DNA from: Moorella sp. E308F
Lineage (GTDB): Bacteria; Bacillota; DSM-521; Neomoorellales; Neomoorellaceae
Assembly: GCF_006538365.1 (NCBI RefSeq)
Contig: NZ_BJKN01000002.1
Span: forward strand, 1,068,411 to 1,132,410
DNA: 64,000 nucleotides
Direction of reading: 5' to 3'
In this document: piece by piece, positions 1 to 64,000 of the stretch
Numbering within the stretch: position 1 is the stretch's first letter
Layout: each line of letters begins with the position of its first letter
Notes under the pieces: model-generated
Told to the model about the DNA's origin: nothing
The model's input: only the letters and a program-made list of their open reading frames with translations
Databases searched by the model: none
Position numbers and translations under genes: made by a program

Positions 1-147
1 GTCGTAGAAATGACGGTGTTCCAGATAGCCCCTTTCCCGATTAAGGACAAGGAGGCGCGAGGCATCCCGCGGCTCCACCGGTGTCTGGGCAATCAATTCC
101 GGCGGCAGATCATAGTCGAATTCTTCCAGGCGCAAAACACCTTTCAC
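1..147 (-). CDS. queA: tRNA preQ1(34) S-adenosylmethionine ribosyltransferase-isomerase QueA (partial, N-terminal 49 codons)
   Basis: The gene runs off the left edge, so only the N-terminus is visible. The translated start reads [20 protein letters not shown], the signature opening of QueA, which transfers and isomerises the ribosyl group of SAM onto preQ1 in tRNA to make epoxyqueuosine. The GTG start at 147 overlaps the TGA of the preceding SpoIID gene (GTGA), so the two are translationally coupled. A TTG four codons further in is an alternative start. A ruv-queA neighbourhood is common in Firmicutes, which supports the call. Confidence 0.9.
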
Positions 148-1601
148 CTGCGGTAAGAAGCAATTTTTAAGCGGCCGTCAAAGCGGTCCTGGTTATAATA
201 GTGTTCAATAATTTGCTGGTAAGTATACCCTTTTTCTGCCATCCCCATGGCGCCCCACTGGCTTAAGCCCAAACCATGGCCGTTACCCCGGCCCTGGAAT
301 ACTACCTGCCGAAACATCTTCGGTATACTGCGGGTACCATCCCGGCCGGCTACCGTATACTCACCGGCGGCGCCGTTGGGAGCGTTCATCACCCCGCCGG
401 CCCCCAGGGCCACCAGCTCGGCACCGTAATTTACGGCCCGCTGCTCGCCGGTGCCGTCCAGGATGTTAACAGTGGAATCCATCTGCACGGTAAACAAGGT
501 GCTTTTCAGGATATCCTTCCCGAAGACGGCCCGGATGCCGTCCCGGAAGGCCGAGGCAGTCCCGGTGGTTGTCCGAATATCCATCCTGGTAACACGGCCG
601 GAGACCGTTTCCCCCTGGCCGTCCCTGCGCTGGCGGGAAAGCACCAGGTCAACCACATCCCCGGCTGCCACCTGGCCCTGCCCCGCCAGCCAGGCATTGA
701 ACTTTTCCTGGACCTGTTGCCGGGTCATGGTTACCGTCCAGGTGTAGGTGTTGGCCGGGTAGCCGCCCGGCGTCTGATGGGGATACTTTAAAGCCCACTC
801 ATCTTCCGGAGAAGGCACCCCGCGCAAGTAGGGCAGGGGGTTGCTCCAGACATTCTCGCTGTCCTCGGTATAGCCGCCCGCATTGGCATGAAAGTAGGCC
901 TCGATTACCCTGCCGTCATAGTAAATTACCTGCCCGCGGGTGGCATCGACGGCTTGAATGACTTTATCGCGGTTAGGGCCATAGTTGACCTCGGCTTCAT
1001 AACCGCCATAGACCTGCGTCATGGTATCATCGGTGACATCATATAAGGCAGCCGGTTTCAACCTCGTAACGGCATAAGAACGAGCAATCACAGCCTGGGC
1101 CTTGAGGGCCTCTATGCCGGCACTGGCCGGCATCTCCCTGCCCACCACGCCATAGAGGTATTGTTCCAGATCCAGGACATTAACAGCCATCAGGCCGCTG
1201 TCTCCCTTGAAAATATGCAAATTACCCCGGTAACGCTGCCCCTGGTAGCGGAAAAGATTCAAAGCCCCGGTATCCTGCGCTTTAAGCTGGATGGGGCCAG
1301 GGATTGTACCCGGGAAAGGCGTGCCCTCCCGGAGTAACTGATAGCCGGCCCCGGTATTTTTAACCGTCCACTTTTCTCCTTCTTTCACAGGGCTGATCTC
1401 CTTGCCGCTGGAGCCATCAATTAACTTGTAGCTGCCCTGGTCAACCTGGAAATCAACCTGCTCCAGATCGCCAGCGAGCAAGACCCGGATTATTGGTACG
1501 TCTCCTTTAGGGGCGGCACCTGCCGGTATCGTTACTAGAACCAGGAGCAAACTCGCCAGGAGAACGATTGCCCCCCCTCTCCTGCAGGCTTTATTTTTCA
1601 A
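144..1601 (-). CDS. SpoIID/LytB domain protein (sporulation peptidoglycan hydrolase family)
   Basis: A 485-residue secreted protein. Residues 1-30 form a signal peptide (positive start, long Leu/Val core, AGAA cleavage region). The SpoIID domain covers about 115-475 and contains [20 protein letters not shown], whose Glu matches the catalytic Glu of SpoIID lytic transglycosylases, and near the C-terminus [13 protein letters not shown]. SpoIID cleaves glycan strands during forespore engulfment. LytB-type relatives act on vegetative wall, and this longer copy between ruvB and queA could be either. The TTG start at 1601 has GGAG seven bases upstream. Confidence 0.88.
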
Positions 1602-1710
1602 GTTTTCTCCTCTCCCTTTAGTGCCGTATTTTATTTAAGGTAAAAATTGAAGCCCATACAAAAGAAGCTTCTTGCAGCGATAGTTTAAAGAAACGATAAA
1701 TCCGGTCAGT

Positions 1711-2835
1711 TTATCTGGTTTTCTGGTACCCTGGTATCCCTTTACCTTCCGGAACTGCCTTCAAGCCTTTACTGCCGCCCGGGTTAACGTGGCCCGGGGC
1801 GGGCTCTTTCACCTGCCTGGCAGCCTTTGGTTTTTCCCGGGGATTACCTTCACCGGTTTTCTGGTCCTTTTCTTTTACCTGCCCCGGTCGCTCCTTGTAA
1901 TTGGTATTATTTTTCTGTTTCTCGCCCTGCCCCCCGTCGTCATCACGATGGTTACCAGCACTATTACCACCTGCAACTTGTTGCCCCAGGGCCTTCTTGA
2001 GGGTGGCGCCCAGCTGCTGCTCTTTCTGCAAAAGATCTTTATCCTGATGCAGCTTTTGCAGCAGCTGCTCCCAGTTGCTGTCAAATCTCGCCAGCACCCT
2101 GGCCACGCTCTCTCTTTGCAGGTCGGCCGCCGTAACCGGCAGTCCTGCATCCAGGGCTTCCAGGAGGATACCGTACTTTCCTGGCGAAAGGCCGGCGGCT
2201 TCTGCATGCTGGCGAATTTCCGGCTGGACGGCGGCTGCCTCTACTACCGCCCGGACCCTGGCCTGTTGAAGGATATTCCGCGCCTGGCTGGTTAACTTCT
2301 GACCCAGTTCAACGCCGGCCGCCAGTTTTTCCTGACCGCCACTGACAGCAGGGCTCACTGTTATCACCATAGCTCCCTGGCTGTCGGGGAGGTAGTAACC
2401 CTGGCGCACGGCCTCCCTGGTCAGGATCTCGATGGCAGTAGCTGCTTTTTCATCCTTAAGGGCAACGCCGGCCAGAAGCTTTTCCCCATCGTCATTTAAT
2501 CCCCGCGCACTGAGCACCTTTTCCCGCTCATCCACCGCCAGTTCAATGCTGGGATTGATGTCGATATTAATATAATAGGCCGGTTGACGGGGAGCTGGCG
2601 TGACCGTGGCCCGGCGGGCCAAGGGTGGAGCCAGAAAAAGCAACAGGATTACTGCCGCTACCGCCATCGCAGCCTGCCAGGGGGGCCTCTTTTTTACCGG
2701 AGGCAACATCACCTCTTCCCCTACTTCCGGCACCGAGCCGGTCAGGTGGAGGGTACGCCACTCCCCCTCCGGGGTCAAAACAATGACCTCTTTTCCCTGC
2801 CTGGCCACTACCAGACCCCGCTCGGCGTTAAGCAT
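1711..2835 (-). CDS. rsgI: Anti-sigma-I factor RsgI family protein
   Basis: A protein of 374 residues. The N-terminal 50 residues (AERGLVVARQGKEVIVLTPE) match the cytoplasmic RsgI_N domain that holds SigI inactive. One membrane helix follows at about 53-71, then an outside domain to about 290 and a charged Lys/Glu/Gly/Gln-rich tail. No carbohydrate-binding module of the kind known from clostridial RsgI proteins is visible, so the signal sensed is unknown. I chose the ATG at 2835 because AGGGGTGG lies at good spacing, whereas the GTG at 2844 has none. It overlaps the sigI stop by 8 bases, so the pair is co-translated. Confidence 0.85.
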   Translation of the reverse strand: MLNAERGLVVARQGKEVIVLTPEGEWRTLHLTGSVPEVGEEVMLPPVKKRPPWQAAMAVAAVILLLFLAPPLARRATVTPAPRQPAYYINIDINPSIELAVDEREKVLSARGLNDDGEKLLAGVALKDEKAATAIEILTREAVRQGYYLPDSQGAMVITVSPAVSGGQEKLAAGVELGQKLTSQARNILQQARVRAVVEAAAVQPEIRQHAEAAGLSPGKYGILLEALDAGLPVTAADLQRESVARVLARFDSNWEQLLQKLHQDKDLLQKEQQLGATLKKALGQQVAGGNSAGNHRDDDGGQGEKQKNNTNYKERPGQVKEKDQKTGEGNPREKPKAARQVKEPAPGHVNPGGSKGLKAVPEGKGIPGYQKTR

Positions 2836-3550
2836 CCTGACCACCCCTTTTGCCTTGACCTATGTATTCTGCCAGGTAATCATAATCACCCATCAGCATA
2901 AGTGCTGCGGCGATAATATATTTGCGGTGGCGTTCCAGGGTTTTGCGGCTGGTTTCCACGGACTTTTCCAGGGCTTTCAGGGGCAAGGCTTTACGTTCCT
3001 GAAGATACTGTCTGAAGAGGGGATTGGCCGCCACTACGCGGGCGGCTGCCAGGGCCCGGTCACGGGCGTCCCGGTGCTGAGGGCTGGCCTTGACCAGGTC
3101 CTTAAAGGTTATGCCAAAGCTGGCCAGCTCTTCCCGGTAGCGCTCAATTTCCCGGCGCCGGTCAGCCAGCTCGTTGACCAGGTTTATCTCTTCCCCGCCC
3201 AGAGGATCGGCGGCGGCTGCCGTTTCGTTATCCAGAGCCTGTAAAGACAGCACCCGCCGGTGGCGCCCCTCCCGGCGGAAATAATCAACTAGACGGCGGC
3301 GGATAATAGTCTCGGCGAGGGTTAAAAAGTTGGAACCACCGCCCGGCCGGAAACTGTCGATAGCTTCGTTAAAGGCTATCAGGCCGACACTGGCCTCGTC
3401 ATCTTCTCCCAGGCGGATAAAATGACCCGTTGCCCGAGAAACGACGGCCAGGATAAAGGGGGTAAAACGGCGGATTAATTCCTCCCTGGCCCCGGCATCC
3501 CCGTTCCTTGCCCGGAGCAGTAACTGGCTGGGGTCTGCTTCCAATGGCAC
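2828..3550 (-). CDS. sigI: RNA polymerase sigma factor SigI
   Basis: About 240 residues, a sigma-70-family factor of the SigI type. It has a region-2-like block (ELIRRFTPFILAVVSRATG, then GLIAFNEAIDSF) and the SigI C-terminal domain with PQHRDARDRALAAARVV. SigI directs heat-stress or wall-related regulons and is restrained by the membrane anti-sigma factor encoded by the overlapping downstream gene. The GTG at 3550 is preferred because GAGG sits six bases upstream. A GTG at 3562 extends the frame by four codons but lacks a ribosome site. The gap to the DUF2905 gene upstream is about 60 bases. Confidence 0.88.
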   Translation of the reverse strand: MPLEADPSQLLLRARNGDAGAREELIRRFTPFILAVVSRATGHFIRLGEDDEASVGLIAFNEAIDSFRPGGGSNFLTLAETIIRRRLVDYFRREGRHRRVLSLQALDNETAAAADPLGGEEINLVNELADRRREIERYREELASFGITFKDLVKASPQHRDARDRALAAARVVAANPLFRQYLQERKALPLKALEKSVETSRKTLERHRKYIIAAALMLMGDYDYLAEYIGQGKRGGQDA

Positions 3551-3608
3551 TTTTAGCCTCACCTCACATAGTATTCGCCCGACCCTGTCGTTTTCCGGCT
3601 ACCAGCCC

Positions 3609-3833
3609 CTAACGACGAAAGATTAAGTTTAAGACGATGGTTAAGATGAGGCTCAAGAGGAGGGAACTCAGCAGGGGAAAATAGAAAGTGAAGTTGCCCC
3701 TCTGGATATAAATGTCCCCCGGCAGGCGCCCGATAGAAAAGATTTTCCCTATCCCCAGGAGGATGAGACCCATCAGGGCAAGTAGCAGTCCCATCCCCAG
3801 CAGCATTTTGCCGAAAAAACTCCAGTCGCCCAT
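3609..3833 (-). CDS. DUF2905 family small membrane protein
   Basis: A 74-residue protein with two membrane helices (about 8-30 and 50-72) joined by a short loop containing IGRLPGDIYIQRGNFTFYFP, the conserved block of DUF2905. The function of this family is unknown, but it is repeatedly found next to ruvB in Firmicutes, as here (19 bases downstream). GGAGG lies seven bases before the ATG. Confidence 0.85.
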   Translation of the reverse strand: MGDWSFFGKMLLGMGLLLALMGLILLGIGKIFSIGRLPGDIYIQRGNFTFYFPLLSSLLLSLILTIVLNLIFRR

Positions 3834-3852
3834 GGTAGTTCCTCCAATTTAA

Positions 3853-4863
3853 TTAAAACAAACTGTCCATCCGGGATATCCCCAGGTGCTCGTAGGCCCT
3901 GGCTGTAGCCATGCGGCCCCGGGGAGTGCGCTGGATAAAACCGTGCTGGAGCAAAAATGGCTCATAGACATCCTCAATGGTATCCGGTTCTTCGCTGATG
4001 GCCGCCGCCAGGGTGTCCAGGCCCACCGGGCCGCCGTTAAATTTCTTGATAAGGGTTAACAACAGGCGGCGGTCGGAATTGTCCAGGCCTAAGGAGTCAA
4101 CCTGCAAGAGTTCCAAAGCTTCCCTGGCTACCTGCCGGGTAATTGTCCCCCCGGCCCGGACTTCAGCGTAATCCCGTACCCTTTTCAGCAGGCGGTTGGC
4201 CACCCGGGGTGTTCCCCGAGAACGGCAGGCAATCTCCCTGGCCCCTTCAGGCTCAATGCCTACCTGCAGGATGGCTGCCGCCCGGAGAATAATTTGCTCT
4301 AGTTCCTCTATCCGGTAAAACTCCAAGCGAGAATTAATTCCAAAACGATCCCTTAAAGGCGAAGACAACAACCCGGCTCTGGTGGTAGCCCCCACCAGGG
4401 TAAAAGGGGGTAAATCCAGGCGGATAGAGCGGGCACCAGGGCCTTTGCCCAGAATAATATCCAGGGCAAAATCTTCCATGGCCGGGTACAGGACCTCCTC
4501 TACCTGGCGGGGCAGGCGATGGATTTCATCTATAAAGAGAACGTCCCGGGGCTCCAAATTGGTAAGGATGGCCGCCAGATCCCCGGCTCGTTCCAGGGCC
4601 GGGCCCGAGGTAACCCTTAAACTTACCCCCAGCTCGTTGGCAATTATTCCAGCAAGGGTGGTCTTCCCCAGCCCGGGAGGACCGTAGAGCAGGACATGGT
4701 CCAGAGCATCCCCCCGCTCCCGGGCCGCCTGGATAAAGATGCTTAAGGTTTCCTTGACATGCTCCTGGCCGATATATTCGGCCAGGCGGCGTGGGCGCAG
4801 GCTCACTTCCAGTTCTTCGTCTTCCCGATGCAGGTTCCCGGCCAGCAAGCGCTCTGCCGTCAA
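3853..4863 (-). CDS. ruvB: Holliday junction branch migration DNA helicase RuvB
   Basis: A 336-residue AAA+ motor that drives branch migration of Holliday junctions with RuvA. Visible are [12 protein letters not shown], Walker [13 protein letters not shown], Walker [12 protein letters not shown], sensor 1 GATTRAG and the arginine-finger segment PLRDRFG, then a C-terminal winged helix ([13 protein letters not shown]). Length is normal. The start is a TTG at 4863 overlapping the ruvA stop (TTGA), with GGAGG about 11 bases upstream, so ruvA and ruvB are translationally coupled. Confidence 0.97.
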
Positions 4864-5480
4864 TCAGCACCACCCCTCCGGCCTATGGTTTTCAACACTC
4901 CCTGGAGAACGGCCGCCGTATCAGCCTCCGGCCCCAGTTCTGCTTTAACCCTGGTCAGGACCTGGCTTATCTCATCGCGGCTGTAGCCCAGGGCCAGGAG
5001 GGCGGCCAGGGCTTCATCATTATCGCCGGCCCCGTTATCCCCGGACACCCCGGCTGTTGCCGCCGTCTCACCGGCGAGACCCGATTTTAAAATTGCATCT
5101 TTTAATTCCAGGAGCAGGCGTTTAGCCTTCTTGGCCCCGATGCCGGGGAGGGCGGTTAGGAAAGCGGTATCTTCGGCAACAATAGCCTGCGCCAGCTTTT
5201 CCGGAGACGCCGCCGCGAGGATTTGAAGGGCCCCGCGGGGTCCAATGCCGGCCACCCCAAGTAAAAGGACAAAGAATCTTAGCCCCTCGGGCCGGGTAAA
5301 GCCGTATAGCTCAAGGGCGTCTTCCCTGACTACCAGGTGGGTATAGACGGCAATCTCTGTTCCCGCGGGCGGCCAAACTTCCGCGGGCGGTGTGCGGACA
5401 AACCAGCCAATGCCCCCGGTTTCCAGCAAAATGCCTTCCGGCATTACCTGGAGTAACCGCCCGCGCAGGTAACCAATCAC
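4860..5480 (-). CDS. ruvA: Holliday junction branch migration protein RuvA
   Basis: A 206-residue four-way-junction binding protein that loads RuvB. It starts [11 protein letters not shown] (OB fold), has two helix-hairpin-helix motifs ([12 protein letters not shown] and [12 protein letters not shown]) and the C-terminal RuvB-contact domain ([11 protein letters not shown]). The GTG at 5480 is chosen because RuvA proteins begin at this Val-Ile-Gly-Tyr position and because it overlaps the ruvC stop as GTGA. Longer in-frame starts would only add ruvC-overlapping sequence. Confidence 0.96.
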
Positions 5481-5983
5481 TGCTGCAACACCCCGGCTTC
5501 CCGCCGGCGCCAGGGAGCTATACTTGCGTGGCAAATGGCCACGGCCAGGGCATCGGCCACATCATCGGGTTCCGGCCGGCTTTTCAGGCCCAGCAGGGTC
5601 TGAACCATCCGCTGCACCTGCTCCTTGGGTGCCCGGCCGTAACCGGTAACTGCCTGTTTGACTTCCAGGGGCGTGTACTCGGCAACGGGAAGGCCCGCAT
5701 GGGCCGCCGCGAGCAACGCTACCCCCCGGGCCTGGCCTACCGCCAGGGCCGTACGGCTATTTTTATTAAAAAAAAGTTCTTCAATGGCCATAATATCCGG
5801 GTGGTGATTTTCTATTATTTCCTGGAGGTGATCGTAAATCATGACCAGGCGCCGGCTTGCTTTTTCCCCTGCCGGCGTCCGGATGCAGCCATAAGCAAAG
5901 GCCTGCAGCGGCCCGGCATTCCTCGCCTCTATCAGGCCATAGCCAACAATGGCGGTACCAGGGTCGATTCCCAGGATCAACAT
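5477..5983 (-). CDS. ruvC: Crossover junction endodeoxyribonuclease RuvC
   Basis: The 168-residue resolvase of Holliday junctions. The RNase H-like catalytic acids are visible in LILGIDPGTAIVGYG, MAIEELFFNKN and the C-terminal PDDVADALAVAICH. The ATG at 5983 has GGGAGG nine bases upstream. A longer TTG start at 6004 would place that ribosome site inside the coding region and is rejected. It is the first gene of the ruvC-ruvA-ruvB operon, and each junction overlaps by four bases. Confidence 0.96.
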   Translation of the reverse strand: MLILGIDPGTAIVGYGLIEARNAGPLQAFAYGCIRTPAGEKASRRLVMIYDHLQEIIENHHPDIMAIEELFFNKNSRTALAVGQARGVALLAAAHAGLPVAEYTPLEVKQAVTGYGRAPKEQVQRMVQTLLGLKSRPEPDDVADALAVAICHASIAPWRRREAGVLQQ

Positions 5984-6153
5984 CCTTTTATTCCTCCCTG
6001 GCAATTATTCGACGTCAAAGATAGTAGTTCCTTTTTTTGTACCATGCAAACTAATATTTCAGGCCAATTTTCTATATCTTACCGGCTCGAAAGAGTTATA
6101 ATATATCTGGATACCGGCAAGACCTGCCAGGTTTGAATCGAGGGGAGCAAGAA

Positions 6154-7203
6154 ATGAGCAAATTGATGGGCTGGCTGTGCCACTATACGCCGGTGGAAAT
6201 TTTAACGGCTCTAGGGTACACCCCATACCGGCTGCTGGGACGAAAAGGCAATAACCCGCGCGCCGCTACATATCTGCCGGGGAACCTCTGCCCTTATGTC
6301 CAGAGCTGCCTCGAGGCAGCGATCAAGCAGGAGTTGCCACCCCTGGCCGGCGTCGTAATCGCCCGCTCCTGCAACGCCATGATCCACCTGGCTAACGTAT
6401 GGCCACGCTATGGATTAAAAGGTAAGATCCTCATCCTCGAGGTGCCCCGCCGCCTTGATGACAACGCAGTTTTCTATTTCAGCCAGAATTTACGCCGGCT
6501 GGCGTCAGAGCTCGCTCATTCCGGGGAGCGGCAATTAAATGAAGAACGCTTGTGGGCGGCCATTAGCTGGTGGGAAGAACAAAGGGCCGCCTGGCGTAAG
6601 CTTTTAACCTGCCGGGCCGCAGGCGAAGACCCTCCGGGTGGGGAGGAAATCATGGACGGGCTGGCCAGGTGGCAAACGCCCCTTAACCAAAGAGAGGCAG
6701 AAAAATGGGAGACGGTTATTAATCGGTTAGCCAGGCAACCCTGTAGAAAATCCGCCCGGCGGCCGCGCTTGCTGCTTTCCGGAAGCATCCTGCCGCAAGA
6801 ATTGATTGCCATGGTAGAAGCATGCGGCGGTTTATCTGTTTTCGAAGACAGCTGCAATGCCCGGCGCCTTTTATTAGCCCCCGCCGTCGGGGCAGAAGGT
6901 GACCCCTACCTTTATCTGGCCAGGCTCTACCTGGGAGGCCCCCCCTGTCCCAGGATGGTAAACGACCGCGAGAAACGCTGCCGGTACTGGGCCGAAGCAG
7001 TAGATCGATTCCATATCCAGGGAGTCATTTACCATGCCATGAAGTTTTGCGATGCCGCCATGTACGACTTCCTGGCCCTGAAGAGCTTTTGTGAAAAGAG
7101 GGGGTTACCCCTCCTTCGCCTCGATGGGGATTTCAGCGGTGGTAACCGGGGCCAGTGGCAGACGCGGATAGAAGCCTTTCTAGAAATGCTGGAGGTACGG
7201 TAA
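6154..7203 (+). CDS. 2-hydroxyacyl-CoA dehydratase family protein, D-component (HgdB/BcrC-like)
   Basis: A 349-residue protein opening with GWLCHYTPVEILTALGYTPY, the typical start of the HgdB/BcrC/FldC family, whose members carry a [4Fe-4S] cluster and eliminate water from (R)-2-hydroxyacyl-CoA or reduce aromatic acyl-CoA. Conserved Cys-containing segments include LCPYVQSCLEAA, VIARSCNAM and MKFCDAAMYDF. The ATG at 6154 follows AGGGGAG. The stop overlaps the next gene's ATG (TAATG). With that gene and the activator at 8498 it forms a complete three-gene system. The substrate cannot be read from sequence. Confidence 0.85.
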   Translation: MSKLMGWLCHYTPVEILTALGYTPYRLLGRKGNNPRAATYLPGNLCPYVQSCLEAAIKQELPPLAGVVIARSCNAMIHLANVWPRYGLKGKILILEVPRRLDDNAVFYFSQNLRRLASELAHSGERQLNEERLWAAISWWEEQRAAWRKLLTCRAAGEDPPGGEEIMDGLARWQTPLNQREAEKWETVINRLARQPCRKSARRPRLLLSGSILPQELIAMVEACGGLSVFEDSCNARRLLLAPAVGAEGDPYLYLARLYLGGPPCPRMVNDREKRCRYWAEAVDRFHIQGVIYHAMKFCDAAMYDFLALKSFCEKRGLPLLRLDGDFSGGNRGQWQTRIEAFLEMLEVR

Positions 7204-8468
7204 TGGATATCTATCAGTTATTGCGCTCTTATCTGGGATCGACTTTGCGCCAGCGCGCCATAAGATCTCCCTGGACATATAGACTACTGAAGCAGGCCGT
7301 GGCAGCCCAAAAAAGACATTATCCCTGGCAGGCGGCCCACCGGCTGCTTCTCAATACCATCGACCAGGCAGCAGCAGCTTTTTTACAAAAAGGGCCGGTG
7401 ATCTGGCACAATGTTTTCTTCCCCACCGAGGTCCTTTATGGTCTGGGAACAGTTCCCTTCGCCCCGGAAGCAGCCGCTGTGGTGGCTACAGGTTTGGGAA
7501 TAGCCGAGAGGGCCTTGCAGCGGGCTGAAGGTGATTGGGTAAGCAGCGAGGCCTGCTCCTTCCACCGCCTGGCCCACGGTTGCGACCGGGAAGGTTACTT
7601 CCCGCCGCCAGGAGCGGTAGTATGCAGCTCTCACCTGTGCGACACTGCTCCCCAGTCCCTGGCGGCCACGGCAGCTTACCACGGGGTGCCTTTTTACCTT
7701 TTAGACGTACCCCATCAGCAGGACGATACCGCCCTGGAATATGTCGCCCGCCAGCTCAAAAGCATAACCTTTTCCCTGGTAGAAACCTTAAACCTGGCGT
7801 GGGACGAGGACCGTTTTCAAGCGGCCCTTGTTAACTCCAACGCAGCCCGGGAACGCCTGCTGGCAATAAACCGCCTGCGCCAGCAGCGCCCGGCCTGCAT
7901 CCGGGGGGAAGAAGCCCACAGCTTTATTTACCTCATGCTAGCGGGTTTTGGCGCCGCAACCTCGGTGGAGGTTTACGGGGAACTATTGACGGAACTGGCT
8001 CAGCGTTACCGGGACCAGCGCCGGGCCGTGCCGGAAGAAAAGGCGCGTTTGGTATGGTTGCACCTGCGGCCCTATTACCCCAACGCCATTTTCCAGATTT
8101 TAGAACAGGAGGCCGGAGCGGTGGTAGTTTGCGAAGAGATGAATTATGTTTATTGGGAACCCCTGGACCCGGAAAGGCCCTTTTACAGCCTGGCGCGTAA
8201 AGTTTTAAGCCACCACGGCCTCGGCCCTATAACCAGGAGGATAGAAGCTATCCTGGCCATGGTCGACGCCTACCAGGCCGGCGGGGTTATCCATTTTGCC
8301 CACTGGGGTTGCCGCCAGAGCACAGCCGGTTTGCGCATGTTGCAGGATGCTTTGCGGGAAAGGGGCATACCTTTCCTCAACCTGGAGGGCGACTGCGTCG
8401 ATCAAAGCAAATACGCCCCAGGCGCTGTCAGGACGCGCTTGGAAGGTTTTCTGGAAATGTTATTATAA
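7203..8468 (+). CDS. 2-hydroxyacyl-CoA dehydratase family protein, second subunit (HgdA-like)
   Basis: A 421-residue partner of the gene just upstream. Family features include ACSFHRLAHGC, SSHLCDTAPQSLAA, YLMLAGFGAA and a C-terminal IHFAHWGCRQSTAGLRMLQD, which supplies cluster-binding Cys. The ATG at 7203 overlaps the upstream stop, implying coupled translation. In this family two homologous subunits pair, each usually with an iron-sulfur cluster, and receive one high-potential electron from the activator encoded 30 bases downstream. Confidence 0.83.
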   Translation: MDIYQLLRSYLGSTLRQRAIRSPWTYRLLKQAVAAQKRHYPWQAAHRLLLNTIDQAAAAFLQKGPVIWHNVFFPTEVLYGLGTVPFAPEAAAVVATGLGIAERALQRAEGDWVSSEACSFHRLAHGCDREGYFPPPGAVVCSSHLCDTAPQSLAATAAYHGVPFYLLDVPHQQDDTALEYVARQLKSITFSLVETLNLAWDEDRFQAALVNSNAARERLLAINRLRQQRPACIRGEEAHSFIYLMLAGFGAATSVEVYGELLTELAQRYRDQRRAVPEEKARLVWLHLRPYYPNAIFQILEQEAGAVVVCEEMNYVYWEPLDPERPFYSLARKVLSHHGLGPITRRIEAILAMVDAYQAGGVIHFAHWGCRQSTAGLRMLQDALRERGIPFLNLEGDCVDQSKYAPGAVRTRLEGFLEMLL

Positions 8469-8497
8469 AGAATAAATTACTCCGGGAGGTTATATCC

Positions 8498-9265
8498 TTG
8501 AGCCTAACAGCGGGAGTGGATATCGGGTCCCTGACGACCAAAGCAGTTGTAGTCCGGGACGGCCGGTTGGTGGGCGCCGCCGTCCTGAAGAGCGGCGTTG
8601 ACAGCGCTGAGATTGCCAGGAAGGCTTTACAGGAGGCCCTGGAACAAGCCGGGTTTAAGGAAGATTCCCTGGACGGCATTGTCGCCACGGGCTACGGCCG
8701 CATCCGGGTTCCCTTCGCCCAGCGCCGGGTTACCGAAATAACCTGCCACGCCAGGGGAATTTATCACCTCTGGCCGGACATACGCACGGTCATCGATATT
8801 GGCGGCCAGGATAGCAAAGTTATCCTCCTGGATGACGGCGGCAAAGTGCGGGATTTTGTCATGAATGAGAAATGTGCCGCCGGCACCGGCCGTTTCCTGG
8901 AAGTCATGGCCAGCGCCCTGGAGGTCCCGGTAAAGGATATGGGGACCCTCTCTCAACAGGCAAGCCAGGGTGCCAGCATTAGCAGCATGTGTACCGTCTT
9001 TGCCGAATCCGAAGTCGTTTCCCTGGTAGCCGAAGGCCGGCCGGTAGCAGAAATTATCAAAGGCCTGCATAATGCTATCGCCCAGCGGGTGGTGGCCATG
9101 GCCCAGCGGGCAGGCTGGGAAGAGCCGGTAGCCATGACGGGCGGGGTGGCCAAAAACCCGGGGGTTGTAAAAAGCCTGGAAGAATACCTTGGCACAAGCA
9201 TCCGCATACCCCCGGACCCGCAAATAATTGGAGCCCTGGGGGCAGCCCTGCTAGCGGCCGGGTAA
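8498..9265 (+). CDS. 2-hydroxyacyl-CoA dehydratase activase (BadF/BadG/BcrA/BcrD ATPase, HgdC-like)
   Basis: A 255-residue ASKHA-fold ATPase. Visible are the phosphate-1 motif AGVDIGSLTTKAVVV, VATGYGR, DIGGQDSKVI, KCAAGTGRFLEVMA and SSMCTVFAESEV, the two Cys that bridge one [4Fe-4S] cluster between subunits of the homodimer, and AMTGGVAKNPGV. It hydrolyses ATP to push a low-potential electron into the dehydratase, after which the electron recycles. The TTG at 8498 has GGGAGG eight bases upstream, and homologues start here. Confidence 0.92.
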   Translation: MSLTAGVDIGSLTTKAVVVRDGRLVGAAVLKSGVDSAEIARKALQEALEQAGFKEDSLDGIVATGYGRIRVPFAQRRVTEITCHARGIYHLWPDIRTVIDIGGQDSKVILLDDGGKVRDFVMNEKCAAGTGRFLEVMASALEVPVKDMGTLSQQASQGASISSMCTVFAESEVVSLVAEGRPVAEIIKGLHNAIAQRVVAMAQRAGWEEPVAMTGGVAKNPGVVKSLEEYLGTSIRIPPDPQIIGALGAALLAAG

Positions 9266-9323
9266 GGAAGGCCCTATACCGCCCCTGAACAGCCCCCAAC
9301 CATGATCGGGGCCAACCACCTGC

Positions 9324-10442
9324 TTAGCCGTTATAGAGCTCCCAGTTGGCCCGCGCAAAAAGGTCCAAAACCTCCTCGAAATCCAGATGATGGCTGCCTT
9401 TCAGGAAAGCGACCGTAGCAGCCGCTTCCCGGGGATCGTGGCCTTCCACAGGTGCGTCGGAGCCGGCCAGCAAGCGGATACCTTTATCCCTCATGAGCCC
9501 CCAGGCGTAGGCTGTTTTCATGCGCTCCGGGCCCAACCTTTGCACAGCCCATGATATTTCCCGGGAAAAAATGGGCTGGATACAGACCGGGATCGCGAGT
9601 TCCGCCAGGGTATCCAGCTGCTCCTCCCGGGCGTATTGGACGTGTTCCAGGCGATCCAGGGGATGGCGGCTCTGCCGCACAACACGCAGGAATTGGTCAA
9701 CGGCCCGGTCGCCGATGGCGTGAGCGGCTACGGGTTTACCTTTTTGGTGTACCTTCTCAACCAGAGAAAGGAGGGCCTCATCAGTGTAATTCAGCAGGCC
9801 ATAGTTACCGGGATCGTCGGCATATTCTTCCGTAAGGGCCGCGGTACGAGCGCCCAGACCCCCGTCCAGGAAGACTTTAAACCCCAGGGCTTCATCCAGT
9901 AGCTCGAAATCCACCGTGTAGAAATCCACCTCGACCACCTGGTCCAAGCCCTCAAAGAAAGGGCGCTTGTCCCGGTCCATTCCCATATCGATGGCTTTAA
10001 TTATCCCCAGTTGCTTCAATTCCCTTAAGCCCCGGGATAGGATGTCTCCTGGCTCCAGGTTGAGGCTAGCCACTAAAGTATTTAGGAGTTTAAATGCTTC
10101 GGCCTCATGGAAGAGCCCGTTTTCCGCAAAAAATCCCAGCCTCTGCATGGCGGCCGTATTGGCTGCGGCCAGGTGCAGGCAAGTCCGGACTATTACCACC
10201 GGCGTTGATCCGAAGGCGTGATCCAGGAAGGCCCGCCCGGGGATAATTTTTTCGGCCAACCTTTCCTGGTTAAAGCGTACCCCTACGGCCCACCCTTCAA
10301 CCAAACGAGACTTCAGGGTTTCCACCAGTTCCTCAAGGCTTAAGCATTTTTCCAGGTTGGCGAAGCGATTGAAGATGGCAAATTCCCATAAATGTAAGTG
10401 GGCATCCAAATACCCCTGGCGGCAGAGCGTTTCTTGTGTCAT
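9324..10442 (-). CDS. Amidohydrolase family protein (YtcJ-like metal-dependent hydrolase)
   Basis: 372 residues. GYLDAHLHLWEFA carries the metal-binding HxH of the amidohydrolase superfamily, KPVAAHAIGDRAVDQFL and LEHVQYA supply further His ligands, and LLAGSDAPVEGHDP has the final catalytic Asp. This pattern matches the amidohydrolase-3/YtcJ group, whose members hydrolyse varied C-N bonds, so the substrate is not predictable. GGAGG stands seven bases before the ATG. The gene is convergent with the dehydratase operon, leaving only about 58 bases. Confidence 0.82.
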   Translation of the reverse strand: MTQETLCRQGYLDAHLHLWEFAIFNRFANLEKCLSLEELVETLKSRLVEGWAVGVRFNQERLAEKIIPGRAFLDHAFGSTPVVIVRTCLHLAAANTAAMQRLGFFAENGLFHEAEAFKLLNTLVASLNLEPGDILSRGLRELKQLGIIKAIDMGMDRDKRPFFEGLDQVVEVDFYTVDFELLDEALGFKVFLDGGLGARTAALTEEYADDPGNYGLLNYTDEALLSLVEKVHQKGKPVAAHAIGDRAVDQFLRVVRQSRHPLDRLEHVQYAREEQLDTLAELAIPVCIQPIFSREISWAVQRLGPERMKTAYAWGLMRDKGIRLLAGSDAPVEGHDPREAAATVAFLKGSHHLDFEEVLDLFARANWELYNG

Positions 10443-10556
10443 GTTTATCCCTCCACCCTAAGCTTAAACCCGGGGCTTCGTTTATACAAGGTTTTTTTAA
10501 AAGAAATCATGTTTAAAAGGTGGAGGTATGAGGAGCAAAGGGGTAAATGCCGACCT

Positions 10557-11114
10557 TTAGGGGCGAAATTCGTCCAGGCTATCCAGGGCTTCCAGGACCT
10601 CTTGTTCGGAATTGAATTCTGCCTGGTCATTTTCTATTTTTTCCCGCCAGCTGGGCGGCAAGGAGGCAACTTTCAGGTTCGTTACCCGCATTAGTGGTCC
10701 CAGGCTGCCGGCCGGGCCCTGATAAATAGCTACCAGGCCATCCTTGACGGCCAAATGGCGTCTGGGTGCATCGGCAGGGCACAGAGCATCTACCTCCTGG
10801 ATGATGACCAGGTGTTCCTCCTCCCGGGTTATGCGCCAACCCTCGGCCGGTGGGAAAAGAAGGTTCATTTCTTCTTTATCAGCCCAGTTCCACTTGACCC
10901 CTGCCGGTAGAGGAATGGGTTCCCGGTGGCCACAGTAGCGATAATATCTCTCCAGGTGAGGTTCCTCCAGTACCCTTGGCTCCAGAAGACCCGGCACCTT
11001 TAAGATAACCGGCCTTTGCCCGGTACTTACCCTGGCTTGCTGGTAAGCCACCAGCCCCCCGAGGAGAAAAATCATAAGGCCAAGAACAAAAAAGCGCCGG
11101 CTTGCGTCGCCCAA
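10557..11114 (-). CDS. BofC C-terminal domain-like protein (forespore signalling candidate)
   Basis: A 185-residue exported or membrane-anchored protein with an N-terminal hydrophobic helix (about 8-24). The C-terminal half (HLAVKDGLVAIYQGPAG, then a run ending EVLEALDSLDEF) resembles the BofC C-terminal domain. In Bacillus BofC restrains the forespore protease SpoIVB before sigma-K activation. Its placement within the ruv/yebC neighbourhood agrees with bofC in Bacillus. The assignment is from pattern memory and needs a profile search. The TTG start has GGAGG seven bases upstream. Confidence 0.65.
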   Translation of the reverse strand: MGDASRRFFVLGLMIFLLGGLVAYQQARVSTGQRPVILKVPGLLEPRVLEEPHLERYYRYCGHREPIPLPAGVKWNWADKEEMNLLFPPAEGWRITREEEHLVIIQEVDALCPADAPRRHLAVKDGLVAIYQGPAGSLGPLMRVTNLKVASLPPSWREKIENDQAEFNSEQEVLEALDSLDEFRP

Positions 11115-11183
11115 GGTGGCACCTCCTTATAACAGAAATTACCACCTTCTAGCTTTGCCGGCGCAACAAGGTTTTATACCTGC

Positions 11184-11942
11184 TTATAACTCCAGCTGCT
11201 CCAGAACGGCAGCAGGAATGTCGGCGTTGGTATAAACAGCCTGGACGTCATCGTGATCCTCCAGGCGGTCCACCAGGCGCATGACTTTAGCCGCCATTTC
11301 CGGATCGTCAATGGTTACTGTAGTCTGGGGTACCATTGCTATTTCGGCGCTAGTAATATTAGCTCCGGCTTCCTGCAGGGCTTTCTTTACCTTCTCCAGG
11401 TCTTCAGGAGCAGTCTTTATTTCCATGGCGTCAGGGGCACTATCATCAACATCTTCTGCTCCGGCCTCAATAGCCTGGAGGATTAATTCTTCCCGGGTTT
11501 CTCCCGCCGGAACTTCGACGCTAATGACCCCCTTGGGGTTAAACATCCAGGCTACACAGCCGCTTTCCCCCAAATTTCCACCATTGCGGGAAAAGATATA
11601 CCGGATTTCTGAAGCCGTGCGGTTACGGTTATCCGTAGCAATATTTAACAACATGGCTACGCCTCCGGGACCATAGCCTTCATAAACCATTTCTTCATAA
11701 GCTGCGCCTTCAATCTCGCCGGTACCGCGCATAATGGCCCGCTGTATATTCTCATTGGGCATATTGACTTCCTTAGCCCGGGCGATGGCTGCCTTCAAGC
11801 GCGGGTTACCTTCGGGGTCACCGCCTCCCTGCCGGGCAGCAATGATAATCTCTCGCCCGATTTTAGTAAAAAGGCGGCCGCGCTTTTCATCCATCTTGGC
11901 CTTACGATGTTTTATATTGGCCCACTTGGAATGTCCGGACAT
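11184..11942 (-). CDS. yebC: YebC/PmpR family transcription/translation factor
   Basis: A 252-residue protein beginning SGHSKWANIKHRKAKMDEKR, the invariant N-terminus of the YebC (TACO1) family, with GYGPGGVAMLL and a C-terminal DDVQAVYTNAD. Members bind DNA or act on ribosomes to ease translation of proline-rich stretches. Length is typical (240-250). GGGGGG precedes the ATG. It is the nearest upstream gene of the BofC-like gene on the same strand. Confidence 0.95.
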   Translation of the reverse strand: MSGHSKWANIKHRKAKMDEKRGRLFTKIGREIIIAARQGGGDPEGNPRLKAAIARAKEVNMPNENIQRAIMRGTGEIEGAAYEEMVYEGYGPGGVAMLLNIATDNRNRTASEIRYIFSRNGGNLGESGCVAWMFNPKGVISVEVPAGETREELILQAIEAGAEDVDDSAPDAMEIKTAPEDLEKVKKALQEAGANITSAEIAMVPQTTVTIDDPEMAAKVMRLVDRLEDHDDVQAVYTNADIPAAVLEQLEL

Positions 11943-12084
11943 GCCTTTACCCCCCTCTCACCTCTAACTGCCGTTAAAATTCTAACATACAAAACCGCAG
12001 TTAAGCAATAAGCCTCATTATCTACATTACCCGCTGCCGAATATGTCTGTAATATTTTACCTCGAAGACGCGGCCAATTTTATG

Positions 12085-12113
12085 TTAACTTTTTGGCACC
12101 TATATGGTAAAAT
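12085..12113 (+). promoter_or_regulatory. Promoter for the riboswitch-CAP gene
   Basis: TTAACT (12085-12090), a 17-base spacer and TAAAAT (12108-12113) sit just before the riboswitch aptamer. They are the best sigma-A-like pair in this intergenic region. Confidence 0.5.
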
Positions 12114-12130
12114 TCTATTTAGTAACTTTC

Positions 12131-12290
12131 ATTTCACGCCGTGGCCACCAGAAACGCCGAATTTCCTTTTATGAAAGCGGGGGAACCAATTTTTCTGGGG
12201 TTAATCCGTGGCAGGGCTAACCTTTGGCCCGTACCCGTCAGCTAACCTCGCAGACGTTGGAGGGGGATTTTTTACTGGTCCGCCAAGCGT
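12131..12290 (+). promoter_or_regulatory. c-di-AMP (ydaO/yuaA) riboswitch
   Basis: The 380-base gap between yebC and the CAP gene carries the hallmark segments of the ydaO aptamer in order: ACGCCGAATTTCC, AAGCGGGGGAACCAATTTTT, GGGGTTAATCC and CCCGTCAGCTAACCTCGCAG, followed by a GC-rich stretch and six T. The motif senses cyclic di-AMP and is usually an OFF switch acting through a terminator. It commonly controls wall hydrolases and potassium transporters, which fits the secreted downstream gene. The limits are approximate. Confidence 0.88.
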
Positions 12291-12324
12291 TAAAGTAATC
12301 TAGTTTGTAAAGGAGGGGTTAGTT

Positions 12325-12984
12325 TTGCGGTCTAAATTCAAAACCCTGGCCGCATCCCTGGCTGTAATATTAATTGTTACCACCCTGGCCATCGTACCGG
12401 TCACGCCTGTTCAAGCAGCAACTTACACAATTTACAATGGTAACTATTATGCTTTCCATTTCGCACCGCAAAATTATTTTTACATCAGGTATTACCGCCC
12501 GCAACCGGCACCTCAACCTCAACCGGCTCCAGCACCAAAACCGGCACCGGCTCCAACTCCGGCCCCTCAACCTGCATCCCAGTCTGCTACCAGTAGCTAC
12601 CAGATGAACCAGTTTGAGCAAAAAGTCGTCGACCTGGTCAACGCCGAGCGAGCTAAAGTCGGGCTGAAGCCGTTAACTGTAGATTTACAGCTGGCAAAAG
12701 TAGCACGCCTCAAGGCTGAAGATATGCGGGATAATAATTACTTCAGCCACGAATCGCCTACCTACGGATCTTTCTTTAACATGTTACAGAAATTCGGTAT
12801 TACTTACCGTACCGCCGGTGAAAACATCGCCGCCGGCTATCGAACGCCCGAAGCCGTGGTAGCTGCCTGGATGGGTAGCCCCGGCCACCGCAGCAATATC
12901 TTAAACCCCAATTTTACGGCCATTGGCGTCGGCCATGCCAAAGGCGGCAGGTACGGTAACTACTGGGTGCAGCTATTCACCTAA
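12325..12984 (+). CDS. Secreted CAP/SCP-domain protein (YkwD-like)
   Basis: 219 residues: signal peptide to about 31 (VQAA), a Tyr-rich segment, a Pro/Ala/Gln linker at about 60-88, and a CAP domain at about 95-219 with FEQKVVDLVNAERAKVGLKP, YFSHESPTYGSFF, GENIAAGY and GSPGHRSNILNP. The His/Glu set of CAP proteins is intact. Such proteins occur at spore and cell surfaces, but their biochemical role is open. The TTG start follows AAGGAGGGG. The gene stands alone behind the c-di-AMP riboswitch, suggesting envelope or turgor control. Confidence 0.9.
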   Translation: MRSKFKTLAASLAVILIVTTLAIVPVTPVQAATYTIYNGNYYAFHFAPQNYFYIRYYRPQPAPQPQPAPAPKPAPAPTPAPQPASQSATSSYQMNQFEQKVVDLVNAERAKVGLKPLTVDLQLAKVARLKAEDMRDNNYFSHESPTYGSFFNMLQKFGITYRTAGENIAAGYRTPEAVVAAWMGSPGHRSNILNPNFTAIGVGHAKGGRYGNYWVQLFT

Positions 12985-12985
12985 T

Positions 12986-13906
12986 CTACCCTATTTTAAA
13001 AAGTTCGGTGCTCAGATAACGCTCGCCGGTATCCGGAGCAATAGCCAGTACTTTTTTACCTTTACCCAGGCGCCGGGCCACCTGCAGGGCGGCATAGACG
13101 GCTGCACCGGAAGAGATACCCACCAGCAGGCCTTCCATCTGAGCCAGGCGCCGGGCGGTCATGAGGGCGTCTTCATTGGACACGGTAATAACCTCATCGA
13201 TTACCTCGCGGCGCAGGACCTGCGGGATAAAGCCGGCCCCGATGCCCTGGATCTTATGGGGGCCCGGCCGGCCCCCGGAAAGGACGGGGGAAGCTGCCGG
13301 TTCCACAGCAATTATTTTTATCCCCGGAATTTCCTGCTTTAAAACCTCGCCGACGCCGGTAATGGTACCCCCGGTACCCACTCCGGCCACAAAGGCATCC
13401 AGGTCTTTGCCCATTTGCTCTAAAATTTCCCGGGCTGTGGTACGGCGGTGTACATCAGGGTTGGCCGGGTTTTCAAACTGCTGAGGCATAAAATAATCAG
13501 GGTTTTCCCGGACTAACTCCATGGCTTTATCTACGGCCCCCTTCATACCCAGGTGCCCTGGAGTTAGGATAAATTCAGCGCCATAGGCCGCCAGGAGTTT
13601 GCGACGTTCAATGCTCATGGTTTCCGGCATGACAATGATTAAGCGGTAGCCGCGGGCCGCTGCAATCATAGCCAGGCCAATGCCGGTATTGCCGCTGGTG
13701 GGCTCCACGATGGTGGCACCCGGTTTAAGTTTTCCTTCTGCTTCCGCAGCTTCAATCATACTGAGGGCAATTCGATCTTTAACGCTAGCCCCGGGGTTAA
13801 AGTATTCCAGCTTTACATATATTGCCGCCCCATTTTCCACCAGGCGTTGTAAGCTTACTACTGGCGTCCGGCCGATTAGCTGGGTTATGTCGGCGGCTAC
13901 TTTCAT
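12986..13906 (-). CDS. cysK: Cysteine synthase A (O-acetylserine sulfhydrylase)
   Basis: A 306-residue PLP enzyme that makes cysteine from O-acetylserine and sulfide. [19 protein letters not shown] carries the PLP-binding lysine, [12 protein letters not shown] is the substrate loop, [13 protein letters not shown] is the phosphate-binding glycine loop, and [11 protein letters not shown] is C-terminal. Length is normal for CysK. The ATG has AAGGAGG upstream. Its stop lies one base from the convergent CAP gene, with no obvious terminator between. Confidence 0.96.
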
Positions 13907-13984
13907 GGTTAATTTCCTCCTTAATGTATACTTTTCATATCGGAATTAATCATATTTTAACTTCCGGTACAGATTATGTCAAGT

Positions 13985-14020
13985 AAAAAGCCACTGCTTC
14001 TCTACTATTATGCAGTGGCT
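13985..14020 (-). terminator. Intrinsic terminator of the DUF3842-cooT unit
   Basis: Nine-base arms AGCCACTGC (13989-13997) and GCAGTGGCT (14012-14020) form a hairpin. Read on the minus strand it is followed by five T, 23 bases past the cooT stop. Confidence 0.85.
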
Positions 14021-14042
14021 TAGCTGGCATTAATGTCTGGAT

Positions 14043-14234
14043 TTAAATGGCCTCCAGGAAAATTTTATGATCGACCAGGGCCATTTCTTTGATGCGGGCA
14101 CGCAGGATTTTCTTTTTGCCAAAGATATCTTCCATGAGGATACCGTCTTCCCGGGGCACAATCCTGTCAACATTTTCAAAGACCAGTTCTTCTTCCCCGC
14201 CCTCTTTCAAGAGATAAGCATTGGCTTCACACAT
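14043..14234 (-). CDS. cooT: CooT-family nickel-binding protein
   Basis: A 63-residue protein starting MCEANAYLLKEGGEEELVFE and ending in an SH3-like barrel segment (DRIVPREDGILMEDIFGKKK). CooT proteins bind nickel through the N-terminal Cys and help mature carbon monoxide dehydrogenase, which suits an acetogen that relies on CODH/ACS. The ATG at 14234 has GGAGG about ten bases upstream. A longer frame back to 14288 lies inside DUF3842 and is rejected, since Cys-2 must stay next to the start. Confidence 0.85.
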   Translation of the reverse strand: MCEANAYLLKEGGEEELVFENVDRIVPREDGILMEDIFGKKKILRARIKEMALVDHKIFLEAI

Positions 14235-14658
14235 CTTTCCGGGTTCCTCCTTCGCAAAAGGTTTTAAGACGCCGCGCCAGGGCGTCAATCAAGTGGGGTA
14301 AGGGTTCAGGAACAACACCAATTATTTCAACGCCGGCCTTATTTATAGGCAGGAGAAATTTACGCGCCGGGCTGGCGGCAATGGCCGCGGCCATAGCCGG
14401 CGTCAGTTCCCCCAGCATGGCGTCGGCTATAAGGATGGCTACGGAACCGGTGATGACATCTACCCGGGGGGCGTTATAGATGATGGCCCTTTCACCGGTG
14501 GCCCCTTCATTGGCCCCGGCTTTGAGCATGGCTACGGTAGCGGCAGCGTTAGTCCCCAGGGCCAGGATTTCTACCTCTGGCGGTAGTTCTTCCCTGAGCC
14601 TTACGGTAATATGCTTGCCGATGCCGCCCCCCTGCCCGTCTACCACTGCTATCCGCAG
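14227..14658 (-). CDS. DUF3842 family protein
   Basis: About 143 residues, opening with the Rossmann-like VVDGQGGGIGKHI of DUF3842, then EILALGTNAAATVAMLKAGA and AIIYNAPRVDVITG. The function is not known. It overlaps cooT by 8 bases. Homologues normally begin Met-Arg-Ile-Ala-Val, and the only codon in that place here is CTG at 14656-14658, with GGGAG upstream. A GTG at 14646 would cut off the first strand of the fold. I favour the rare CTG start, which makes the 5' end uncertain. Confidence 0.78.
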   Translation of the reverse strand: MRIAVVDGQGGGIGKHITVRLREELPPEVEILALGTNAAATVAMLKAGANEGATGERAIIYNAPRVDVITGSVAILIADAMLGELTPAMAAAIAASPARKFLLPINKAGVEIIGVVPEPLPHLIDALARRLKTFCEGGTRKDV

Positions 14659-14686
14659 GTGTAAACCACTCCCTGGTGAAAAATGT

Positions 14687-14771
14687 AAAAAGGGCCACAG
14701 GGAACCTTGTCGACTTCAGTGTCGACTCCGACCTCCTCGTGGCCTTCCATCCAGCGCGGTCTCCACACCGC
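14687..14771 (-). promoter_or_regulatory. Leader RNA with intrinsic terminator ahead of DUF3842-cooT
   Basis: Read on the minus strand, a small hairpin (GCGGT/ACCGC, 14756-14771) is followed by a long stem: GGCCAC/GTGGCC outer arms (14739-14744 with 14693-14698), inner self-complementary GTCGAC pairs, then five T (14687-14691). The start codon of DUF3842 lies only about 29 bases beyond the T run. It is either the terminator of yunB or a transcription attenuator of the cooT unit. No known riboswitch class was recognised. Confidence 0.65.
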
Positions 14772-14828
14772 TTTATAATATAATATTCGCTTTTAAAAGC
14801 CCGATTCCTGCATGGTGAACAAGAAAAA

Positions 14829-15494
14829 TTAAAATTGTGGCGTTCGTAAAATACCTTTCACAAAGTCAGACCCCAGGGAAATATAGGTCTGGGGAACGGG
14901 GCCGACAATAATGGCCTCAGCCACCGGAATGGTTGAGGTAACCGTTACCTGTTTCCTGGTGAAGGGAGCAACTACCTGGACTTCGCTCTCTACCTGGAGG
15001 TAAATGCGGTGGCGCGTCTGGTTGATGCCGGTGGCTTCAAAGGTATCCCCTACATTGACGTTAACGGTACCTATGGGAATAAAACGCAGCGGCACCGGGG
15101 GACCGTAGGCTGCCAGGAGTTTTATCCCCAGCACTTGCCCCAAGGGTAAGTAATAGGTTTTCCCCTTCAGCTGGGCCAGGCGCTCCTGGACAGCCAGCTG
15201 GGCCTGGGCCTGAAGGCGGCTGATACTCAAAGCGTCGGCCTGCATGAAAACTATCCGGTCATCACTGCTTCCGGGTTGAATCAGGCTATTATAACTTACC
15301 TGGCCAGTTATTTTATCCAGCACTGCCTGTTGCATGGCCTCGGTAGCTGCCCAGCGGGCCTGGGCATAAGCTACCGTTTCCATAGCCAGGTGCAGGCGCC
15401 ATTCCAGCAGGAAGAGCACCAGCAAGCCGGCTACTAAGACGAGCGCCAGAGCTCCCATTGGCTGCCGTCCCAGTCGCCGCCACCGCCGCCGCAA
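14829..15494 (-). CDS. yunB: Sporulation protein YunB-like
   Basis: A 221-residue protein with one N-terminal membrane helix (about 14-30) and an outside domain with AMETVAYAQARWAATEAMQQ, VSYNSLIQ, VPLRFIPIGTVNVNVGDTFE and an acidic/hydrophobic C-terminus, matching the YunB family of sigma-E-controlled Bacillus proteins needed for normal spore formation. The molecular role is unknown. The TTG start has GGGGGTGG upstream. It stands alone between tyrS and the DUF3842 leader. Confidence 0.82.
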   Translation of the reverse strand: MRRRWRRLGRQPMGALALVLVAGLLVLFLLEWRLHLAMETVAYAQARWAATEAMQQAVLDKITGQVSYNSLIQPGSSDDRIVFMQADALSISRLQAQAQLAVQERLAQLKGKTYYLPLGQVLGIKLLAAYGPPVPLRFIPIGTVNVNVGDTFEATGINQTRHRIYLQVESEVQVVAPFTRKQVTVTSTIPVAEAIIVGPVPQTYISLGSDFVKGILRTPQF

Positions 15495-15551
15495 GGCAAA
15501 CCACCCCCATATAGAAGTATACTCCGGGGGAGGTTAAAATGTGAAATACTT

Positions 15552-16775
15552 TTAGTGAGGGGCAAAAGAAACACGCAGCCGCGCAAATTTGCGCTTGCCG
15601 GCCTGGAGAACCTGGCCGTCGTGTACAGCTATTTCCGCGTCTGGATCAAGCAGGCGTTCGCCATTGAGTTTTACTGCTCCCTGGCGGATCAGGCGCCTGG
15701 CTTCACTGGTGCTGGGGGCCAGACCCGCCTGGACCATCAGACGCGGCAACCACATCCTGGCCTCCTGAACGATCACCTCCGGCATTTCTTCCGGCAGGTC
15801 GCCCAGCTGGAAAACCTGGCGAAATTCCTTCTCCGCCTCCCGGGCAGCTGCCTCCCCGTGGTAGAGGCCGACAATTTCCCGGGCCAGACGCATCTTTACG
15901 TCCCGCGGGTGCAGGCTACCGCTGGCGAGGCCCTGTCTTATGGTTTCCAGTTCCTCCAGGGGCACGGCCGTTACCAGCTCGAAGTAAGTCAGCATAAGTT
16001 CATCGGGCAGAGACATGGTCTTGCCGTACATCTCTTTAGCCGGTTCGTTGATACCGATATAATTGCCCAGGCTTTTACTCATCTTCTGCACACCATCCAG
16101 CCCCGGCAGGATGGGCATCATCATGGCCACCTGGGGTTCCTGGCCGTACTCCCGCTGTAACTGGCGTCCCATGAGGAGATTGAACTTTTGGTCCGTTCCC
16201 CCAAGCTCGACATCAGCCCCCAGGGCCACGGAATCGTAGCCCTGCATCAGGGGGTAAAAGAATTCGTGGACGCTAATGGGCCGGTTATCCTGGTAACGGC
16301 GGGCAAAATCTTCCCTTTCTAGCATCCTGGCCACGGTAATCTTGGCAGCCAGCTGGATAACATCGGCAAAGGTAAGCCTGGCCAGCCACTGGCTGTTAAA
16401 AGTAACCTCGGTCCGGGCCGGGTCCAGGATTTTAAAAATTTGCTCCTTGTAGGTTTCGGCATTGGCCAGGACTTCAGCTTCCGAGAGCTGCCGCCTGGTT
16501 TCCGATTTACCGGTTGGATCGCCGATTCTCCCAGTAAAGTCGCCAATAATGATAATCACCTGGTGGCCCAGTTCCTGGAACTGGCGCAATTTCTGGAGCA
16601 CTACCGTATGGCCCAGATGAATGTCCGGGGCCGTCGGATCCAGGCCCAGTTTAACCCGCAGGGGGTTCCCGGTGCTGAGGGACTTCTTTAGCTTGGCCTT
16701 TAGGTCTTCCTCCGGAATAATTTCAGCCACTCCGCGGCGCAAGACTTTAAGCTGCCGCTCTACTTCTCGTTCCAA
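15552..16775 (-). CDS. tyrS: Tyrosine--tRNA ligase
   Basis: About 407 residues. It shows the class I signatures [16 protein letters not shown] (HIGH-like) and [10 protein letters not shown] (KMSKS) and a C-terminal S4 RNA-binding domain ([18 protein letters not shown]), the arrangement of the TyrZ-like subgroup. It charges tRNA-Tyr with tyrosine. Two starts compete: ATG at 16784 has GGAGG directly abutting it, so TTG at 16775, nine bases from that GGAGG, is preferred. The leader is short and shows no T-box, unlike pheST in this window. Confidence 0.95.
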
Positions 16776-16976
16776 CCGAATCATCCTCCGTAACCTGCTC
16801 TTTTCGTGCCCAGGATTTTACTCGGCAACTTTTTGCGTAAAACAGGCGTTTATAATCTATAAATTAGCGAACCTGTTTAAGTTTAACATAAGCTATGAGT
16901 GAGCTTCAAGCTCTTATCATTCCCCTGGGGGTAAAGCTATGTTATAATAAAGAGGCCGTAAAGGAGGTCACGGACA

Positions 16977-19703
16977 ATGGCACCCCCGAAAAAACGAAAG
17001 CGCAAATTAAACGTTTTCCGTGCCCTGTTGCTGACCCTGCTGGTCCTGGCTGTGGTGCTGGTGGGCGCCGGCGCTGGTTTTACCATTGGCGTCATCCGTA
17101 CTATGCCTGACTGGCAACCTGACAAACTCCAGCTGGCCATGACAACATTTATTTACGATAAAGACGGCCAGCTTGTCGAAGAGCTGCATGGTGAACAAAA
17201 CCGCATTGTTGTGCCCCTGGAAAAAATTCCTAAAGACCTGCAGAATGCTGTCATCGCAACCGAGGACGCCCGTTTTTATCAGCATCACGGTGTAGACTTA
17301 AAAGCCATTCTCCGGGCATTGTGGATTAATTTGCGGAGCGGCAGCATCCGCGAGGGCGGTAGTACCATTACCCAGCAGCTGGCTAAAAATGCCTTCATTG
17401 AGAATCCTGAACGCACCTTGAAACGTAAGATTCAGGAAGCTTTAATGGCCATTGAACTGGAACGCACCTACACCAAAGAAGAAATCCTGGAAAGTTATCT
17501 AAACATTGTTTACCTTGGACCCGGTACTTACGGGGTAGAAGCGGCGGCGCGGTTATACTTTGGTAAATCTGTGTCTGACCTGGATCTTGCCGAGTGTGCC
17601 ATGCTGGCCGGCCTGATTCAGAGCCCGGCCAACTATGATCCCCGTTCTAAAGGCAATGAGGAAGCTGCCAAAAACCGCCAAGCGCAAGTGCTGAACAATA
17701 TGGTCAAGTACGGCTATATTACCCCCGAACAGGCAGAAAAGGCCAAGGCGGAAAAACTGGAGTACCGCGAAGCCTCCAAAACACAGGCCGAAAAATTTCC
17801 CTACTTTATCGACGCCGTTATTGATGAAGCCGGCCGCCTGCTGGAAAGCCAGGGTATTGAAGCCGCCGAGCTTTACCGGGGCGGCCTGAAAATTTATACT
17901 ACCCTCGATACCAAAATCCAGGCCGAAATGGAAAAAGTTTATCAGGATAAATCCAATTTTCCTCCCAGCAGTCCCGACCGCCTGATTGAAAGCGCCATGG
18001 TGGTCCTGGACCCCCGCACCGGTGAAGTACGGGGCCTGGTCGGCGGCCGGGATTATACTACCAGGCGGGGCTTCAATCGGGCCATCCAGGCTGAACGCCA
18101 GCCTGGTTCTACCATCAAGCCTCTGGTTGTCTATGCCCCGGCCCTGGAAAAGGGGTACCCCCCGGCCTTTGTCATCGATGACGTGCCGGTTACCTACCCC
18201 GGTACACCCAAACCCTTTACCCCGGTCAATTACGACGGCCGCTACCGGGGGCTCATCAGCATGCGGGAGGCCGTGCGGTGGTCCGTCAATATTCCCGCTG
18301 TTAAAATGCTTAATTCTATCGGCATCGATACGGGCTATGAATTCGGTCGCCGCCTGGGCTTGCCCTTAAAGCCGGAGGACCGTAACCTGGCCCTGGCCCT
18401 GGGGGGCCTGACTACCGGCGTCTCCCCCCTGCAAATGGCTGCTGCCTACGGTGCTTTTGCCAACCAGGGGGTATACATCACCCCTCACTTCGTGACCAGG
18501 ATTACCGATCGTAATGGCCAGGACTTAATCGTCAACAAGCCCCAGCGACGGGAGGTCATGAGCGAGCAGGTTGCCTACCTCATGACTGATATGCTGGAAA
18601 CCGTCGTTATGGCCGGTACCGGTAAAAATGCCCAGATAGGCCGGCCGGCAGCGGGTAAAACAGGTACCACCTCCCTGCCAGATACGCCGGAATACAGGGG
18701 CCTTAAAGGGGAAAAGGACGCATGGTTTGTCGGCTATACCCCCGAACTAGTAGGAGCCGTCTGGATGGGCTATGACAAGACCGATCCCAAACACTACTTG
18801 AAAAGTGTTGCTGGCGGCGGTTACCCGGCTCTAATCTGGAAGAAGGTAATCGGTGCTGCTTTAAAGGATCAACCCGTTCAGGACTTCCCCCGCCCCAGCG
18901 GCATAATCTATGCCGATGTCGATGCCAAGTCGGGCCTCTTGCCCAGCGACCTGACACCCAGGGAGTTTATCGTCAAAGAAGTCTTTACCCAAAGCATGTT
19001 ACCCAAGAAAGTCTCCGATGTCTGGGTCCAGGTCCAGGTCTGCACCACCACCGGCCAGCTAGCTTCGCCCAATTGCCCGGATGTAACGACGGGGGTCTTT
19101 TTAAAGCGACCCGACGGCTATAACGGCCCGGTGAAACCGGAAGACGCCTACCTGGAAGCGCCAACGGAGGTCTGTACCCTCCACGGCGGCAAAGGCAGTG
19201 ACAGGCCGGGGCTGGTAAGCATCTGTACTGACCCCCGCCACGGCGCGGAACTTTTCCTCGCCAATATCCCGAAACCCGGGGAAGGTGGGGGCTGCCCGCC
19301 CCAGTACGTGAAGCAGGTCCAGCTGCCCCCGGAAAAAACTCCTACCCGGTACTGCGACCTGCCCGATCACCGGCTAAGTAAAGATACATTGGGGCCGGGA
19401 AACGAGGAGACAGGTCCGCCGGCCCCCAATCTAACGGCTCATTTGGAAGTAGGCCCCAACGTCAGCCAGCCCAGGGTAATTCTGCGCTGGGAGCTTCCCT
19501 GGAAGGATGATTTCCTCTTTTCTATCGAGCGCAGCAACCAGGGCTCCAGCCGCAAGAGCCTGGCCATAGTAAAAGATACCACATATACCGATACCAGCGT
19601 AAAACCCGGCTTTACCTACCGTTACCGGGTCATTGCCCTGGATGAGAAGAATAAGTCCAGTACGCCGTCAAATGAAGTCACTATCGCCATCCCCAGGCGA
19701 TAG
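16977..19703 (+). CDS. Class A penicillin-binding protein (PBP1A family)
   Basis: A 908-residue bifunctional wall synthase. It has a Lys/Arg-rich cytoplasmic tip, a membrane helix at about 15-38, a GT51 glycosyltransferase (EDARFYQHHGVDLKAILRA, EGGSTITQQLAKN), a transpeptidase with the serine in RQPGSTIKPL, SVNIPAVKML and KTGTTSLPDT, and a C-terminal fibronectin-III-like domain from about 800. It polymerises and crosslinks peptidoglycan outside the membrane. Length exceeds typical PBP1A because of a Cys-containing linker (about 680-790) before the FN3 unit. AAGGAGG precedes the ATG. Confidence 0.95.
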   Translation: MAPPKKRKRKLNVFRALLLTLLVLAVVLVGAGAGFTIGVIRTMPDWQPDKLQLAMTTFIYDKDGQLVEELHGEQNRIVVPLEKIPKDLQNAVIATEDARFYQHHGVDLKAILRALWINLRSGSIREGGSTITQQLAKNAFIENPERTLKRKIQEALMAIELERTYTKEEILESYLNIVYLGPGTYGVEAAARLYFGKSVSDLDLAECAMLAGLIQSPANYDPRSKGNEEAAKNRQAQVLNNMVKYGYITPEQAEKAKAEKLEYREASKTQAEKFPYFIDAVIDEAGRLLESQGIEAAELYRGGLKIYTTLDTKIQAEMEKVYQDKSNFPPSSPDRLIESAMVVLDPRTGEVRGLVGGRDYTTRRGFNRAIQAERQPGSTIKPLVVYAPALEKGYPPAFVIDDVPVTYPGTPKPFTPVNYDGRYRGLISMREAVRWSVNIPAVKMLNSIGIDTGYEFGRRLGLPLKPEDRNLALALGGLTTGVSPLQMAAAYGAFANQGVYITPHFVTRITDRNGQDLIVNKPQRREVMSEQVAYLMTDMLETVVMAGTGKNAQIGRPAAGKTGTTSLPDTPEYRGLKGEKDAWFVGYTPELVGAVWMGYDKTDPKHYLKSVAGGGYPALIWKKVIGAALKDQPVQDFPRPSGIIYADVDAKSGLLPSDLTPREFIVKEVFTQSMLPKKVSDVWVQVQVCTTTGQLASPNCPDVTTGVFLKRPDGYNGPVKPEDAYLEAPTEVCTLHGGKGSDRPGLVSICTDPRHGAELFLANIPKPGEGGGCPPQYVKQVQLPPEKTPTRYCDLPDHRLSKDTLGPGNEETGPPAPNLTAHLEVGPNVSQPRVILRWELPWKDDFLFSIERSNQGSSRKSLAIVKDTTYTDTSVKPGFTYRYRVIALDEKNKSSTPSNEVTIAIPRR

Positions 19704-19704
19704 T

Positions 19705-19736
19705 AAAAGCCCCGGGCTAAAAACCCGGGGCTTTTT
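19705..19736. terminator. Bidirectional intrinsic terminator between the PBP gene and mutS2
   Basis: The palindrome AAGCCCCGGG/CCCGGGGCTT has A and T runs on both sides. It sits between convergent genes and overlaps the mutS2 stop, so it can end both transcripts. Confidence 0.92.
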
Positions 19737-22110
19737 AGCGGCTAATATACACCACGGTGACACCGCTGCCACCTTCGCCAGCCCCACCCAGGCGAAAGCC
19801 TTTGACCAGGGGGTGCTGCCGCAGGTAATCCTGCAGGGCTACCCTTAAGGCACCGGTGCCTTTACCGTGGATTAAACGCACCTGGTTTAACCCCGCCAGG
19901 ACGGCATCATCCAGGTAGGCATCAACCCGGTGACAGGCTTCTTCTACCGTCAGCCCTCGCAGGTCGATCTCCGGCCTGATATCGTTATTGCTTACTGTCT
20001 TTACTGTCCAGCCGTTCTTGATGCCTTCCCTTTCAGGCCCTGCCTTGGCTTCCGTCTCTATCAGCCGCAGTTCCTTTAATTTAACATTTATTTTCAAAAT
20101 ACCAACCTGAACCAGGACTTCCCCCTGCTCGTTAGGAGGACTGAGAACTTCTCCAGCCTGACCCAGAGTCGCAAGGAAAACCTTGTCGCCTACCTGGAGG
20201 TTTTCCGGTGGTTGGCTGCTAGCGGCAGGCTGGTACTGGTTCAGCCCGGCTTCCACGGCATCTTCCAGTTCTTTCAGTTGCCGCCGCGCTCTGGCTACTG
20301 CCTGTTGCTGACCGCGCAGATTTTCTTCAGCCAGGGCCTTTTCCAGGCGGGCCATGATTTCCCTGATCTCCGCCCTGGTTTGCCTTAAGATACCCCGGGC
20401 TTCCTGGCGTACTTTTTCCATCTGCCTGGCCGCCTGCTGCTGCCATACTTCTTTTTCCCTCTCCAGTTCAGCCTTGGTCATCTCAGCCTCCCGGCGCAGA
20501 ATTTCGGCCTGCTCCCGTTCCCGGGCACTCACCCGCCTATCTTCAGCCAGGCCGGCTATCAGGCGGCTGACGCGCTGGTTTTCTTCGCCAAGGAGGCTCC
20601 GGGCCCGTTCAATAATGGCGGGTGAAAGCCCTAAACGGGAGGCAATGACAAAGGCATTGCTCTCACCCGGAGTACCGATGATCAGGTTGTATGTGGGCTG
20701 GAGGGTCTCGCTGTCAAACTCGACGGCGGCGTTTTCCACCCGCGGGGTGGCATAAGCATAGGCCTTCAGTTCGCTGTAGTGGGTGGTGGCAATCGTCCTG
20801 GCCCCGGCATTCGTAAGGTAATCCAGAATGGCCATGGCCAGGGCCGCCCCTTCGGTCGGGTCAGTACCAGCCCCCAGTTCATCCAGGAGAACCAGGCTCC
20901 CCGGTGTTACCTCTTTTAAAATAGAGACAATCTGCGCCATATGGGCCGAAAAGGTACTTAAGGACTGCTCAATGCTCTGCTCGTCGCCGATATCGGCATA
21001 AACGGCGGCCGTAGGGTCGACTTCCGTACCTTCGGCCGCCGGCAGGTGCAGGCCGCACTGGGCCATAAGGGTAAATAGGCCCACCGTCTTTAACGTTACC
21101 GTCTTGCCGCCGGTGTTGGGACCGGTAATGACCAGGGTATCAAAATCTTCGCCCAGGGTGAGGCTGACGGGCACCACTTTTCCTTGCAGCAAAGGGTGCC
21201 GGCCGCGGTAGATACGCCAGCGTCCCTCATTATTCAACCGCGGCTCTATGGCCGCCATCTCCAGGCTTAAGTATCCTTTGGCGAGGGTAAAGTCCAGTTC
21301 ACCCAGGGCAGCCAGGGTAATTTCCAGTCTCTCCTTCTCCCGGCCGATGAGGTTGCTTAAATGCCGCAGGATGGCCTCGATTTCCCTGGCTTCGGCCATC
21401 TTCAAGCGGCGAAGTTCGTTATTTAGCTCTACCAGGGCCATGGGCTCGATAAATAGCGTCGCTCCGCTGGCCGACTGGTCGTGAATCAAGCCCGGCACCT
21501 GGTGGCGGTACTCCTGTTTGACCGGCAGGACGTAACGATCATTGCGGATGGTATACAGGTTATCCTGGAGATACTTCTGCATTTCCGCTGAACGGAGGTA
21601 GCCATCCAGGCGTTCTTTTATCCTCTCCTGGGTCTTACGGATCTGCTGCCGCAAGGCTAGAAGCCGCGGCGTTGCCTGGTCCATAACTTCGCCGTCGGGA
21701 CCAATAGCCTGGCCGATGGCCTTTTCCAGGTCACGGAAATCACCAATCCTGTTAGCTGTCTCCCGCAGCACCGGCCAGTTGCCGTCCTGGCCCAGGAGGT
21801 ACTGCCGCACTCTCCGCCCCCCGCTCATGGTGGCGGCCACCTGCAACAACTCTTCCTCTTCCAGGAGCCCGCCCACAGCCGCCCGGGCGACTTGCGGCCG
21901 GATATCATGGATATTGCTGAAGGGTATGTCAGGGTAACGCCGCAGCACCTGCTCCGCCTCGCTGGTGGCCTTGATGCGGTTGCGGACCTCCTCAATGTCC
22001 CGTACCGGTTGCAGGGCGCGGGCCAGCTCCGCTCCCAGGGGTGAAACACATTTCTCCTCCAACCGCTGCAGGATTTTATCCAGTTCCAATTTTAAAAAGG
22101 TCTTATTCAA
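19735..22110 (-). CDS. mutS2: Endonuclease MutS2
   Basis: 791 residues. MutS-type ATPase core: Walker A GPNTGGKTVTLKTVG, Walker B LVLLDELGAGTDPTEG, TTHYSELKAYAY. A long charged coiled coil follows at about 510-630, then a KOW-like segment (LQVGDKVFLA), and a C-terminal Smr nuclease domain with IDLRGLTVEEACHR and LIHGKGTGALR. MutS2 suppresses recombination and, in Firmicutes, also rescues collided ribosomes. The start is TTG at 22110. Length is normal. Confidence 0.97.
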   Translation of the reverse strand: MNKTFLKLELDKILQRLEEKCVSPLGAELARALQPVRDIEEVRNRIKATSEAEQVLRRYPDIPFSNIHDIRPQVARAAVGGLLEEEELLQVAATMSGGRRVRQYLLGQDGNWPVLRETANRIGDFRDLEKAIGQAIGPDGEVMDQATPRLLALRQQIRKTQERIKERLDGYLRSAEMQKYLQDNLYTIRNDRYVLPVKQEYRHQVPGLIHDQSASGATLFIEPMALVELNNELRRLKMAEAREIEAILRHLSNLIGREKERLEITLAALGELDFTLAKGYLSLEMAAIEPRLNNEGRWRIYRGRHPLLQGKVVPVSLTLGEDFDTLVITGPNTGGKTVTLKTVGLFTLMAQCGLHLPAAEGTEVDPTAAVYADIGDEQSIEQSLSTFSAHMAQIVSILKEVTPGSLVLLDELGAGTDPTEGAALAMAILDYLTNAGARTIATTHYSELKAYAYATPRVENAAVEFDSETLQPTYNLIIGTPGESNAFVIASRLGLSPAIIERARSLLGEENQRVSRLIAGLAEDRRVSAREREQAEILRREAEMTKAELEREKEVWQQQAARQMEKVRQEARGILRQTRAEIREIMARLEKALAEENLRGQQQAVARARRQLKELEDAVEAGLNQYQPAASSQPPENLQVGDKVFLATLGQAGEVLSPPNEQGEVLVQVGILKINVKLKELRLIETEAKAGPEREGIKNGWTVKTVSNNDIRPEIDLRGLTVEEACHRVDAYLDDAVLAGLNQVRLIHGKGTGALRVALQDYLRQHPLVKGFRLGGAGEGGSGVTVVYISR

Positions 22111-22193
22111 CCATTGTTGCCCCCATCTCTTCTTTTCTCCGACCTGATGATAACCATGTCGGCGGCCGGGGTCAACAGGAAACCCGCACCTGT

Positions 22194-24782
22194 CTATTCT
22201 ATTACTCCCCGGAAATAATGGCCGCGGGTGATGCCGGTAGGAGCCAGGTTTTCCGCTTCCCTGGCCAGAACAGCCAGCATCTCACCACCTTCCCCGCTCT
22301 CCAGGGCGGCCAGGGCCTCGTGATACAGGCCCGTCACCCGCCGGATATAGCCAGGAGGCTTTTCCCGGGCTTCAATCCGTACCCATTCAAGGCCCAGGGC
22401 GGCAATTTCCTCTAGATGATCGAGGAGGCTCATTTCCCTGGCATTATATAAATAAAACCGGCACTGCCGGTCGGTAGTGACCGGAAAAATCAGGCCCAGG
22501 CGGTCTTTTAAACCGTAGCGTCCCCGCCGGCAGGGAGCGGTGCAAGCCTGACCAGGCCTTTTGCCCCCCAGACGCGCCCCCAGGACGCAGTGGGCCGAAA
22601 TCATAAGGGGCAAAGCCCCGTGGACAACAGCTTCCACCGGTAAAGGAGGATCCAATTCCCACAGCTGTTCCATGTTCATCTCCGGGGAAAGGGTTACGCC
22701 TTTAAGCCCTGCTCCGGCTAAGGCTTTGAGAGACCAGGTATTGAAGGCATTGAAGGGATAGTCGCCCCACCCGGCAAGACCGTATTCCTTTATAATTTGC
22801 AGGCCGCCAGGTCCTGCAATGAGGAAAAGGCTGGCTCCGGCAGCAGCCAGCCTTTCAAGGTGCCGGGTCACGACTGCTGCTTCGGTCTCATGCCAGATCC
22901 GCGGCAGGGCCGGGATGACTGACGCTCCTTTTTCTCCTGCTGCAGCCATTAGCTCCTGCAGCTGAGCCTCCTGCGGGGGTTCTTTCCCCTGCCAGACTTC
23001 GCCGGTGAGATAAACCCGTCCGGCCCCGGCCGCCAGGGCGGCCCGGGCTCCTTCCAGGTCGCCCACGGCTACTGCCAGGCGCGGCACCCTTCGCGGGCCC
23101 TGCCTTCCGGCTGAGGATACACCCTCGTTCCCCGGATCGTGTCCCTTGCCCGCCACCGACCTGGCCCCCTGCCTTTCCCGCCCCCTCCGGGACAGGAGCC
23201 TTTCCAGGCCTTGCCGAAATTCTGTTTCCGGCGGCACCCGCCGGGGCCACGCTGCCAGGCGCACCTGGCGTAACTTTTCTATAGCCTCCCGGCGGACACG
23301 GTTTAACTCGCTTAAAGGCACCATCACCGGCCCCGCCAGGCTGGCAGTGAGTTCAGCCAGCCGGTAAGGGGTATTGCCCAGGCGGCCCAGCTGCTCTGCC
23401 AGCACAGATTCATCCAGGGGGTGGCGTTCCGCCACCTCAGCGTACACAGAAGTCCGGGCCTGGACCCGGTGCCCCTGGGGATCAACAACCTCCAGCTTTA
23501 AAGGTTCTCCCGCCCGGGCCTCAACTTTCATGGTCAGAGGCAGGCGCCGCTCTTCCCGGGGTGAAGTATAGGTGCGCCGGACTTCCTTCAGGAGTTCCAC
23601 GTCGCTAGTCTTAAAAATGCGGTCCCCGGGCCTGGTCGACGGCGGCAGGTCCAGGGTCACCGTTGACCCTGCCGGGGCGAAGGTTACCTCCCTTCCCCCC
23701 TGCCAGATGTGGTGCACCACCAGTCCTTGATGGCCACCCCGGCTCACCCAGACTTCCAGGCCGTCCCCCTGGCGGAGGGGAGCTTCCAGGTGAACGAGGA
23801 AGCGCTCGCCCTGGCGCCGACCGGCTCGTCCCAGGTAAAGGCCGCGGTTGCTGGGCCGGCCATAGCTCATTAGCTCAGCACCCGGGTCCCCATCCAGGTA
23901 ACCCGGGGTAAAGTCGCGGTTGAAGATCTGGGCTACTTCCATTGCCTCTTCCGGCAATACCTGAAAGCCTTCCGGGTCGGCCAGGTAACGGTCAATAATC
24001 TTGCGGTAGGCCCTGGTAACTACGGCCACATACTCGGGACGCCGCATCCGCCCTTCAATTTTAAAAGCCTTAACCCCGGCAGCTATTAACTGCGGTACCC
24101 GGTCCAGGGTATAGAGGTCACGGGTGCTTAAAAGGTGTTCCGGTTTTAATTCCAGAGGCCGCCCTGTTTCATCCACCAGGGTATAGGCCAGACGGCAGGG
24201 CTGGGCGCAGCGGCCGCGGTTACCGCTGCGCCCTCCCACCATGCTGCTGAGCAAACACTGGCCGGAATAAGAAAAGCAGAGGGCGCCGTGGACAAAGGCC
24301 TCCAGTTCTATTTCCACCTGGCGGCTGATGGCCTTAATATCGGCCAGGGATAACTCCCGGCCCAGGACAACGCGCTTGAAACCTTGCTCCTGTAAATATT
24401 TAGCCCCGGCGGCGCTGGTGACCGTCATCTGGGTACTGCCAATGAGAGGAATTTCAGGCAGGAGCTTTCTGGCAAGGGTTGCCAGCCCCAGGTCCTGGAC
24501 AATAATACCGTCCACCCGGGCGTTACCCAGGAAATAAAGATAATCAAGGGCTTCCGCCAGCTCCCTGTCGGCCAGGAGAATATTGACGGTTACGTAAACG
24601 CGGGTATCGCGCTCATGGGCGTAGTCAATGGCCGCCAGGATTTCTTCCTGGGAAAAATTTGCCGCTCCCTCCCGGGCATTGAATTGCTTCCCACCAAGGT
24701 AAACCGCGTCCGCACCATTGCTTACTGCTGCCTTTAAAGCCTCCGGGCTCCCGGCCGGGGCCATGAGTTCTACCTTTGTCAT
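22194..24782 (-). CDS. U32 family peptidase with DUF3656 domain
   Basis: 862 residues. The N-terminal half begins ELMAPAGSPEALKAAVSNGA and contains EAFVHGALCFSYSGQCLLSS, the U32 signature with cluster-binding Cys (CAQPCRLAY). A DUF3656-type middle region (about 380-510) and a second U32-like half (EAVVHGALPLMISAHCVLGA, ACTAPCRRGRYGL) follow. The family includes the 23S rRNA hydroxylase RlhA and collagenase-like proteins. Cys-rich motifs argue for an Fe-S enzyme rather than a plain peptidase. The gene is about 83 bases upstream of mutS2 on the same strand. Confidence 0.9.
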   Translation of the reverse strand: MTKVELMAPAGSPEALKAAVSNGADAVYLGGKQFNAREGAANFSQEEILAAIDYAHERDTRVYVTVNILLADRELAEALDYLYFLGNARVDGIIVQDLGLATLARKLLPEIPLIGSTQMTVTSAAGAKYLQEQGFKRVVLGRELSLADIKAISRQVEIELEAFVHGALCFSYSGQCLLSSMVGGRSGNRGRCAQPCRLAYTLVDETGRPLELKPEHLLSTRDLYTLDRVPQLIAAGVKAFKIEGRMRRPEYVAVVTRAYRKIIDRYLADPEGFQVLPEEAMEVAQIFNRDFTPGYLDGDPGAELMSYGRPSNRGLYLGRAGRRQGERFLVHLEAPLRQGDGLEVWVSRGGHQGLVVHHIWQGGREVTFAPAGSTVTLDLPPSTRPGDRIFKTSDVELLKEVRRTYTSPREERRLPLTMKVEARAGEPLKLEVVDPQGHRVQARTSVYAEVAERHPLDESVLAEQLGRLGNTPYRLAELTASLAGPVMVPLSELNRVRREAIEKLRQVRLAAWPRRVPPETEFRQGLERLLSRRGRERQGARSVAGKGHDPGNEGVSSAGRQGPRRVPRLAVAVGDLEGARAALAAGAGRVYLTGEVWQGKEPPQEAQLQELMAAAGEKGASVIPALPRIWHETEAAVVTRHLERLAAAGASLFLIAGPGGLQIIKEYGLAGWGDYPFNAFNTWSLKALAGAGLKGVTLSPEMNMEQLWELDPPLPVEAVVHGALPLMISAHCVLGARLGGKRPGQACTAPCRRGRYGLKDRLGLIFPVTTDRQCRFYLYNAREMSLLDHLEEIAALGLEWVRIEAREKPPGYIRRVTGLYHEALAALESGEGGEMLAVLAREAENLAPTGITRGHYFRGVIE

Positions 24783-24821
24783 AGTGCCACCTCAAGGCAT
24801 ATTATACCGCCAGGAAAGGCA

Positions 24822-24863
24822 ATAAAAAACGCCGGCAGCAGAAAATTTTCCCGCTCCCGGCGT
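24822..24863 (-). terminator. Intrinsic terminator of the small gene at 24889-25074
   Basis: Arms ACGCCGG (24829-24835) and CCGGCGT (24857-24863) are followed on the minus strand by six T (24822-24829 side), placed 26 bases after the small gene's stop. Confidence 0.82.
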
Positions 24864-24888
24864 AAACTCTCCTCCGTAGTTCGCCATT

Positions 24889-25074
24889 CTAGTTTTGCTC
24901 CACCCGGCTCTGAGCCTTATCATAGGGTGAATAAGCAGCACCAACAAACCACTCCCAGTTGGACCGCAGGCAGTTATAACGTTCATCCAGGCGGGCATAA
25001 GCCTCATTCAATTCGTTAACCGTCAGGGCTGGCAGTACCCGTTTGTATTCCACCTTGGCTAAAACCTGAGCCAT
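24889..25074 (-). CDS. Small conserved-looking protein of unknown function
   Basis: 61 residues, no family recognised. Sequence pieces: VEYKRVLPALTVNELNEAYA, LDERYNCLRSNWEWFVGAAY. It is predicted mostly helical, with aromatic residues, one Cys and no signal peptide. GGGAGG eight bases before the ATG, and its own terminator behind it, argue that it is a real single-gene transcript. The upstream 350 bases (to 25424) hold no other convincing gene. Confidence 0.6.
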   Translation of the reverse strand: MAQVLAKVEYKRVLPALTVNELNEAYARLDERYNCLRSNWEWFVGAAYSPYDKAQSRVEQN

Positions 25075-25256
25075 TTTTAACGCCTCCCTTTAAAAATTCC
25101 TTTTGCTAGAGTTATTTTACCACACTTTTTTAACAGTTGCGTCATCCTCCGGCTACAAGGTTGTTTTTTCTTTCCCAGTGGTCGAAAATCCCTCCCGAAC
25201 AGTTTTTTGTACTTCTCTTCACTATTTAACAATATGCAAATTCCGTGCCAGGGAAT

Positions 25257-25306
25257 AAAAAAACGGCCTTCGCGCCTTGGTAGGCCTTGCGAAAGTCGTC
25301 TTTTTT
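25257..25306. terminator. Bidirectional two-tier hairpin terminator
   Basis: A ten-base outer stem CGGCCTTCGC/GCGAAAGTCG (25264-25273 with 25289-25298) encloses an inner GCCT/AGGC hairpin. Seven A stand on the left and six T on the right. On the minus strand it ends the regulator at 25425. The rest of 25075-25424 shows no gene. Confidence 0.85.
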
Positions 25307-25424
25307 GCATAGCCGGAATTCGGTGCACCTATACAAATTATTGAATTTACATTGCTCAATAGACCGGGAAATATGGCTTTGCTTCTATCCTGTTTTTTGT
25401 ACTCTGTTCGTATTTTTGTATTGA

Positions 25425-27653
25425 CTATTTTTTCTTGGGCCGCAGGTTATAACGCTTGATCATTTCATTAAGGGTGCTTCGCTTCAGGCCCAGGATTTCT
25501 GCCGCCCGGGCCTGGACCCACTGGCTTTCTTCCAGGGCCTGCAGTATCAGGCTGGTTTCATAGGCCGTCACTGCTTCTTTGAAACTCATCCCCCTGGTAT
25601 AGGCCCAGCCCGAAGTGCCTTTTGCCAGATTACGGAACTGGCGCGGCAGGTCGCCGAGTTCGATTTTTTTCCCTTCAGTTAAAATTACCGCCCGCTCAAT
25701 GACATTTTCCAGTTCCCGGACATTGCCCGGCCAATCGGCCCGGACAAGGGCGTCCATGGCCTCGCTGGTAAAGCCGGTAACTTCTTTACCCAGGCGCCGG
25801 CCGATCTTTTCCAGGAAATGCCTGGCGAGCAAGGGGATATCGTCCCGCCGTTCCCGCAAGGGCGGCAGCCAGATGCTGATTACATTGAGACGGTAGAAAA
25901 GTTCGGGCCGGAAGGAACCTTCCTTGACGGCCTTCTCCAGGTCGCGGTTGGTGGCCGCGAGCACCCGGACGTCGACCCGGGTGGGCCTCGTTTCCCCTAC
26001 CCGCAAAAATTCCCCTTCCTGGAGGACCCGTAAAAGTTTGCTCTGTAGTCCCAGGCTGATATCGCCGATTTCATCCAGGAAAATTGTGCCTTCATGGGCC
26101 TCTTCAAAGAGCCCTTTTTTGGCCGTCACCGCCCCGGTGAAGGCGCCCCGGGCATGGCCGAAAAGCTCGCTTTCCAGCAAAGTTTCCGGCAGGGCGGCAC
26201 AATTAATGCTGATGAAGGGCGCTTCGCTACGACGGCTGTGGTAGTGGATGGCCCGGGCCACGAGTTCCTTACCGGTACCGCTTTCCCCGCGGATGAGTAC
26301 GGTGGCGTCAGTTTTGGCCACCTTTTCAATCAGGCGATAGACTTCCTGCATGGCGGCGCTATTACCCACCAGCTGGCCGAACTGGCCCTGGAAGACCTTG
26401 AGCTCCTGGCGCAGGTGCAGATTGCTTTTTTCCAGCTGGGCAATGAGATAGGGCAGGCACATGCGGTTTTCAGCCAGGCCGTGGTAGACGGCAATAGCCT
26501 TCTCCCGGCAGGAAGGATAACCGCAGGCACCGCAGTTAAGCTCGTCTTCTGGTGTAAGTTTACCCAGTTCGGCCAGGATGCTCCGGATGTCAGCCTCGCT
26601 GGGACGGGGGAAGAATACGGTTTTATCATGGAATTCCCGGCGTAAGTTTAAACCTTCCAGGTTCAGGGGTTGGGGTTTTGCCTGTTCCAATCCCTGGCGG
26701 GTAAATTCGGCTACAATTTTGCGCCGGCGGAAGGAGGAATATTTATTCTCCTGCATGGGGCCATTGATACAGCCCTTACAGAAGAGCATATCGACCATCC
26801 TGGGCATCATTTTACCCTCGTTAACGGCCTTCAAAAATTCCAGGCAGTCCTCCCGGCCTTCTATCACCAGGACCTGGTTGGCCAGGATGTCGGCATCAAT
26901 CCCGGCACTCCTGAGCAGGCCACCGCCTACAGGGTACAACCGGCCCAGGTAGGCCGGTTCACTGTCGAAATCGAGATTGCCGCAAGAAGAGACGTCGATT
27001 TGCCGCGCAGCCAGCATTTCCTTGAGTTCCAGGAAGGTAAGAACGGCGTCAATAGCACCGGCCACTTCATCGTCCACGGCCTCGCCTTTTTTAGCCACAC
27101 AGGGGCCGATAAAGACCAGGCGGTTATCTGGCCCGAGCTTTGTTTTAAGATAACGACCCAGGGCGATCATGGGTGATACTATAGGCACCAGCTGGGGTAA
27201 AAGGCGGGGGTAATACTTGCTGACCAGGTTAACTACTGCCGGGCAGGGGGTACTGATCAAGCCCTGGCGTTCCCCGACTTCCTGGAGGTAGCGGTGGTAT
27301 TCCAGTGTGACCAGATGGGCGCCAAAGGCCACTTCATGGACTTCGGCAAACCCCATCTGCTTCAAAGCCGCCACAACCTGCCCCGGCCAGGCCGGATGAA
27401 ATTCGGCCACAAAGGAAGGCGCCAGGCAAGCAATGGTCCGGCCGGAGGCCAGAAATTGCTCTACTTTGGCAATTTCCTGCTCCACCAGCTTGGCCTGTTG
27501 GGCACAGACCTGGACACAGTGACCGCAAGCTATACACAGCTCCGGCACTACCCGCGCCTGGCCTTCAACTACTTTTATCGCTTTGACCGGGCAGTTACGG
27601 ATGCAGGCGTAACACATACGACATTTGCCTGTGATAGTTTTCACTATTTCCAC
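25425..27653 (-). CDS. [FeFe]-hydrogenase-like sensor fused to a sigma-54-dependent activator
   Basis: 742 residues in four parts: two [4Fe-4S] ferredoxin motifs (CRMCYACIRNCP, CIACGHCVQVC) at about 10-55; a hydrogenase large-subunit-like domain (60-330) with degenerate H-cluster loops TPCPAVV, GPCVAKK and FCKGCINGP; an Fe-S motif LNCGACGYPSC (about 377); then an AAA+ sigma-54 interaction domain (GESGTGKE, GAFTGA, FLDEIGD) and a Fis-type HTH at the C-terminus. The GAFTGA loop implies activation of a sigma-54 promoter. I infer it senses redox state or hydrogen and acts on hydrogenase genes. Its targets are unknown. Confidence 0.9.
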   Translation of the reverse strand: MEIVKTITGKCRMCYACIRNCPVKAIKVVEGQARVVPELCIACGHCVQVCAQQAKLVEQEIAKVEQFLASGRTIACLAPSFVAEFHPAWPGQVVAALKQMGFAEVHEVAFGAHLVTLEYHRYLQEVGERQGLISTPCPAVVNLVSKYYPRLLPQLVPIVSPMIALGRYLKTKLGPDNRLVFIGPCVAKKGEAVDDEVAGAIDAVLTFLELKEMLAARQIDVSSCGNLDFDSEPAYLGRLYPVGGGLLRSAGIDADILANQVLVIEGREDCLEFLKAVNEGKMMPRMVDMLFCKGCINGPMQENKYSSFRRRKIVAEFTRQGLEQAKPQPLNLEGLNLRREFHDKTVFFPRPSEADIRSILAELGKLTPEDELNCGACGYPSCREKAIAVYHGLAENRMCLPYLIAQLEKSNLHLRQELKVFQGQFGQLVGNSAAMQEVYRLIEKVAKTDATVLIRGESGTGKELVARAIHYHSRRSEAPFISINCAALPETLLESELFGHARGAFTGAVTAKKGLFEEAHEGTIFLDEIGDISLGLQSKLLRVLQEGEFLRVGETRPTRVDVRVLAATNRDLEKAVKEGSFRPELFYRLNVISIWLPPLRERRDDIPLLARHFLEKIGRRLGKEVTGFTSEAMDALVRADWPGNVRELENVIERAVILTEGKKIELGDLPRQFRNLAKGTSGWAYTRGMSFKEAVTAYETSLILQALEESQWVQARAAEILGLKRSTLNEMIKRYNLRPKKK

Positions 27654-27761
27654 GACATACCCCCCCTTAACCGCACCATTTTTCTTTATCTATTATACAA
27701 TACATGTCGCCGGATGGCGAGACGGATTTTTGAATTAGCGTCAATGTTAATATAGCGCAGC

Positions 27762-27799
27762 AAAAGAAAAGCTACCTTAAAAGTTAAGCAAGGTAGCTT
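27762..27799 (-). terminator. Intrinsic terminator of the minus-strand XRE gene
   Basis: Ten-base arms AAGCTACCTT (27769-27778) and AAGGTAGCTT (27790-27799) are followed on the minus strand by two T runs, about 55 bases past the XRE stop. Confidence 0.82.
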
Positions 27800-27853
27800 C
27801 AAAAAAGGAGGTACACTGGGTGTACGCCATTGACTAAAGAGGCGGGATTATCA

Positions 27854-28060
27854 CTATTCGTGATTATTGTTGCTAAAAAACAGCTCATCTACAGTAAGAC
27901 CGAAAAAATCGGCCAGTTTCTTCATGGTGTCCTTTCTGGGATAACGCTGGCCCCTTTCAATCATGGCATAGGCGCTCTGGGTTATCCCTACAGCTATCGC
28001 CACCTTCTTCTGGGTGAGGCCGCGTTCCCGGCGTAACTGGTACATTTTTTCATTTCGCAT
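27854..28060 (-). CDS. XRE-family HTH regulator (short)
   Basis: About 68 residues, essentially a single Cro/CI helix-turn-helix: LRRERGLTQKKVAIAVGITQ, SAYAMIERGQRYPRKDTMKK, LADFFGLTVDELFF. Proteins this short usually act as dimeric repressors. ATG 28060 is favoured by GGTGATC upstream, and an ATG at 28072 is possible. A strong promoter (TTGACA 28132-28127, 17 bases, TTAAAT 28109-28104) drives it. It is divergent from another XRE gene, with palindromic sites between, and one such palindrome also lies over its own stop codon. Confidence 0.85.
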   Translation of the reverse strand: MRNEKMYQLRRERGLTQKKVAIAVGITQSAYAMIERGQRYPRKDTMKKLADFFGLTVDELFFSNNNHE

Positions 28061-28068
28061 AGAGATCA

Positions 28069-28195
28069 CCATATATGGTTAGGAAAAGCTCCTGTTAGTA
28101 ATAATTTAATCACGTTTTGCAATTTGTGTCAAGGGATGATGAATTGATTATCACGTTTAGTGATATAATATTGTTTGCTATCACAAAGAGTGTTA
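28069..28195. promoter_or_regulatory. Divergent promoter/operator region with repeated TATCAC-N5-GTGATA sites
   Basis: The inverted repeat TATCACGTTTAGTGATA (28149-28165) overlaps a TATAAT, and a second, imperfect copy TATCACAAAGAGTGTTA starts exactly 30 bases later (28179-28195). A half-site ATCACG lies inside the spacer of the minus-strand promoter, and ACCATATATGGT (28069-28080) abuts its start. The same palindrome recurs at 27850-27864. These look like operators for one or both flanking XRE proteins. Confidence 0.7.
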
Positions 28196-28277
28196 AATTG
28201 GCAGTAGTTAGCTGAACTACATGAACGAAATTATTGTTGTTAAATCTTTTAGCTTATAAGTCAACTGGGGGTCTATC

Positions 28278-28745
28278 ATGAAAACCCTTGGCGAAAGATT
28301 AGCAGCTTTACGTAAAGAAAAAGCCTTAACCCAGGCCGAAATGGCCCGCCGGCTCAACATGGGTCAGAGCACCATTGCTATGTATGAAAGGAATAAGCGT
28401 TCCCCCGATGCCGAAACTTTGCAGAAGCTGGCGGATTTTTTTAAGGTATCCGTCGATTTTCTTCTGGGGCGGGTTGATTCTCCCCATCCAATATCTTATG
28501 AACCCCAGGATGAAAAGCAGCGAAAAACAACCTTTTTTCTCCAGGAGCCTGGCGGCAGGACTTTTCTTGCCGATCCCCTGTTTGCAGATTTATTTAAGCG
28601 CCTTTCTGAACTGACACCTCAGGAGAAAGCAAAACTGGCCCAGTACTGGTATCAGGCCTTGCAGGATATAGAAAAAGAAAGGGTAGAACTATGCCAGCCC
28701 GGTGCTCCAGACCTGCCGACCCTTCACAATAATGATAAAAAATGA
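28278..28745 (+). CDS. XRE-family HTH regulator
   Basis: 155 residues. The N-terminal Cro/CI HTH (about 5-62) has LGERLAALRKEKALTQAEMA, STIAMYERNKRSPDAETLQK and LADFFKVSVDFLLGR. The C-terminal 80 residues hold LFKRLSELTPQEKAKLAQYW, an amphipathic helix probably used for oligomerisation or ligand control. This resembles SinR-like or phage-type regulators. GGGGGT precedes the ATG. Transcribed divergently from the shorter XRE gene, it shares the operator cluster, so mutual repression is plausible. Confidence 0.86.
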   Translation: MKTLGERLAALRKEKALTQAEMARRLNMGQSTIAMYERNKRSPDAETLQKLADFFKVSVDFLLGRVDSPHPISYEPQDEKQRKTTFFLQEPGGRTFLADPLFADLFKRLSELTPQEKAKLAQYWYQALQDIEKERVELCQPGAPDLPTLHNNDKK

Positions 28746-28758
28746 AGCACCGGTTTAA

Positions 28759-29376
28759 TCAGGCTTGCTGTTTTAGCTGCCGGAACAAAGGGACCGCCAC
28801 CCCGGCCATGACCTGGTAACCCGGGCGGCTGGGATGGGCGTCGTCGACGAAGTATTCCTTCCGGCCCCAGCCGGTGGCCGGGTCCAGGAGAGGGGTAAAA
28901 AAGTCAAGAAGCTTTAAACCCCTGGACAGGGCCAGGTCCCGGCAGGCGTCGCGATAAGCCGCAAGCAGCGCGGCCATCTTCTCCAGGAAAGATAAGGGGA
29001 TATCTGAACCCGTCTGGCAGAGGGGCGGCGGCAAGGCCATTACCGGCTGGATACCGGACCGCAGGGCCTTATCCACCATGGCCCGGACATTATTGATTAC
29101 TTCCGTAACGGCCAATCCGGCCCAGGCGTCGTTGGTTCCTCCCATAATGGTCACCGCCCGGGGGGCGAGCCGGACAACATCCTGGTCGAAACGGGCCAGC
29201 ATTTCGCCCGTGGTTTCGCCGCTAATGCCACGGTTTACCACCACCAGGCCGGTGGCGCGGCCTGCCAGGTCCAGCCATGAAGCCTCCGGGCCAAAGGGAT
29301 AGCCCCAGGTCAGGCTGTCGCCTATACCGACGAGATCAACCCTGTTCATCTTTTCCTTTGCTTCTTGCGCTTTCAT
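28759..29376 (-). CDS. SGNH/GDSL-type esterase or hydrolase
   Basis: 205 residues with the SGNH blocks: block I GIGDSLTWG (nucleophile Ser), block II ISGETTGEML, block III GGTNDAWAG, and block V DDAHPSRPGYQVMA (catalytic Asp/His). No signal peptide is visible, so it is cytoplasmic or its partner is unknown. The closest well-known types are TesA/lysophospholipase-like enzymes and acetyl-ester hydrolases. The substrate cannot be told. It lies downstream of the hydA terminator and converges with the XRE gene, 13 bases away. Confidence 0.86.
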   Translation of the reverse strand: MKAQEAKEKMNRVDLVGIGDSLTWGYPFGPEASWLDLAGRATGLVVVNRGISGETTGEMLARFDQDVVRLAPRAVTIMGGTNDAWAGLAVTEVINNVRAMVDKALRSGIQPVMALPPPLCQTGSDIPLSFLEKMAALLAAYRDACRDLALSRGLKLLDFFTPLLDPATGWGRKEYFVDDAHPSRPGYQVMAGVAVPLFRQLKQQA

Positions 29377-29482
29377 AATTGCACCCCAACTTAATTAATG
29401 GTAATAAGTGGAAGGCCGGGAGTAAAACTCCAGCGGCCGCCCCTGTAGAATTTTACTCCTTTGTATAAATTAAGGCAATAAT

Positions 29483-29529
29483 AAAAGAGGGTTAGACCGC
29501 AGGATACCGCACTGGTCTATCCCTCTTTT
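29483..29529 (-). terminator. Strong intrinsic terminator behind hydA
   Basis: Arms AAAAGAGGG (29483-29491) and CCCTCTTTT (29521-29529), with the inner pair AGACC/GGTCT, form a long hairpin 46 bases past the hydA stop. The A/T flanks could make it work both ways. It marks the end of the hydrogenase operon. Confidence 0.85.
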
Positions 29530-29574
29530 AACATTTACAGTAAACAAGGTGGTCCAGCCAGGTCTACGCGCACC

Positions 29575-31296
29575 CTAATATTTTCCCCTTGGCGTGTAAT
29601 GGGTATGAAGGAGATGATGGGACTTTTCGCTCAAAGGTTTGCCCAGGAACTCGCGGTAGAGGGCCTGGATAGACGGGTTCTCGTGGGACTTGCGGATAGG
29701 CATCTCGACGTCGGCCTGGTAGATGCCCTTGATACGCTGCTCCCTGATCTCGGTGTTGGTCGGGATGGGCTGGCCGCCGCCGCCGATGCAGCCGCCGGGG
29801 CAGCACATGATTTCAATGAAGTGGTACTGCTCCCCGGCCTTAACCCGCTCTAAAAGCTGCCGGGCATGGCCCAGGCTGTGGGCCACCGCCACCCGGACTT
29901 TGGTGCCCTCGATATCCACGGTGGCTTCCTTAATACCCTTAAGGCCCCGGACATCATAGAAATCCAGGGAGGGCAGCGTTTTCCCCGTAATCAACTCATA
30001 AGCGGTGCGCAAGGCCGCCTCCATAACCCCACCGGTGGCGCCGAAGATGACCGCTGCGCCGGTGGATTCGCCTAAAGGATCGTCGTACTGCTCTTCCGGA
30101 AGGTTCCGGAAGTCAATCCCGGCTTCCCTGATCATCCGCGCCAGCTCGCGAGTGGTGAGGACATAGTCCACGTCCTGGTAACCGCTGTCCCGCATCTCCG
30201 GCCGCTGGCACTCGAACTTCTTGGCGGTGCAGGGCATGATGGAAACTACTACCATTTTAGCCGGGTCAATACCCGCCTTTTGGGCATAGAAGGTCTTGGC
30301 CACGGCGCCGAACATCTGCTGGGGCGATTTGCAGGTTGACACGTTGGGAATGAATTCAGGATAGAAATGTTCCATGAACTTGATCCAGCCCGGGCTGCAG
30401 GAGGTAATTAACGGCAGGGGGCCTCCCTTGGTGAAGCGCTCAATAAACTCGGACCCCTCTTCCATAATGGTCAGGTCGGCGGAAAAGTCGGTGTCGAAGA
30501 CCCGGTCAAAGCCCAGCCGCCTTAAAGCCGCCACCATCTGGCCGGTATTGATGCTCCCCGGCGGCAGGCCGAATTCCTGGCCGATGGACACGCGGGTAGC
30601 CGGCGCCGTCTGGACGACGACAAATTTTTCCGGATCGGCCAGGGCCGCCCAGACCTCGTTGGTATAATCCTTTTCGTACAATGCCCCCACCGGGCACACC
30701 AGGGTGCACTGGCCGCACTCCACGCAGGCAATGTCCAGAAGTTTATCCTGGAAGGCCGGGGCGATGACGGTATCAAAGCCGCGGCCCATGGGGGCGATGG
30801 CCTTTACCCCCTGGACCTTTTCGCACACGGCCACGCAGCGGCGGCAGAGGATGCACTTGTCGGGCTCGCGGATAATAGCCGGTGTGGAATCATCTATAGG
30901 ATACTCGCTCTTTTTACCCTCAAAGCGGATCTGCCGGACCCCCAGTTCCTGGGCCAGGGATTGCAGCTCGCAGTTCAAGTTGCGGATGCAGGTGGGGCAC
31001 TCCATCTTGTGGTTGGAAAGGAGCAGTTCCACATTCAGGCGCCGCGCCATCCTGACCCGCGGGCTGTTGGTCTTTACCACCATACCATCGGCTACCGGGG
31101 CCACACAGGAGGCCATCAGGTTCCTGGCCCCTTCCACTTCCACCACGCAGACCCGGCAGGCGCCGATTTCGTTGATGCCCTCCAGGTAACAGAGGGTGGG
31201 AATGTGGATGCCCGCCTTCTCGGCAGCTTTCAAAATCGTCGTTCCGGCCTCAACTTCCACCGGTATATTGTCAATGGTCAATCTCACGGTGCTCAC
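29575..31296 (-). CDS. hydA: Electron-bifurcating [FeFe]-hydrogenase catalytic subunit HydA (HndD-like)
   Basis: 573 residues, laid out as group A hydrogenases: an N-terminal [2Fe-2S] domain (CYLEGINEIGACRVCVVEV), a His/Cys cluster (HKMECPTCIRNLNC), two [4Fe-4S] motifs (CILCRRCVAVCEKV, CVECGQCTLVCPVGA), then the H-cluster domain with TSCSPGW, MPCTAKKFEC and MCCPGGCIGGGGQP. All H-cluster Cys are present. It makes or oxidises H2, with electrons shared between ferredoxin and NAD(H) through HydB and HydC. It is the last gene of the operon, and GGAGG lies eight bases before the GTG. Confidence 0.97.
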   Translation of the reverse strand: MSTVRLTIDNIPVEVEAGTTILKAAEKAGIHIPTLCYLEGINEIGACRVCVVEVEGARNLMASCVAPVADGMVVKTNSPRVRMARRLNVELLLSNHKMECPTCIRNLNCELQSLAQELGVRQIRFEGKKSEYPIDDSTPAIIREPDKCILCRRCVAVCEKVQGVKAIAPMGRGFDTVIAPAFQDKLLDIACVECGQCTLVCPVGALYEKDYTNEVWAALADPEKFVVVQTAPATRVSIGQEFGLPPGSINTGQMVAALRRLGFDRVFDTDFSADLTIMEEGSEFIERFTKGGPLPLITSCSPGWIKFMEHFYPEFIPNVSTCKSPQQMFGAVAKTFYAQKAGIDPAKMVVVSIMPCTAKKFECQRPEMRDSGYQDVDYVLTTRELARMIREAGIDFRNLPEEQYDDPLGESTGAAVIFGATGGVMEAALRTAYELITGKTLPSLDFYDVRGLKGIKEATVDIEGTKVRVAVAHSLGHARQLLERVKAGEQYHFIEIMCCPGGCIGGGGQPIPTNTEIREQRIKGIYQADVEMPIRKSHENPSIQALYREFLGKPLSEKSHHLLHTHYTPRGKY

Positions 31297-31319
31297 TTTT
31301 TTCGCCTCCTATCTTCCGC

Positions 31320-34300
31320 CTATTCCCGCACGTCGCAGCGCAGGCAGCGGGACGCCTCGGCTACCGCGGCCTCAAGGTCATAACCCAGTTCTACCTCGGC
31401 AAAGCCCGTCAGCCGTTCTGCCAGGTCAAGGCTTGCCGCCACTTCCCGGGCCGTCTTCTCTTCAATCACCGGCGCTGTCCGCTGGCGTTTAATTTCCATC
31501 TCAGGTACAATCACGCCGTCGCCGCCGAGATATCTATCAATGGCCGCCGCCGCCCGCTTACCGGCAGCAATGGCGCCGATGACGGTATCCGGCCCGGACA
31601 CGCAGTCGCCGCCGGCAAAGACACCGGGCACCTTCGTCGCTCCGGTCTTGCTGTCAGCCACCATCGTGCCGGCACGGCTTACTTCTACGCCGTCCGGGAT
31701 ACTCTCCGGATCCACCGCCTGGCCGATGGCCGCAATGACCACGTCCACGGGCAAAGTGAAGTCGGCCCCTTCGATTGGGACGGGGCGCCGCCGGCCGCTG
31801 CGGTCAAATTCACCCATGCGCATGCGGGCGCAACGTATGGCCGTAACCCTGCCGTTTTCGCCCAGGATGGCCACCGGATTGGCCTGGCAGGTGATTTTGA
31901 CGCCTTCTTTTTCCGCCTCGTGGACCTCCTCGCGCAGGGCCGGCATATCGTCCTTCTGGCGCCGGTAGATAATGTGGACCTCTTTCGCGCCCAGGCGCAG
32001 GGCAGAACGGGCGGCGTCCATGGCCACATTACCGCCACCGATGACGGCCACCACTTTATCCTTTAAGTTCGGTGCCTGGCCTAAGTTAAGCTGCCGCAAG
32101 AAGGTTGCTCCCGCATAAACGCCTTCCAGTTCCTCGCCCGGTACGCCGAGCTTCTGGTCCTTATGGGCACCGATAGCCACAAAGACGGCTTCATACCCCC
32201 GGGCTTTGAGGTCGTCCAGGCTGAAATCGCGGCCCAGGGCCTTGCCGGTCTGCAGCTCCACACCCAGTTCCAGGATGGTATCAATCTCCGCCTGGAGGGT
32301 CTTCTTCGGCAGGCGGTACTCGGGGATGCCAACGGCCATCATGCCGCCGGCCACCGGCAGGGCTTCAAAGACGGTCACGCTGTAACCCTTCAGGGCCAGG
32401 TAGTAGGCTGCCGTCAGGCCCGCCGGGCCGGAGCCGATTACAGCCACCTTTTTCCCGTTAGGCGGCTTAATTTCCGGTCGTGGCCGCTGGCCGTTGAGCT
32501 TCATAGCATAATCGGCGGCAAAGCGCTTGAGCTCGCGAATGGCCAGGGGCTGGTCGATCTTGGCCCGGTTGCACTTGCCCTCGCAGGGATGATTGCAAAC
32601 CCGGCCGCAAACAACCGGGAAAGGATTCTCCCGCCGGATAACTTCGTAGGCCTCGGCAAAGCGCCGCTGGCGGATGAGGTCGATGTAAATGGGCACATCC
32701 ACGTTGGCCGGGCAGGTATTCTGGCACGGCGAATTAAAGAGGGCCGCGCAGACGCTGGCCGGGCAGCGGTGCTCGCGGATGTGGGCCAGGTATTCATCCC
32801 GGAAGTATTTAATGGTGCTCAGAACCGGGTTGGGTGCTGTCTGGCCCAGCCCGCAGAGGGCCGTGTCCTTGATCTGCTGGCCCAGCTCCACCAGCAGGTC
32901 GAGGTCTTCTTCTTTACCCTGGCCTTTGGAAATACGGTCCAGGATCTCCAGCATGCGGGTGGTGCCGATGCGGCAGGGAGTACACTTGCCGCAGGACTCG
33001 TCTTTGACAAAGTCCAGGAAGAACTTGGCCAGGTCCACCATGCAGGTATCTTCGTCCATGATAATCAGCCCGCCGGAACCCATAATGGTGCCTAGGGCCG
33101 TCAGGGATTCATAGTCAATGGGGGTGTTCAAGTATTCGGCCGGGATGCAGCCGCCCGAAGGCCCGCCCGTCTGGGCCGCCTTGAACTTCTTGCCGTCGGG
33201 AATGCCGCCGCCGATGTCGTAGATAACCTCTCCCAAGGAGGTGCCCATGGGGATCTCCACCAGGCCGTTGTTGTTAATCTTCCCGGCCAGGGCGAAGACC
33301 TTGGTCCCCTTGCTCTTTTCGGTACCGATGCTGGCAAACCATTCCCAGCCCTCGCGGATAATGGTCGGTATATTGGCCAGGGTCTCGACATTGTTTATGA
33401 CCGTGGGTTTGCCCCAGAGACCGGATACGGCCGGGAAGGGCGGCCGCGGCCGCGGTTCGCCCCGGCGCCCCTCGATGGAGGCCAGCAATGCCGTTTCTTC
33501 GCCGCAGACAAAGGCGCCGGCGCCCAGGCGGATATCGATGTCAAAATCAAAGCCGGAATTAAAGAGGTTCTTGCCCAGGAGTCCCTTCTCCCGTGCCTGC
33601 TGGATGGCTATCTTCAAGCGGTTCACGGCAATCGGGTATTCAGCGCGCACATATATATAACCCTGGCTGGCACCGATGGCGTAACCCCCGATGGCGAGTC
33701 CCTCCAGGACGGCATGGGGATCGCCTTCCAGGATACTGCGGTCCATAAAGGCCCCCGGGTCGCCCTCGTCGGCATTGCAGACGATATACTTAACCGGTCC
33801 CGGTGAGCGGTGGGCAAACTCCCATTTGAGGCCGGTGGGGAACCCGCCGCCGCCCCGGCCGCGCAGGCCGGACTTTTTGATCACATCGATTACTTCACCG
33901 GGAGTCATGGTAGTCAGGACTTTTCCCAGGGCCTGGTAGCCGTCGCGGGCAATATATTCATCAATGGATTCGGGATTAATGAGACCGCAGTTGCGCAGGG
34001 CGATGCGCACCTGGTGCTTGAAGAAAGGAATCTCTTCAAAGGCCTTGACGGCAGCTTCCGTCTCCGGCTGCTTGTAGAGCTTGCGCTCCAGCACCCGGCC
34101 CTTGATAAAGTGCTCTTCCACCAGTTCCGGGACATCCTCCGGGTGGACCTGGGTGTAGAAAACCCCCTCCGGGTAAACCATCATATTGGGGCCAAAGCGA
34201 CAGAAACCGAAACACCCGGTATCGACGACCTGAATTTCCTTATCTAGGCCGCGGGCCTTCAGTTCCCGGATGAGGGCCTCTTTAGTCGCTGGGCTCTCTG

Positions 34301-34355
34301 AGGCCGTACAGCCGGTACCGGCGCAGACCAGGACGTGGGCACGATAAAATTCCAT
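31320..34355 (-). CDS. hydB: HydB: NuoF-like flavoprotein fused to a GltD-like NAD(P)H oxidoreductase domain
   Basis: 1011 residues. 1-100: thioredoxin-like [2Fe-2S] ([17 protein letters not shown]). 100-540: NuoF with [22 protein letters not shown], the FMN/NAD fold and [14 protein letters not shown] for a [4Fe-4S] cluster. From about 545: a GltD/NfnB-like module with [27 protein letters not shown], the FAD motif [17 protein letters not shown] and a second nucleotide motif [17 protein letters not shown]. Bifurcating HydB subunits normally end in ferredoxin domains, so this second flavin/pyridine-nucleotide module is unusual. ATG directly follows the HndB stop. Confidence 0.93.
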
Positions 34356-34727
34356 TTACTCTTCCCCCCTGTTAACAACCCATTCGCTGATTACAATCCC
34401 GTTAACTACATGCTGGGCGACAATCTGCCTCGCTTTATTGGCATCCACCTTGCCGTAGGTCACCCGCGGCTTCCCTGGCAAGATAACATCCACCAGGGGT
34501 TCCTGGGCGCAGAGGCCAATGCATCCCGTCTGGGTGACGGCTACATTGGTAAGGCGGCGCTTGCCCAGCTCGTCAAGAATAGCGCTCATAACCTCCCGCG
34601 CGCCCGCGGCAATCCCGCAGGTGCCCATACCGACAACGATCTTTGCCTTTTGATCCGCCTCCCGCAGGCGGATGGCTTCCAGCTGGGTTTCCTTGATCTT
34701 TTGCAGTTCTTCCAGGGACTTGATCAC
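34356..34727 (-). CDS. hndB: HndB-like thioredoxin-fold [2Fe-2S] subunit of the hydrogenase
   Basis: 123 residues resembling the N-terminus of NuoF and the HndB subunit of Desulfovibrio NADP-reducing hydrogenase. Cys-bearing segments are VGMGTCGIAAGA and QTGCIGLCAQEP. Thioredoxin-like ferredoxins normally use four Cys. Only three are in the expected places here, the first position being Gly. The N-terminus has a short coiled coil (LEELQKIKETQLEAIRLREA). GTG overlaps the preceding ATPase stop (GTGA) behind GGAGGTG. Confidence 0.85.
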   Translation of the reverse strand: MIKSLEELQKIKETQLEAIRLREADQKAKIVVGMGTCGIAAGAREVMSAILDELGKRRLTNVAVTQTGCIGLCAQEPLVDVILPGKPRVTYGKVDANKARQIVAQHVVNGIVISEWVVNRGEE

Positions 34728-35278
34728 TTGCCTTCACCTCCGAACAATTCTGCCAGTCCTTTATTGATGTAGCGCTGTACCCAGTCCAGTACCGGCCCAC
34801 AGTTTAAAGGTACCTCGCCCAGGTGAAGCTGCAACCAGGCGGAAGAAAAATGGAATTCTTTTGGCCCCCGACGGTGGTAATAAACAAGCTCTACCGGTTC
34901 TTCCCGGCTCAAAGCGGTGGCTATGGTCGCTCCCATGTCACCTAAGGGCGGCAGGTCCGGGTGGCTCAGCTTCATTGTTACCGCCACCCTGGTCCCCTGG
35001 CCCGGCCGGGATTCCAGAGCAACTTTACCCCCACACTGGGCTGCCGTAGCCTGCAAAAGGGGCAACCCCAAGCCTACCTTTCTGGTGGTCCGGGTAGTGT
35101 AAAAGGGGTCCAGGACCTTTTGTAAGGTTTCGGGTCCCATTCCACGGCCGTCATCCTGGACTTCGATGGTCACCTGATCGCGGTCCTCATCCTCGACAAT
35201 GGTAATGAGAATATGACGGGCCCCTGCAGCCAGGGCATTTTCCAGGAGATCAAGAATGTGCAGGGCCAGTTCTTCCAT
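34724..35278 (-). CDS. GHKL ATP-binding domain protein in the hyd operon
   Basis: 184 residues with only the kinase-type ATP-binding fold: N box LDLLENALAAGARH, G1 QDDGRGMG, F box DPFYTTR and G2 KVGLGLPLLQATAAQCGG. No phospho-accepting His domain is present. A C-terminal 70 residues of unknown fold follow (ELVYYHRRGPKEFHFSSAWL). Such proteins can be anti-sigma kinases or partner kinases. It is embedded between hydC and hndB with overlapping ends, so it is surely made with the hydrogenase. Its target is unknown. Confidence 0.85.
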   Translation of the reverse strand: MEELALHILDLLENALAAGARHILITIVEDEDRDQVTIEVQDDGRGMGPETLQKVLDPFYTTRTTRKVGLGLPLLQATAAQCGGKVALESRPGQGTRVAVTMKLSHPDLPPLGDMGATIATALSREEPVELVYYHRRGPKEFHFSSAWLQLHLGEVPLNCGPVLDWVQRYINKGLAELFGGEGK

Positions 35279-35283
35279 GGCTT

Positions 35284-35757
35284 TTACTGATACTGCTCTA
35301 ATACAGCCACCGCCGTATCAGGCTTTAGAAGGCCGTGGGCGCGCTTGTTGACGGTCATAACCGGACCCAAGCCGCAGGCGCCGAGACACCGGACAACCTC
35401 CAGGGAAAACTTGCCGTCGTCGGTGCTGTCCCCGGCCTTAATGCCCAGCTCCTTTTCCAGGCGCTCCAAGATTTCCGGCGATCCCTTAACGTAGCAGGCC
35501 GTACCCTTACACACGGATATCTGGTATTTACCCTTGGGTTTGACGGTAAAATGGTGGTAGAAGGAGATGACACTGTAGACTTCCGTCAGAGACACTCCCA
35601 GGCCGTCGGCTATGGCCACCTGAACCTGACGGGGTAAGTAGCCGATGAGCTCCTGGGCCTGGTGGAGGACTTCGATGAGGTCAGAAGGCCGGCCGCGGTG
35701 GGCGGCAATGATCTTATCGAGTTCCTCCCATTTGGCTTCGCATTGACAGGCTTCCAT
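35284..35757 (-). CDS. hydC: HydC: NuoE-like [2Fe-2S] hydrogenase subunit (HndA-like)
   Basis: 157 residues. An N-terminal helical bundle (LIEVLHQAQELIGYLPRQVQ, ADGLGVSLTEVYSVISFYHH) precedes a thioredoxin-like [2Fe-2S] domain with four Cys in VCKGTACYVKG and VRCLGACGLGPVM, as in NuoE. In bifurcating hydrogenases this cluster links HydB and HydA. AAGGAGG stands before the ATG. Confidence 0.95.
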   Translation of the reverse strand: MEACQCEAKWEELDKIIAAHRGRPSDLIEVLHQAQELIGYLPRQVQVAIADGLGVSLTEVYSVISFYHHFTVKPKGKYQISVCKGTACYVKGSPEILERLEKELGIKAGDSTDDGKFSLEVVRCLGACGLGPVMTVNKRAHGLLKPDTAVAVLEQYQ

Positions 35758-35818
35758 AGTAAAACCTCCTTAAAATAAGGAATCCCATTTTTATTAACGA
35801 AATACCGAACTCAATGTA

Positions 35819-36577
35819 CTATTTATCTGAAATTGCTTCTTCCCCACCAATCACCACCTTAAATTGTTGCTGCCGCATGGCATGGACCAGCGCGGTTATA
35901 TTTACCACCTCTAAATCATAATCAGTAACCCGGCGGCCAATGTCATGTAAGTAATGGGCATCAGAAGCCGCCACCAGGGGCCAGCCGGCGAGGGTTTGGA
36001 ATTTCTTGCGGGCGGCCTCCGGGGTAAGCAGGCCCAGTTCCAGGGCCGCTACCGGCAGTCCAGGTGGGATTAACCCAAGGTGGACGAGCAGGCTGTATGA
36101 TGGTCGGTCCACATGGGCCGGCAGGCATAAGCCGCCGCGCCTGGCTACCTCCCCGGCCACTTCCTCTACCCCCAGGCCGGTGCTGGCCAGGAGGAGCCTT
36201 TTTTCCCGGCCTATCTCTCTTCCAGCAGCATCCATAAGAAGCTGAAGGCCAAAATAATCTTCCCGGTTTTCTCCAGCAGGGAGGTGACGGTAAACTTCCG
36301 CCTGCCACTCCAGAGCCTCCTCCGCCGTTTCGAAAAGACAAACCAGGTGCACATCCTCCTTCGTCTGGACTTCCAACCCGGCAAGGACTATGAGCCCCGT
36401 ATCCCGGGCTGCTTCCTGGACGGCAGCCACATTGCCGGCGCTGTTGTGGTCGGTTACAGCAATGAGCTGGAGCCCCGCTTTTAAAGCCGCGGCTACAATC
36501 CGTGGCGGTGTCATTTCCTCGCCGGCACAGGGTGACAGAGCTGTATGGATATGGAGGTCGGCACGATAAAGAGCCAT
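35819..36577 (-). CDS. PHP-domain phosphoesterase
   Basis: 252 residues opening YRADLHIHTALSPCAGEEMT, whose HxH metal motif and following TDHNS are typical of PHP phosphoesterases (TrpH/YciV group). More His are in LCLPAHVDRPS and ASDAHYLHDIG. It may hydrolyse a nucleotide or phosphoprotein bond. The location within the hyd operon, between HydC and the DRTGG protein, is suggestive, but the substrate is unknown. Confidence 0.85.
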   Translation of the reverse strand: MALYRADLHIHTALSPCAGEEMTPPRIVAAALKAGLQLIAVTDHNSAGNVAAVQEAARDTGLIVLAGLEVQTKEDVHLVCLFETAEEALEWQAEVYRHLPAGENREDYFGLQLLMDAAGREIGREKRLLLASTGLGVEEVAGEVARRGGLCLPAHVDRPSYSLLVHLGLIPPGLPVAALELGLLTPEAARKKFQTLAGWPLVAASDAHYLHDIGRRVTDYDLEVVNITALVHAMRQQQFKVVIGGEEAISDK

Positions 36578-36590
36578 AGTATTCTAATTC

Positions 36591-36929
36591 TCACTTCTCA
36601 TATAACAGCTGGTATAAACGCCCGGCTATTTCAAAGGTATGGTAAGGTGTATACAGGAGAGGTAATCCTTCCGCCTCAGCTTTCTGGCAGACTTCCGGAG
36701 GGATTCCCCGCCCTCCAGTGAACACCACCCCGGCCGCCCCGGTCAGGAGGGCCACGGCCACTACATTCATGTGCGTCTGGAGAGTCAGCCAGAGGCATCC
36801 GGGTGTTCCATTGGCCATAAAATCGCTTATCAAGTCAGAACAGTAGCCGGTACTAACCTCCCTGTCCAGGACCTTCTCTCCTGCCAAAACCTGCAAATTC
36901 AAGCGTTCAACTATTTCCCGGAGTTTCAT
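36591..36929 (-). CDS. DRTGG-domain protein (short form)
   Basis: 112 residues, a stand-alone DRTGG-like domain: KLREIVERLNLQVLAGEKVL, then GYCSDLISDFMANG and GVVFTGGRGIPPEV. DRTGG domains accompany CBS pairs and phosphotransacetylases and may bind nucleotides. ATG 36929 has AAGGAG nine bases upstream and lies inside the tail of the hydrogenase-like gene (23-base overlap). A paralogue opens the operon at 39221, with about the same first 110 residues. Confidence 0.83.
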   Translation of the reverse strand: MKLREIVERLNLQVLAGEKVLDREVSTGYCSDLISDFMANGTPGCLWLTLQTHMNVVAVALLTGAAGVVFTGGRGIPPEVCQKAEAEGLPLLYTPYHTFEIAGRLYQLLYEK

Positions 36930-38226
36930 CTCTATTTCTCCTTTCCGGTTGGGCCATGGACGGCGGCAGTTTCCGCGCCAGTTCCACCACTTCTTCTGCC
37001 AGGACTCGCACCCGGTCGCGAAGAACGAAGACGCAGTCGGTATCCTGGGCTTCCTCCCGGACAATATCCTCAGCCAGGGCGCGGCAGCTGGGCGAGCCAC
37101 AGGAGCCGCAATCCAAACCGGGAAGCATAGCCTGGGTGGCTTCCAGGCGTTGCATCTTTTCGATAGCGGTGGCCAAGTCGGTATCCAGCTGGAGGGACGG
37201 CCGTGGCTGTACCGGAGCCGCGACCAGGCTGGCGCCTGCTTCCGGCAGGTTTGCGGGTCTGGGCGGCAGGCCGCGGGCGAGTTGCCTCAGCTCTAACCTC
37301 GCCAGGTAAGGGTTGTGCACCATGAGGGCGCCACCGACACAACCGCCGGGGCAGGCCTGGGCTTCAATATACTCAATGTCCTCGAAGTCGCCCGCTTCAA
37401 TACGGGTGAAGACCTCAATGACGTGGTGGATACCATCTACTTCCAGTAAACGCCGGCCGCCAATGCTGGCATTCTCGCCACCGCTGTGGCCCCACCCGTA
37501 ACCGGCAGCTCCAGCACGGGAGGGATAAGGTACAGCGGTAGCCAAGCGCTGACGGATATCACCATATATGGCGGCCAGGGGAATGACTCTATCAGGGCCC
37601 GGCAGTCCACCTTGAGGCTGGCGCGCAGCCGTAATCTTGGCCGGGCAAGGGGAAATAAAGAAGGTGCCAATGGCTTGCGAAGGTAACCCGGTTGCCTCCA
37701 TCGCTTCTTCTCGGGCCAATCTTGCGGCCACATCCACAGGGGTGGCCAGGGGTAAAATCTGCTCTACCAGGGAAGGGAAACGCACCTGGATCAAGCCCAC
37801 CACCGCCGGGCAGGCCGGGGAAATGAGCGGCCTTTTCCCCCTATAATCATCCAGGTACCGCCTGATTGCCCGGGCTACTATTTCCGCCGCCAGGGCCACT
37901 TCGTAAACGGCATCAAATCCCACGGCTACCAGGGCACCCAGGATATGTTCCAGGTCCGCCTGACCGGCAAACTGCGAGATTATGGCTGGAGCGGGCAGGG
38001 CGATCCGGTAGCTATAGGCAGCCAGAGCCGTCAGATCATCGCCCACGGCGATCTTGGCATGGTTAGGGCAAATGCGAATACACTCGCCGCAGTCAATGCA
38101 GCGCTCCTGGATAATACGCGCCTTGCCTTCCCGTACCCGGATGGCTTCTGTAGGGCAGTGTTTGATACAGTTGGTACAGCCTTTACATTTATCCTCTTCC
38201 AGGTGTACGGAATGGAAATAACCCAC
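36907..38226 (-). CDS. [FeFe]-hydrogenase-like sensor protein (HydS-type, no catalytic partner domains)
   Basis: 439 residues: two [4Fe-4S] motifs (CKGCTNCIKHCP, CIDCGECIRICP), a hydrogenase large-subunit domain whose loops read SPACPAVVGL, ISPCPAKIT and AQACPGGCVGGA (the four H-cluster Cys appear kept although the surroundings differ from TSCCP and MPCTxK), and a C-terminal Fe-S motif LDCGSCGSPSCRALAEDIV. It matches sensory hydrogenase-like proteins found with HydABC in clostridia. It shares architecture with the sensor half of the sigma-54 regulator at 25425. The GTG start follows GGCGGTGG. Confidence 0.87.
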   Translation of the reverse strand: MGYFHSVHLEEDKCKGCTNCIKHCPTEAIRVREGKARIIQERCIDCGECIRICPNHAKIAVGDDLTALAAYSYRIALPAPAIISQFAGQADLEHILGALVAVGFDAVYEVALAAEIVARAIRRYLDDYRGKRPLISPACPAVVGLIQVRFPSLVEQILPLATPVDVAARLAREEAMEATGLPSQAIGTFFISPCPAKITAARQPQGGLPGPDRVIPLAAIYGDIRQRLATAVPYPSRAGAAGYGWGHSGGENASIGGRRLLEVDGIHHVIEVFTRIEAGDFEDIEYIEAQACPGGCVGGALMVHNPYLARLELRQLARGLPPRPANLPEAGASLVAAPVQPRPSLQLDTDLATAIEKMQRLEATQAMLPGLDCGSCGSPSCRALAEDIVREEAQDTDCVFVLRDRVRVLAEEVVELARKLPPSMAQPERRNRDETPGNS

Positions 38227-38239
38227 CGCGCCACCGCCT

Positions 38240-38674
38240 TCAGCGATTATAAATAATTATGTTAACGGTAGTACCCTGACCCGGCGCCGACTTTATTTCC
38301 AGTTCATCGGCACAGCGGCGGATATTGGGCAGTCCCATACCGGCACCGAAACCCATCTCCTGGATCTCCCGCGGAGCGGTAGAATAGCCTTCCTGCATGG
38401 CCAGGTCAATATCAGGTATCCCCGGGCCGGTATCACGGGCGGTAATGGTGATAACCCCAGGTGTTATCTGCGCTTTCAGTTCCCCGCCCTCCGAGTGGAT
38501 AACTATATTCATTTCCGCCTCATAGGCGGCAATGGCCACCCGCCGGATAATCGCCGGTGGAAACCCTACCTGTTGCAGGACCTGGCGGATGCGCGCCGCC
38601 CCGTCCCCGCCTGCCAGGAAATCCCGCGCCCGAACGGGAAAAGACATTTCCAGGGACGGTATATTATCTTTCAA
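38240..38674 (-). CDS. Anti-sigma-type GHKL ATPase (RsbW/SpoIIAB-like)
   Basis: 144 residues with an N box VAIAAYEAEMNIVIHS, G1 ARDTGPGIPD and lid/G2 FGAGMGLPNIRRCAD, matching serine kinase anti-sigma factors. A preceding helix (ARIRQVLQQVGFPPAIIRRV) is also typical. The TTG at 38674 has GGAG eight bases upstream and is preferred over GTG 38683. It overlaps the DRTGG stop by 11 bases. It may act as a kinase in a signalling chain with the DRTGG protein and the hydrogenase-like sensor. Confidence 0.85.
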   Translation of the reverse strand: MKDNIPSLEMSFPVRARDFLAGGDGAARIRQVLQQVGFPPAIIRRVAIAAYEAEMNIVIHSEGGELKAQITPGVITITARDTGPGIPDIDLAMQEGYSTAPREIQEMGFGAGMGLPNIRRCADELEIKSAPGQGTTVNIIIYNR

Positions 38675-39221
38675 GGCAACCACTCCGGCTAGTCCAGGCA
38701 GGCTTCCTTGTCTCTCCAGTAACTCCTACCTGTTGAAGCCCTTCCTCGCAGCATCCCTCCATTGTCCTCTCCCCTCCCGCCGGCATGGCGCCATACGGTA
38801 TCGTACCAGCTTTTTTCCCCTCCTGCGTTTTCTCACTTTCCCAGCTTAAGGTAGCGACCTGGTCATCACCCACCTCCCTGGAACAGCCTTTCAGCCCTGC
38901 CTGGAAAAGGCGGCCGCAGCTGTCATACATCAATAACCTGGTGCCCAAGAGAGGTAGGCCCATGCCTGCAGCAGCCTCGATAAGGTTTTCATCCGGCCTC
39001 TTCCCCCGGACGAAGACGATGGCCACGGCGTCGATCATGGCTGCGGTATGGAGAACATGGGTATTGGTCAAACCTGTCAGTAGGAGAACCCGCCCGCAGG
39101 CAAAGGCCAGGACGTCGCTCATCAGGTCGGAACCAAAACCGGCTTCTACTTCCAGGTCCAGTTTATCAGCACCGGTAAAGACCTCAGCTTCCAGAATCGC
39201 CTGAACTTCCCGGAGTTTCAC
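38664..39221 (-). CDS. DRTGG-domain protein with C-terminal extension (first gene of the hyd operon)
   Basis: 185 residues. The first 110 form a DRTGG-like domain (KLREVQAILEAEVFTGADKL, GFGSDLMSDVLAFACG, VFVRGKRPDENL) paralogous to the protein at 36591. The rest is a low-complexity Gly/Glu/Lys tail with no recognised domain. The GTG at 39221 has AGGGGG 11 bases upstream. A Rex-type operator lies 19-36 bases before the start, which makes this the first gene of the hydrogenase transcript. Confidence 0.8.
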   Translation of the reverse strand: MKLREVQAILEAEVFTGADKLDLEVEAGFGSDLMSDVLAFACGRVLLLTGLTNTHVLHTAAMIDAVAIVFVRGKRPDENLIEAAAGMGLPLLGTRLLMYDSCGRLFQAGLKGCSREVGDDQVATLSWESEKTQEGKKAGTIPYGAMPAGGERTMEGCCEEGLQQVGVTGETRKPAWTSRSGCLER

Positions 39222-39239
39222 CGGGTCCGAACCCCCTGA

Positions 39240-39257
39240 TGGTGAATTGCTTCACAA
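39240..39257 (-). promoter_or_regulatory. Rex operator upstream of the hyd operon
   Basis: Read on the minus strand: TTGTGAAGCAATTCACCA, which matches the Rex consensus TTGTGAAnnnnTTCACAA at 13 of 14 fixed positions. Rex releases DNA when NADH/NAD rises, which would raise H2-evolving capacity. A weak promoter pair (TTGAAG 39284-39279 and GCTATT about 39261-39256) would place the site at the transcription start. Confidence 0.78.
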
Positions 39258-39265
39258 TAGCTAGC

Positions 39266-39300
39266 AAAAATAACAGGCCTTCAATAAGCCCCTGCCTGTT
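39266..39300 (-). terminator. Terminator-like hairpin after the micro-ORF
   Basis: Arms AACAGGC (minus strand, 39300-39294) and GCCTGTT (39278-39272) are followed by A and five T. The 5' arm lies within the last codons of the micro-ORF at 39281-39340. The stem is short (7 pairs) with a 15-base loop, so strength is uncertain. Confidence 0.55.
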
Positions 39301-39340
39301 TCTTTTTCATTTCAGTAATAGCGCGCTCATTCACTTTCAT
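39281..39340 (-). CDS. 19-residue micro-ORF upstream of the hyd operon
   Basis: It encodes MKVNERAITEMKKKQAGAY, lysine-rich with no recognised family. AAAAGGA stands seven bases before the ATG. The end overlaps the 5' arm of a terminator-like hairpin. It could be a leader peptide, a small protein gene or chance; the good ribosome site and position raise it above chance. Confidence 0.4.
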   Translation of the reverse strand: MKVNERAITEMKKKQAGAY

Positions 39341-39488
39341 TGTAAAGTCCTTTTGTGATAGTTCATATGTGGTTTTTATTCGCCATGAATTTTAATTTTC
39401 CTGCTAGGTCTTATAAAATTCTTATTAACCATACATTTTATTGTACATCATTGTCCATTTTTTTGGCATTTTGCTTTTTGGATATAAG

Positions 39489-39592
39489 GCAAGGATGGCC
39501 CGTCAGGCCGGGCCGAGGATTTAATGGAGGGGAGCCACGGAGCGAAAGCGGAGTAGGGTGGAGGCCGTTTAAGCCTCAGGCCGTATCCTTGC
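39489..39592. ncRNA. Folded RNA or mobile-element end candidate
   Basis: Closing arms GCAAGGAT (39489-39496) and ATCCTTGC (39585-39592) enclose three nested hairpins: GGCCCG/CGGGCC (39497-39514), CCAC/GTGG (39535-39561) around GCGAAAGC, and GAGGC/GCCTC (39561-39577). The segment is much more GC-rich than its flanks. The strand is undetermined, and no known family was recognised. Most of 39341-39733 besides this shows no gene. Confidence 0.6.
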
Positions 39593-39617
39593 TAGAAGTA
39601 TAAATCCGCAGTCAGTA

Positions 39618-39644
39618 TTAACGTCCCACCAGCACCTTAGACAT
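39618..39644 (-). CDS. 8-residue micro-ORF (MSKVLVGR) or truncated gene start
   Basis: A near-ideal ribosome site (TTGGAGGTGA, GGAGG 11 bases from the ATG) precedes only eight codons, then TAA. It lies downstream of adh on the same strand and directly before the folded element. It may be the remaining 5' end of a gene cut by insertion of that element. Confidence 0.3.
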   Translation of the reverse strand: MSKVLVGR

Positions 39645-39733
39645 GCGTGGTCACCTCCAAAACATAATTAACATCGCAGGGGAAGGGAGCAGGGGGCAAA
39701 AAACTTTCTCACCTGCTCCCAAAGCCCTGAGAT

Positions 39734-40936
39734 TTAATACAGTTTATCCCCAAGACGGCCTTCATAACTTCTGGTCAGCAGTTCTACTGCCGCATCTTTG
39801 GTCATCGGCCGCTTAGACCAGCCGTAAAAAGCAGTAATCCATGGGCTCTCAACCATCATTTTGGCTAATATTGGAATATCTTCCTTCTTACCGAATGCTG
39901 CCCATGTAGTGGGAAGACCAACATCTTCCAGCAACTGTTTGACCGCACGTATAGCAGTCTGGGCAGCCTGACGGACGCTCATGCCAGCTGTATTCTGACC
40001 TAAAGCCACGGCAATGCGAGCCAGCTTCTCCATACCGTGCCCCATGTTATATTCCATCGCGTAGGGCAGAGCTACTGCACAACCAACACCATGCGGTACA
40101 TGGTATACAGAACCTAGAGTATGCGCTAGAGCATGCCCCTCTACGATACCTGGATCATTAAAAGCCATGCCGGCCATCATTGAAGCATAAGCCATCTTGA
40201 CTCGAGCTTCCAGGTTATCCCCTTCGTAAACAGCTACCGGTAGGGCCTCTGCTATGAACTCCACCGCCTTAAGAGCAATTGCGTCAGTAAGCGGGTTTTC
40301 CTGCCTGGCCATCATCGTCTCAATAGCATGCGACAGGGCGTCGGCACCCGTAGAAGCAGTAACTTTAGGTGGCATACTTACAGTCAGGGTAGGATCCACC
40401 AGTGCCATATCCGGCAGGATGGTCGGTGTGGCGAAGAAGCCCTTAATATTATCTTTAGCAAAGGTTACCACAGAATACATTGTACATTCGGTACCGGTTC
40501 CGGACGTGGTAGGGACGGCAATAATAGGCGCACCCTTTTTGGGGAAGGTGGTATTAACCAGATAATCCTCGGTTTTACCCGGCAGCGCCAGGAGCTGAGC
40601 AACCACCTTAGCAATGTCGATAGCACTACCGCCACCCAGACCAATTACAAAGCTGCCAGCTTCCTTTCGGGCAAAGTCAGCAGCTTGGTCACAGACCACA
40701 TTATCCGGCTCGGGTTTACCCTGGTCAAAAACCGCTGCTTCAAATCCATCCTTCTTAAGGGCCTGTACTACCCGATCAGCGATCCCCGCCTGAGCTACCC
40801 CGGGATCAGTTACAATAATAGCCTTTCCGCTTATACCCATTTCTTTGATATACTGGCCAATATTGTCTACGGCATTTACACCAAACACTACTTTTTGAGG
40901 AGTATAGTACTGAACCACTTTGAGCACTGAGAACAT
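39734..40936 (-). CDS. Iron-containing alcohol dehydrogenase
   Basis: 400 residues of the Fe-ADH family: the NAD-binding loop GLGGGSAIDIAKVVA, PTTSGTGTECTMYSVVT, and metal ligands in TGADALSHAIE, EGHALAHTLG and YHVPHGVGCA. It interconverts aldehydes and alcohols with NAD(P)H, plausibly serving ethanol or butanol turnover. GGAGG lies 12 bases before the ATG, rather far. Codon use is visibly more A/T-rich than in neighbours, and it stands alone between two gene-poor stretches (39222-39733, 40937-41822), which suggests acquisition. Confidence 0.93.
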   Translation of the reverse strand: MFSVLKVVQYYTPQKVVFGVNAVDNIGQYIKEMGISGKAIIVTDPGVAQAGIADRVVQALKKDGFEAAVFDQGKPEPDNVVCDQAADFARKEAGSFVIGLGGGSAIDIAKVVAQLLALPGKTEDYLVNTTFPKKGAPIIAVPTTSGTGTECTMYSVVTFAKDNIKGFFATPTILPDMALVDPTLTVSMPPKVTASTGADALSHAIETMMARQENPLTDAIALKAVEFIAEALPVAVYEGDNLEARVKMAYASMMAGMAFNDPGIVEGHALAHTLGSVYHVPHGVGCAVALPYAMEYNMGHGMEKLARIAVALGQNTAGMSVRQAAQTAIRAVKQLLEDVGLPTTWAAFGKKEDIPILAKMMVESPWITAFYGWSKRPMTKDAAVELLTRSYEGRLGDKLY

Positions 40937-41772
40937 AATAATAACGTAACCTCCTTAACCTTAGTATTTTTTCATGGGATTTAAACCACAAGTACTATCA
41001 CTGGATTTACTTCTACCACCAGGCCTCGCTATCTCTTATCAAAAATCACCTTCTCAAGTTTCTAGTAGGTTCTCGGAAATTCTCAACCGTTGCCATGCAA
41101 GCCCTTAAAGAGAGCCTTTATTTTTTCTCCTCACCCCCAGGGAGTATTGGTTTTAAGGGGTCAGTTTTGCTATTCTTTTTTTGCCTCAACTTTTATTACT
41201 TTTTCCCTGATGAATGGTTTCTTGGTTTGTTAAAGCATTTTTTATTGTTCTTCTTGGTATTATTAGTGTGTGTTGCCCCCTCCTAGCATATTCCCTGTTT
41301 ATCCCTGGAGGTTTATGGGGCTTTCCGAGAGCTTACATGGTGCACCCGCGGACGGTAGCAGTCGTCAAAGAGCAAGATGATGGCCCTGACACCGGCAGGC
41401 GAAGAATTCCTGGCCGGAATATTAAAATACCGTTCCTCAGTTTTATAAAAAGCCCTGGCAAACCAGGATGGTATAAACTTAGGACAATTAAACGCTTTTC
41501 TGCGTTTGCTCCTTACTAACCTCAGGTACCTGTGCCCTCATCTGCGGTCCTCGCCAGGTTTGGGTTGCCGTACAAAAATCGCATCCGACCCCAGCACTAG
41601 CTGTCCTGTTAATAGATAAGGGAGTAGCGTGCGGCTGACCATCATGGATCCATGCCGCGGTGATTACTAACATTACAGTAATTCGACATCCTGCACCGCC
41701 TGGCAAATTGGTAATCTACGATAGCCCCGGTCACCTGGGACGCCGGGCCTCAGGTTGAGCCTCACAATAATA
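40937..41772. other. Gene-poor, partly AT-rich stretch
   Basis: About 840 bases upstream of adh with no convincing gene. Two frames draw attention: a hydrophobic plus-strand one (41214-41519) with no ribosome site, and a minus-strand one (41488-41706) containing GVGCDFCTATQTW. Neither matches a family I know. T-rich tracts dominate 41100-41290. It may hold decayed genes or the adh control region. Confidence 0.5.
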
Positions 41773-41801
41773 AAAACCCCCACTCCTGCCAGGGTGGGGG
41801 T
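41773..41801 (-). terminator. Intrinsic terminator of hydG
   Basis: Arms ACCCCCAC/GTGGGGGT (41775-41801) are followed on the minus strand by five T, 21 bases after the hydG stop. Confidence 0.88.
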
Positions 41802-41822
41802 AAGGTTTAAGTGAAGGCGGAT

Positions 41823-43226
41823 TTAAAAATACAAATCCCTTTCGCCGCTAGCGATTCGCTCCAGGCGGCGTTCGGTTTCGGCCCGGATGGCAGCACTAGG
41901 TATCTGGGCCAGGTGCTCCCTGATAGCCGCTTCTCCCGCTTCCCGGGTGGCCGGTCCGGCGTAATCCAGCAGGTATTCTTTAAAGGTCAGGATGGCGTTG
42001 GGCTGGCATACATGCTGGATCTCGCCGGTTTTGGCCAGGGCCATAAAACGGTCCCCTGTACGCCCGCGGCGATAACAGGCCGTGCAGTAGCTGGGTAGAT
42101 AACCACGCTGGCACAGGTCGCGGATTACTTCATCTGGGTGCCGGTGGTCGCCGATTTCAAACTGGGGCACATCGTCGCTGTTTTCAGCATAGTGGCGGCT
42201 GTATCCGCCGACACCGGTGCAGGAGCCGGCGCTGAGCTGGGAAATTCCGAGGGCCAGGAGTTCGGCCCGGAGTTCCGGCGTCTCGCGCGTAGAAATGATC
42301 ATGCCGGTATAGGGCACGGCCAAACGAATGATGGCCACCAGCTTCTTGAAATCGTCATCGTTAACCAGATATGGGAAGTTTTCCAAACTAATGCCATACG
42401 CCGGCCGCAGGCGAGGTACGGAGATGGTATGCGGCCCGACGCCGAAGGTTTGCTCCAGATGGCGGGCATGGTAGAGCAGGCCCATCACCTCAAATTTATA
42501 ATCGTAAAGACCGAAGAGGACCCCCAGGCCAACGTCGTCGATGCCACCTTCCATGGCCCGGTCCATAGCGGTGGTGTGCCAGTCATAATCAGCTTTGGGA
42601 CCGCTGGGATGCATGTAGGCGTAAGTCGGCCGGTGGTAGGTTTCCTGGAAAAGAATATAGGTGCCGATGCCGGCTTCTTTGAGCCGGCGGTAAGCATCCA
42701 CAGTAGTGGCGGCAATGTTGACGTTCACCCGGCGGATATTACCATTGGCCTCGGTAATATGATAGACGCGGTTGATAACATCCAGAACGTAGTCCAGGGG
42801 GCAATGGACCGGGTCTTCCCCCGCTTCCAGGGCCAGGCGTTTATGCCCCAGGGACTCTAAAATGCGTACCTCCCGCTCCAGTTCCGCCGGTTCCAGGCGA
42901 CGGCGTTCAAATTTGTTTTCCCGCCGGTAGCCGCAGTAACGGCAGTTGTTAACGCAGTAGTCGCTGAAGTAAAGGGGAGCAAAGAGGACCATGCGCCGAC
43001 CGTAAATCTTTTCTTTTATTTCCCGGGCGGCGGCAAACATCTGCCGGCGCACGCCCGTATCGTCGTTCTGGAGCAAAACGGCTACTTCGTAGGGTTCCAG
43101 TCCCTTCGCTTCCCGCGCCTTTGCGACGATGCGGGCAGCCTCGTCCCTCGTTGCCCGCTTGGCTTCTTCCAGGTAGCCTTCTATCTCTTCATGCTTAATA
43201 AAGTCGGCACGATAACCGTACTGCAT
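41823..43226 (-). CDS. hydG: [FeFe]-hydrogenase maturase HydG (radical SAM tyrosine lyase)
   Basis: 467 residues. The radical-SAM triad is in CVNNCRYCGYRR. The C-terminal second-cluster motif is CTACYRRGRTGDRF followed by VCQPNAI (CX2CX22C), which separates HydG from ThiH. HydG splits tyrosine and builds the CO/CN-bearing iron synthon of the H-cluster. ATG 43226 follows GGGG, and a longer ATG at 43241 lacks a ribosome site. It lies 130 bases after hydE on the same strand. HydF, the third maturase, is not in this window. Confidence 0.95.
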   Translation of the reverse strand: MQYGYRADFIKHEEIEGYLEEAKRATRDEAARIVAKAREAKGLEPYEVAVLLQNDDTGVRRQMFAAAREIKEKIYGRRMVLFAPLYFSDYCVNNCRYCGYRRENKFERRRLEPAELEREVRILESLGHKRLALEAGEDPVHCPLDYVLDVINRVYHITEANGNIRRVNVNIAATTVDAYRRLKEAGIGTYILFQETYHRPTYAYMHPSGPKADYDWHTTAMDRAMEGGIDDVGLGVLFGLYDYKFEVMGLLYHARHLEQTFGVGPHTISVPRLRPAYGISLENFPYLVNDDDFKKLVAIIRLAVPYTGMIISTRETPELRAELLALGISQLSAGSCTGVGGYSRHYAENSDDVPQFEIGDHRHPDEVIRDLCQRGYLPSYCTACYRRGRTGDRFMALAKTGEIQHVCQPNAILTFKEYLLDYAGPATREAGEAAIREHLAQIPSAAIRAETERRLERIASGERDLYF

Positions 43227-43370
43227 GGAAAATTCCCCCATTCCGTTTAATGATACTTAAACGTTTAACCGGACCTTCTCTGCTTTTACTCCTCTTTCAC
43301 ATCGTTTTACGAACGTATATTAAATAAAGCCGTGCTGATATCTTTTCCAATTCGTGGCTACCGCCACCCA

Positions 43371-44423
43371 CTAAGCCGGGAGGGGCTTCAAGGTGTGTCC
43401 CGGTCCCCGCCCCAGCCGCCGCCCTAAAGCGCGCACCATGCCTTCCAGGCAGTAGCGGCAGTCTTCCGGGCCTTCGTTGACGCAAATCTTATTGGGGTAG
43501 ATTTGATAATTGGACCGGTATTTGGTCGGCGTCAGGTTAGGCATAATGACGTTCGCCCCCCGTTGCAGGGCGAGCTGGCGGCCATTGGGGGCCAGTGTGC
43601 CCACCGCGGTAGTTGCCGGCAAATGGGCGTATGGTATGACCAGTCGAGCGGTAGCTACCACCCGGTAAGTGAGGTCCAGGCTCCCCGCCGGTTCCCCGCC
43701 CAGGGGCGTTGCCGGATGGGGGATAAAGGGGCCCAAACCTGCCATTTCCACGTCCAGCTGCCGCAGGAGGATTAAATCATCAGCCAGGTCCTCCAGGGTC
43801 TGACCCGGCAGGCCGATAATGTTGCCGGAACCTACCTGGTAGCCCAGCTCCCGCAGCCACTGGAGGCACTGGAGGCGCTCCTCCCAGCTCATACCGGGGT
43901 GGAGGCGGGCGTAGAGGTTTTCATTGGCCGTCTCATGTTTCAGGAGGTAGCGGTCGGCCCCGGCCTCCCGCCACATAGCGTATTCATCCCTCGTCCTCTC
44001 CCCGGCGCATAAAGTTACGGCTACCCCCAGCTTTTTTATTTCCCTGATTATTCCTGCCAGCATCGGGCCTGTATACCAGGGGTCTTCCCCCGACTGGAGG
44101 ACGATGGTCCCATAACCCAGCTCCGCCCCGCGCCTGGCGGCAGCAACGATATCTTCTGGCATTAAGCGGTACCGCTGCAATTTCACATTGTCAGCCCGCA
44201 GGCCGCAGTAATAACAGTGGCGGCGGCAGTAATTGGAGAACTCGATGACGCCGCGCAGGTGGACTTCCTCCCCGGCTACCCGGGCGCGGACGCCGTCCGC
44301 CAGCCGGTAGAGGGCTTCTTCTTCCGCCCCGGTGTCTGCGGCCAGCAGGTTCATGATGTCTGCCTTGGTGAGTTCTTCTCCGGCAGCGGCCCGCTCCAGG
44401 CTGCAGGCAAATTCCCGTCGCAC
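43371..44423 (-). CDS. hydE: [FeFe]-hydrogenase maturase HydE (radical SAM)
   Basis: 350 residues. FSNYCRRHCYYCGLR is the CX3CX2C radical-SAM motif, LQSGEDPWYT and GNIIGLPGQTLEDLADDL are typical, and a C-terminal CVNEGPEDCRYCLEGM supplies the optional second cluster. HydE acts in forming the dithiomethylamine/iron moiety of the H-cluster. GTG 44423 has GGAGG eight bases upstream. Frames further upstream would overrun this ribosome site. It forms an operon with the TM1266-type gene before and hydG after. Confidence 0.95.
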   Translation of the reverse strand: MRREFACSLERAAAGEELTKADIMNLLAADTGAEEEALYRLADGVRARVAGEEVHLRGVIEFSNYCRRHCYYCGLRADNVKLQRYRLMPEDIVAAARRGAELGYGTIVLQSGEDPWYTGPMLAGIIREIKKLGVAVTLCAGERTRDEYAMWREAGADRYLLKHETANENLYARLHPGMSWEERLQCLQWLRELGYQVGSGNIIGLPGQTLEDLADDLILLRQLDVEMAGLGPFIPHPATPLGGEPAGSLDLTYRVVATARLVIPYAHLPATTAVGTLAPNGRQLALQRGANVIMPNLTPTKYRSNYQIYPNKICVNEGPEDCRYCLEGMVRALGRRLGRGPGHTLKPLPA

Positions 44424-44494
44424 GGCAATAACCTCCTTCCATTTCCAACCAGTATAACCTAATTTTCGGCCTCCCCGCCGCCGGGACAGGCAGC

Positions 44495-44749
44495 TCACTT
44501 TCCCTTTCCTGTCAGGGCCGCCCGCACTTTTACCCCGGGGAGGCTGCCCAGCTTTCCCGTCAGGGCGCCGATGGTATCGGTGGTCCCGTCTACAATCAAA
44601 GCTATAACGGCCACGCCCCGTTCCCGGTAGGGAATACCCATGCGGCCGACGATGCAGTTGCCGTAATCGCTTAGGATGGCATTAACCCGGGCGGCAGTAT
44701 GTTCGCGATCCTCAATTACTATCCCCACTACTCCCAGGCGGTTTTCCAT
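44495..44749 (-). CDS. TM1266-type iron-only hydrogenase system regulator
   Basis: 84 residues with an ACT/NikR-like fold: LGVVGIVIEDREHTAARVNA, CIVGRMGIPYRERGVAVIAL, IGALTGKLGSLPGVKVRA. This family (TM1266) travels with [FeFe]-hydrogenase genes and is named as a putative regulator, although no DNA-binding part is visible. ATG 44749 is seven bases after GGAG; the ribosome site itself is duplicated (GGAGTATGA twice). It is the first full gene of the maturation operon. Confidence 0.88.
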   Translation of the reverse strand: MENRLGVVGIVIEDREHTAARVNAILSDYGNCIVGRMGIPYRERGVAVIALIVDGTTDTIGALTGKLGSLPGVKVRAALTGKGK

Positions 44750-44816
44750 CGTCATACTCCTTCATACTCCTTCCACGAACAAGGCTGCACCGGATTATTA
44801 TCGTTGCAGCTAAACC

Positions 44817-44855
44817 AAAAAACGCCTGCCAGCTTGAATACTAAGCCGGCAAGCG
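44817..44855 (-). terminator. Leader terminator/attenuator of the TM1266-hydE-hydG operon
   Basis: A 13-pair stem, CGCTTGCCGGCTT with AAGCTGGCAGGCG (minus strand, 44855-44823), closes a seven-base loop and is followed by six T. It lies 68 bases before the TM1266 start, with no minus-strand gene between it and pfkA, so it is a leader terminator rather than the end of an upstream operon. Confidence 0.8.
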
Positions 44856-44873
44856 TGAAAAATTACTTCCCAT
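44841..44873 (-). CDS. 10-residue leader peptide (MGSNFSRLPA)
   Basis: AAGGAGG sits six bases before the ATG. The last four codons and the stop lie within the 5' arm and loop of the terminator stem, so a ribosome finishing this peptide would melt the terminator. No run of codons for a single amino acid is seen, so what it would measure is unclear. Confidence 0.5.
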   Translation of the reverse strand: MGSNFSRLPA

Positions 44874-44983
44874 ACAATTCCTCCTTCCCTAAGGTTCAGG
44901 TAATCCCTCACCGCAGGATAATTTTTGCCGCCCTCCCGCACCGGTCCTTAAACCCGTACGGTCAGGTTTGTTCTAGATCTATT

Positions 44984-45001
44984 TTGTACGATTATGAACA
45001 A
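44984..45001 (-). promoter_or_regulatory. Possible weak Rex-like site and promoter of the maturation operon
   Basis: The minus strand reads TTGTTCATAATCGTACAA, 18 bases with TTGT/ACAA ends like Rex sites but a poor right half. It overlaps a promoter-like TTGCAT (about 45008-45003) and TACAAA. Rex control is only a suggestion. Confidence 0.3.
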
Positions 45002-45102
45002 AAATGCAAGTTAATTTTTCAGCCCGGACCTGGAAGGAATTTTTTACCCGGCGGAGAAATTATATCCTTTAAAAGATAACCTGAGAAAGGAAAGTGAATT
45101 AT

Positions 45103-45471
45103 ATGGAAGAAATCTTAAAACAGCTCCTTCAGGGACAGGAAGAAATCAAAAAGACATTACAACAGCATACCGAAATTCTGCAGCAGCATACTGAAATTCT
45201 ACAGCAGCATACCGAAACTCTGCAGCAGCACAGCAAACAGTTAGACTATCTGGAACAAAGAATGATTAAAATCGAAAACCGCCTGGATAACGAACTGCTG
45301 CCGAAAATCAACGTCCTGTTTGACGCTTTTGAGCTGCGGGGGGATGAGATTGCCAAACTCCAAAAACACCTGGATGACAGGCTTGATATAATCGCCCTGG
45401 ATGTTAATTACCTGCTGGGCAAAACCGCCCGCCAGGAAACAGCTATCCTGGAATTAAGACGGGCTAAGTAA
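45103..45471 (+). CDS. Coiled-coil protein with heptad repeats, unknown function
   Basis: 122 residues, charged and helical throughout. QQHTEIL-type heptads repeat at about 21-50, then LDYLEQRMIKIENRLDNELL and LDDRLDIIALDVNYLLGKTA continue the coil. No membrane segment or known domain. The ATG at 45103 has AGGA at wide spacing (11); the GTG at 45094 is too close to it, so the start is uncertain. It resembles the coiled coil at 60826, also repeat-built, but lacks that protein's membrane helix. Confidence 0.65.
   Translation: MEEILKQLLQGQEEIKKTLQQHTEILQQHTEILQQHTETLQQHSKQLDYLEQRMIKIENRLDNELLPKINVLFDAFELRGDEIAKLQKHLDDRLDIIALDVNYLLGKTARQETAILELRRAK
45160..45240 (+). repeat. 21-bp in-frame tandem repeats
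   Basis: Three near-identical 21-base units (CAACAGCATACCGAAATTCT type) start at 45160, 45181 and 45202, with a decayed fourth at 45223. Each adds one seven-residue turn of the coiled coil, so copy-number change keeps frame. Confidence 0.85.
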
Positions 45472-45517
45472 AGGAAATCGCCGGAACAGAAAAACGAGGC
45501 TGTCGACATAAATGCCG

Positions 45518-46603
45518 CTAATCATCTCCAAAGCTGATCCCTATAGCCCGCGCCGTGGCCAGGAGCTGGTGATCTAGAGGTATGGTCCGGGGTTTCCCGA
45601 CGGCTGCTTCCAGGGGGACATGAGAAATATCGTTACCCCGCAGGCAGACCATCACCCCGTGAATGCCTTTAACGGCGAGCTCCGCTGCCGCCACGCCGAA
45701 GCGGGTGGCCAGTACCCGGTCGTAGGACGACGGCGAGCCGCCCCGCTGGATATGGCCCAGGACGGTCACCCGGGTTTCGATGCCGCTCTTTTCTTCGATT
45801 AGCTTCCCTACCAGCTGGCCGATGCCTCCCAGGCGCACCCGCTCTACACTGCCCTCCACCGTCCGTTGGACAACCAGTTCTCCCTCCGGCGACTTGACCC
45901 CCTCGGCGACAACGACGATGCTGAAAGGTTTACCCTCGGCCCGGCGGGCTTCTATTTTTTTCAACACGCTTTCAATATGCCAGGGGATTTCCGGTATCAG
46001 GATGACATCGGCCCCGCCGGCCAGGCCGCTGTAGAGGGCGATCCAGCCGGCATAGCGGCCCATGAGTTCCAGGACCATGACCCGGTGATGGGATTCGGCC
46101 GTGGTATGCAGCTTATCCAGGGCCTCGGTTGCCGTCCTCACCGCCGTGTCGAAGCCGAAGGTCTGGTCGGTGGCCGCCAGATCGTTGTCGATAGTTTTAG
46201 GAATACCGATCACCCGTGCCCCCCTGGCTTTAAAATCCCTGGCCCCGGCCAGGGTACCGTCACCACCCACTACCAGCAGCACTTCGATGCCCATTTGCTC
46301 CAGGCGGGTTATGGCCTTATCTGACATATCACGGTAAGTAACCTCACCGTTTTCTTTAACGGGAAAGTAAAAGGGATTGCTGCGGTTGTTCGTCCCCAGG
46401 ATGGTACCGCCCCGGTGGAGAAGGCCGGAGATGGCCGGCGGGTCCAGTTTGATATAACGTCCTTCTACTACCCCGGTATAGCCGTCCAGGAAACCGAACA
46501 TTTCGTAACCATGGCTATAGGCAGTTTTGGTCGCCGCCCGGATGACGGCATTGAGGCCGGGACAGTCTCCCCCGCCGGTGAGAATGCCTAGACGTTTGGG
46601 CAT
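45518..46603 (-). CDS. pfkA: 6-phosphofructokinase
   Basis: 361 residues. LTGGGDCPGLNAVIRAA binds nucleotide, VVGGDGTLAGARDF, PKTIDNDLAATDQTFG carries the catalytic Asp, and LMGRYAGWIAL binds the sugar. The GGDGT form (not GGDD) points to ATP as donor, though mixed PPi/ATP members exist in this longer subgroup. It phosphorylates fructose 6-phosphate in glycolysis. AAGGAGG precedes the ATG. Confidence 0.93.
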   Translation of the reverse strand: MPKRLGILTGGGDCPGLNAVIRAATKTAYSHGYEMFGFLDGYTGVVEGRYIKLDPPAISGLLHRGGTILGTNNRSNPFYFPVKENGEVTYRDMSDKAITRLEQMGIEVLLVVGGDGTLAGARDFKARGARVIGIPKTIDNDLAATDQTFGFDTAVRTATEALDKLHTTAESHHRVMVLELMGRYAGWIALYSGLAGGADVILIPEIPWHIESVLKKIEARRAEGKPFSIVVVAEGVKSPEGELVVQRTVEGSVERVRLGGIGQLVGKLIEEKSGIETRVTVLGHIQRGGSPSSYDRVLATRFGVAAAELAVKGIHGVMVCLRGNDISHVPLEAAVGKPRTIPLDHQLLATARAIGISFGDD

Positions 46604-46638
46604 GAGATAACCTCCTTATGATACCAATCCCAGCATCG

Positions 46639-48531
46639 TTATTTCCTGTCTCTTCCCCGGTTGCGCTTCAGCCTGGCCAGCAACCGTTCCAGTTTCCAGG
46701 TGTTGACTACATTCTCCGGTTCCAGCCAGCCGCGCCGGGCGGTAAGGACGCCATATTCCATGTCTGCCAGACGGATGGAATCATGGGCATCCGTATTGAT
46801 AGCTATAGGTACATCGTATTCTTTGGCCAGGCGTACGGCCGTATCATTTAAATCCAGCCGGTCGGGGCTGGCATTGATCTCCAGGATGGTACCCGTCTCC
46901 GCTGCCAGCTCAATAATCCTGGTTACATCTACGGCGTAGGGCCGGCGCCGTCCCAGCATGCGGCCGGTAGGATGACCTAGAATATCTACGTAAGGATGGC
47001 GCAGGGCCGCCTCCAGCCGGGCCATCATCCGCTCCTCTTCCTGGCGGAAGCCGGAATGGACGGAAGCGATCACCAGATCAAACTCCTTTAAGATTTCATC
47101 CTCATAATCCAGGCTGCCGTCGGCCAGGATATCGACTTCAATCCCGGCAAGGATGGTAATATCTTTCAACTCTTCGTTCAGCCGGGCTATTTCCTCCCGC
47201 TGGGCCTTTAACTGTTCGACGCTCAAGCCCCGGGCCACCACCAAAGAGCGGGAGTGATCGGTAATGGCAATATACTGGTAACCCCGCCTGCGGGCTGCTG
47301 TTGTCATGGCGGCAATGGTTTCCACGCCATCGCTGTAGCGGCTATGCATGTGGAGGTCTCCGCGGATGTCGGCCAGGGTAATTAAGCGGGGCAGTTCACC
47401 TTTCACGGCGGCTTCTATTTCGCCTCGATCCTCCCGTAATTCCGGCACTATATAAGGTAAACCCAGGCGATGGTAAAAAGCAGCCTCCTCTGCCTCGCTC
47501 CCAGATGGAGTTGCTTCAATCCCTCTGTCCTCCAGGCACTCAACCCCAGCAGGAGTAGCTCCAGCTTTAGAAGGGATTGAGGCCCGGTCCTCCGGGCTAA
47601 ATGACGGCCGGGAAGCTATAGCCGTATCTCCATATTCTCCGGCGAGTACTGCTTCCTCTTCGGCCAGCCAGCGGGAGGTAGTCAGACCAATATCGGCAAC
47701 CTTCAACCCACGCCCAGCTGCCAGACGCAGCAGCCCCTTCCGGTGGGCTTTAGAGCCGGTAGCATAAAATACAGTGGCCGCAAATTCTTTCGGCGGAACC
47801 AATATGATTTCCACTTTCAGCCCCAGGGTCGTCCTTAAGGAAAGGCGATCCGGCTCCCATGCCAGGACTTCCTTCACCCTGGGGTGCCGGGTCATGACGT
47901 CCGCCACCTGGTGGCCGGGCTGCACGGCTACCACCAGGTCGACATCGCCCACCATTTCCCGGCCGCGGCGAACGCTGCCGGCTATGGCCACCCTCTCAAC
48001 CCCTGGTATGGCCAGGATCTGGTCTTGCAGGAGCAGGGCCAGGGGCCTGGCTATTCCCAACGGCACCTGCTCCTTTACTTCTTTTAACATTTCCACGCCC
48101 CGCAGGATGGCCAGCTCGGTCTTGCTACCCATGCCGGGCAGGGTCCTGATACGCCTCTCCCGGGCCGCTGTTTCCAGCTCTTCCAGGGTGGTAATGCCCA
48201 GGCCCTGGTAGATCTGGCGTACAGAGCGGCTGCCCAGACCGGGTATAGCCAGCATTTCCCTCAAGCCCGGCGGTACTTCCCGGCGTAAATTTTCCAGGAA
48301 AGTGGACCGGCCCGTGGTTAACAATTCGGCGATTTTTTTGGCCAGGTTTTTCCCCACTCCCGGGATCTCCTCCAGGGCATCCCGGGCATAAAGGGAGGCG
48401 GCCTCTTCTTCCAGGTTTTCCAGGGCCCGGGCGGCGCGGTGATAGGCGCGGACTTTAAAGGGGTCTTCCCCCTTTAATTCAAGTAAATCACCCATTTCTG
48501 TTAATGCCCAGGCAAGCTCCAGGTTGGTCAA
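46639..48531 (-). CDS. polX: DNA polymerase/3'-5' exonuclease PolX
   Basis: 630 residues: helix-hairpin-helix repeats (EEIPGVGKNLAKKIAEL, LLAIPGLGSRSVRQI type), an X-family polymerase core with RRGREMVGDVDLVVAV (catalytic Asp pair), then a C-terminal PHP exonuclease (DLHMHSRYSDGVETIAAMT, ITDHSRSL, NTDAHDSIRL). It fills short gaps in base-excision repair. PolX is usually 570-580 residues. The extra length is an Ala/Ser/Pro-rich block at about 310-365 between the two halves. TTG overlaps the zapA stop (TTGA). Confidence 0.95.
   Translation of the reverse strand: MTNLELAWALTEMGDLLELKGEDPFKVRAYHRAARALENLEEEAASLYARDALEEIPGVGKNLAKKIAELLTTGRSTFLENLRREVPPGLREMLAIPGLGSRSVRQIYQGLGITTLEELETAARERRIRTLPGMGSKTELAILRGVEMLKEVKEQVPLGIARPLALLLQDQILAIPGVERVAIAGSVRRGREMVGDVDLVVAVQPGHQVADVMTRHPRVKEVLAWEPDRLSLRTTLGLKVEIILVPPKEFAATVFYATGSKAHRKGLLRLAAGRGLKVADIGLTTSRWLAEEEAVLAGEYGDTAIASRPSFSPEDRASIPSKAGATPAGVECLEDRGIEATPSGSEAEEAAFYHRLGLPYIVPELREDRGEIEAAVKGELPRLITLADIRGDLHMHSRYSDGVETIAAMTTAARRRGYQYIAITDHSRSLVVARGLSVEQLKAQREEIARLNEELKDITILAGIEVDILADGSLDYEDEILKEFDLVIASVHSGFRQEEERMMARLEAALRHPYVDILGHPTGRMLGRRRPYAVDVTRIIELAAETGTILEINASPDRLDLNDTAVRLAKEYDVPIAINTDAHDSIRLADMEYGVLTARRGWLEPENVVNTWKLERLLARLKRNRGRDRK
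47513..47582. repeat. Inverted repeat within the PolX linker insertion
   Basis: GCTTCAATCCCT (47513-47524) and AGGGATTGAGGC (47571-47582) are inverted around 46 bases. They coincide with the extra residues of PolX relative to the family. This looks like a small palindromic element inserted in frame, but no second copy is seen in the window. Confidence 0.5.
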
Positions 48532-48803
48532 CCCCGTTTTTCCTCCTGTATCAATTTTACCAGGGTTTCATAATCCTGCTGGACTTTATAAAGTTCATCG
48601 GCAATATTCAGGGCGGCAAGCACGGCAACCTTTACTGGAGGATAATGGGGGAACTTCTGGTTAACCTGGCGCATCTTTTTGTCTACGTACGAAGCCAGCA
48701 TCTGGATGTATTCCGGCGCTTCCCCCTTAACCACGTATTCCTGCCCGTTGATGTTGACCGTGGTTCGGTCTGGTGCAGCCAGCGGCTTTTCCGCCTGAAG
48801 CAA
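48528..48803 (-). CDS. zapA: Cell division protein ZapA
   Basis: 91 residues. TVNINGQEYVVKG opens the ZapA beta-hairpin, YIQMLASYVDKKMRQV and VAVLAALNIADELYKVQ continue it, and a C-terminal coiled coil follows. ZapA crosslinks FtsZ filaments at the division site. The TTG at 48803 has GGGAGGGG upstream. The longer frame to 48884 has no ribosome site and would put extra residues before the conserved fold. It sits between pheT and polX. Confidence 0.9.
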   Translation of the reverse strand: MLQAEKPLAAPDRTTVNINGQEYVVKGEAPEYIQMLASYVDKKMRQVNQKFPHYPPVKVAVLAALNIADELYKVQQDYETLVKLIQEEKRG

Positions 48804-48883
48804 GTTTACCCCTCCCTTTGCCTGGATATATCTTTGTTTGTTCGCCTTTACCCGTAGAAAATCCTGCCAGAGGTTAAAATTCA

Positions 48884-51292
48884 CTAACGCAGCCTGGCGC
48901 CCAGGCGTTCCTCCAGGGCCCTTTGAATCCTTTCCTGGGCGGCATTCACCTCGGCATCCGTAAGGGTCCGGTCCGGCAGCTGGTACACCAAGGAATAAGC
49001 CAGGCTTTTATATCCGGCCGGGACAGGAGCTCCCCGGTAGACATCAAAGAGAGTGCAGCCTTTAAGCTGGTCACCCCCCGCTTCCCTGATGACTTCTTCT
49101 ACTGCTGCCGCGGGGAGATTTTCCTCTACCACCACCGCCAGGTCCCTTTCCACGGCCGGGAAACGGGGTAACGGTTCGTAACCCACCTGCCTCTGGTTTA
49201 AACTGCCTGCATAATCCCAGTCCAGCTCTAAGACACAGGCCCTGGCCGGTAAATCAAAAGCCGCCAGGACGTCCGGGTGCAGCTCGCCTATGAATCCCAG
49301 GATTGCCTCCCCGGCCTTGATATTTGCCGCCCGGCCGGGATGGAGGAAGGGAATAGTAGCCGTAGCTTCCCAGGTGATGCCTTTGATTTTGACCCTGGCC
49401 AGGATATTTTCTACTATACCTTTTAGATAGAAGAAATCCATCTCGCCTGCCGGCCAGTTCCAGCCGCGGCCGGTAGTCCCCATGACCAGCCCGCCCAGGC
49501 GTAAGGGTTCTACCGGTAACTGCCGGCCCGCAGGAATAAATACCCGGCCCAGTTCGTAAATGGCCACCGGCAGCACCCGGCGGCTGGCATTGCGCCCGGC
49601 CACCTCCAGCAAACCGGGTAAGAGGGAAGGCCGCATAATACTTTGCTCATCCCGTAAGGGGTTATGGATTTTTACTACCCGCCGCCAGGGATGATCGGGT
49701 GGGAGCTGCAACTGATCCAGGGCGCGGGGACCGATAAAGCTGTAGGTAACGACTTCCACGAGGCCGGCCGTTGCCGCCGCCTCCCGGCCGGCTTCCTCCC
49801 AGCGCTGGGCCGGAGTCTGCTTTTCCAGCGCAGTGATATTCCCCGGCAGGGTCACCGGGATGTTATCATAGCCGTACAGCCGGGCAATCTCTTCCACCAG
49901 GTCGATTTCCCGGGTCAGGTCGCCCCGGTAGGCCGGAACTGTTACCTGGAAAGGCCCTTCCCCGCTGACTTCCAGGTGGAGGCGCTCCAGGAGTTCCTTC
50001 ATGGCCGCTGGCGTAAGGGTAGTCCCCAGGAGATAGTTTACCCGTTGCGGTCTTAAAAGTATGGTCACCGGCTGGCGCTTCCTTACATAGCAATCCAGCC
50101 GGCCCCGGGCCACGCTGCCGCCAGCCAGTTCAGCCATCAGCTGGGCCGCCCGGTCGGCAGCTGCGGCTGCCCCTTCCAGGTTCACACCCCGTTCAAAACG
50201 GGTCGAGGCTTCCGAGCGCAGGCCCAGCTTGCGGGAAGTGCGGCGAATGGAAGCGCCGTCGAAGTGGGCAGATTCGATCAGAATGTTGGCCGTCTCCAGG
50301 GTAACCTCTGTCTCCAGACCGCCCATGACGCCGGCTACGGCCACAGGCCGGGCAGCATCGGCAATGACCAGCATTTCCGGATCCAGTTCCCGCTCCACAT
50401 CGTCCAGAGTTTTTATTTTTTCCCCTGCTTCGGCCCGGCGGACGATAATGCGGTGCTGCTGCAGGAGGTCGTAATCAAAGGCATGTAAAGGCTGTCCCAT
50501 CTCCAGCATGACAAAGTTGGTTATATCCACCACGTTATTAATCGGTCGCATGCCGGCGGCCCGCAAACAGGCCTGGAGCCAGGCAGGTGAGGGGCCGATG
50601 CGCACATTGCTCACCAGGCGGGCTACGTAACGAGCGCACAGGTCGGGAGCTTCGATTTCAACTGCCGCGAGATCCTCGATGCGCCGCCCGTCTTCCCGGA
50701 CAGCAATTTCCGGCAGGCGTAAAGGGGCGCCGGTAAGGGCCGCCACTTCCCGCGCAACGCCCAAAATGCTCAGGCAGTCGGCCCTGTTAGGAGTGAGTTC
50801 CAGCACCAGGACGACATCATTGAGCCCCAGGACCTCAGCTGCATCAGCGCCCGGGAGAGTATCGGGCGGCAGGGTAAGGACCCCTTCCCGGTCGGCCGGG
50901 GAGACGAGGTTGGCATCCAGCCCCAGTTCCTGGGCCGAGCAGAGCATACCTTCAGAAGTTACACCGCGGAAGGTGGCCCGGCGAATCTCCCTGCCTCCAG
51001 GTAACTTTGCTCCCTCCAGGGCTACCGCCACCTTCTGGTCTATATAAACGTTGGGGGCTCCTGTTACCAGCTGCAGTTCCCTACCGGTATCGACCCGGCA
51101 AATTACCAGATGTTCAGCATTGGGGTGGGGGGTAATAGACCTAATCTTCCCAACCACCACGCCTCGAAAATCCGGGGCCAGGCTTTCTATGTTTTCCACC
51201 GGCAGGCCGGCCATGGTAAGTTTCTCCGCCAGCTTTTCCGGCGGCAGGTCGATATCTACGTATTGCTTAAGCCATTTATATGGAACACGCAA
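48884..51292 (-). CDS. pheT: Phenylalanine--tRNA ligase subunit beta
   Basis: 802 residues, normal length. It starts MRVPYKWLKQYVDIDLPPEK and has a tRNA-binding OB domain (HLVICRVDTG), B3/B4 editing region, B5 (VNYLLGTTLTPAAMKELLER), a catalytic-like core and a C-terminal anticodon-binding FDX-ACB domain (PRFPAVERDLAVVVEENLPA). It pairs with PheS as an alpha2beta2 enzyme. The TTG start follows GGAGTGATC. It lies 14 bases after pheS in one T-box-controlled transcript. Confidence 0.97.
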   Translation of the reverse strand: MRVPYKWLKQYVDIDLPPEKLAEKLTMAGLPVENIESLAPDFRGVVVGKIRSITPHPNAEHLVICRVDTGRELQLVTGAPNVYIDQKVAVALEGAKLPGGREIRRATFRGVTSEGMLCSAQELGLDANLVSPADREGVLTLPPDTLPGADAAEVLGLNDVVLVLELTPNRADCLSILGVAREVAALTGAPLRLPEIAVREDGRRIEDLAAVEIEAPDLCARYVARLVSNVRIGPSPAWLQACLRAAGMRPINNVVDITNFVMLEMGQPLHAFDYDLLQQHRIIVRRAEAGEKIKTLDDVERELDPEMLVIADAARPVAVAGVMGGLETEVTLETANILIESAHFDGASIRRTSRKLGLRSEASTRFERGVNLEGAAAAADRAAQLMAELAGGSVARGRLDCYVRKRQPVTILLRPQRVNYLLGTTLTPAAMKELLERLHLEVSGEGPFQVTVPAYRGDLTREIDLVEEIARLYGYDNIPVTLPGNITALEKQTPAQRWEEAGREAAATAGLVEVVTYSFIGPRALDQLQLPPDHPWRRVVKIHNPLRDEQSIMRPSLLPGLLEVAGRNASRRVLPVAIYELGRVFIPAGRQLPVEPLRLGGLVMGTTGRGWNWPAGEMDFFYLKGIVENILARVKIKGITWEATATIPFLHPGRAANIKAGEAILGFIGELHPDVLAAFDLPARACVLELDWDYAGSLNQRQVGYEPLPRFPAVERDLAVVVEENLPAAAVEEVIREAGGDQLKGCTLFDVYRGAPVPAGYKSLAYSLVYQLPDRTLTDAEVNAAQERIQRALEERLGARLR

Positions 51293-51306
51293 GTACGATC
51301 ACTCCT

Positions 51307-52329
51307 TTAAAACTGCCTTAAAAAGCGCAGGTCGTTTTCATAGAAGAGGCGCAGGTCATCAACGCCGTACTTCAGCATGGCCACCCGGTCTACCCCCAGG
51401 CCAAAGGCAAAGCCGCTCACCTCTTCCGGGTCATAGCCGGACATGCTTAAAACCCGGGGGTGAACCATACCGCAACCCAGGATTTCCAGCCAGCCGGTGT
51501 GGCCGCATGTCCGGCAGCCCCCGCCGCCACACATAACGCAGGATATATCAACTTCGGCGCTGGGCTCGGTAAAGGGAAAGTAACTGGGCCGGAACCGCAC
51601 CTGAACCTGGTCACCAAACATCTGCCTGACAAAGGCCATCAAAGTACCTTTCAGTTCGCCAAAAGTTACCCTCTTATCCACCAGCAGGCCTTCTACCTGG
51701 AAAAACATGGGCGAGTGGGTGGCGTCATCGTCGCGCCGGTAAACCTTGCCCGGGGCGATAATACGGATGGGTAACTGGGGACGCCGGGCCTCCATTACCC
51801 GCACCTGAACGGGGGAGGTGTGGGTACGGAGCAGGACGTCCTCAGTTATATAAAAAGAATCCTGCATATCCCGGGCCGGGTGTTCTTTAGGAAGATTCAG
51901 AGCCTCAAAGTTGTAATAGTCGCTCTCTACCTCAGGGCCTTCGGCCACATCAAAGCCCAGGCCTATAAAAATGGTTTTGATTTCATTTAAAGTCTGATAC
52001 AGGGGATGGCGGTAACCACGGGGAACAGGCCGTCCCGGCAGGGTTACGTCGATGGCCTCTGCCCGAAGACGCTCGGCCTGTTCCCGGCGCGAAAGGACTT
52101 CCTTAGCCTCCTGAAGGGCTTTTTCCAGTTCTTCCCGTACCTGGTTGGCCAGCTGCCCTACCCGGGGGCGCTCTTCAGGCGGAAGTTTTCCCATTCCCCT
52201 TAAAACCCCGGTCAGCTCCCCTTTCTTGCCCAGGTACTGAACCCTTAAAATCTCCAACTCTTCACTGCTGTTGGCGGCAGCCACCCGGGCCAGGGCTGCC
52301 TTCCTGATGGCTTCAATAGTTGCTAACAT
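51307..52329 (-). CDS. pheS: Phenylalanine--tRNA ligase subunit alpha
   Basis: 340 residues. The class II catalytic motifs are [33 protein letters not shown] and [16 protein letters not shown]. It carries an N-terminal coiled-coil arm for tRNA ([20 protein letters not shown]). The ATG at 52329 has GAGGTG at good spacing, and the ATG two codons upstream is too close to it. First gene of pheST. Confidence 0.97.
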
Positions 52330-52353
52330 CTGCATCACCTCGGGTATGACAAA

Positions 52354-52625
52354 ATAAAAAGCCTTCGCCCCTTCGGGACGAAAGCTTAAAAGATATCTTT
52401 TACCACCCCAAGTCTCCCGGCACCATCATGCCGCTCCCCTCTAACGGTGGGAACACCGGCTCGGCCTACTCTTTCTTTTCAGCCTGCTGCTCCCGGGCGA
52501 ACTTCACGCGGCCTTTCCCCAGCAGCGCTTCCAGTCAACGACGCCGCCTCCCTGTGGGTTCCGTACCGGCTACTTTGCCCATTCATAGCATTTGGACGCT
52601 AATAACATTTTTGCCTACTGGGTAA
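52354..52625 (-). promoter_or_regulatory. T-box leader of pheST
   Basis: The minus strand shows T-box marks: a stem-I-like segment with CACAGGGAGGCGGC, a candidate UUC (Phe) specifier near 52499-52501, the linker GAAAGAGTAGGCCGAGCC, the antiterminator core GGGGTGGTAAAAG, then terminator arms (GCTTTCGTCCC / GGGGCGAAGGC, 52385-52361) and T-rich sequence to 52351. Uncharged tRNA-Phe would favour antitermination. The left and right limits are approximate. Confidence 0.85.
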
Positions 52626-52753
52626 CCAATCTACGATAAATAATGTAAGCAGCTATAGAACCGGTTTTTTCGAACAGCCTCCAAAAGAACTCCGCCGACA
52701 GGAACAACCTATCACGACCTTTCCTGGAGCTTTTGGGGGTAACTTCTGGGTTA

Positions 52754-52783
52754 ATTATAGCATAGCCCCACTGGCCGTGACAA
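52754..52783 (-). promoter_or_regulatory. Promoter of the T-box-pheST transcript
   Basis: TTGTCA (52783-52778), 18 bases, TATAAT (52759-52754) on the minus strand. The following 120 bases before the T-box contain another CCCCCAAAAG/CTTTTGGAGG hairpin of unknown purpose. Confidence 0.72.
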
Positions 52784-52791
52784 GGCGGAGT

Positions 52792-53949
52792 TTACCCCCG
52801 CGCCCGACGTTTAAACAGGAGCCTGGCTTTGAGGGCGGCCAGGAGGTCCAGCTGGGTCTCCAGAGAGTGAATATTCACAGCGAGGATTTCTCCGATTTTT
52901 TGTAGGCGGTAACGTAGAGTGTTGGGGTGGAGGTAAAAGTGGCGGGCAATAGCCTGAAAGTCACCGTTAAACTGGAAGTACTTTTCCAGAACTTCCAGGT
53001 AGTTCGTCCCGTTCTCCCGGTCAAAGGCCTCCAGACGGCCCAGGGTTTGCTGGTAGTAGTCTTCCAGCTGGTGGGGCGTTAAATGGTAAAGGAGCTTTTC
53101 CACTCCAAGTTCGGCAAAAAAGACAAGTCCCGGCTCCCGGCGCAGTTTGCCTATTTCCAGGGCTATTTTAGCCTCCTGGAAACTTAAATACAGTTCGGTA
53201 GTGGAAGGGTAAAAAAGGCCTACTCCGCCGCCAACGAGCATTCCGGGGACGCAACGGGCCAGTTTTTCCTGCAGGGTGCTGAAAATTCCCTTTAACTTCT
53301 GGCCGGTGGCTCCCTTATCCTCGAGGGCGGGGATGATAATTACCAATTGCCGCTCCCGGGGCAGCAGGATGGCTTCCGGGTAATCCTCCCGGGCTATGGT
53401 GCTTGCCAGTTCTTGAAACTGGTCCTCCGGACCGGTCAGGAGTTCCACGACCATTAAGGCATGGGGCCGGTTTAAATCCCAGCCCCACAACTGCCCCCTG
53501 GCTACCAGGACTTCTTTGGATTCAAAGTTGTTGTAGAGGAGATCATAAACGAAATCGGCGCGGTGGCGCTTTTCGGCAGCAATGACTGCCTGATCCCTGG
53601 CCAGAGCCAGCAGGAGCAACCTGCTGACCTGGTCGATATTGGTGGCTACCGGTTGGGGAAGACCCTTTTCCCCCAGGGCCAGAAGGTAACCGTAATTAGT
53701 AGCACCGCTTTTTAAAGCCACCGCCAGATAAGTCCACCGGCCAAAGGCGGCTTCTTCCCGGCCAGGAGATAAACTGAAGGGCAGGTAACTGCCGACAGAG
53801 AACTGAACCGCATCGCTGGTTGCTATAACCTTTCCCCAGGGATTGCTAATGACAAAGACGGCCCTGAACTGCCGCCCCAGGTAATGAACGAGGCTTTCCA
53901 GGGTACTGCCTTTAATAATAAGATCTATCAAACCAGTCAAAATATCCAT
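52792..53949 (-). CDS. PucR/CdaR-type transcriptional regulator
   Basis: 385 residues. An N-terminal ligand-binding-like part (VFVISNPWGKVIATSDAVQF) precedes a GGDEF-related middle and a C-terminal helix-turn-helix of the PucR family (YFQFNGDFQAIARHFYLHPN, TLRYRLQKIGEILAV). Such proteins often activate catabolic operons in response to a metabolite. The ATG at 53949 has GGAG seven bases upstream. It overlaps the 3' end of the ferredoxin gene by 13 bases, so it is co-transcribed with the cytosolic molybdoenzyme pair and may regulate it. Confidence 0.85.
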   Translation of the reverse strand: MDILTGLIDLIIKGSTLESLVHYLGRQFRAVFVISNPWGKVIATSDAVQFSVGSYLPFSLSPGREEAAFGRWTYLAVALKSGATNYGYLLALGEKGLPQPVATNIDQVSRLLLLALARDQAVIAAEKRHRADFVYDLLYNNFESKEVLVARGQLWGWDLNRPHALMVVELLTGPEDQFQELASTIAREDYPEAILLPRERQLVIIIPALEDKGATGQKLKGIFSTLQEKLARCVPGMLVGGGVGLFYPSTTELYLSFQEAKIALEIGKLRREPGLVFFAELGVEKLLYHLTPHQLEDYYQQTLGRLEAFDRENGTNYLEVLEKYFQFNGDFQAIARHFYLHPNTLRYRLQKIGEILAVNIHSLETQLDLLAALKARLLFKRRARG

Positions 53950-54629
53950 TTGCACTCTCCGTCCTTTGCGCCCCTTTTCCTGCCTGCCTCTCCCTGTCTG
54001 TCTTTCTTCTTTAACCTTTTTTGTATTATTTCCAAACTATCGGCTGTTATTTTGTAAAAATTACAAACTTCCTCCTGCTGGACTTGCTGCCAGTAATGCC
54101 GGCTTTCTCCAGAGCGGTTTATTTGCAGGGAAGGCAGGGTTAAGGCTGGATCAGGCAAAAAAGCTACCCACTGGGAATAGGGGGCCTCGCCGGGATCACT
54201 TTCCCAGGTCATCATATTCAGGGCCCCGGTGGGGCAGGCGGCCACACAGGCCGGCTGCAACCCCTCGTCCAGGCGGGCCAGGCAGAAATTACATTTTTCT
54301 GCCTGGCGCGTTTCCGGATTATAGCGGGGGGCCTGGTAGGGACAGGCCTGGACGCAGGCCTGGCAACCCTGGCAGCGGCGGGGCAGGTGCAGGACCAAGC
54401 CGTCGCGCCGCTTCCAGTAGGCCTTTTCCGGGCAAACCCGGAAACACTCCGGGTTGCGGCAATGGTTGCAGGCAAGGGATACATAGTAACGGCGGCCGTC
54501 TTCTTCTCCTTCCCTTACCTGGCGCCAGTTGATACGGCTGGCTGTCCTGTGCTCGTTCTTGCAGGCCAGCTGGCAATTGCGGCAGCCAACACAGCGCTCC
54601 AGGCGCAGGGCAAAGGCTCTTTGCTTCAC
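53937..54629 (-). CDS. DmsB-like four-cluster ferredoxin subunit
   Basis: 230 residues with four [4Fe-4S] motifs typical of molybdoenzyme electron-transfer subunits: CVGCRNCQLACKNEH, CNHCRNPECFRVCPEKA, CQGCQACVQACPYQAP, CNFCLARLDEGLQPACVAAC. A further C-terminal 70 residues are unusual for DmsB. GTG 54629 overlaps the stop of the upstream molybdenum subunit (GTGA). No membrane anchor gene follows; a regulator gene does. Confidence 0.9.
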   Translation of the reverse strand: MKQRAFALRLERCVGCRNCQLACKNEHRTASRINWRQVREGEEDGRRYYVSLACNHCRNPECFRVCPEKAYWKRRDGLVLHLPRRCQGCQACVQACPYQAPRYNPETRQAEKCNFCLARLDEGLQPACVAACPTGALNMMTWESDPGEAPYSQWVAFLPDPALTLPSLQINRSGESRHYWQQVQQEEVCNFYKITADSLEIIQKRLKKKDRQGEAGRKRGAKDGECKWIF

Positions 54630-56665
54630 AAACGGCAGACCTCCACAAAGCAGTCGTAAAAGGCACAACCGGGAAAGCCGGTGGTAAGAATGCCCATATC
54701 GGTTGCCAGGGGAGACGTTAAAAAATTGACATTATAGTCCCCCGGCGAAAATAACCTTGTCCCCTGGTATTTATCTCTTCCGTACCAACCTTCATAGGCC
54801 ACCACTACCGCCTCCGGCACACCCGGTTCTATCTTCGCCCTGGCAATTATTTCTCCCTGGCCGTTAAAAACCCGCACCACATCTCCTTCCGCCAGGTCTC
54901 GTTTCCGGGCCGCGGCGGGGTTGATCAGCACCACTGGTTCAGGATTAAGCGCCTGCAACCAATCCAGGTTTTGAAACTGGGAGTGGAGCCCGTACTGCTG
55001 GTGGGTGGTCAGGAGCTGCAGGGGGTATTCCGGCGGCGGCGAGGCTGGCCGTATATAAATGGGCAGGTTGGGTAGGCCCAGTTCACCCGCTCTGGCTGAA
55101 TCCAGTTCTATCCTCTCCGGCAGTTCAGGCGGCCGGGCCTTACGCGGCCCACTCAAAAGTTCCTGCCAGCAACTAATGCCAAAGAGTTCCTGCATGCGCC
55201 TGTCAAAGAGTTCATCCAGCCAGTCCCTTGCTTTTTTATGGCTAGGAAAGGTACTGCTGCCGGGGGATAACTCGTTTAGTTTATCCGCCAGGGCGGCAAC
55301 TATCTCCAGGTCGCTCCAGCTTTCATACCAGGGTGCCAGGGCGGGCTCGTTAACGGCCACCCAGCGGTGCCAGTAGCTGGAAACAATATCCCAGGTTTCA
55401 AACAAGGAAGCCGCGGGCAAGACGATATCGGCCAGCCTGGCCGTGGGGGTCAGAAAGTGATCGACGACCACGATCATTTCTAAAGTATTTAAGGCCTGAG
55501 AGAGCAGCCGGGCACCAGCCTCCTGGGTGAGGGGATTGCGGCCGGCCACCCATAAAAATTTAACCGGTGGATCCTGGCAGTGCAGGAGTTCGGCGGCAAA
55601 ATTGTTCATATTCAGGTAACGGTTGCCAGCCTGTCCTGGCGCCCCCGGCCCGCTTCCAACCCTGGGCCACGTATCCAGGTGAGCGTAATACACTCCCCCA
55701 CCCCCGGTTCCCAGGTGACCGGTCAGGGCTGCCAGGGCATTGATGGCCCGGACGTTCTGGCCGCCGTTGGTGTGACGCTGCAGGCCGAAGCCGATCCAGA
55801 TGGCTGCCGGCCGGCTGGTAGCATACATCTCCGCCAGTTCGGTAATGGCGGCAACCTCCAGGCCGGTTTCCCTGGCGGCCCAGGCCTGGGACAGCCCGGC
55901 CAGGTAGCTACGTAAGGCCGGCCATCCTGCCGCATAGCGGCTTAAGCCCTCTTCATCAAGACGCCCTCGCTGCCAGAGGTAGGCCAGGACACCCAGGGCC
56001 AGAGCTCCGTCAGTACCGGGTTTAATCTGCAAATAGTAATCGGCCCACTTTGCCGTCGCTGTAAAGACGGGGTCGATGACCACCACCCTGCCCCCCTGGT
56101 CCCGGGCCTGTTGCAGGAACGGCAGGGAATGAACCGCCGTCCAGGCAGGATTGGTCCCCCAGAGGATAATACATTTATTCCTGGCCAGGTCCTCGGGGTC
56201 GGGGCTGGTCACCCTGCCGAAGTCAAGGTAAAAAGCGTCAAGGCCTGCCGACCAGCAGGGTGAGCCCCCGGCCCGGGTGGTGGGGCCCAGGCTATCAAAA
56301 AAGACGTCTATTATATTTTGCAGCCAGCCGAAATTCCCCGAGTATTTATTTAAAGCAACTGGGAGGGTGCTGCCATACCTGGCTTTAAGGTCCAGGATGC
56401 TGGTGGCAATAAGTTCCAGCGCTTCCTCCCAGGAAAGGCGTTGCCAGTTGCCGGAACCCCGGGGATACTGGCGCAATGGGTAGCGCAGCCGCTCCGGGCT
56501 ATGCACCCGGCGGCTGTAGGCGTAACCCTTGGCACAGAGACGACCCAGGGTATAGCCGTGCTGTGGGTCTCCTTCCAGTTTGACTACCCGGCCGTCTTCC
56601 ACATAAGTCAGCATGGCGCAGGCGTCGTAACAGTTACAGGGACAGGCAGAACGGTAAACAGGCAC
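54626..56665 (-). CDS. Molybdopterin oxidoreductase catalytic subunit without Tat signal (cytosolic paralogue)
   Basis: About 679 residues of the DMSO-reductase family. An N-terminal cluster motif CPCNCYDACAM is followed by GSPCWSAGLDAFYLDFG, WGTNPAWTAVHSLPFLQQAR, IGFGLQRHTNGGQNVRAINA and a C-terminal cofactor-binding domain. Most of its length follows the Tat-bearing protein at 58271. It lacks any signal peptide, so it works in the cytoplasm. GTG 56665 is placed by GGGGTGG; starts up to 56698 are possible. The substrate is unknown. Confidence 0.88.
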   Translation of the reverse strand: MPVYRSACPCNCYDACAMLTYVEDGRVVKLEGDPQHGYTLGRLCAKGYAYSRRVHSPERLRYPLRQYPRGSGNWQRLSWEEALELIATSILDLKARYGSTLPVALNKYSGNFGWLQNIIDVFFDSLGPTTRAGGSPCWSAGLDAFYLDFGRVTSPDPEDLARNKCIILWGTNPAWTAVHSLPFLQQARDQGGRVVVIDPVFTATAKWADYYLQIKPGTDGALALGVLAYLWQRGRLDEEGLSRYAAGWPALRSYLAGLSQAWAARETGLEVAAITELAEMYATSRPAAIWIGFGLQRHTNGGQNVRAINALAALTGHLGTGGGGVYYAHLDTWPRVGSGPGAPGQAGNRYLNMNNFAAELLHCQDPPVKFLWVAGRNPLTQEAGARLLSQALNTLEMIVVVDHFLTPTARLADIVLPAASLFETWDIVSSYWHRWVAVNEPALAPWYESWSDLEIVAALADKLNELSPGSSTFPSHKKARDWLDELFDRRMQELFGISCWQELLSGPRKARPPELPERIELDSARAGELGLPNLPIYIRPASPPPEYPLQLLTTHQQYGLHSQFQNLDWLQALNPEPVVLINPAAARKRDLAEGDVVRVFNGQGEIIARAKIEPGVPEAVVVAYEGWYGRDKYQGTRLFSPGDYNVNFLTSPLATDMGILTTGFPGCAFYDCFVEVCRL

Positions 56666-56808
56666 ACCCACCACCCCTTCTCCCATCCCTCTCTTCAATA
56701 CTATTTTACTTTATTTTGATTCCTTCTGTCCACAGTTCCTGATTAACTAAAACCCCTCGCAGCCGCAGGCATCAGGCAGCTTCGCAACCATGCCGGCTCC
56801 ACGATTAA

Positions 56809-56834
56809 TAAAAACCCCTCGCAGGGGAGGGGTT
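56809..56834 (-). terminator. Intrinsic terminator of the Tat-molybdoenzyme operon
   Basis: Arms AACCCCT (56813-56819) and AGGGGTT (56828-56834) are followed on the minus strand by T residues, 43 bases after the DmsC-like gene. A partial repeat of one arm occurs at 56750, perhaps from a duplication. Confidence 0.8.
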
Positions 56835-56876
56835 GCAACCGCAGGTAAGGAACAGGGCTTTCCGCTAATTTTAGAA

Positions 56877-57698
56877 CTAACCGATGGCCAGTGGTACTGC
56901 TGTACCGTAGAAAAGGGCCCGGCCGATCAATTCTCCCGCCAGGAGAAGGAGCAGGAGGACCAGGGAGAGGGATAGAGAGCCCCTTTCCTGCCGGCGTAAC
57001 TGATAACTGACGGCCAAAGGTGCCAGCCACCCGGCCAGGACCCGCAGCCACCACCATGGGCTGGCCAAAAGAGTGGTCAAGGTCAGCCGGGCTTCCGGCC
57101 CCGCTGCGGCCAGGAAGGTTAGGTATGACAGCGAGCTGATGATACTCAGGAGCAAGAGCGAGACCAGAGCCCGGCTGGCGAGGCCGCCTTCCAGCCATGG
57201 GGCGAGGCCGGGGAGCAACTGCTCGAGGCACATCCCCAGGGCCGGGCCCAGTAGTAAGGCTGTCAGGAAAAAGGTAAGGACGGTATGAAAGTTATACCAG
57301 GCCGGGCGAGCCGGCAGGACATAGATGAGGGCACTGGCCAGCACCCCCAGGAGGCCGCTGGCCAGGGCCAGGACGGCGGCCAGCCGCGCCAGGGGCTGCT
57401 TTCCTCCCTTTGCAGCCAGGTAAGCTGCCAGGAGCAAGAGAAAACACAGGCTGAAAAGCAGGACTTCCCGGCTCAGCCAGGAGGAAGCCAGGTGGGTCAA
57501 GGCCCGGTAGGCGTTTTCCGGGTGGCCGAGGTGGCCCAGGGAGATAACCATTGCTGTCGCTAAAATCCCGGCCGGCAGGAGATAGGTCCATCTGGGATTA
57601 GCTTTACCGGCTGCACCTGGAACCACCATGACCAGGTAGCCGACGGCCATTTGCGCGAAGATGGTGAAAAAAACCAGGGGCCATTCCCAGTTTGTCAT
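56877..57698 (-). CDS. DmsC-like membrane anchor subunit
   Basis: 273 residues with eight predicted membrane helices and the DmsC signature SLGHLGHPENAYRALTHLAS followed by SWLSREVL. DmsC-type anchors carry quinol oxidation sites and hold the extracytoplasmic catalytic dimer. The start abuts the DmsB-like stop. It serves as the quinol entry for the Tat-exported enzyme encoded upstream. Confidence 0.87.
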   Translation of the reverse strand: MTNWEWPLVFFTIFAQMAVGYLVMVVPGAAGKANPRWTYLLPAGILATAMVISLGHLGHPENAYRALTHLASSWLSREVLLFSLCFLLLLAAYLAAKGGKQPLARLAAVLALASGLLGVLASALIYVLPARPAWYNFHTVLTFFLTALLLGPALGMCLEQLLPGLAPWLEGGLASRALVSLLLLSIISSLSYLTFLAAAGPEARLTLTTLLASPWWWLRVLAGWLAPLAVSYQLRRQERGSLSLSLVLLLLLLAGELIGRALFYGTAVPLAIG

Positions 57699-58265
57699 TC
57701 AAACATCCCTCCTGATCTGGACTCCGGCTCGCGGGGGTACGAAACGGACGGATGGCCGGGTAATAGTTATATCGGGAAATCCCGGCAGTTCTTTTACAGT
57801 GCCCGGCTCGGGGAAGGAATTGAGATCCTTTATGAGCTGCAGCGCCCCCACCGGGCAGGCGGCCACGCAGGCCGGCTCCTCATTGCGGTCTACCTTCTGG
57901 TAGCAGAGCTGGCACTTTTCCACCCGGCGGTCCTTTTCGTTGTACTGAGGGGCCCCATAGGGGCAGGCCATGGTGCACAGGCGGCAGCCGATGCAGCGGG
58001 CGTGGTCCTGGAGGACGATGCCGTCCTCGCGCTTGCTGTAGGCCCCCACCGGGCAGACCTTGAGACAGGCCGGGTCGGCGCAGTGGTTGCAGGCAAGGGA
58101 CATAAAGTTGCGCTCCGGATAAGGGAGGCTGGCTTCCCGCTGCTGGTAGACCCGCCGCCAGCGGGGCTTGACCTCCGTTTGATATTCGTTTTTGCAGGCC
58201 ATCTCACAGCTGAAGCAACCTATGCATTTTTCCGTATCCACCAGAAAACCCAGTTGCTTGGCCAC
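57699..58265 (-). CDS. DmsB-like four-cluster ferredoxin subunit (Tat-enzyme set)
   Basis: 188 residues with all four [4Fe-4S] motifs: CIGCFSCEMACKNEY, CNHCADPACLKVCPVGA, CIGCRLCTMACPYGAP, CQLCYQKVDRNEEPACVAAC. It passes electrons from the membrane anchor to the catalytic subunit. The GTG at 58265 is favoured by GAGGTGA; another GTG at 58274 overlaps the upstream stop. It is shorter than the paralogue at 53937, at the usual length for the family. Confidence 0.92.
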   Translation of the reverse strand: MAKQLGFLVDTEKCIGCFSCEMACKNEYQTEVKPRWRRVYQQREASLPYPERNFMSLACNHCADPACLKVCPVGAYSKREDGIVLQDHARCIGCRLCTMACPYGAPQYNEKDRRVEKCQLCYQKVDRNEEPACVAACPVGALQLIKDLNSFPEPGTVKELPGFPDITITRPSVRFVPPRAGVQIRRDV

Positions 58266-58270
58266 GGCCC

Positions 58271-60493
58271 TCACCTCACTTTCTCGATATTAACGAAGTT
58301 ATCATGGAAAGCCAGGCCGCGGTTACCGGTGGCCTTTTTGCCCATATCGCTGGGCACGGCTTTTACTGTGTAATTGATATTGTAATTGAGATCTTTGTAC
58401 CAGGCCTCGTAGGCCACCAGGACCTCCGGTGCCGTGGTGGCGGTAATCCTGGCCTTCAGGGTGACGTAACCGATTTCGTTATACACTTTAACCCAATCCC
58501 CGTCCTTGATCCCCTTGGCGGCAGCCGTAGCCGGGTGAATTTCCACATAAGGTTCAGGGCTGACATTCATCATCCAGTCGATATTCTGGAACTGGGAATG
58601 GAGGCCGTAGCGCCAGTGAGGCGTAAAGAAGCGATAGGGGTATTCCGGCGACGGCTGCTTCTCCGGGACATATATCGGCAGGGCCGGCAGGCCGTATTTG
58701 GGGGCCTCGGATGATTTAATTTCGATTTTCCCGGAAGGCGTGCGGAATTTGCCGTCCGCCCAGGCCGCCGGGGGAAGTTTCGCTTTGCGCGGCCCCTTTT
58801 TCAGCTCGCGATAGTCGCTGATGCCCAGCAGGTCAAGCATTTTGGGGTTGAACTCCTTGCCCACCCATTCTTCCAGGTTGCCGCTGGTGGGATAAGTGCA
58901 GGAGCCGGGCTCCAGGGCGTTAAGTTTGGCCGCAAGCAACATGGCGATCTGCACGTCGTTTTTAGCTTCAAAATAGGGTTCAATGGCCTGCTCGTTAATC
59001 CCCACCCAGTAGTGCCAGTAGCTGGCGTTCACGCCGTACTCTTCAAAGTGGGTGGTGGCCGGCAGGACGATGTCCGACCAGGCGGCGGTGCGGGTTAAGA
59101 AGTGGTCCACCGTCACCACCAGGTCCATGGTTTCAAAGGCTTTCTGGACCACCTGGGGTTCGGGGTCCTGGGATAAAGGATTGCGGCAGGCGATCCAGAG
59201 CATCTTGATGGGCGGGTCGTTAGTGTTGAGCAGTTCGGCGCCAAAATTGTTGATGTTGATAAAGCGGTCGCTCATGGTGCCGTCGGGTTTCTTTACCCCG
59301 ACCGCCCCGGCCGGTTTGGGCATTGTCATGGCCGCGTAATTAAAACCCCAGGTTTCCAGGTGGCCGTAGAGGGCGCCGCCCCCGCTCTTGCCCACGTTGC
59401 CGGTAATAGCCGCCAGGGCGTCGATGGCCCGGACGTTCTGACCGCCGTTGGTGTGGCGCTGCAGGCCGTAACCGATCCAGATGGCCGCCGGTTTGTTGGT
59501 GGCGTACTCCCGGGCCAGGTCGGCGATTACCCCGGCCGGGATGCCGGTGATCTTGCTCGCCCACTCCAGGGTCACTTCCCGGCGCAGGTATTCAAAGAAT
59601 TCCTCCCAGCCGACGGCATTGGCCTTGAGGTATTCCACATCCACCCAGCCGTTGTCCAGGATGTGGCGAGCCATGCCCAGCGCCAGGGCTCCGTCGGTGC
59701 TCGGTTTAATCTGCAAATAGAGGTCCGCCTTGGCGGCTGTCTGGGTGACAATGGGGTCGATGGCGACGATCTTCGCCCCCTTCTCCCGGGCGGCGTAAAT
59801 AAAGCGCATGGAATGGACAGAAGTCCAGGCCGGATTTACTCCCCAGAGGATAATATAACGAGAATTGACCAGGTCTTCCGGGTCGTTGTTCCAGAGGGTG
59901 CCGAAATCGTAGGTCTGGGCGTCGATACCAGCCGGCCAGCAAGGCGTTCCCAGGGCCCTGGTAGTATAACCGATACTGCTCATCATGCCTTCGATGCCGT
60001 AATGAAGAATATCAAAGTTGCCGGAATACTTATTCAGGCAGATGGGCAGGGTACTGCCGTACTCTTTTTTGATAGCCAGGATTTTCCGGGCGATTATTTC
60101 CAGGGCTTCGTCCCAGGAAATGCGCTGCCACTTGCCTGAGCCCCGTGGCTCCTGCTTCATGGGGTACTTGAGCCGGTCCGGGCTGTAGACCCGGCGGGTA
60201 TAGGTATATCCCTTGACACACAGGCGCCCGTTGGTAAAGGTATTGACCGGATCGCCGCTGACTTTGCGTAAGACACCGTCCTTGACGTAACTTAGCATGC
60301 TGCAGGTATCATAACAGTTGCGGGGGCAAACATTGCGGAAAACTTTTGCACCGGCTCCTGCTTCCGGGTAGCCTGCCTCCACAGCGGCGGCGGGAGCAGC
60401 ATATTTCAGACCACCATAGGCAGTAAGGGCAGTCAAAGCGCTGCCGGCGGCCAGGCCCTTCAGGAAAGACCGGCGGGTAAGCTGGTAAGCCAT
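58271..60493 (-). CDS. Tat-exported molybdopterin oxidoreductase catalytic subunit (DmsA/PsrA-like)
   Basis: 740 residues. Tat signal TRRSFLKGLAAGSAL, cluster motif CPRNCYDTCSM, then the molybdopterin core with RALGTPCWPAGIDAQTYDFG, GVNPAWTSVHSMRF and QRHTNGGQNVRAIDALAAIT, ending in a cofactor-binding beta-barrel. The segment GTPCWPAG sits where DmsA has a Ser and PsrA/NapA have a Cys Mo ligand, so a thiosulfate, polysulfide or nitrate-type role is as likely as DMSO. It heads the three-gene unit with the DmsB-like and DmsC-like genes. GGAGG precedes the ATG. Confidence 0.9.
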   Translation of the reverse strand: MAYQLTRRSFLKGLAAGSALTALTAYGGLKYAAPAAAVEAGYPEAGAGAKVFRNVCPRNCYDTCSMLSYVKDGVLRKVSGDPVNTFTNGRLCVKGYTYTRRVYSPDRLKYPMKQEPRGSGKWQRISWDEALEIIARKILAIKKEYGSTLPICLNKYSGNFDILHYGIEGMMSSIGYTTRALGTPCWPAGIDAQTYDFGTLWNNDPEDLVNSRYIILWGVNPAWTSVHSMRFIYAAREKGAKIVAIDPIVTQTAAKADLYLQIKPSTDGALALGMARHILDNGWVDVEYLKANAVGWEEFFEYLRREVTLEWASKITGIPAGVIADLAREYATNKPAAIWIGYGLQRHTNGGQNVRAIDALAAITGNVGKSGGGALYGHLETWGFNYAAMTMPKPAGAVGVKKPDGTMSDRFININNFGAELLNTNDPPIKMLWIACRNPLSQDPEPQVVQKAFETMDLVVTVDHFLTRTAAWSDIVLPATTHFEEYGVNASYWHYWVGINEQAIEPYFEAKNDVQIAMLLAAKLNALEPGSCTYPTSGNLEEWVGKEFNPKMLDLLGISDYRELKKGPRKAKLPPAAWADGKFRTPSGKIEIKSSEAPKYGLPALPIYVPEKQPSPEYPYRFFTPHWRYGLHSQFQNIDWMMNVSPEPYVEIHPATAAAKGIKDGDWVKVYNEIGYVTLKARITATTAPEVLVAYEAWYKDLNYNINYTVKAVPSDMGKKATGNRGLAFHDNFVNIEKVR

Positions 60494-60523
60494 ACTTCTT
60501 CACCTCCATTTACCCGGATGTTG

Positions 60524-60709
60524 CTAAATGTTGGGTTTACCGCTATCCGGCCCCTTGAAATTATCTTGGTAGATAACTCCCCGGTAATTGGGATCCGTGG
60601 GGCCGCTCTGGACGGACAAGGCTTTCTGGCTGCTGCCGCAGCCAACCAAAAAAAGGCTGAGGGCCAGCAGGATAAGTAAATATCGTAATCCCTTATTCAC
60701 CTTTAACAT
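60524..60709 (-). CDS. Small predicted lipoprotein upstream of the molybdoenzyme operon
   Basis: About 61 residues. An N-terminal hydrophobic stretch ending LSLFLVGC is a lipobox. The short mature part (VQSGPTDPNYRGVIYQDNFK) is of unknown function. Starts: ATG 60709, or GTG 60700 with better spacing from the G-rich site. It lies 30 bases before the Tat enzyme on the same strand, so it probably belongs to its operon. Confidence 0.65.
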   Translation of the reverse strand: MLKVNKGLRYLLILLALSLFLVGCGSSQKALSVQSGPTDPNYRGVIYQDNFKGPDSGKPNI

Positions 60710-60753
60710 CCCCCCCACTTGTTCTTGCTGTTACGTGAACATATTCGGGAAAA

Positions 60754-60801
60754 TAAAAAATCCCCCTTTAGAAGAAATCAAAACTTTCTAGAGGGGGATT
60801 T
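60754..60801 (-). terminator. Intrinsic terminator of the coiled-coil gene
   Basis: AAATCCCCC/GGGGGATTT arms with inner TAGAA/TTCTA (60758-60801) are followed by six T on the minus strand, 25 bases past the coiled-coil stop. Confidence 0.88.
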
Positions 60802-60825
60802 GCAATTTATCCAAAGGCTAGCCTA

Positions 60826-61233
60826 TCACTTGTACAGCAAAGTTGCTATGGTCCCGATAAAACCTACAGCAATGGTAATTACGGCGCTAATAGCCCAGAA
60901 TCTGAGGTTACCAAGCTTGTCATCCAATGTGTCAATACGCTGGCTTAGCTTTTGCTCCACCGTTTCAATACGCTGGCTCAGCTTTTGCTCCACCGTGTCA
61001 ATACGCTGGCTCAGCTTTTGCTCCACCGTGTCTATACGCTGGCTCAGCTTTTGCTCCACCGCGCTGATGCGTTCCTCGGACTTTTGATCCCCATCCCGGA
61101 TTTCTTTCGTCAATTTTTCATCTAGCCGGTCTAAACGCTGTAAAAGAAAGAAAAATTCCGGTGAAGCCAGGGTGCGTGGCGGTTCATTTGTAGCTGCTAT
61201 TTCTCGCAAGCTCTCTTCCGGCATGGCGCTCAC
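60826..61233 (-). CDS. Membrane-anchored coiled-coil protein with 11-residue repeats
   Basis: 135 residues. A charged N-terminus is followed by a repeat region (about 55-98) of VEQKLSQRIDT-type units repeated four times, then a C-terminal membrane helix (RFWAISAVITIAVGFIGTIA). It appears to be a tail-anchored rod. Similar DUF1640-like proteins have no firm function. The GTG start at 61233 has GGAGG nine bases upstream. Confidence 0.7.
   Translation of the reverse strand: MSAMPEESLREIAATNEPPRTLASPEFFFLLQRLDRLDEKLTKEIRDGDQKSEERISAVEQKLSQRIDTVEQKLSQRIDTVEQKLSQRIETVEQKLSQRIDTLDDKLGNLRFWAISAVITIAVGFIGTIATLLYK
60932..61063 (-). repeat. 33-bp tandem repeats inside the coiled-coil gene
   Basis: Four 33-base units start at 60932, 60965, 60998 and 61031. 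The middle two are identical and the outer ones differ by a few bases. Near-identity at DNA level, not only protein, indicates recent expansion. Confidence 0.9.
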
Positions 61234-61272
61234 CCGCCTTCACCTCCATTCTAACCCAAAGTTTTCCTTAGA

Positions 61273-62082
61273 TCAACGGCAAAAATCCTGCCGCTGGCGC
61301 AGGGCTTCGTACAAAAGGAGGGCCGCCGCTACGGCAGCGTTCAAGGACTCCACCGGCCCGACCATGGGAATGCCCACGCGGGCCGTAGCTGCGGCCAGCA
61401 ATTCCCTTCCCGGGCCATGATTCTCGCTGCCCACGGCCAGGGCCAGGGGGGGCCTTAAGTCCGCCTGCCAGAAAACTAAAGGCGCGCCGACGTCGGCCAC
61501 TACCAGCTTTATCCCGCAAGCTTCCAATTCCCGCATCAGGGTAGCTGGCTCCACGCCGCTAACCACCGGCAGCTTAAAGGTGGCCCCCATGGCCGCCCGG
61601 ACTACCTTGGGGTTAAAGGGGTCAACGCTGCCGCGGGTTAAAATCAGTCCCGTAGCTCCGGCTCCCAGGGCTGTGCGCCAGATGGTACCCAGATTCCCCG
61701 GATCCTGCAGCCCGGCGGCCACCATTAGCAAAGGAGAAGGCCGGCTCAGGAGTCTTGTCAGGGAACTTGCCTGGAAGGGGGCTATAGCCACCACTCCCTG
61801 CGGCGTCACGGTCGTGCTGATGGCCTGCATCAATTCCTCCGTCACCGCCAGGCAGCGGTAGCCAGCCTCCTGCAGGCCGGCTACCAGCTGCTCTCCCCGC
61901 GGGGCGGCAAGAATTTGCGGGCTGTACAAAACTACTTCCAGGGGTATCCCGGCCTGCCGGGCTTCCTCCAGCAGGTGGATGCCCTCGATTAGATAAAGAC
62001 CCCTTTTCTCCCGCCAGGAACGCTCCTTTAAAGAACGGGCCAGCTTCACATAACGGTTGGCTGCCGAAGTGATTAACTCCAC
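61273..62082 (-). CDS. TrmH-family RNA 2'-O-methyltransferase
   Basis: 269 residues. An N-terminal substrate-binding domain (RYVKLARSLKERSWREKRGL) precedes the SpoU fold with LQDPGNLGTIWRTALGAGAT, LAVGSENHGPGRELL and VGIPMVGPVESLNAAVAAAL, the knot-forming SAM site. It probably methylates a ribosomal or transfer RNA ribose. The start is GTG just after the trkA stop, so these genes overlap in transcription. Confidence 0.92.
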   Translation of the reverse strand: MELITSAANRYVKLARSLKERSWREKRGLYLIEGIHLLEEARQAGIPLEVVLYSPQILAAPRGEQLVAGLQEAGYRCLAVTEELMQAISTTVTPQGVVAIAPFQASSLTRLLSRPSPLLMVAAGLQDPGNLGTIWRTALGAGATGLILTRGSVDPFNPKVVRAAMGATFKLPVVSGVEPATLMRELEACGIKLVVADVGAPLVFWQADLRPPLALAVGSENHGPGRELLAAATARVGIPMVGPVESLNAAVAAALLLYEALRQRQDFCR

Positions 62083-62083
62083 C

Positions 62084-62731
62084 TTAGCTTTCCTGCAACC
62101 TTTCCAGGGCCTTGTTTCGGCCTACCAGTACCATGATGTCGCCTTCTTCCACCACATCGTCGGCTCCGGGAGCAGCCAGTATTTTATCATTGCGTTTGAT
62201 AGCCATAACGCTGACACCGTGCTGGGCGCGTAAATTCAGCTGCCCCAGGGTCTTACCCGCCACCCTGGCCGGGGCCACAATCTCCACAATGCTGTACTCC
62301 GGCGAAAGGTCGATATGCTCCAGGACGTTGCCGGAAGCAAGGGTATGGGCGACCCTGATTCCCATATCCCGCTCCGGGAAAACGACTTTATCCGCACCAA
62401 TTTTAGCCAAGACTTTACCGTGCAGGTCGTTCATGGCCTTGGCTACGACGCACTTAATGCCCATTTCCTTGACGATTAAAGTGACCAGGATATTGGCCTC
62501 GACATTTTCCCCAATGGCGACAATGGCTACGTCCACATTGCGAATGCCAGCCGCCTTCAAGGCTTCCTCATCGCGGGCATCAGCCTGGATGGCCGTGGTG
62601 ACATCATTCATGAGGGCCTCCACCTTGGCCTCGTCGCTATCAATGGCGATTACCTGGTGGCCCATGCGGGCCAGGGTGCGGGCTACGCTGGACCCGAAAC
62701 GTCCCAGGCCAATGACGGCAAACTGTTTCAC
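62084..62731 (-). CDS. trkA: Potassium uptake regulatory subunit TrkA/KtrA
   Basis: 215 residues. RCK_N Rossmann domain with FAVIGLGRFGSSVARTLARM binds NAD or ATP, and a C-terminal RCK_C domain (LGQLNLRAQHGVSVMAIKRN, GDIMVLVGRNKALERL) probably binds ligand. It gates the membrane subunit encoded immediately upstream. The GTG at 62731 has GGAGG upstream. c-di-AMP commonly binds RCK_C of such proteins, but that is not readable here. Confidence 0.93.
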   Translation of the reverse strand: MKQFAVIGLGRFGSSVARTLARMGHQVIAIDSDEAKVEALMNDVTTAIQADARDEEALKAAGIRNVDVAIVAIGENVEANILVTLIVKEMGIKCVVAKAMNDLHGKVLAKIGADKVVFPERDMGIRVAHTLASGNVLEHIDLSPEYSIVEIVAPARVAGKTLGQLNLRAQHGVSVMAIKRNDKILAAPGADDVVEEGDIMVLVGRNKALERLQES

Positions 62732-62744
62732 AACCCTGCCTCCT

Positions 62745-64000
62745 TTAGCCAACAATAATCCTCTCCTCAGGATAATGTTTTATTCCCTGGCGGCCCAGGC
62801 GCTGGGCAATGGCAAAGGCCAGGGTCAGGGGGCCTACCCGGCCGGTAAACATGGTAGCGGTAATAAGCAACTTGCCGGCCACTGTCAGCTTTGGCGTCAG
62901 TCCCATGGAAAGGCCGACGGTGCCAAAGGCTGAAGTTACTTCAAAGAGTACCATTTGCAAATCTGCCTGTTCGGTAATTAATAAAATGCCAGTTACGGTA
63001 ACTATCAGGAGCAGGGAAACAGCAGCAATGGCCAGGGCCTTTAAGACTGTACCCCGGGGTAACCGCCGGCCGAATACCTCAATATCAACGTTACCCCGGA
63101 TAATGGTCCAGACAGCCACGGCAATGGCCGCAAAGGTAGTTGTCTTGATACCGCCGCCGGTCGACCCCGGCGAAGCACCGATAAACATCAGGATGGTGAT
63201 AAAAAGCAGGGTTACCGGCCTTAAGTCGCCGATTACGAGGGTATTAAACCCGGCCGTCCGCGGCGTCACGGCCTGGAAGTATGAGGCCAGGATCTTTTCT
63301 CCTAGAGGCAAAGGCGCCAGGCTTTTCGTGTTAGTATACTCCAGGAGAAAGATAATTACTGTGGCCGTAACGATTAGCAAAAGGGTGGTACGAATGACGA
63401 TCTTGCTGTGCAGGGAGAGCCGCTGCCAGGAACGTTTGGTATAAATATCAGCTACGACGCTGAAACCCAGACCTCCAAAGATAATTAGCAAGGTAATAAC
63501 CATGTTGACCAGCAAATCGCCCCGGTAATCAACCAGACTCCTGGAGAAAAGATCAAAGCCAGCGTTGCAGAAGGCGGAGACGGCATGGAAGATACCAAAA
63601 TAAATGGCCTGTCCCAGGGGCATCTGGCTGCTGAAACGGATACTTAAAAGCAACGCCCCCAGGCCTTCAGCAAACAGGGTAAAAATGAGGACATACTTGC
63701 TCAGGCGCACGACCCCTTCTACTGTCAGCTGGTTCATGGCTTCCTGCATGACCAGCCTTTCCTTCAGGGTGATACGCTTGCCCAGGAGCAGGGCGACCAG
63801 GGTAGATAGGGTCATAAAACCCAGGCCGCCGGTTTGAATTAAAGTGAGAATAACCAGTTCACCAAATAAAGAGTAAGTAGTCTGGGTATCAACTGTTACC
63901 AGACCGGTCACGGCCGTAGCCGAGGTGGCCGTGAACAGGGCATCAATAACCGCCACCGGTTGCCCGCTCTGGCTGGCAATGGGGAGGCTTAAGAGGAGCG
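62745..64000 (-). CDS. TrkH/KtrB potassium transporter subunit (5' end beyond window)
   Basis: At least 417 residues; the frame stays open through the window edge (PIASQSGQPVAVIDALFTAT). Four pore loops with selectivity glycines are TSATAVTGLVTV, HAVSAFCNAGFD, TPRTAGFNTL and TSAFGTVGLSMG, with many membrane helices. It conducts potassium (or sodium-coupled potassium) inward under TrkA/KtrA control. It lies 13 bases upstream of trkA on the same strand. Confidence 0.94.
   Translation of the reverse strand, partial: LLLSLPIASQSGQPVAVIDALFTATSATAVTGLVTVDTQTTYSLFGELVILTLIQTGGLGFMTLSTLVALLLGKRITLKERLVMQEAMNQLTVEGVVRLSKYVLIFTLFAEGLGALLLSIRFSSQMPLGQAIYFGIFHAVSAFCNAGFDLFSRSLVDYRGDLLVNMVITLLIIFGGLGFSVVADIYTKRSWQRLSLHSKIVIRTTLLLIVTATVIIFLLEYTNTKSLAPLPLGEKILASYFQAVTPRTAGFNTLVIGDLRPVTLLFITILMFIGASPGSTGGGIKTTTFAAIAVAVWTIIRGNVDIEVFGRRLPRGTVLKALAIAAVSLLLIVTVTGILLITEQADLQMVLFEVTSAFGTVGLSMGLTPKLTVAGKLLITATMFTGRVGPLTLAFAIAQRLGRQGIKHYPEERIIVG

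Follow-up and report, generated by a model that had tools for sequence, protein, structure and literature searches.

A candidate riboswitch-like leader RNA with an intrinsic terminator ahead of [FeFe]-hydrogenase maturation genes in Moorella and other Bacillota

Among described regulators, transcription-terminating riboswitches (c-di-AMP/ydaO, SAM and guanine) come close to the leader RNA presented here: an aptamer-like fold lies near the point where the transcript is predicted to begin, the intrinsic terminator behind it would in many lineages compete with an antiterminator, and the whole stands at the head of functionally related operons. Our leader differs from them in that it matches no family of Rfam 15, is built from short repeated CCUGA...RAGGG hairpins and is only predicted to bind a ligand. 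Tandem-aptamer riboswitches (glycine, NAD+-I) likewise consist of two similar consecutive domains and, like the leader RNA, have single-domain forms, which for the leader RNA are found in some lineages; they are unrelated to it in sequence and structure. Leader-peptide attenuators (trp, his and leu, and the ilvB-II uORF of Corynebacterium, PMC10272879) resemble it in having a short ORF with a Shine-Dalgarno sequence that overlaps a terminator. In contrast to these, the present leader has no regulatory codon run, its ORF is not conserved beyond Moorella, the time window is short, and it is the RNA structure that forms the conserved unit. The likeness to protein-dependent attenuators (TRAP, HutP) is that the repeated RNA hairpins could be bound, and the terminator thereby controlled, by the product of a gene in the operon or close to it. 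The protein in question, TM1266, is not known to bind RNA.

The maturation of [FeFe]-hydrogenase by HydE, HydF and HydG is biochemically well studied. The literature that we searched contained no RNA-level control of these three proteins and, in agreement with a preliminary description of the locus, no attenuator of hydrogenase maturation. Within a partial coverage of the literature, publications on hydrogenase in combination with riboswitches or leader RNAs, and on TM1266, reported no such RNA, and the riboswitch and non-coding RNA papers checked mentioned neither hydrogenase nor the maturases searched for. We regard the leader RNA as a previously uncatalogued class within a familiar type of regulator, namely a candidate riboswitch-like leader.

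The locus lies in a stretch of 64,000 nucleotides from Moorella sp. E308F (hereafter the window, to which all positions refer unless another locus is named), and its features are collected in Table 1. The preliminary description had placed a leader peptide and an overlapping terminator of 13 pairs and six U before a TM1266-hydE-hydG operon. The position ahead of these genes was confirmed, as the family profile scores of all three exceed their respective curated cut-offs; TM1266, for which 2NZC is a solved relative, is present in 10 of the 11 genomes of the genus. The terminator with its six U (T at 44822-44817, the first one paired) is also real, but its stem comprises 14 pairs rather than 13 (44856-44843 with 44835-44822, minus strand), and it folds with z = -4.2 relative to dinucleotide shuffles. 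Thus the features flagged earlier do exist; what had been overlooked is a conserved two-domain structured RNA at 44966-44887 (minus strand), directly upstream of the ORF. Further upstream, a block TTGC...CAAAATAG is common to the ten Moorella leaders of the alignment, and transcription is predicted to start near 44974 on the minus strand, so that the conserved RNA would form the 5' end of the transcript. Ahead of the TM1266 start, AAGGAGTATGA occurs in tandem (44773-44752, minus strand), giving two overlapping sets of ribosome binding site and ATG as well as an alternative short frame, MKEYDDGKPPGSSGDSN. Elsewhere in the same genome, a weak TM1266-like paralogue (31 bits; locus L064, contig C2 681621-681839) is found behind a gene with a rubrerythrin-like product.

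Table 1. Features of the leader and of the genes behind it, with positions in the window
Feature	Position	Strand	Basis
Promoter-like block TTGCAT-N17-CAAAAT	44981..45009	-	sequence; putative promoter function
RNA domain D1, hairpin CCUGA-[CCGUAC.GGU...ACC.GUGCGG]-GAGGG	44931..44966	-	covariation
D1-D2 linker CGGCAAAAAUUAU	44918..44930	-	predicted fold
RNA domain D2, CCUGCGGUGAGGGAUUACCUGAACCUUAGGG, three short helices with G-N/A internal loops between them	44887..44917	-	covariance model and covariation
AAGGAGG, Shine-Dalgarno-like, immediately 3' of D2	44880..44886	-	sequence
Micro-ORF MGSNFSRLPA*	44841..44873	-	sequence, Moorella alignment
Intrinsic terminator, 14 pairs, 7-nt loop, U run	44817..44856	-	sequence and folding
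TM1266 family protein (TIGR03959), putative regulator of iron-only hydrogenase system	44495..44755	-	116 bits
hydE, radical SAM maturase	43371..44498	-	374 bits
hydG, radical SAM maturase	41823..43241	-	644 bits

The best conserved part of the aligned Moorella leaders is situated upstream of the ORF and consists of ACCUGACCG...CGGGAGGG, the linker and CCUGCGGURAGGG..ACCUGARCCU.AGGG. In general form, D1 is a hairpin CCUGA-helix-RAGGG and D2 reads CCU-GM-NNNN-A-AGG-loop-CCU-GA-NNNN-A-AGGG with a covarying central helix; some lineages carry single-domain forms (for example L037 and L039). A simple pattern for the motif matched 54 of 152 upstream regions, as against 0-2 of 152 after shuffling. The covariance model R1, built from 21 leaders, recovered held-out leaders where they were expected, at E-values of 1e-9 to 1e-5. 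The window leader (44970-44880) scored 68.8 bits with R1 and 62.8 bits with R2, and was the only credible copy in its own genome in both searches; a second match there (18.2 bits, E 0.58) was judged to be due to chance. Weak model matches at L191, L193-L196, L219, L222 and L223, which lie in coding sequence or repeats, were judged false. No Rfam 15 family matched the window leader at gathering or permissive thresholds (E up to 10), and 12 related loci gave nothing credible with E-values up to 5. The sole Rfam match within the window is a c-di-AMP riboswitch (RF00379, 12145-12271, plus strand, 88.9 bits).

Strong covariation in two sets of leaders shows that the structure is conserved. In D1, 8-9 of the 11 pairs change on both sides. 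The refined alignment of 48 leaders from the first set, which had been inspected before a register for D2's central helix was chosen, contained 83.4% paired cells and 146 double-change cells, compared to 55.3 +/- 6.1 in shuffles and 41-58 when the partner was slid by 1-3 columns. The second set of 47 leaders came from a run of R2 on another class, and most of its members had not been used in building R2; here 83.2% of the cells were paired, with 129 double changes against 42.2 +/- 6.2 in shuffles and 24-76 in slid controls. An intrinsic terminator follows the RNA in 46 of the 47 leaders of the second set and in nearly all leaders of the first.

The RNA with its terminator also precedes TM1266 in many other Bacillota, including Desulfofundulus australicus (L019) and Desulfovirgula thermocuniculi (L025), and among 398 genomes of the phylum the matches at E <= 1.4e-4 were located at maturation or related loci. 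It heads the maturation operon whichever gene leads: besides TM1266, the first gene may be hydG (assigned from sequence at L188-L190, and from Pfam as well as sequence at L217 and L221) or hydE (L224), and at L226 the RNA is followed by aspartase and then hydF. At L218 an ABC transporter stands between the RNA and TM1266-hydE. In the other class sampled, the RNA occurred in 55 of 113 genomes; at 41 loci examined with R2, TM1266 was the first of these genes at 36, hydG at one and an unknown gene at one, and at three (L255, L258 and L263) the RNA preceded an ABC transporter with no adjoining hyd genes. The RNA-linked transporter belongs to the aliphatic sulfonate family (TIGR01728). Some TM1266 operons in which another gene precedes TM1266 had no RNA copy immediately upstream. 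At L218 and L225 the frame of the permease begins at the Shine-Dalgarno sequence of the leader and continues through the terminator. One further copy (L267 122-221, 31.5 bits) lies ahead of an uncharacterised protein, MLHVDFKEALLERTREARKQIEAYEH... In principle the stem found here could be no more than a fixed terminator or a 5' UTR structure that regulates nothing; however, the covarying structure is retained across many families and in several different gene orders, each time with a terminator directly behind it, which makes such an explanation most improbable. A conserved folded RNA with a terminator heads the maturation genes in many anaerobic bacteria, so it is probably this leader RNA itself that turns their expression on and off.

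In the class sampled, TM1266 was present in all 55 RNA-bearing genomes and could thus be the binder of the leader. Among genomes bearing HydG, 53 had both RNA and TM1266, 25 had TM1266 only, none had the RNA only and 10 had neither (Fisher p = 4e-5, a figure that still includes shared ancestry). These counts, the annotation of TM1266 as a putative regulator and the paired, pseudo-symmetric hairpins, which would fit an oligomeric protein, would agree with a reading in which TM1266 binds the leader, stabilises D2 and autoregulates its own operon in the manner of TRAP or HutP. However, operon linkage and shared ancestry alone would produce the same co-occurrence, the RNA went undetected in 25 genomes that have HydG and TM1266, and we know of no RNA-binding activity in the TM1266 family. 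We consider autoregulation by TM1266 a possible but rather unlikely reading.

The preliminary description had focused on the micro-ORF, with the argument that translation to its stop would block folding of the terminator. Its ten codons (ATG GGA AGT AAT TTT TCA CGC TTG CCG GCT TAG, 44873-44841) begin six bases behind AAGGAGG, and the ORF is real; its TAG takes up the final base of the terminator 5' arm and two bases at the start of the loop. The AAGGAGG itself directly abuts the closing stem of the structured element, and leaders without an ORF likewise conserve the adjacent G-rich 3' strand of D2. The other aligned Moorella leaders have an ORF of 4-5 codons (encoding MRGYF, MRVNF, MRLGV, MKVTV, MSTRL, MDAS or MDDS) with a stop (TAA, TAG or TGA) at the base of the terminator. 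The end of these ORFs corresponds to TCA at 44858-44856 in the window strain, where a change from TAA to TCA has lengthened the ORF to ten codons. As claimed earlier, there is no run of codons for a single amino acid, and a comparison of MGSNFSRLPA, MRGYF, MRLGV, MKVTV, MSTRL and MDAS revealed no regulatory codon run in common.

Ribosomes on the micro-ORF might occlude the terminator 5' arm and so permit readthrough, as in leader-peptide attenuation. That the ORFs of the other aligned Moorella leaders end at the terminator base would agree with this, as would the same placement at L017, L029, L138 and L260 and the frequency of an ATG at Shine-Dalgarno distance behind D2, found in 27 of 54 first-set leaders against 17.7 +/- 2.8 expected with Moorella included. 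When Moorella was left out, however, the enrichment became marginal (31 of 78 leaders against 25.3 +/- 3.3, with 16 of 300 shuffles as high), and those four loci are the only ones among 31 such ORFs outside Moorella to end at the stem base. It should be underlined that conservation of the stop is weak evidence, because a T followed by two purines that pair with the U tract reads as a stop in three out of four cases; we accordingly rejected a stop codon at the stem base as a sign of translation, since it is mostly due to these purines. That stop is, moreover, lost in the window, no codon run is present, and the distance from the ATG to the last U is only 57 nt, which, judged by the known footprints of RNA polymerase and ribosome, would leave little time for ribosome initiation. 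Nor is the ORF kept wherever RNA and terminator occur, many such leaders having no ATG; the conserved unit is RNA plus terminator, and another, predicted pairing would account for readthrough in many lineages. The attenuation logic proposed earlier thus stands in so far as the leader is attenuator-like with a real terminator, and micro-ORF and stem are kept within Moorella, but leader translation as the main mechanism is unsupported and appears improbable. The marginal enrichment, the few stem-base ends and the G-rich stretch, which belongs to the D2 closing stem or directly adjoins it and persists without an ORF, lead us to view the ORF as a feature of Moorella and not as the mechanism; behind D2 it would play an accessory part or be fortuitous.

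The pairing that may replace translation in this role joins the 5' strand of D2 to the 5' arm and loop of the terminator. Relative to shuffles, it reached a mean z of -1.54 over 93 leaders, and was significant (p <= 0.05) in 43 of them where about 5 were expected. Its mean z fell below -1 in 12 of 29 groups, and roughly half of the groups showed no such pairing. Examples are UGCGCCAAAG with CUUUGGCGCA in L073 and UGCGAAAAAGGG with CCCUUUUAUCGCA in L069. In predicted folds of 12 leaders, transcripts ending at the terminator loop formed the antiterminator in eight cases, and in the complete transcript the D2 5' strand was paired elsewhere in 11. Since the same D2 strand is shared, aptamer plus terminator and antiterminator are predicted to exclude one another in many lineages. 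A terminating riboswitch or a protein-dependent attenuator would work by this logic, and we read the RNA as a candidate for one of the two. Within Moorella the pairing is strong in L002 (z = -3.5) and L003 (-3.0) and weak in the window (-0.78). In the predicted fold of the window leader, CGGCAA of the linker (44930-44925) can instead pair with UUGCCG (44852-44847), which lies in the 5' arm of the terminator, and this is the likely antiterminator in this strain. Pairing between the D2 3' strand and the terminator 5' arm was rejected as a general antiterminator (mean z 0.03), being significant only in L154, L224, L039, L025 and L091. In L154 and L224 it is strong (z about -3.6), a different antiterminator register with the same aptamer.

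Taken together, we find it likely that the leader is a cis-regulatory RNA controlling the entry of transcription into the [FeFe]-hydrogenase maturation operon, with D1 and D2 as the sensing part and the terminator and antiterminator as the switch. D1 and D2 would fold right after the predicted transcription start. If D2 were stabilised by a ligand, be it a metabolite, an ion or a protein, the terminator would be free to form and the operon would be off; if not, the D2 5' strand (in this strain the D1-D2 linker) would pair with the terminator 5' arm and RNA polymerase would read through. We infer that something binds the RNA and that the switch operates in this strain; its direction, off when D2 is stabilised, is probable as judged by the order of the structures alone. 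More tentatively, the RNA may belong to a new class of riboswitches that respond to some compound or ion involved in H-cluster assembly and control both maturation across Bacillota and a sulfonate-type importer, with a tiny ORF overlaid in Moorella. An organosulfur or nitrogen precursor, or Fe(II), would for example be candidates, and the importer may bring in the sensed compound.

A leader RNA shared in this way would give a direct handle on what cells monitor while building the H-cluster, and the occurrence of this RNA ahead of a transporter points towards a candidate compound. A partnership between RNA and TM1266 could likewise give a role to a protein long annotated as a 'putative regulator'. 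The leader RNA is short and amenable to in-line probing and reporter constructs. Head to head with it in the window lies a small gene with QQHTEILQQHTEILQQHTETLQQH repeats (45094-45471, plus strand) that belongs to no NCBIfam family.
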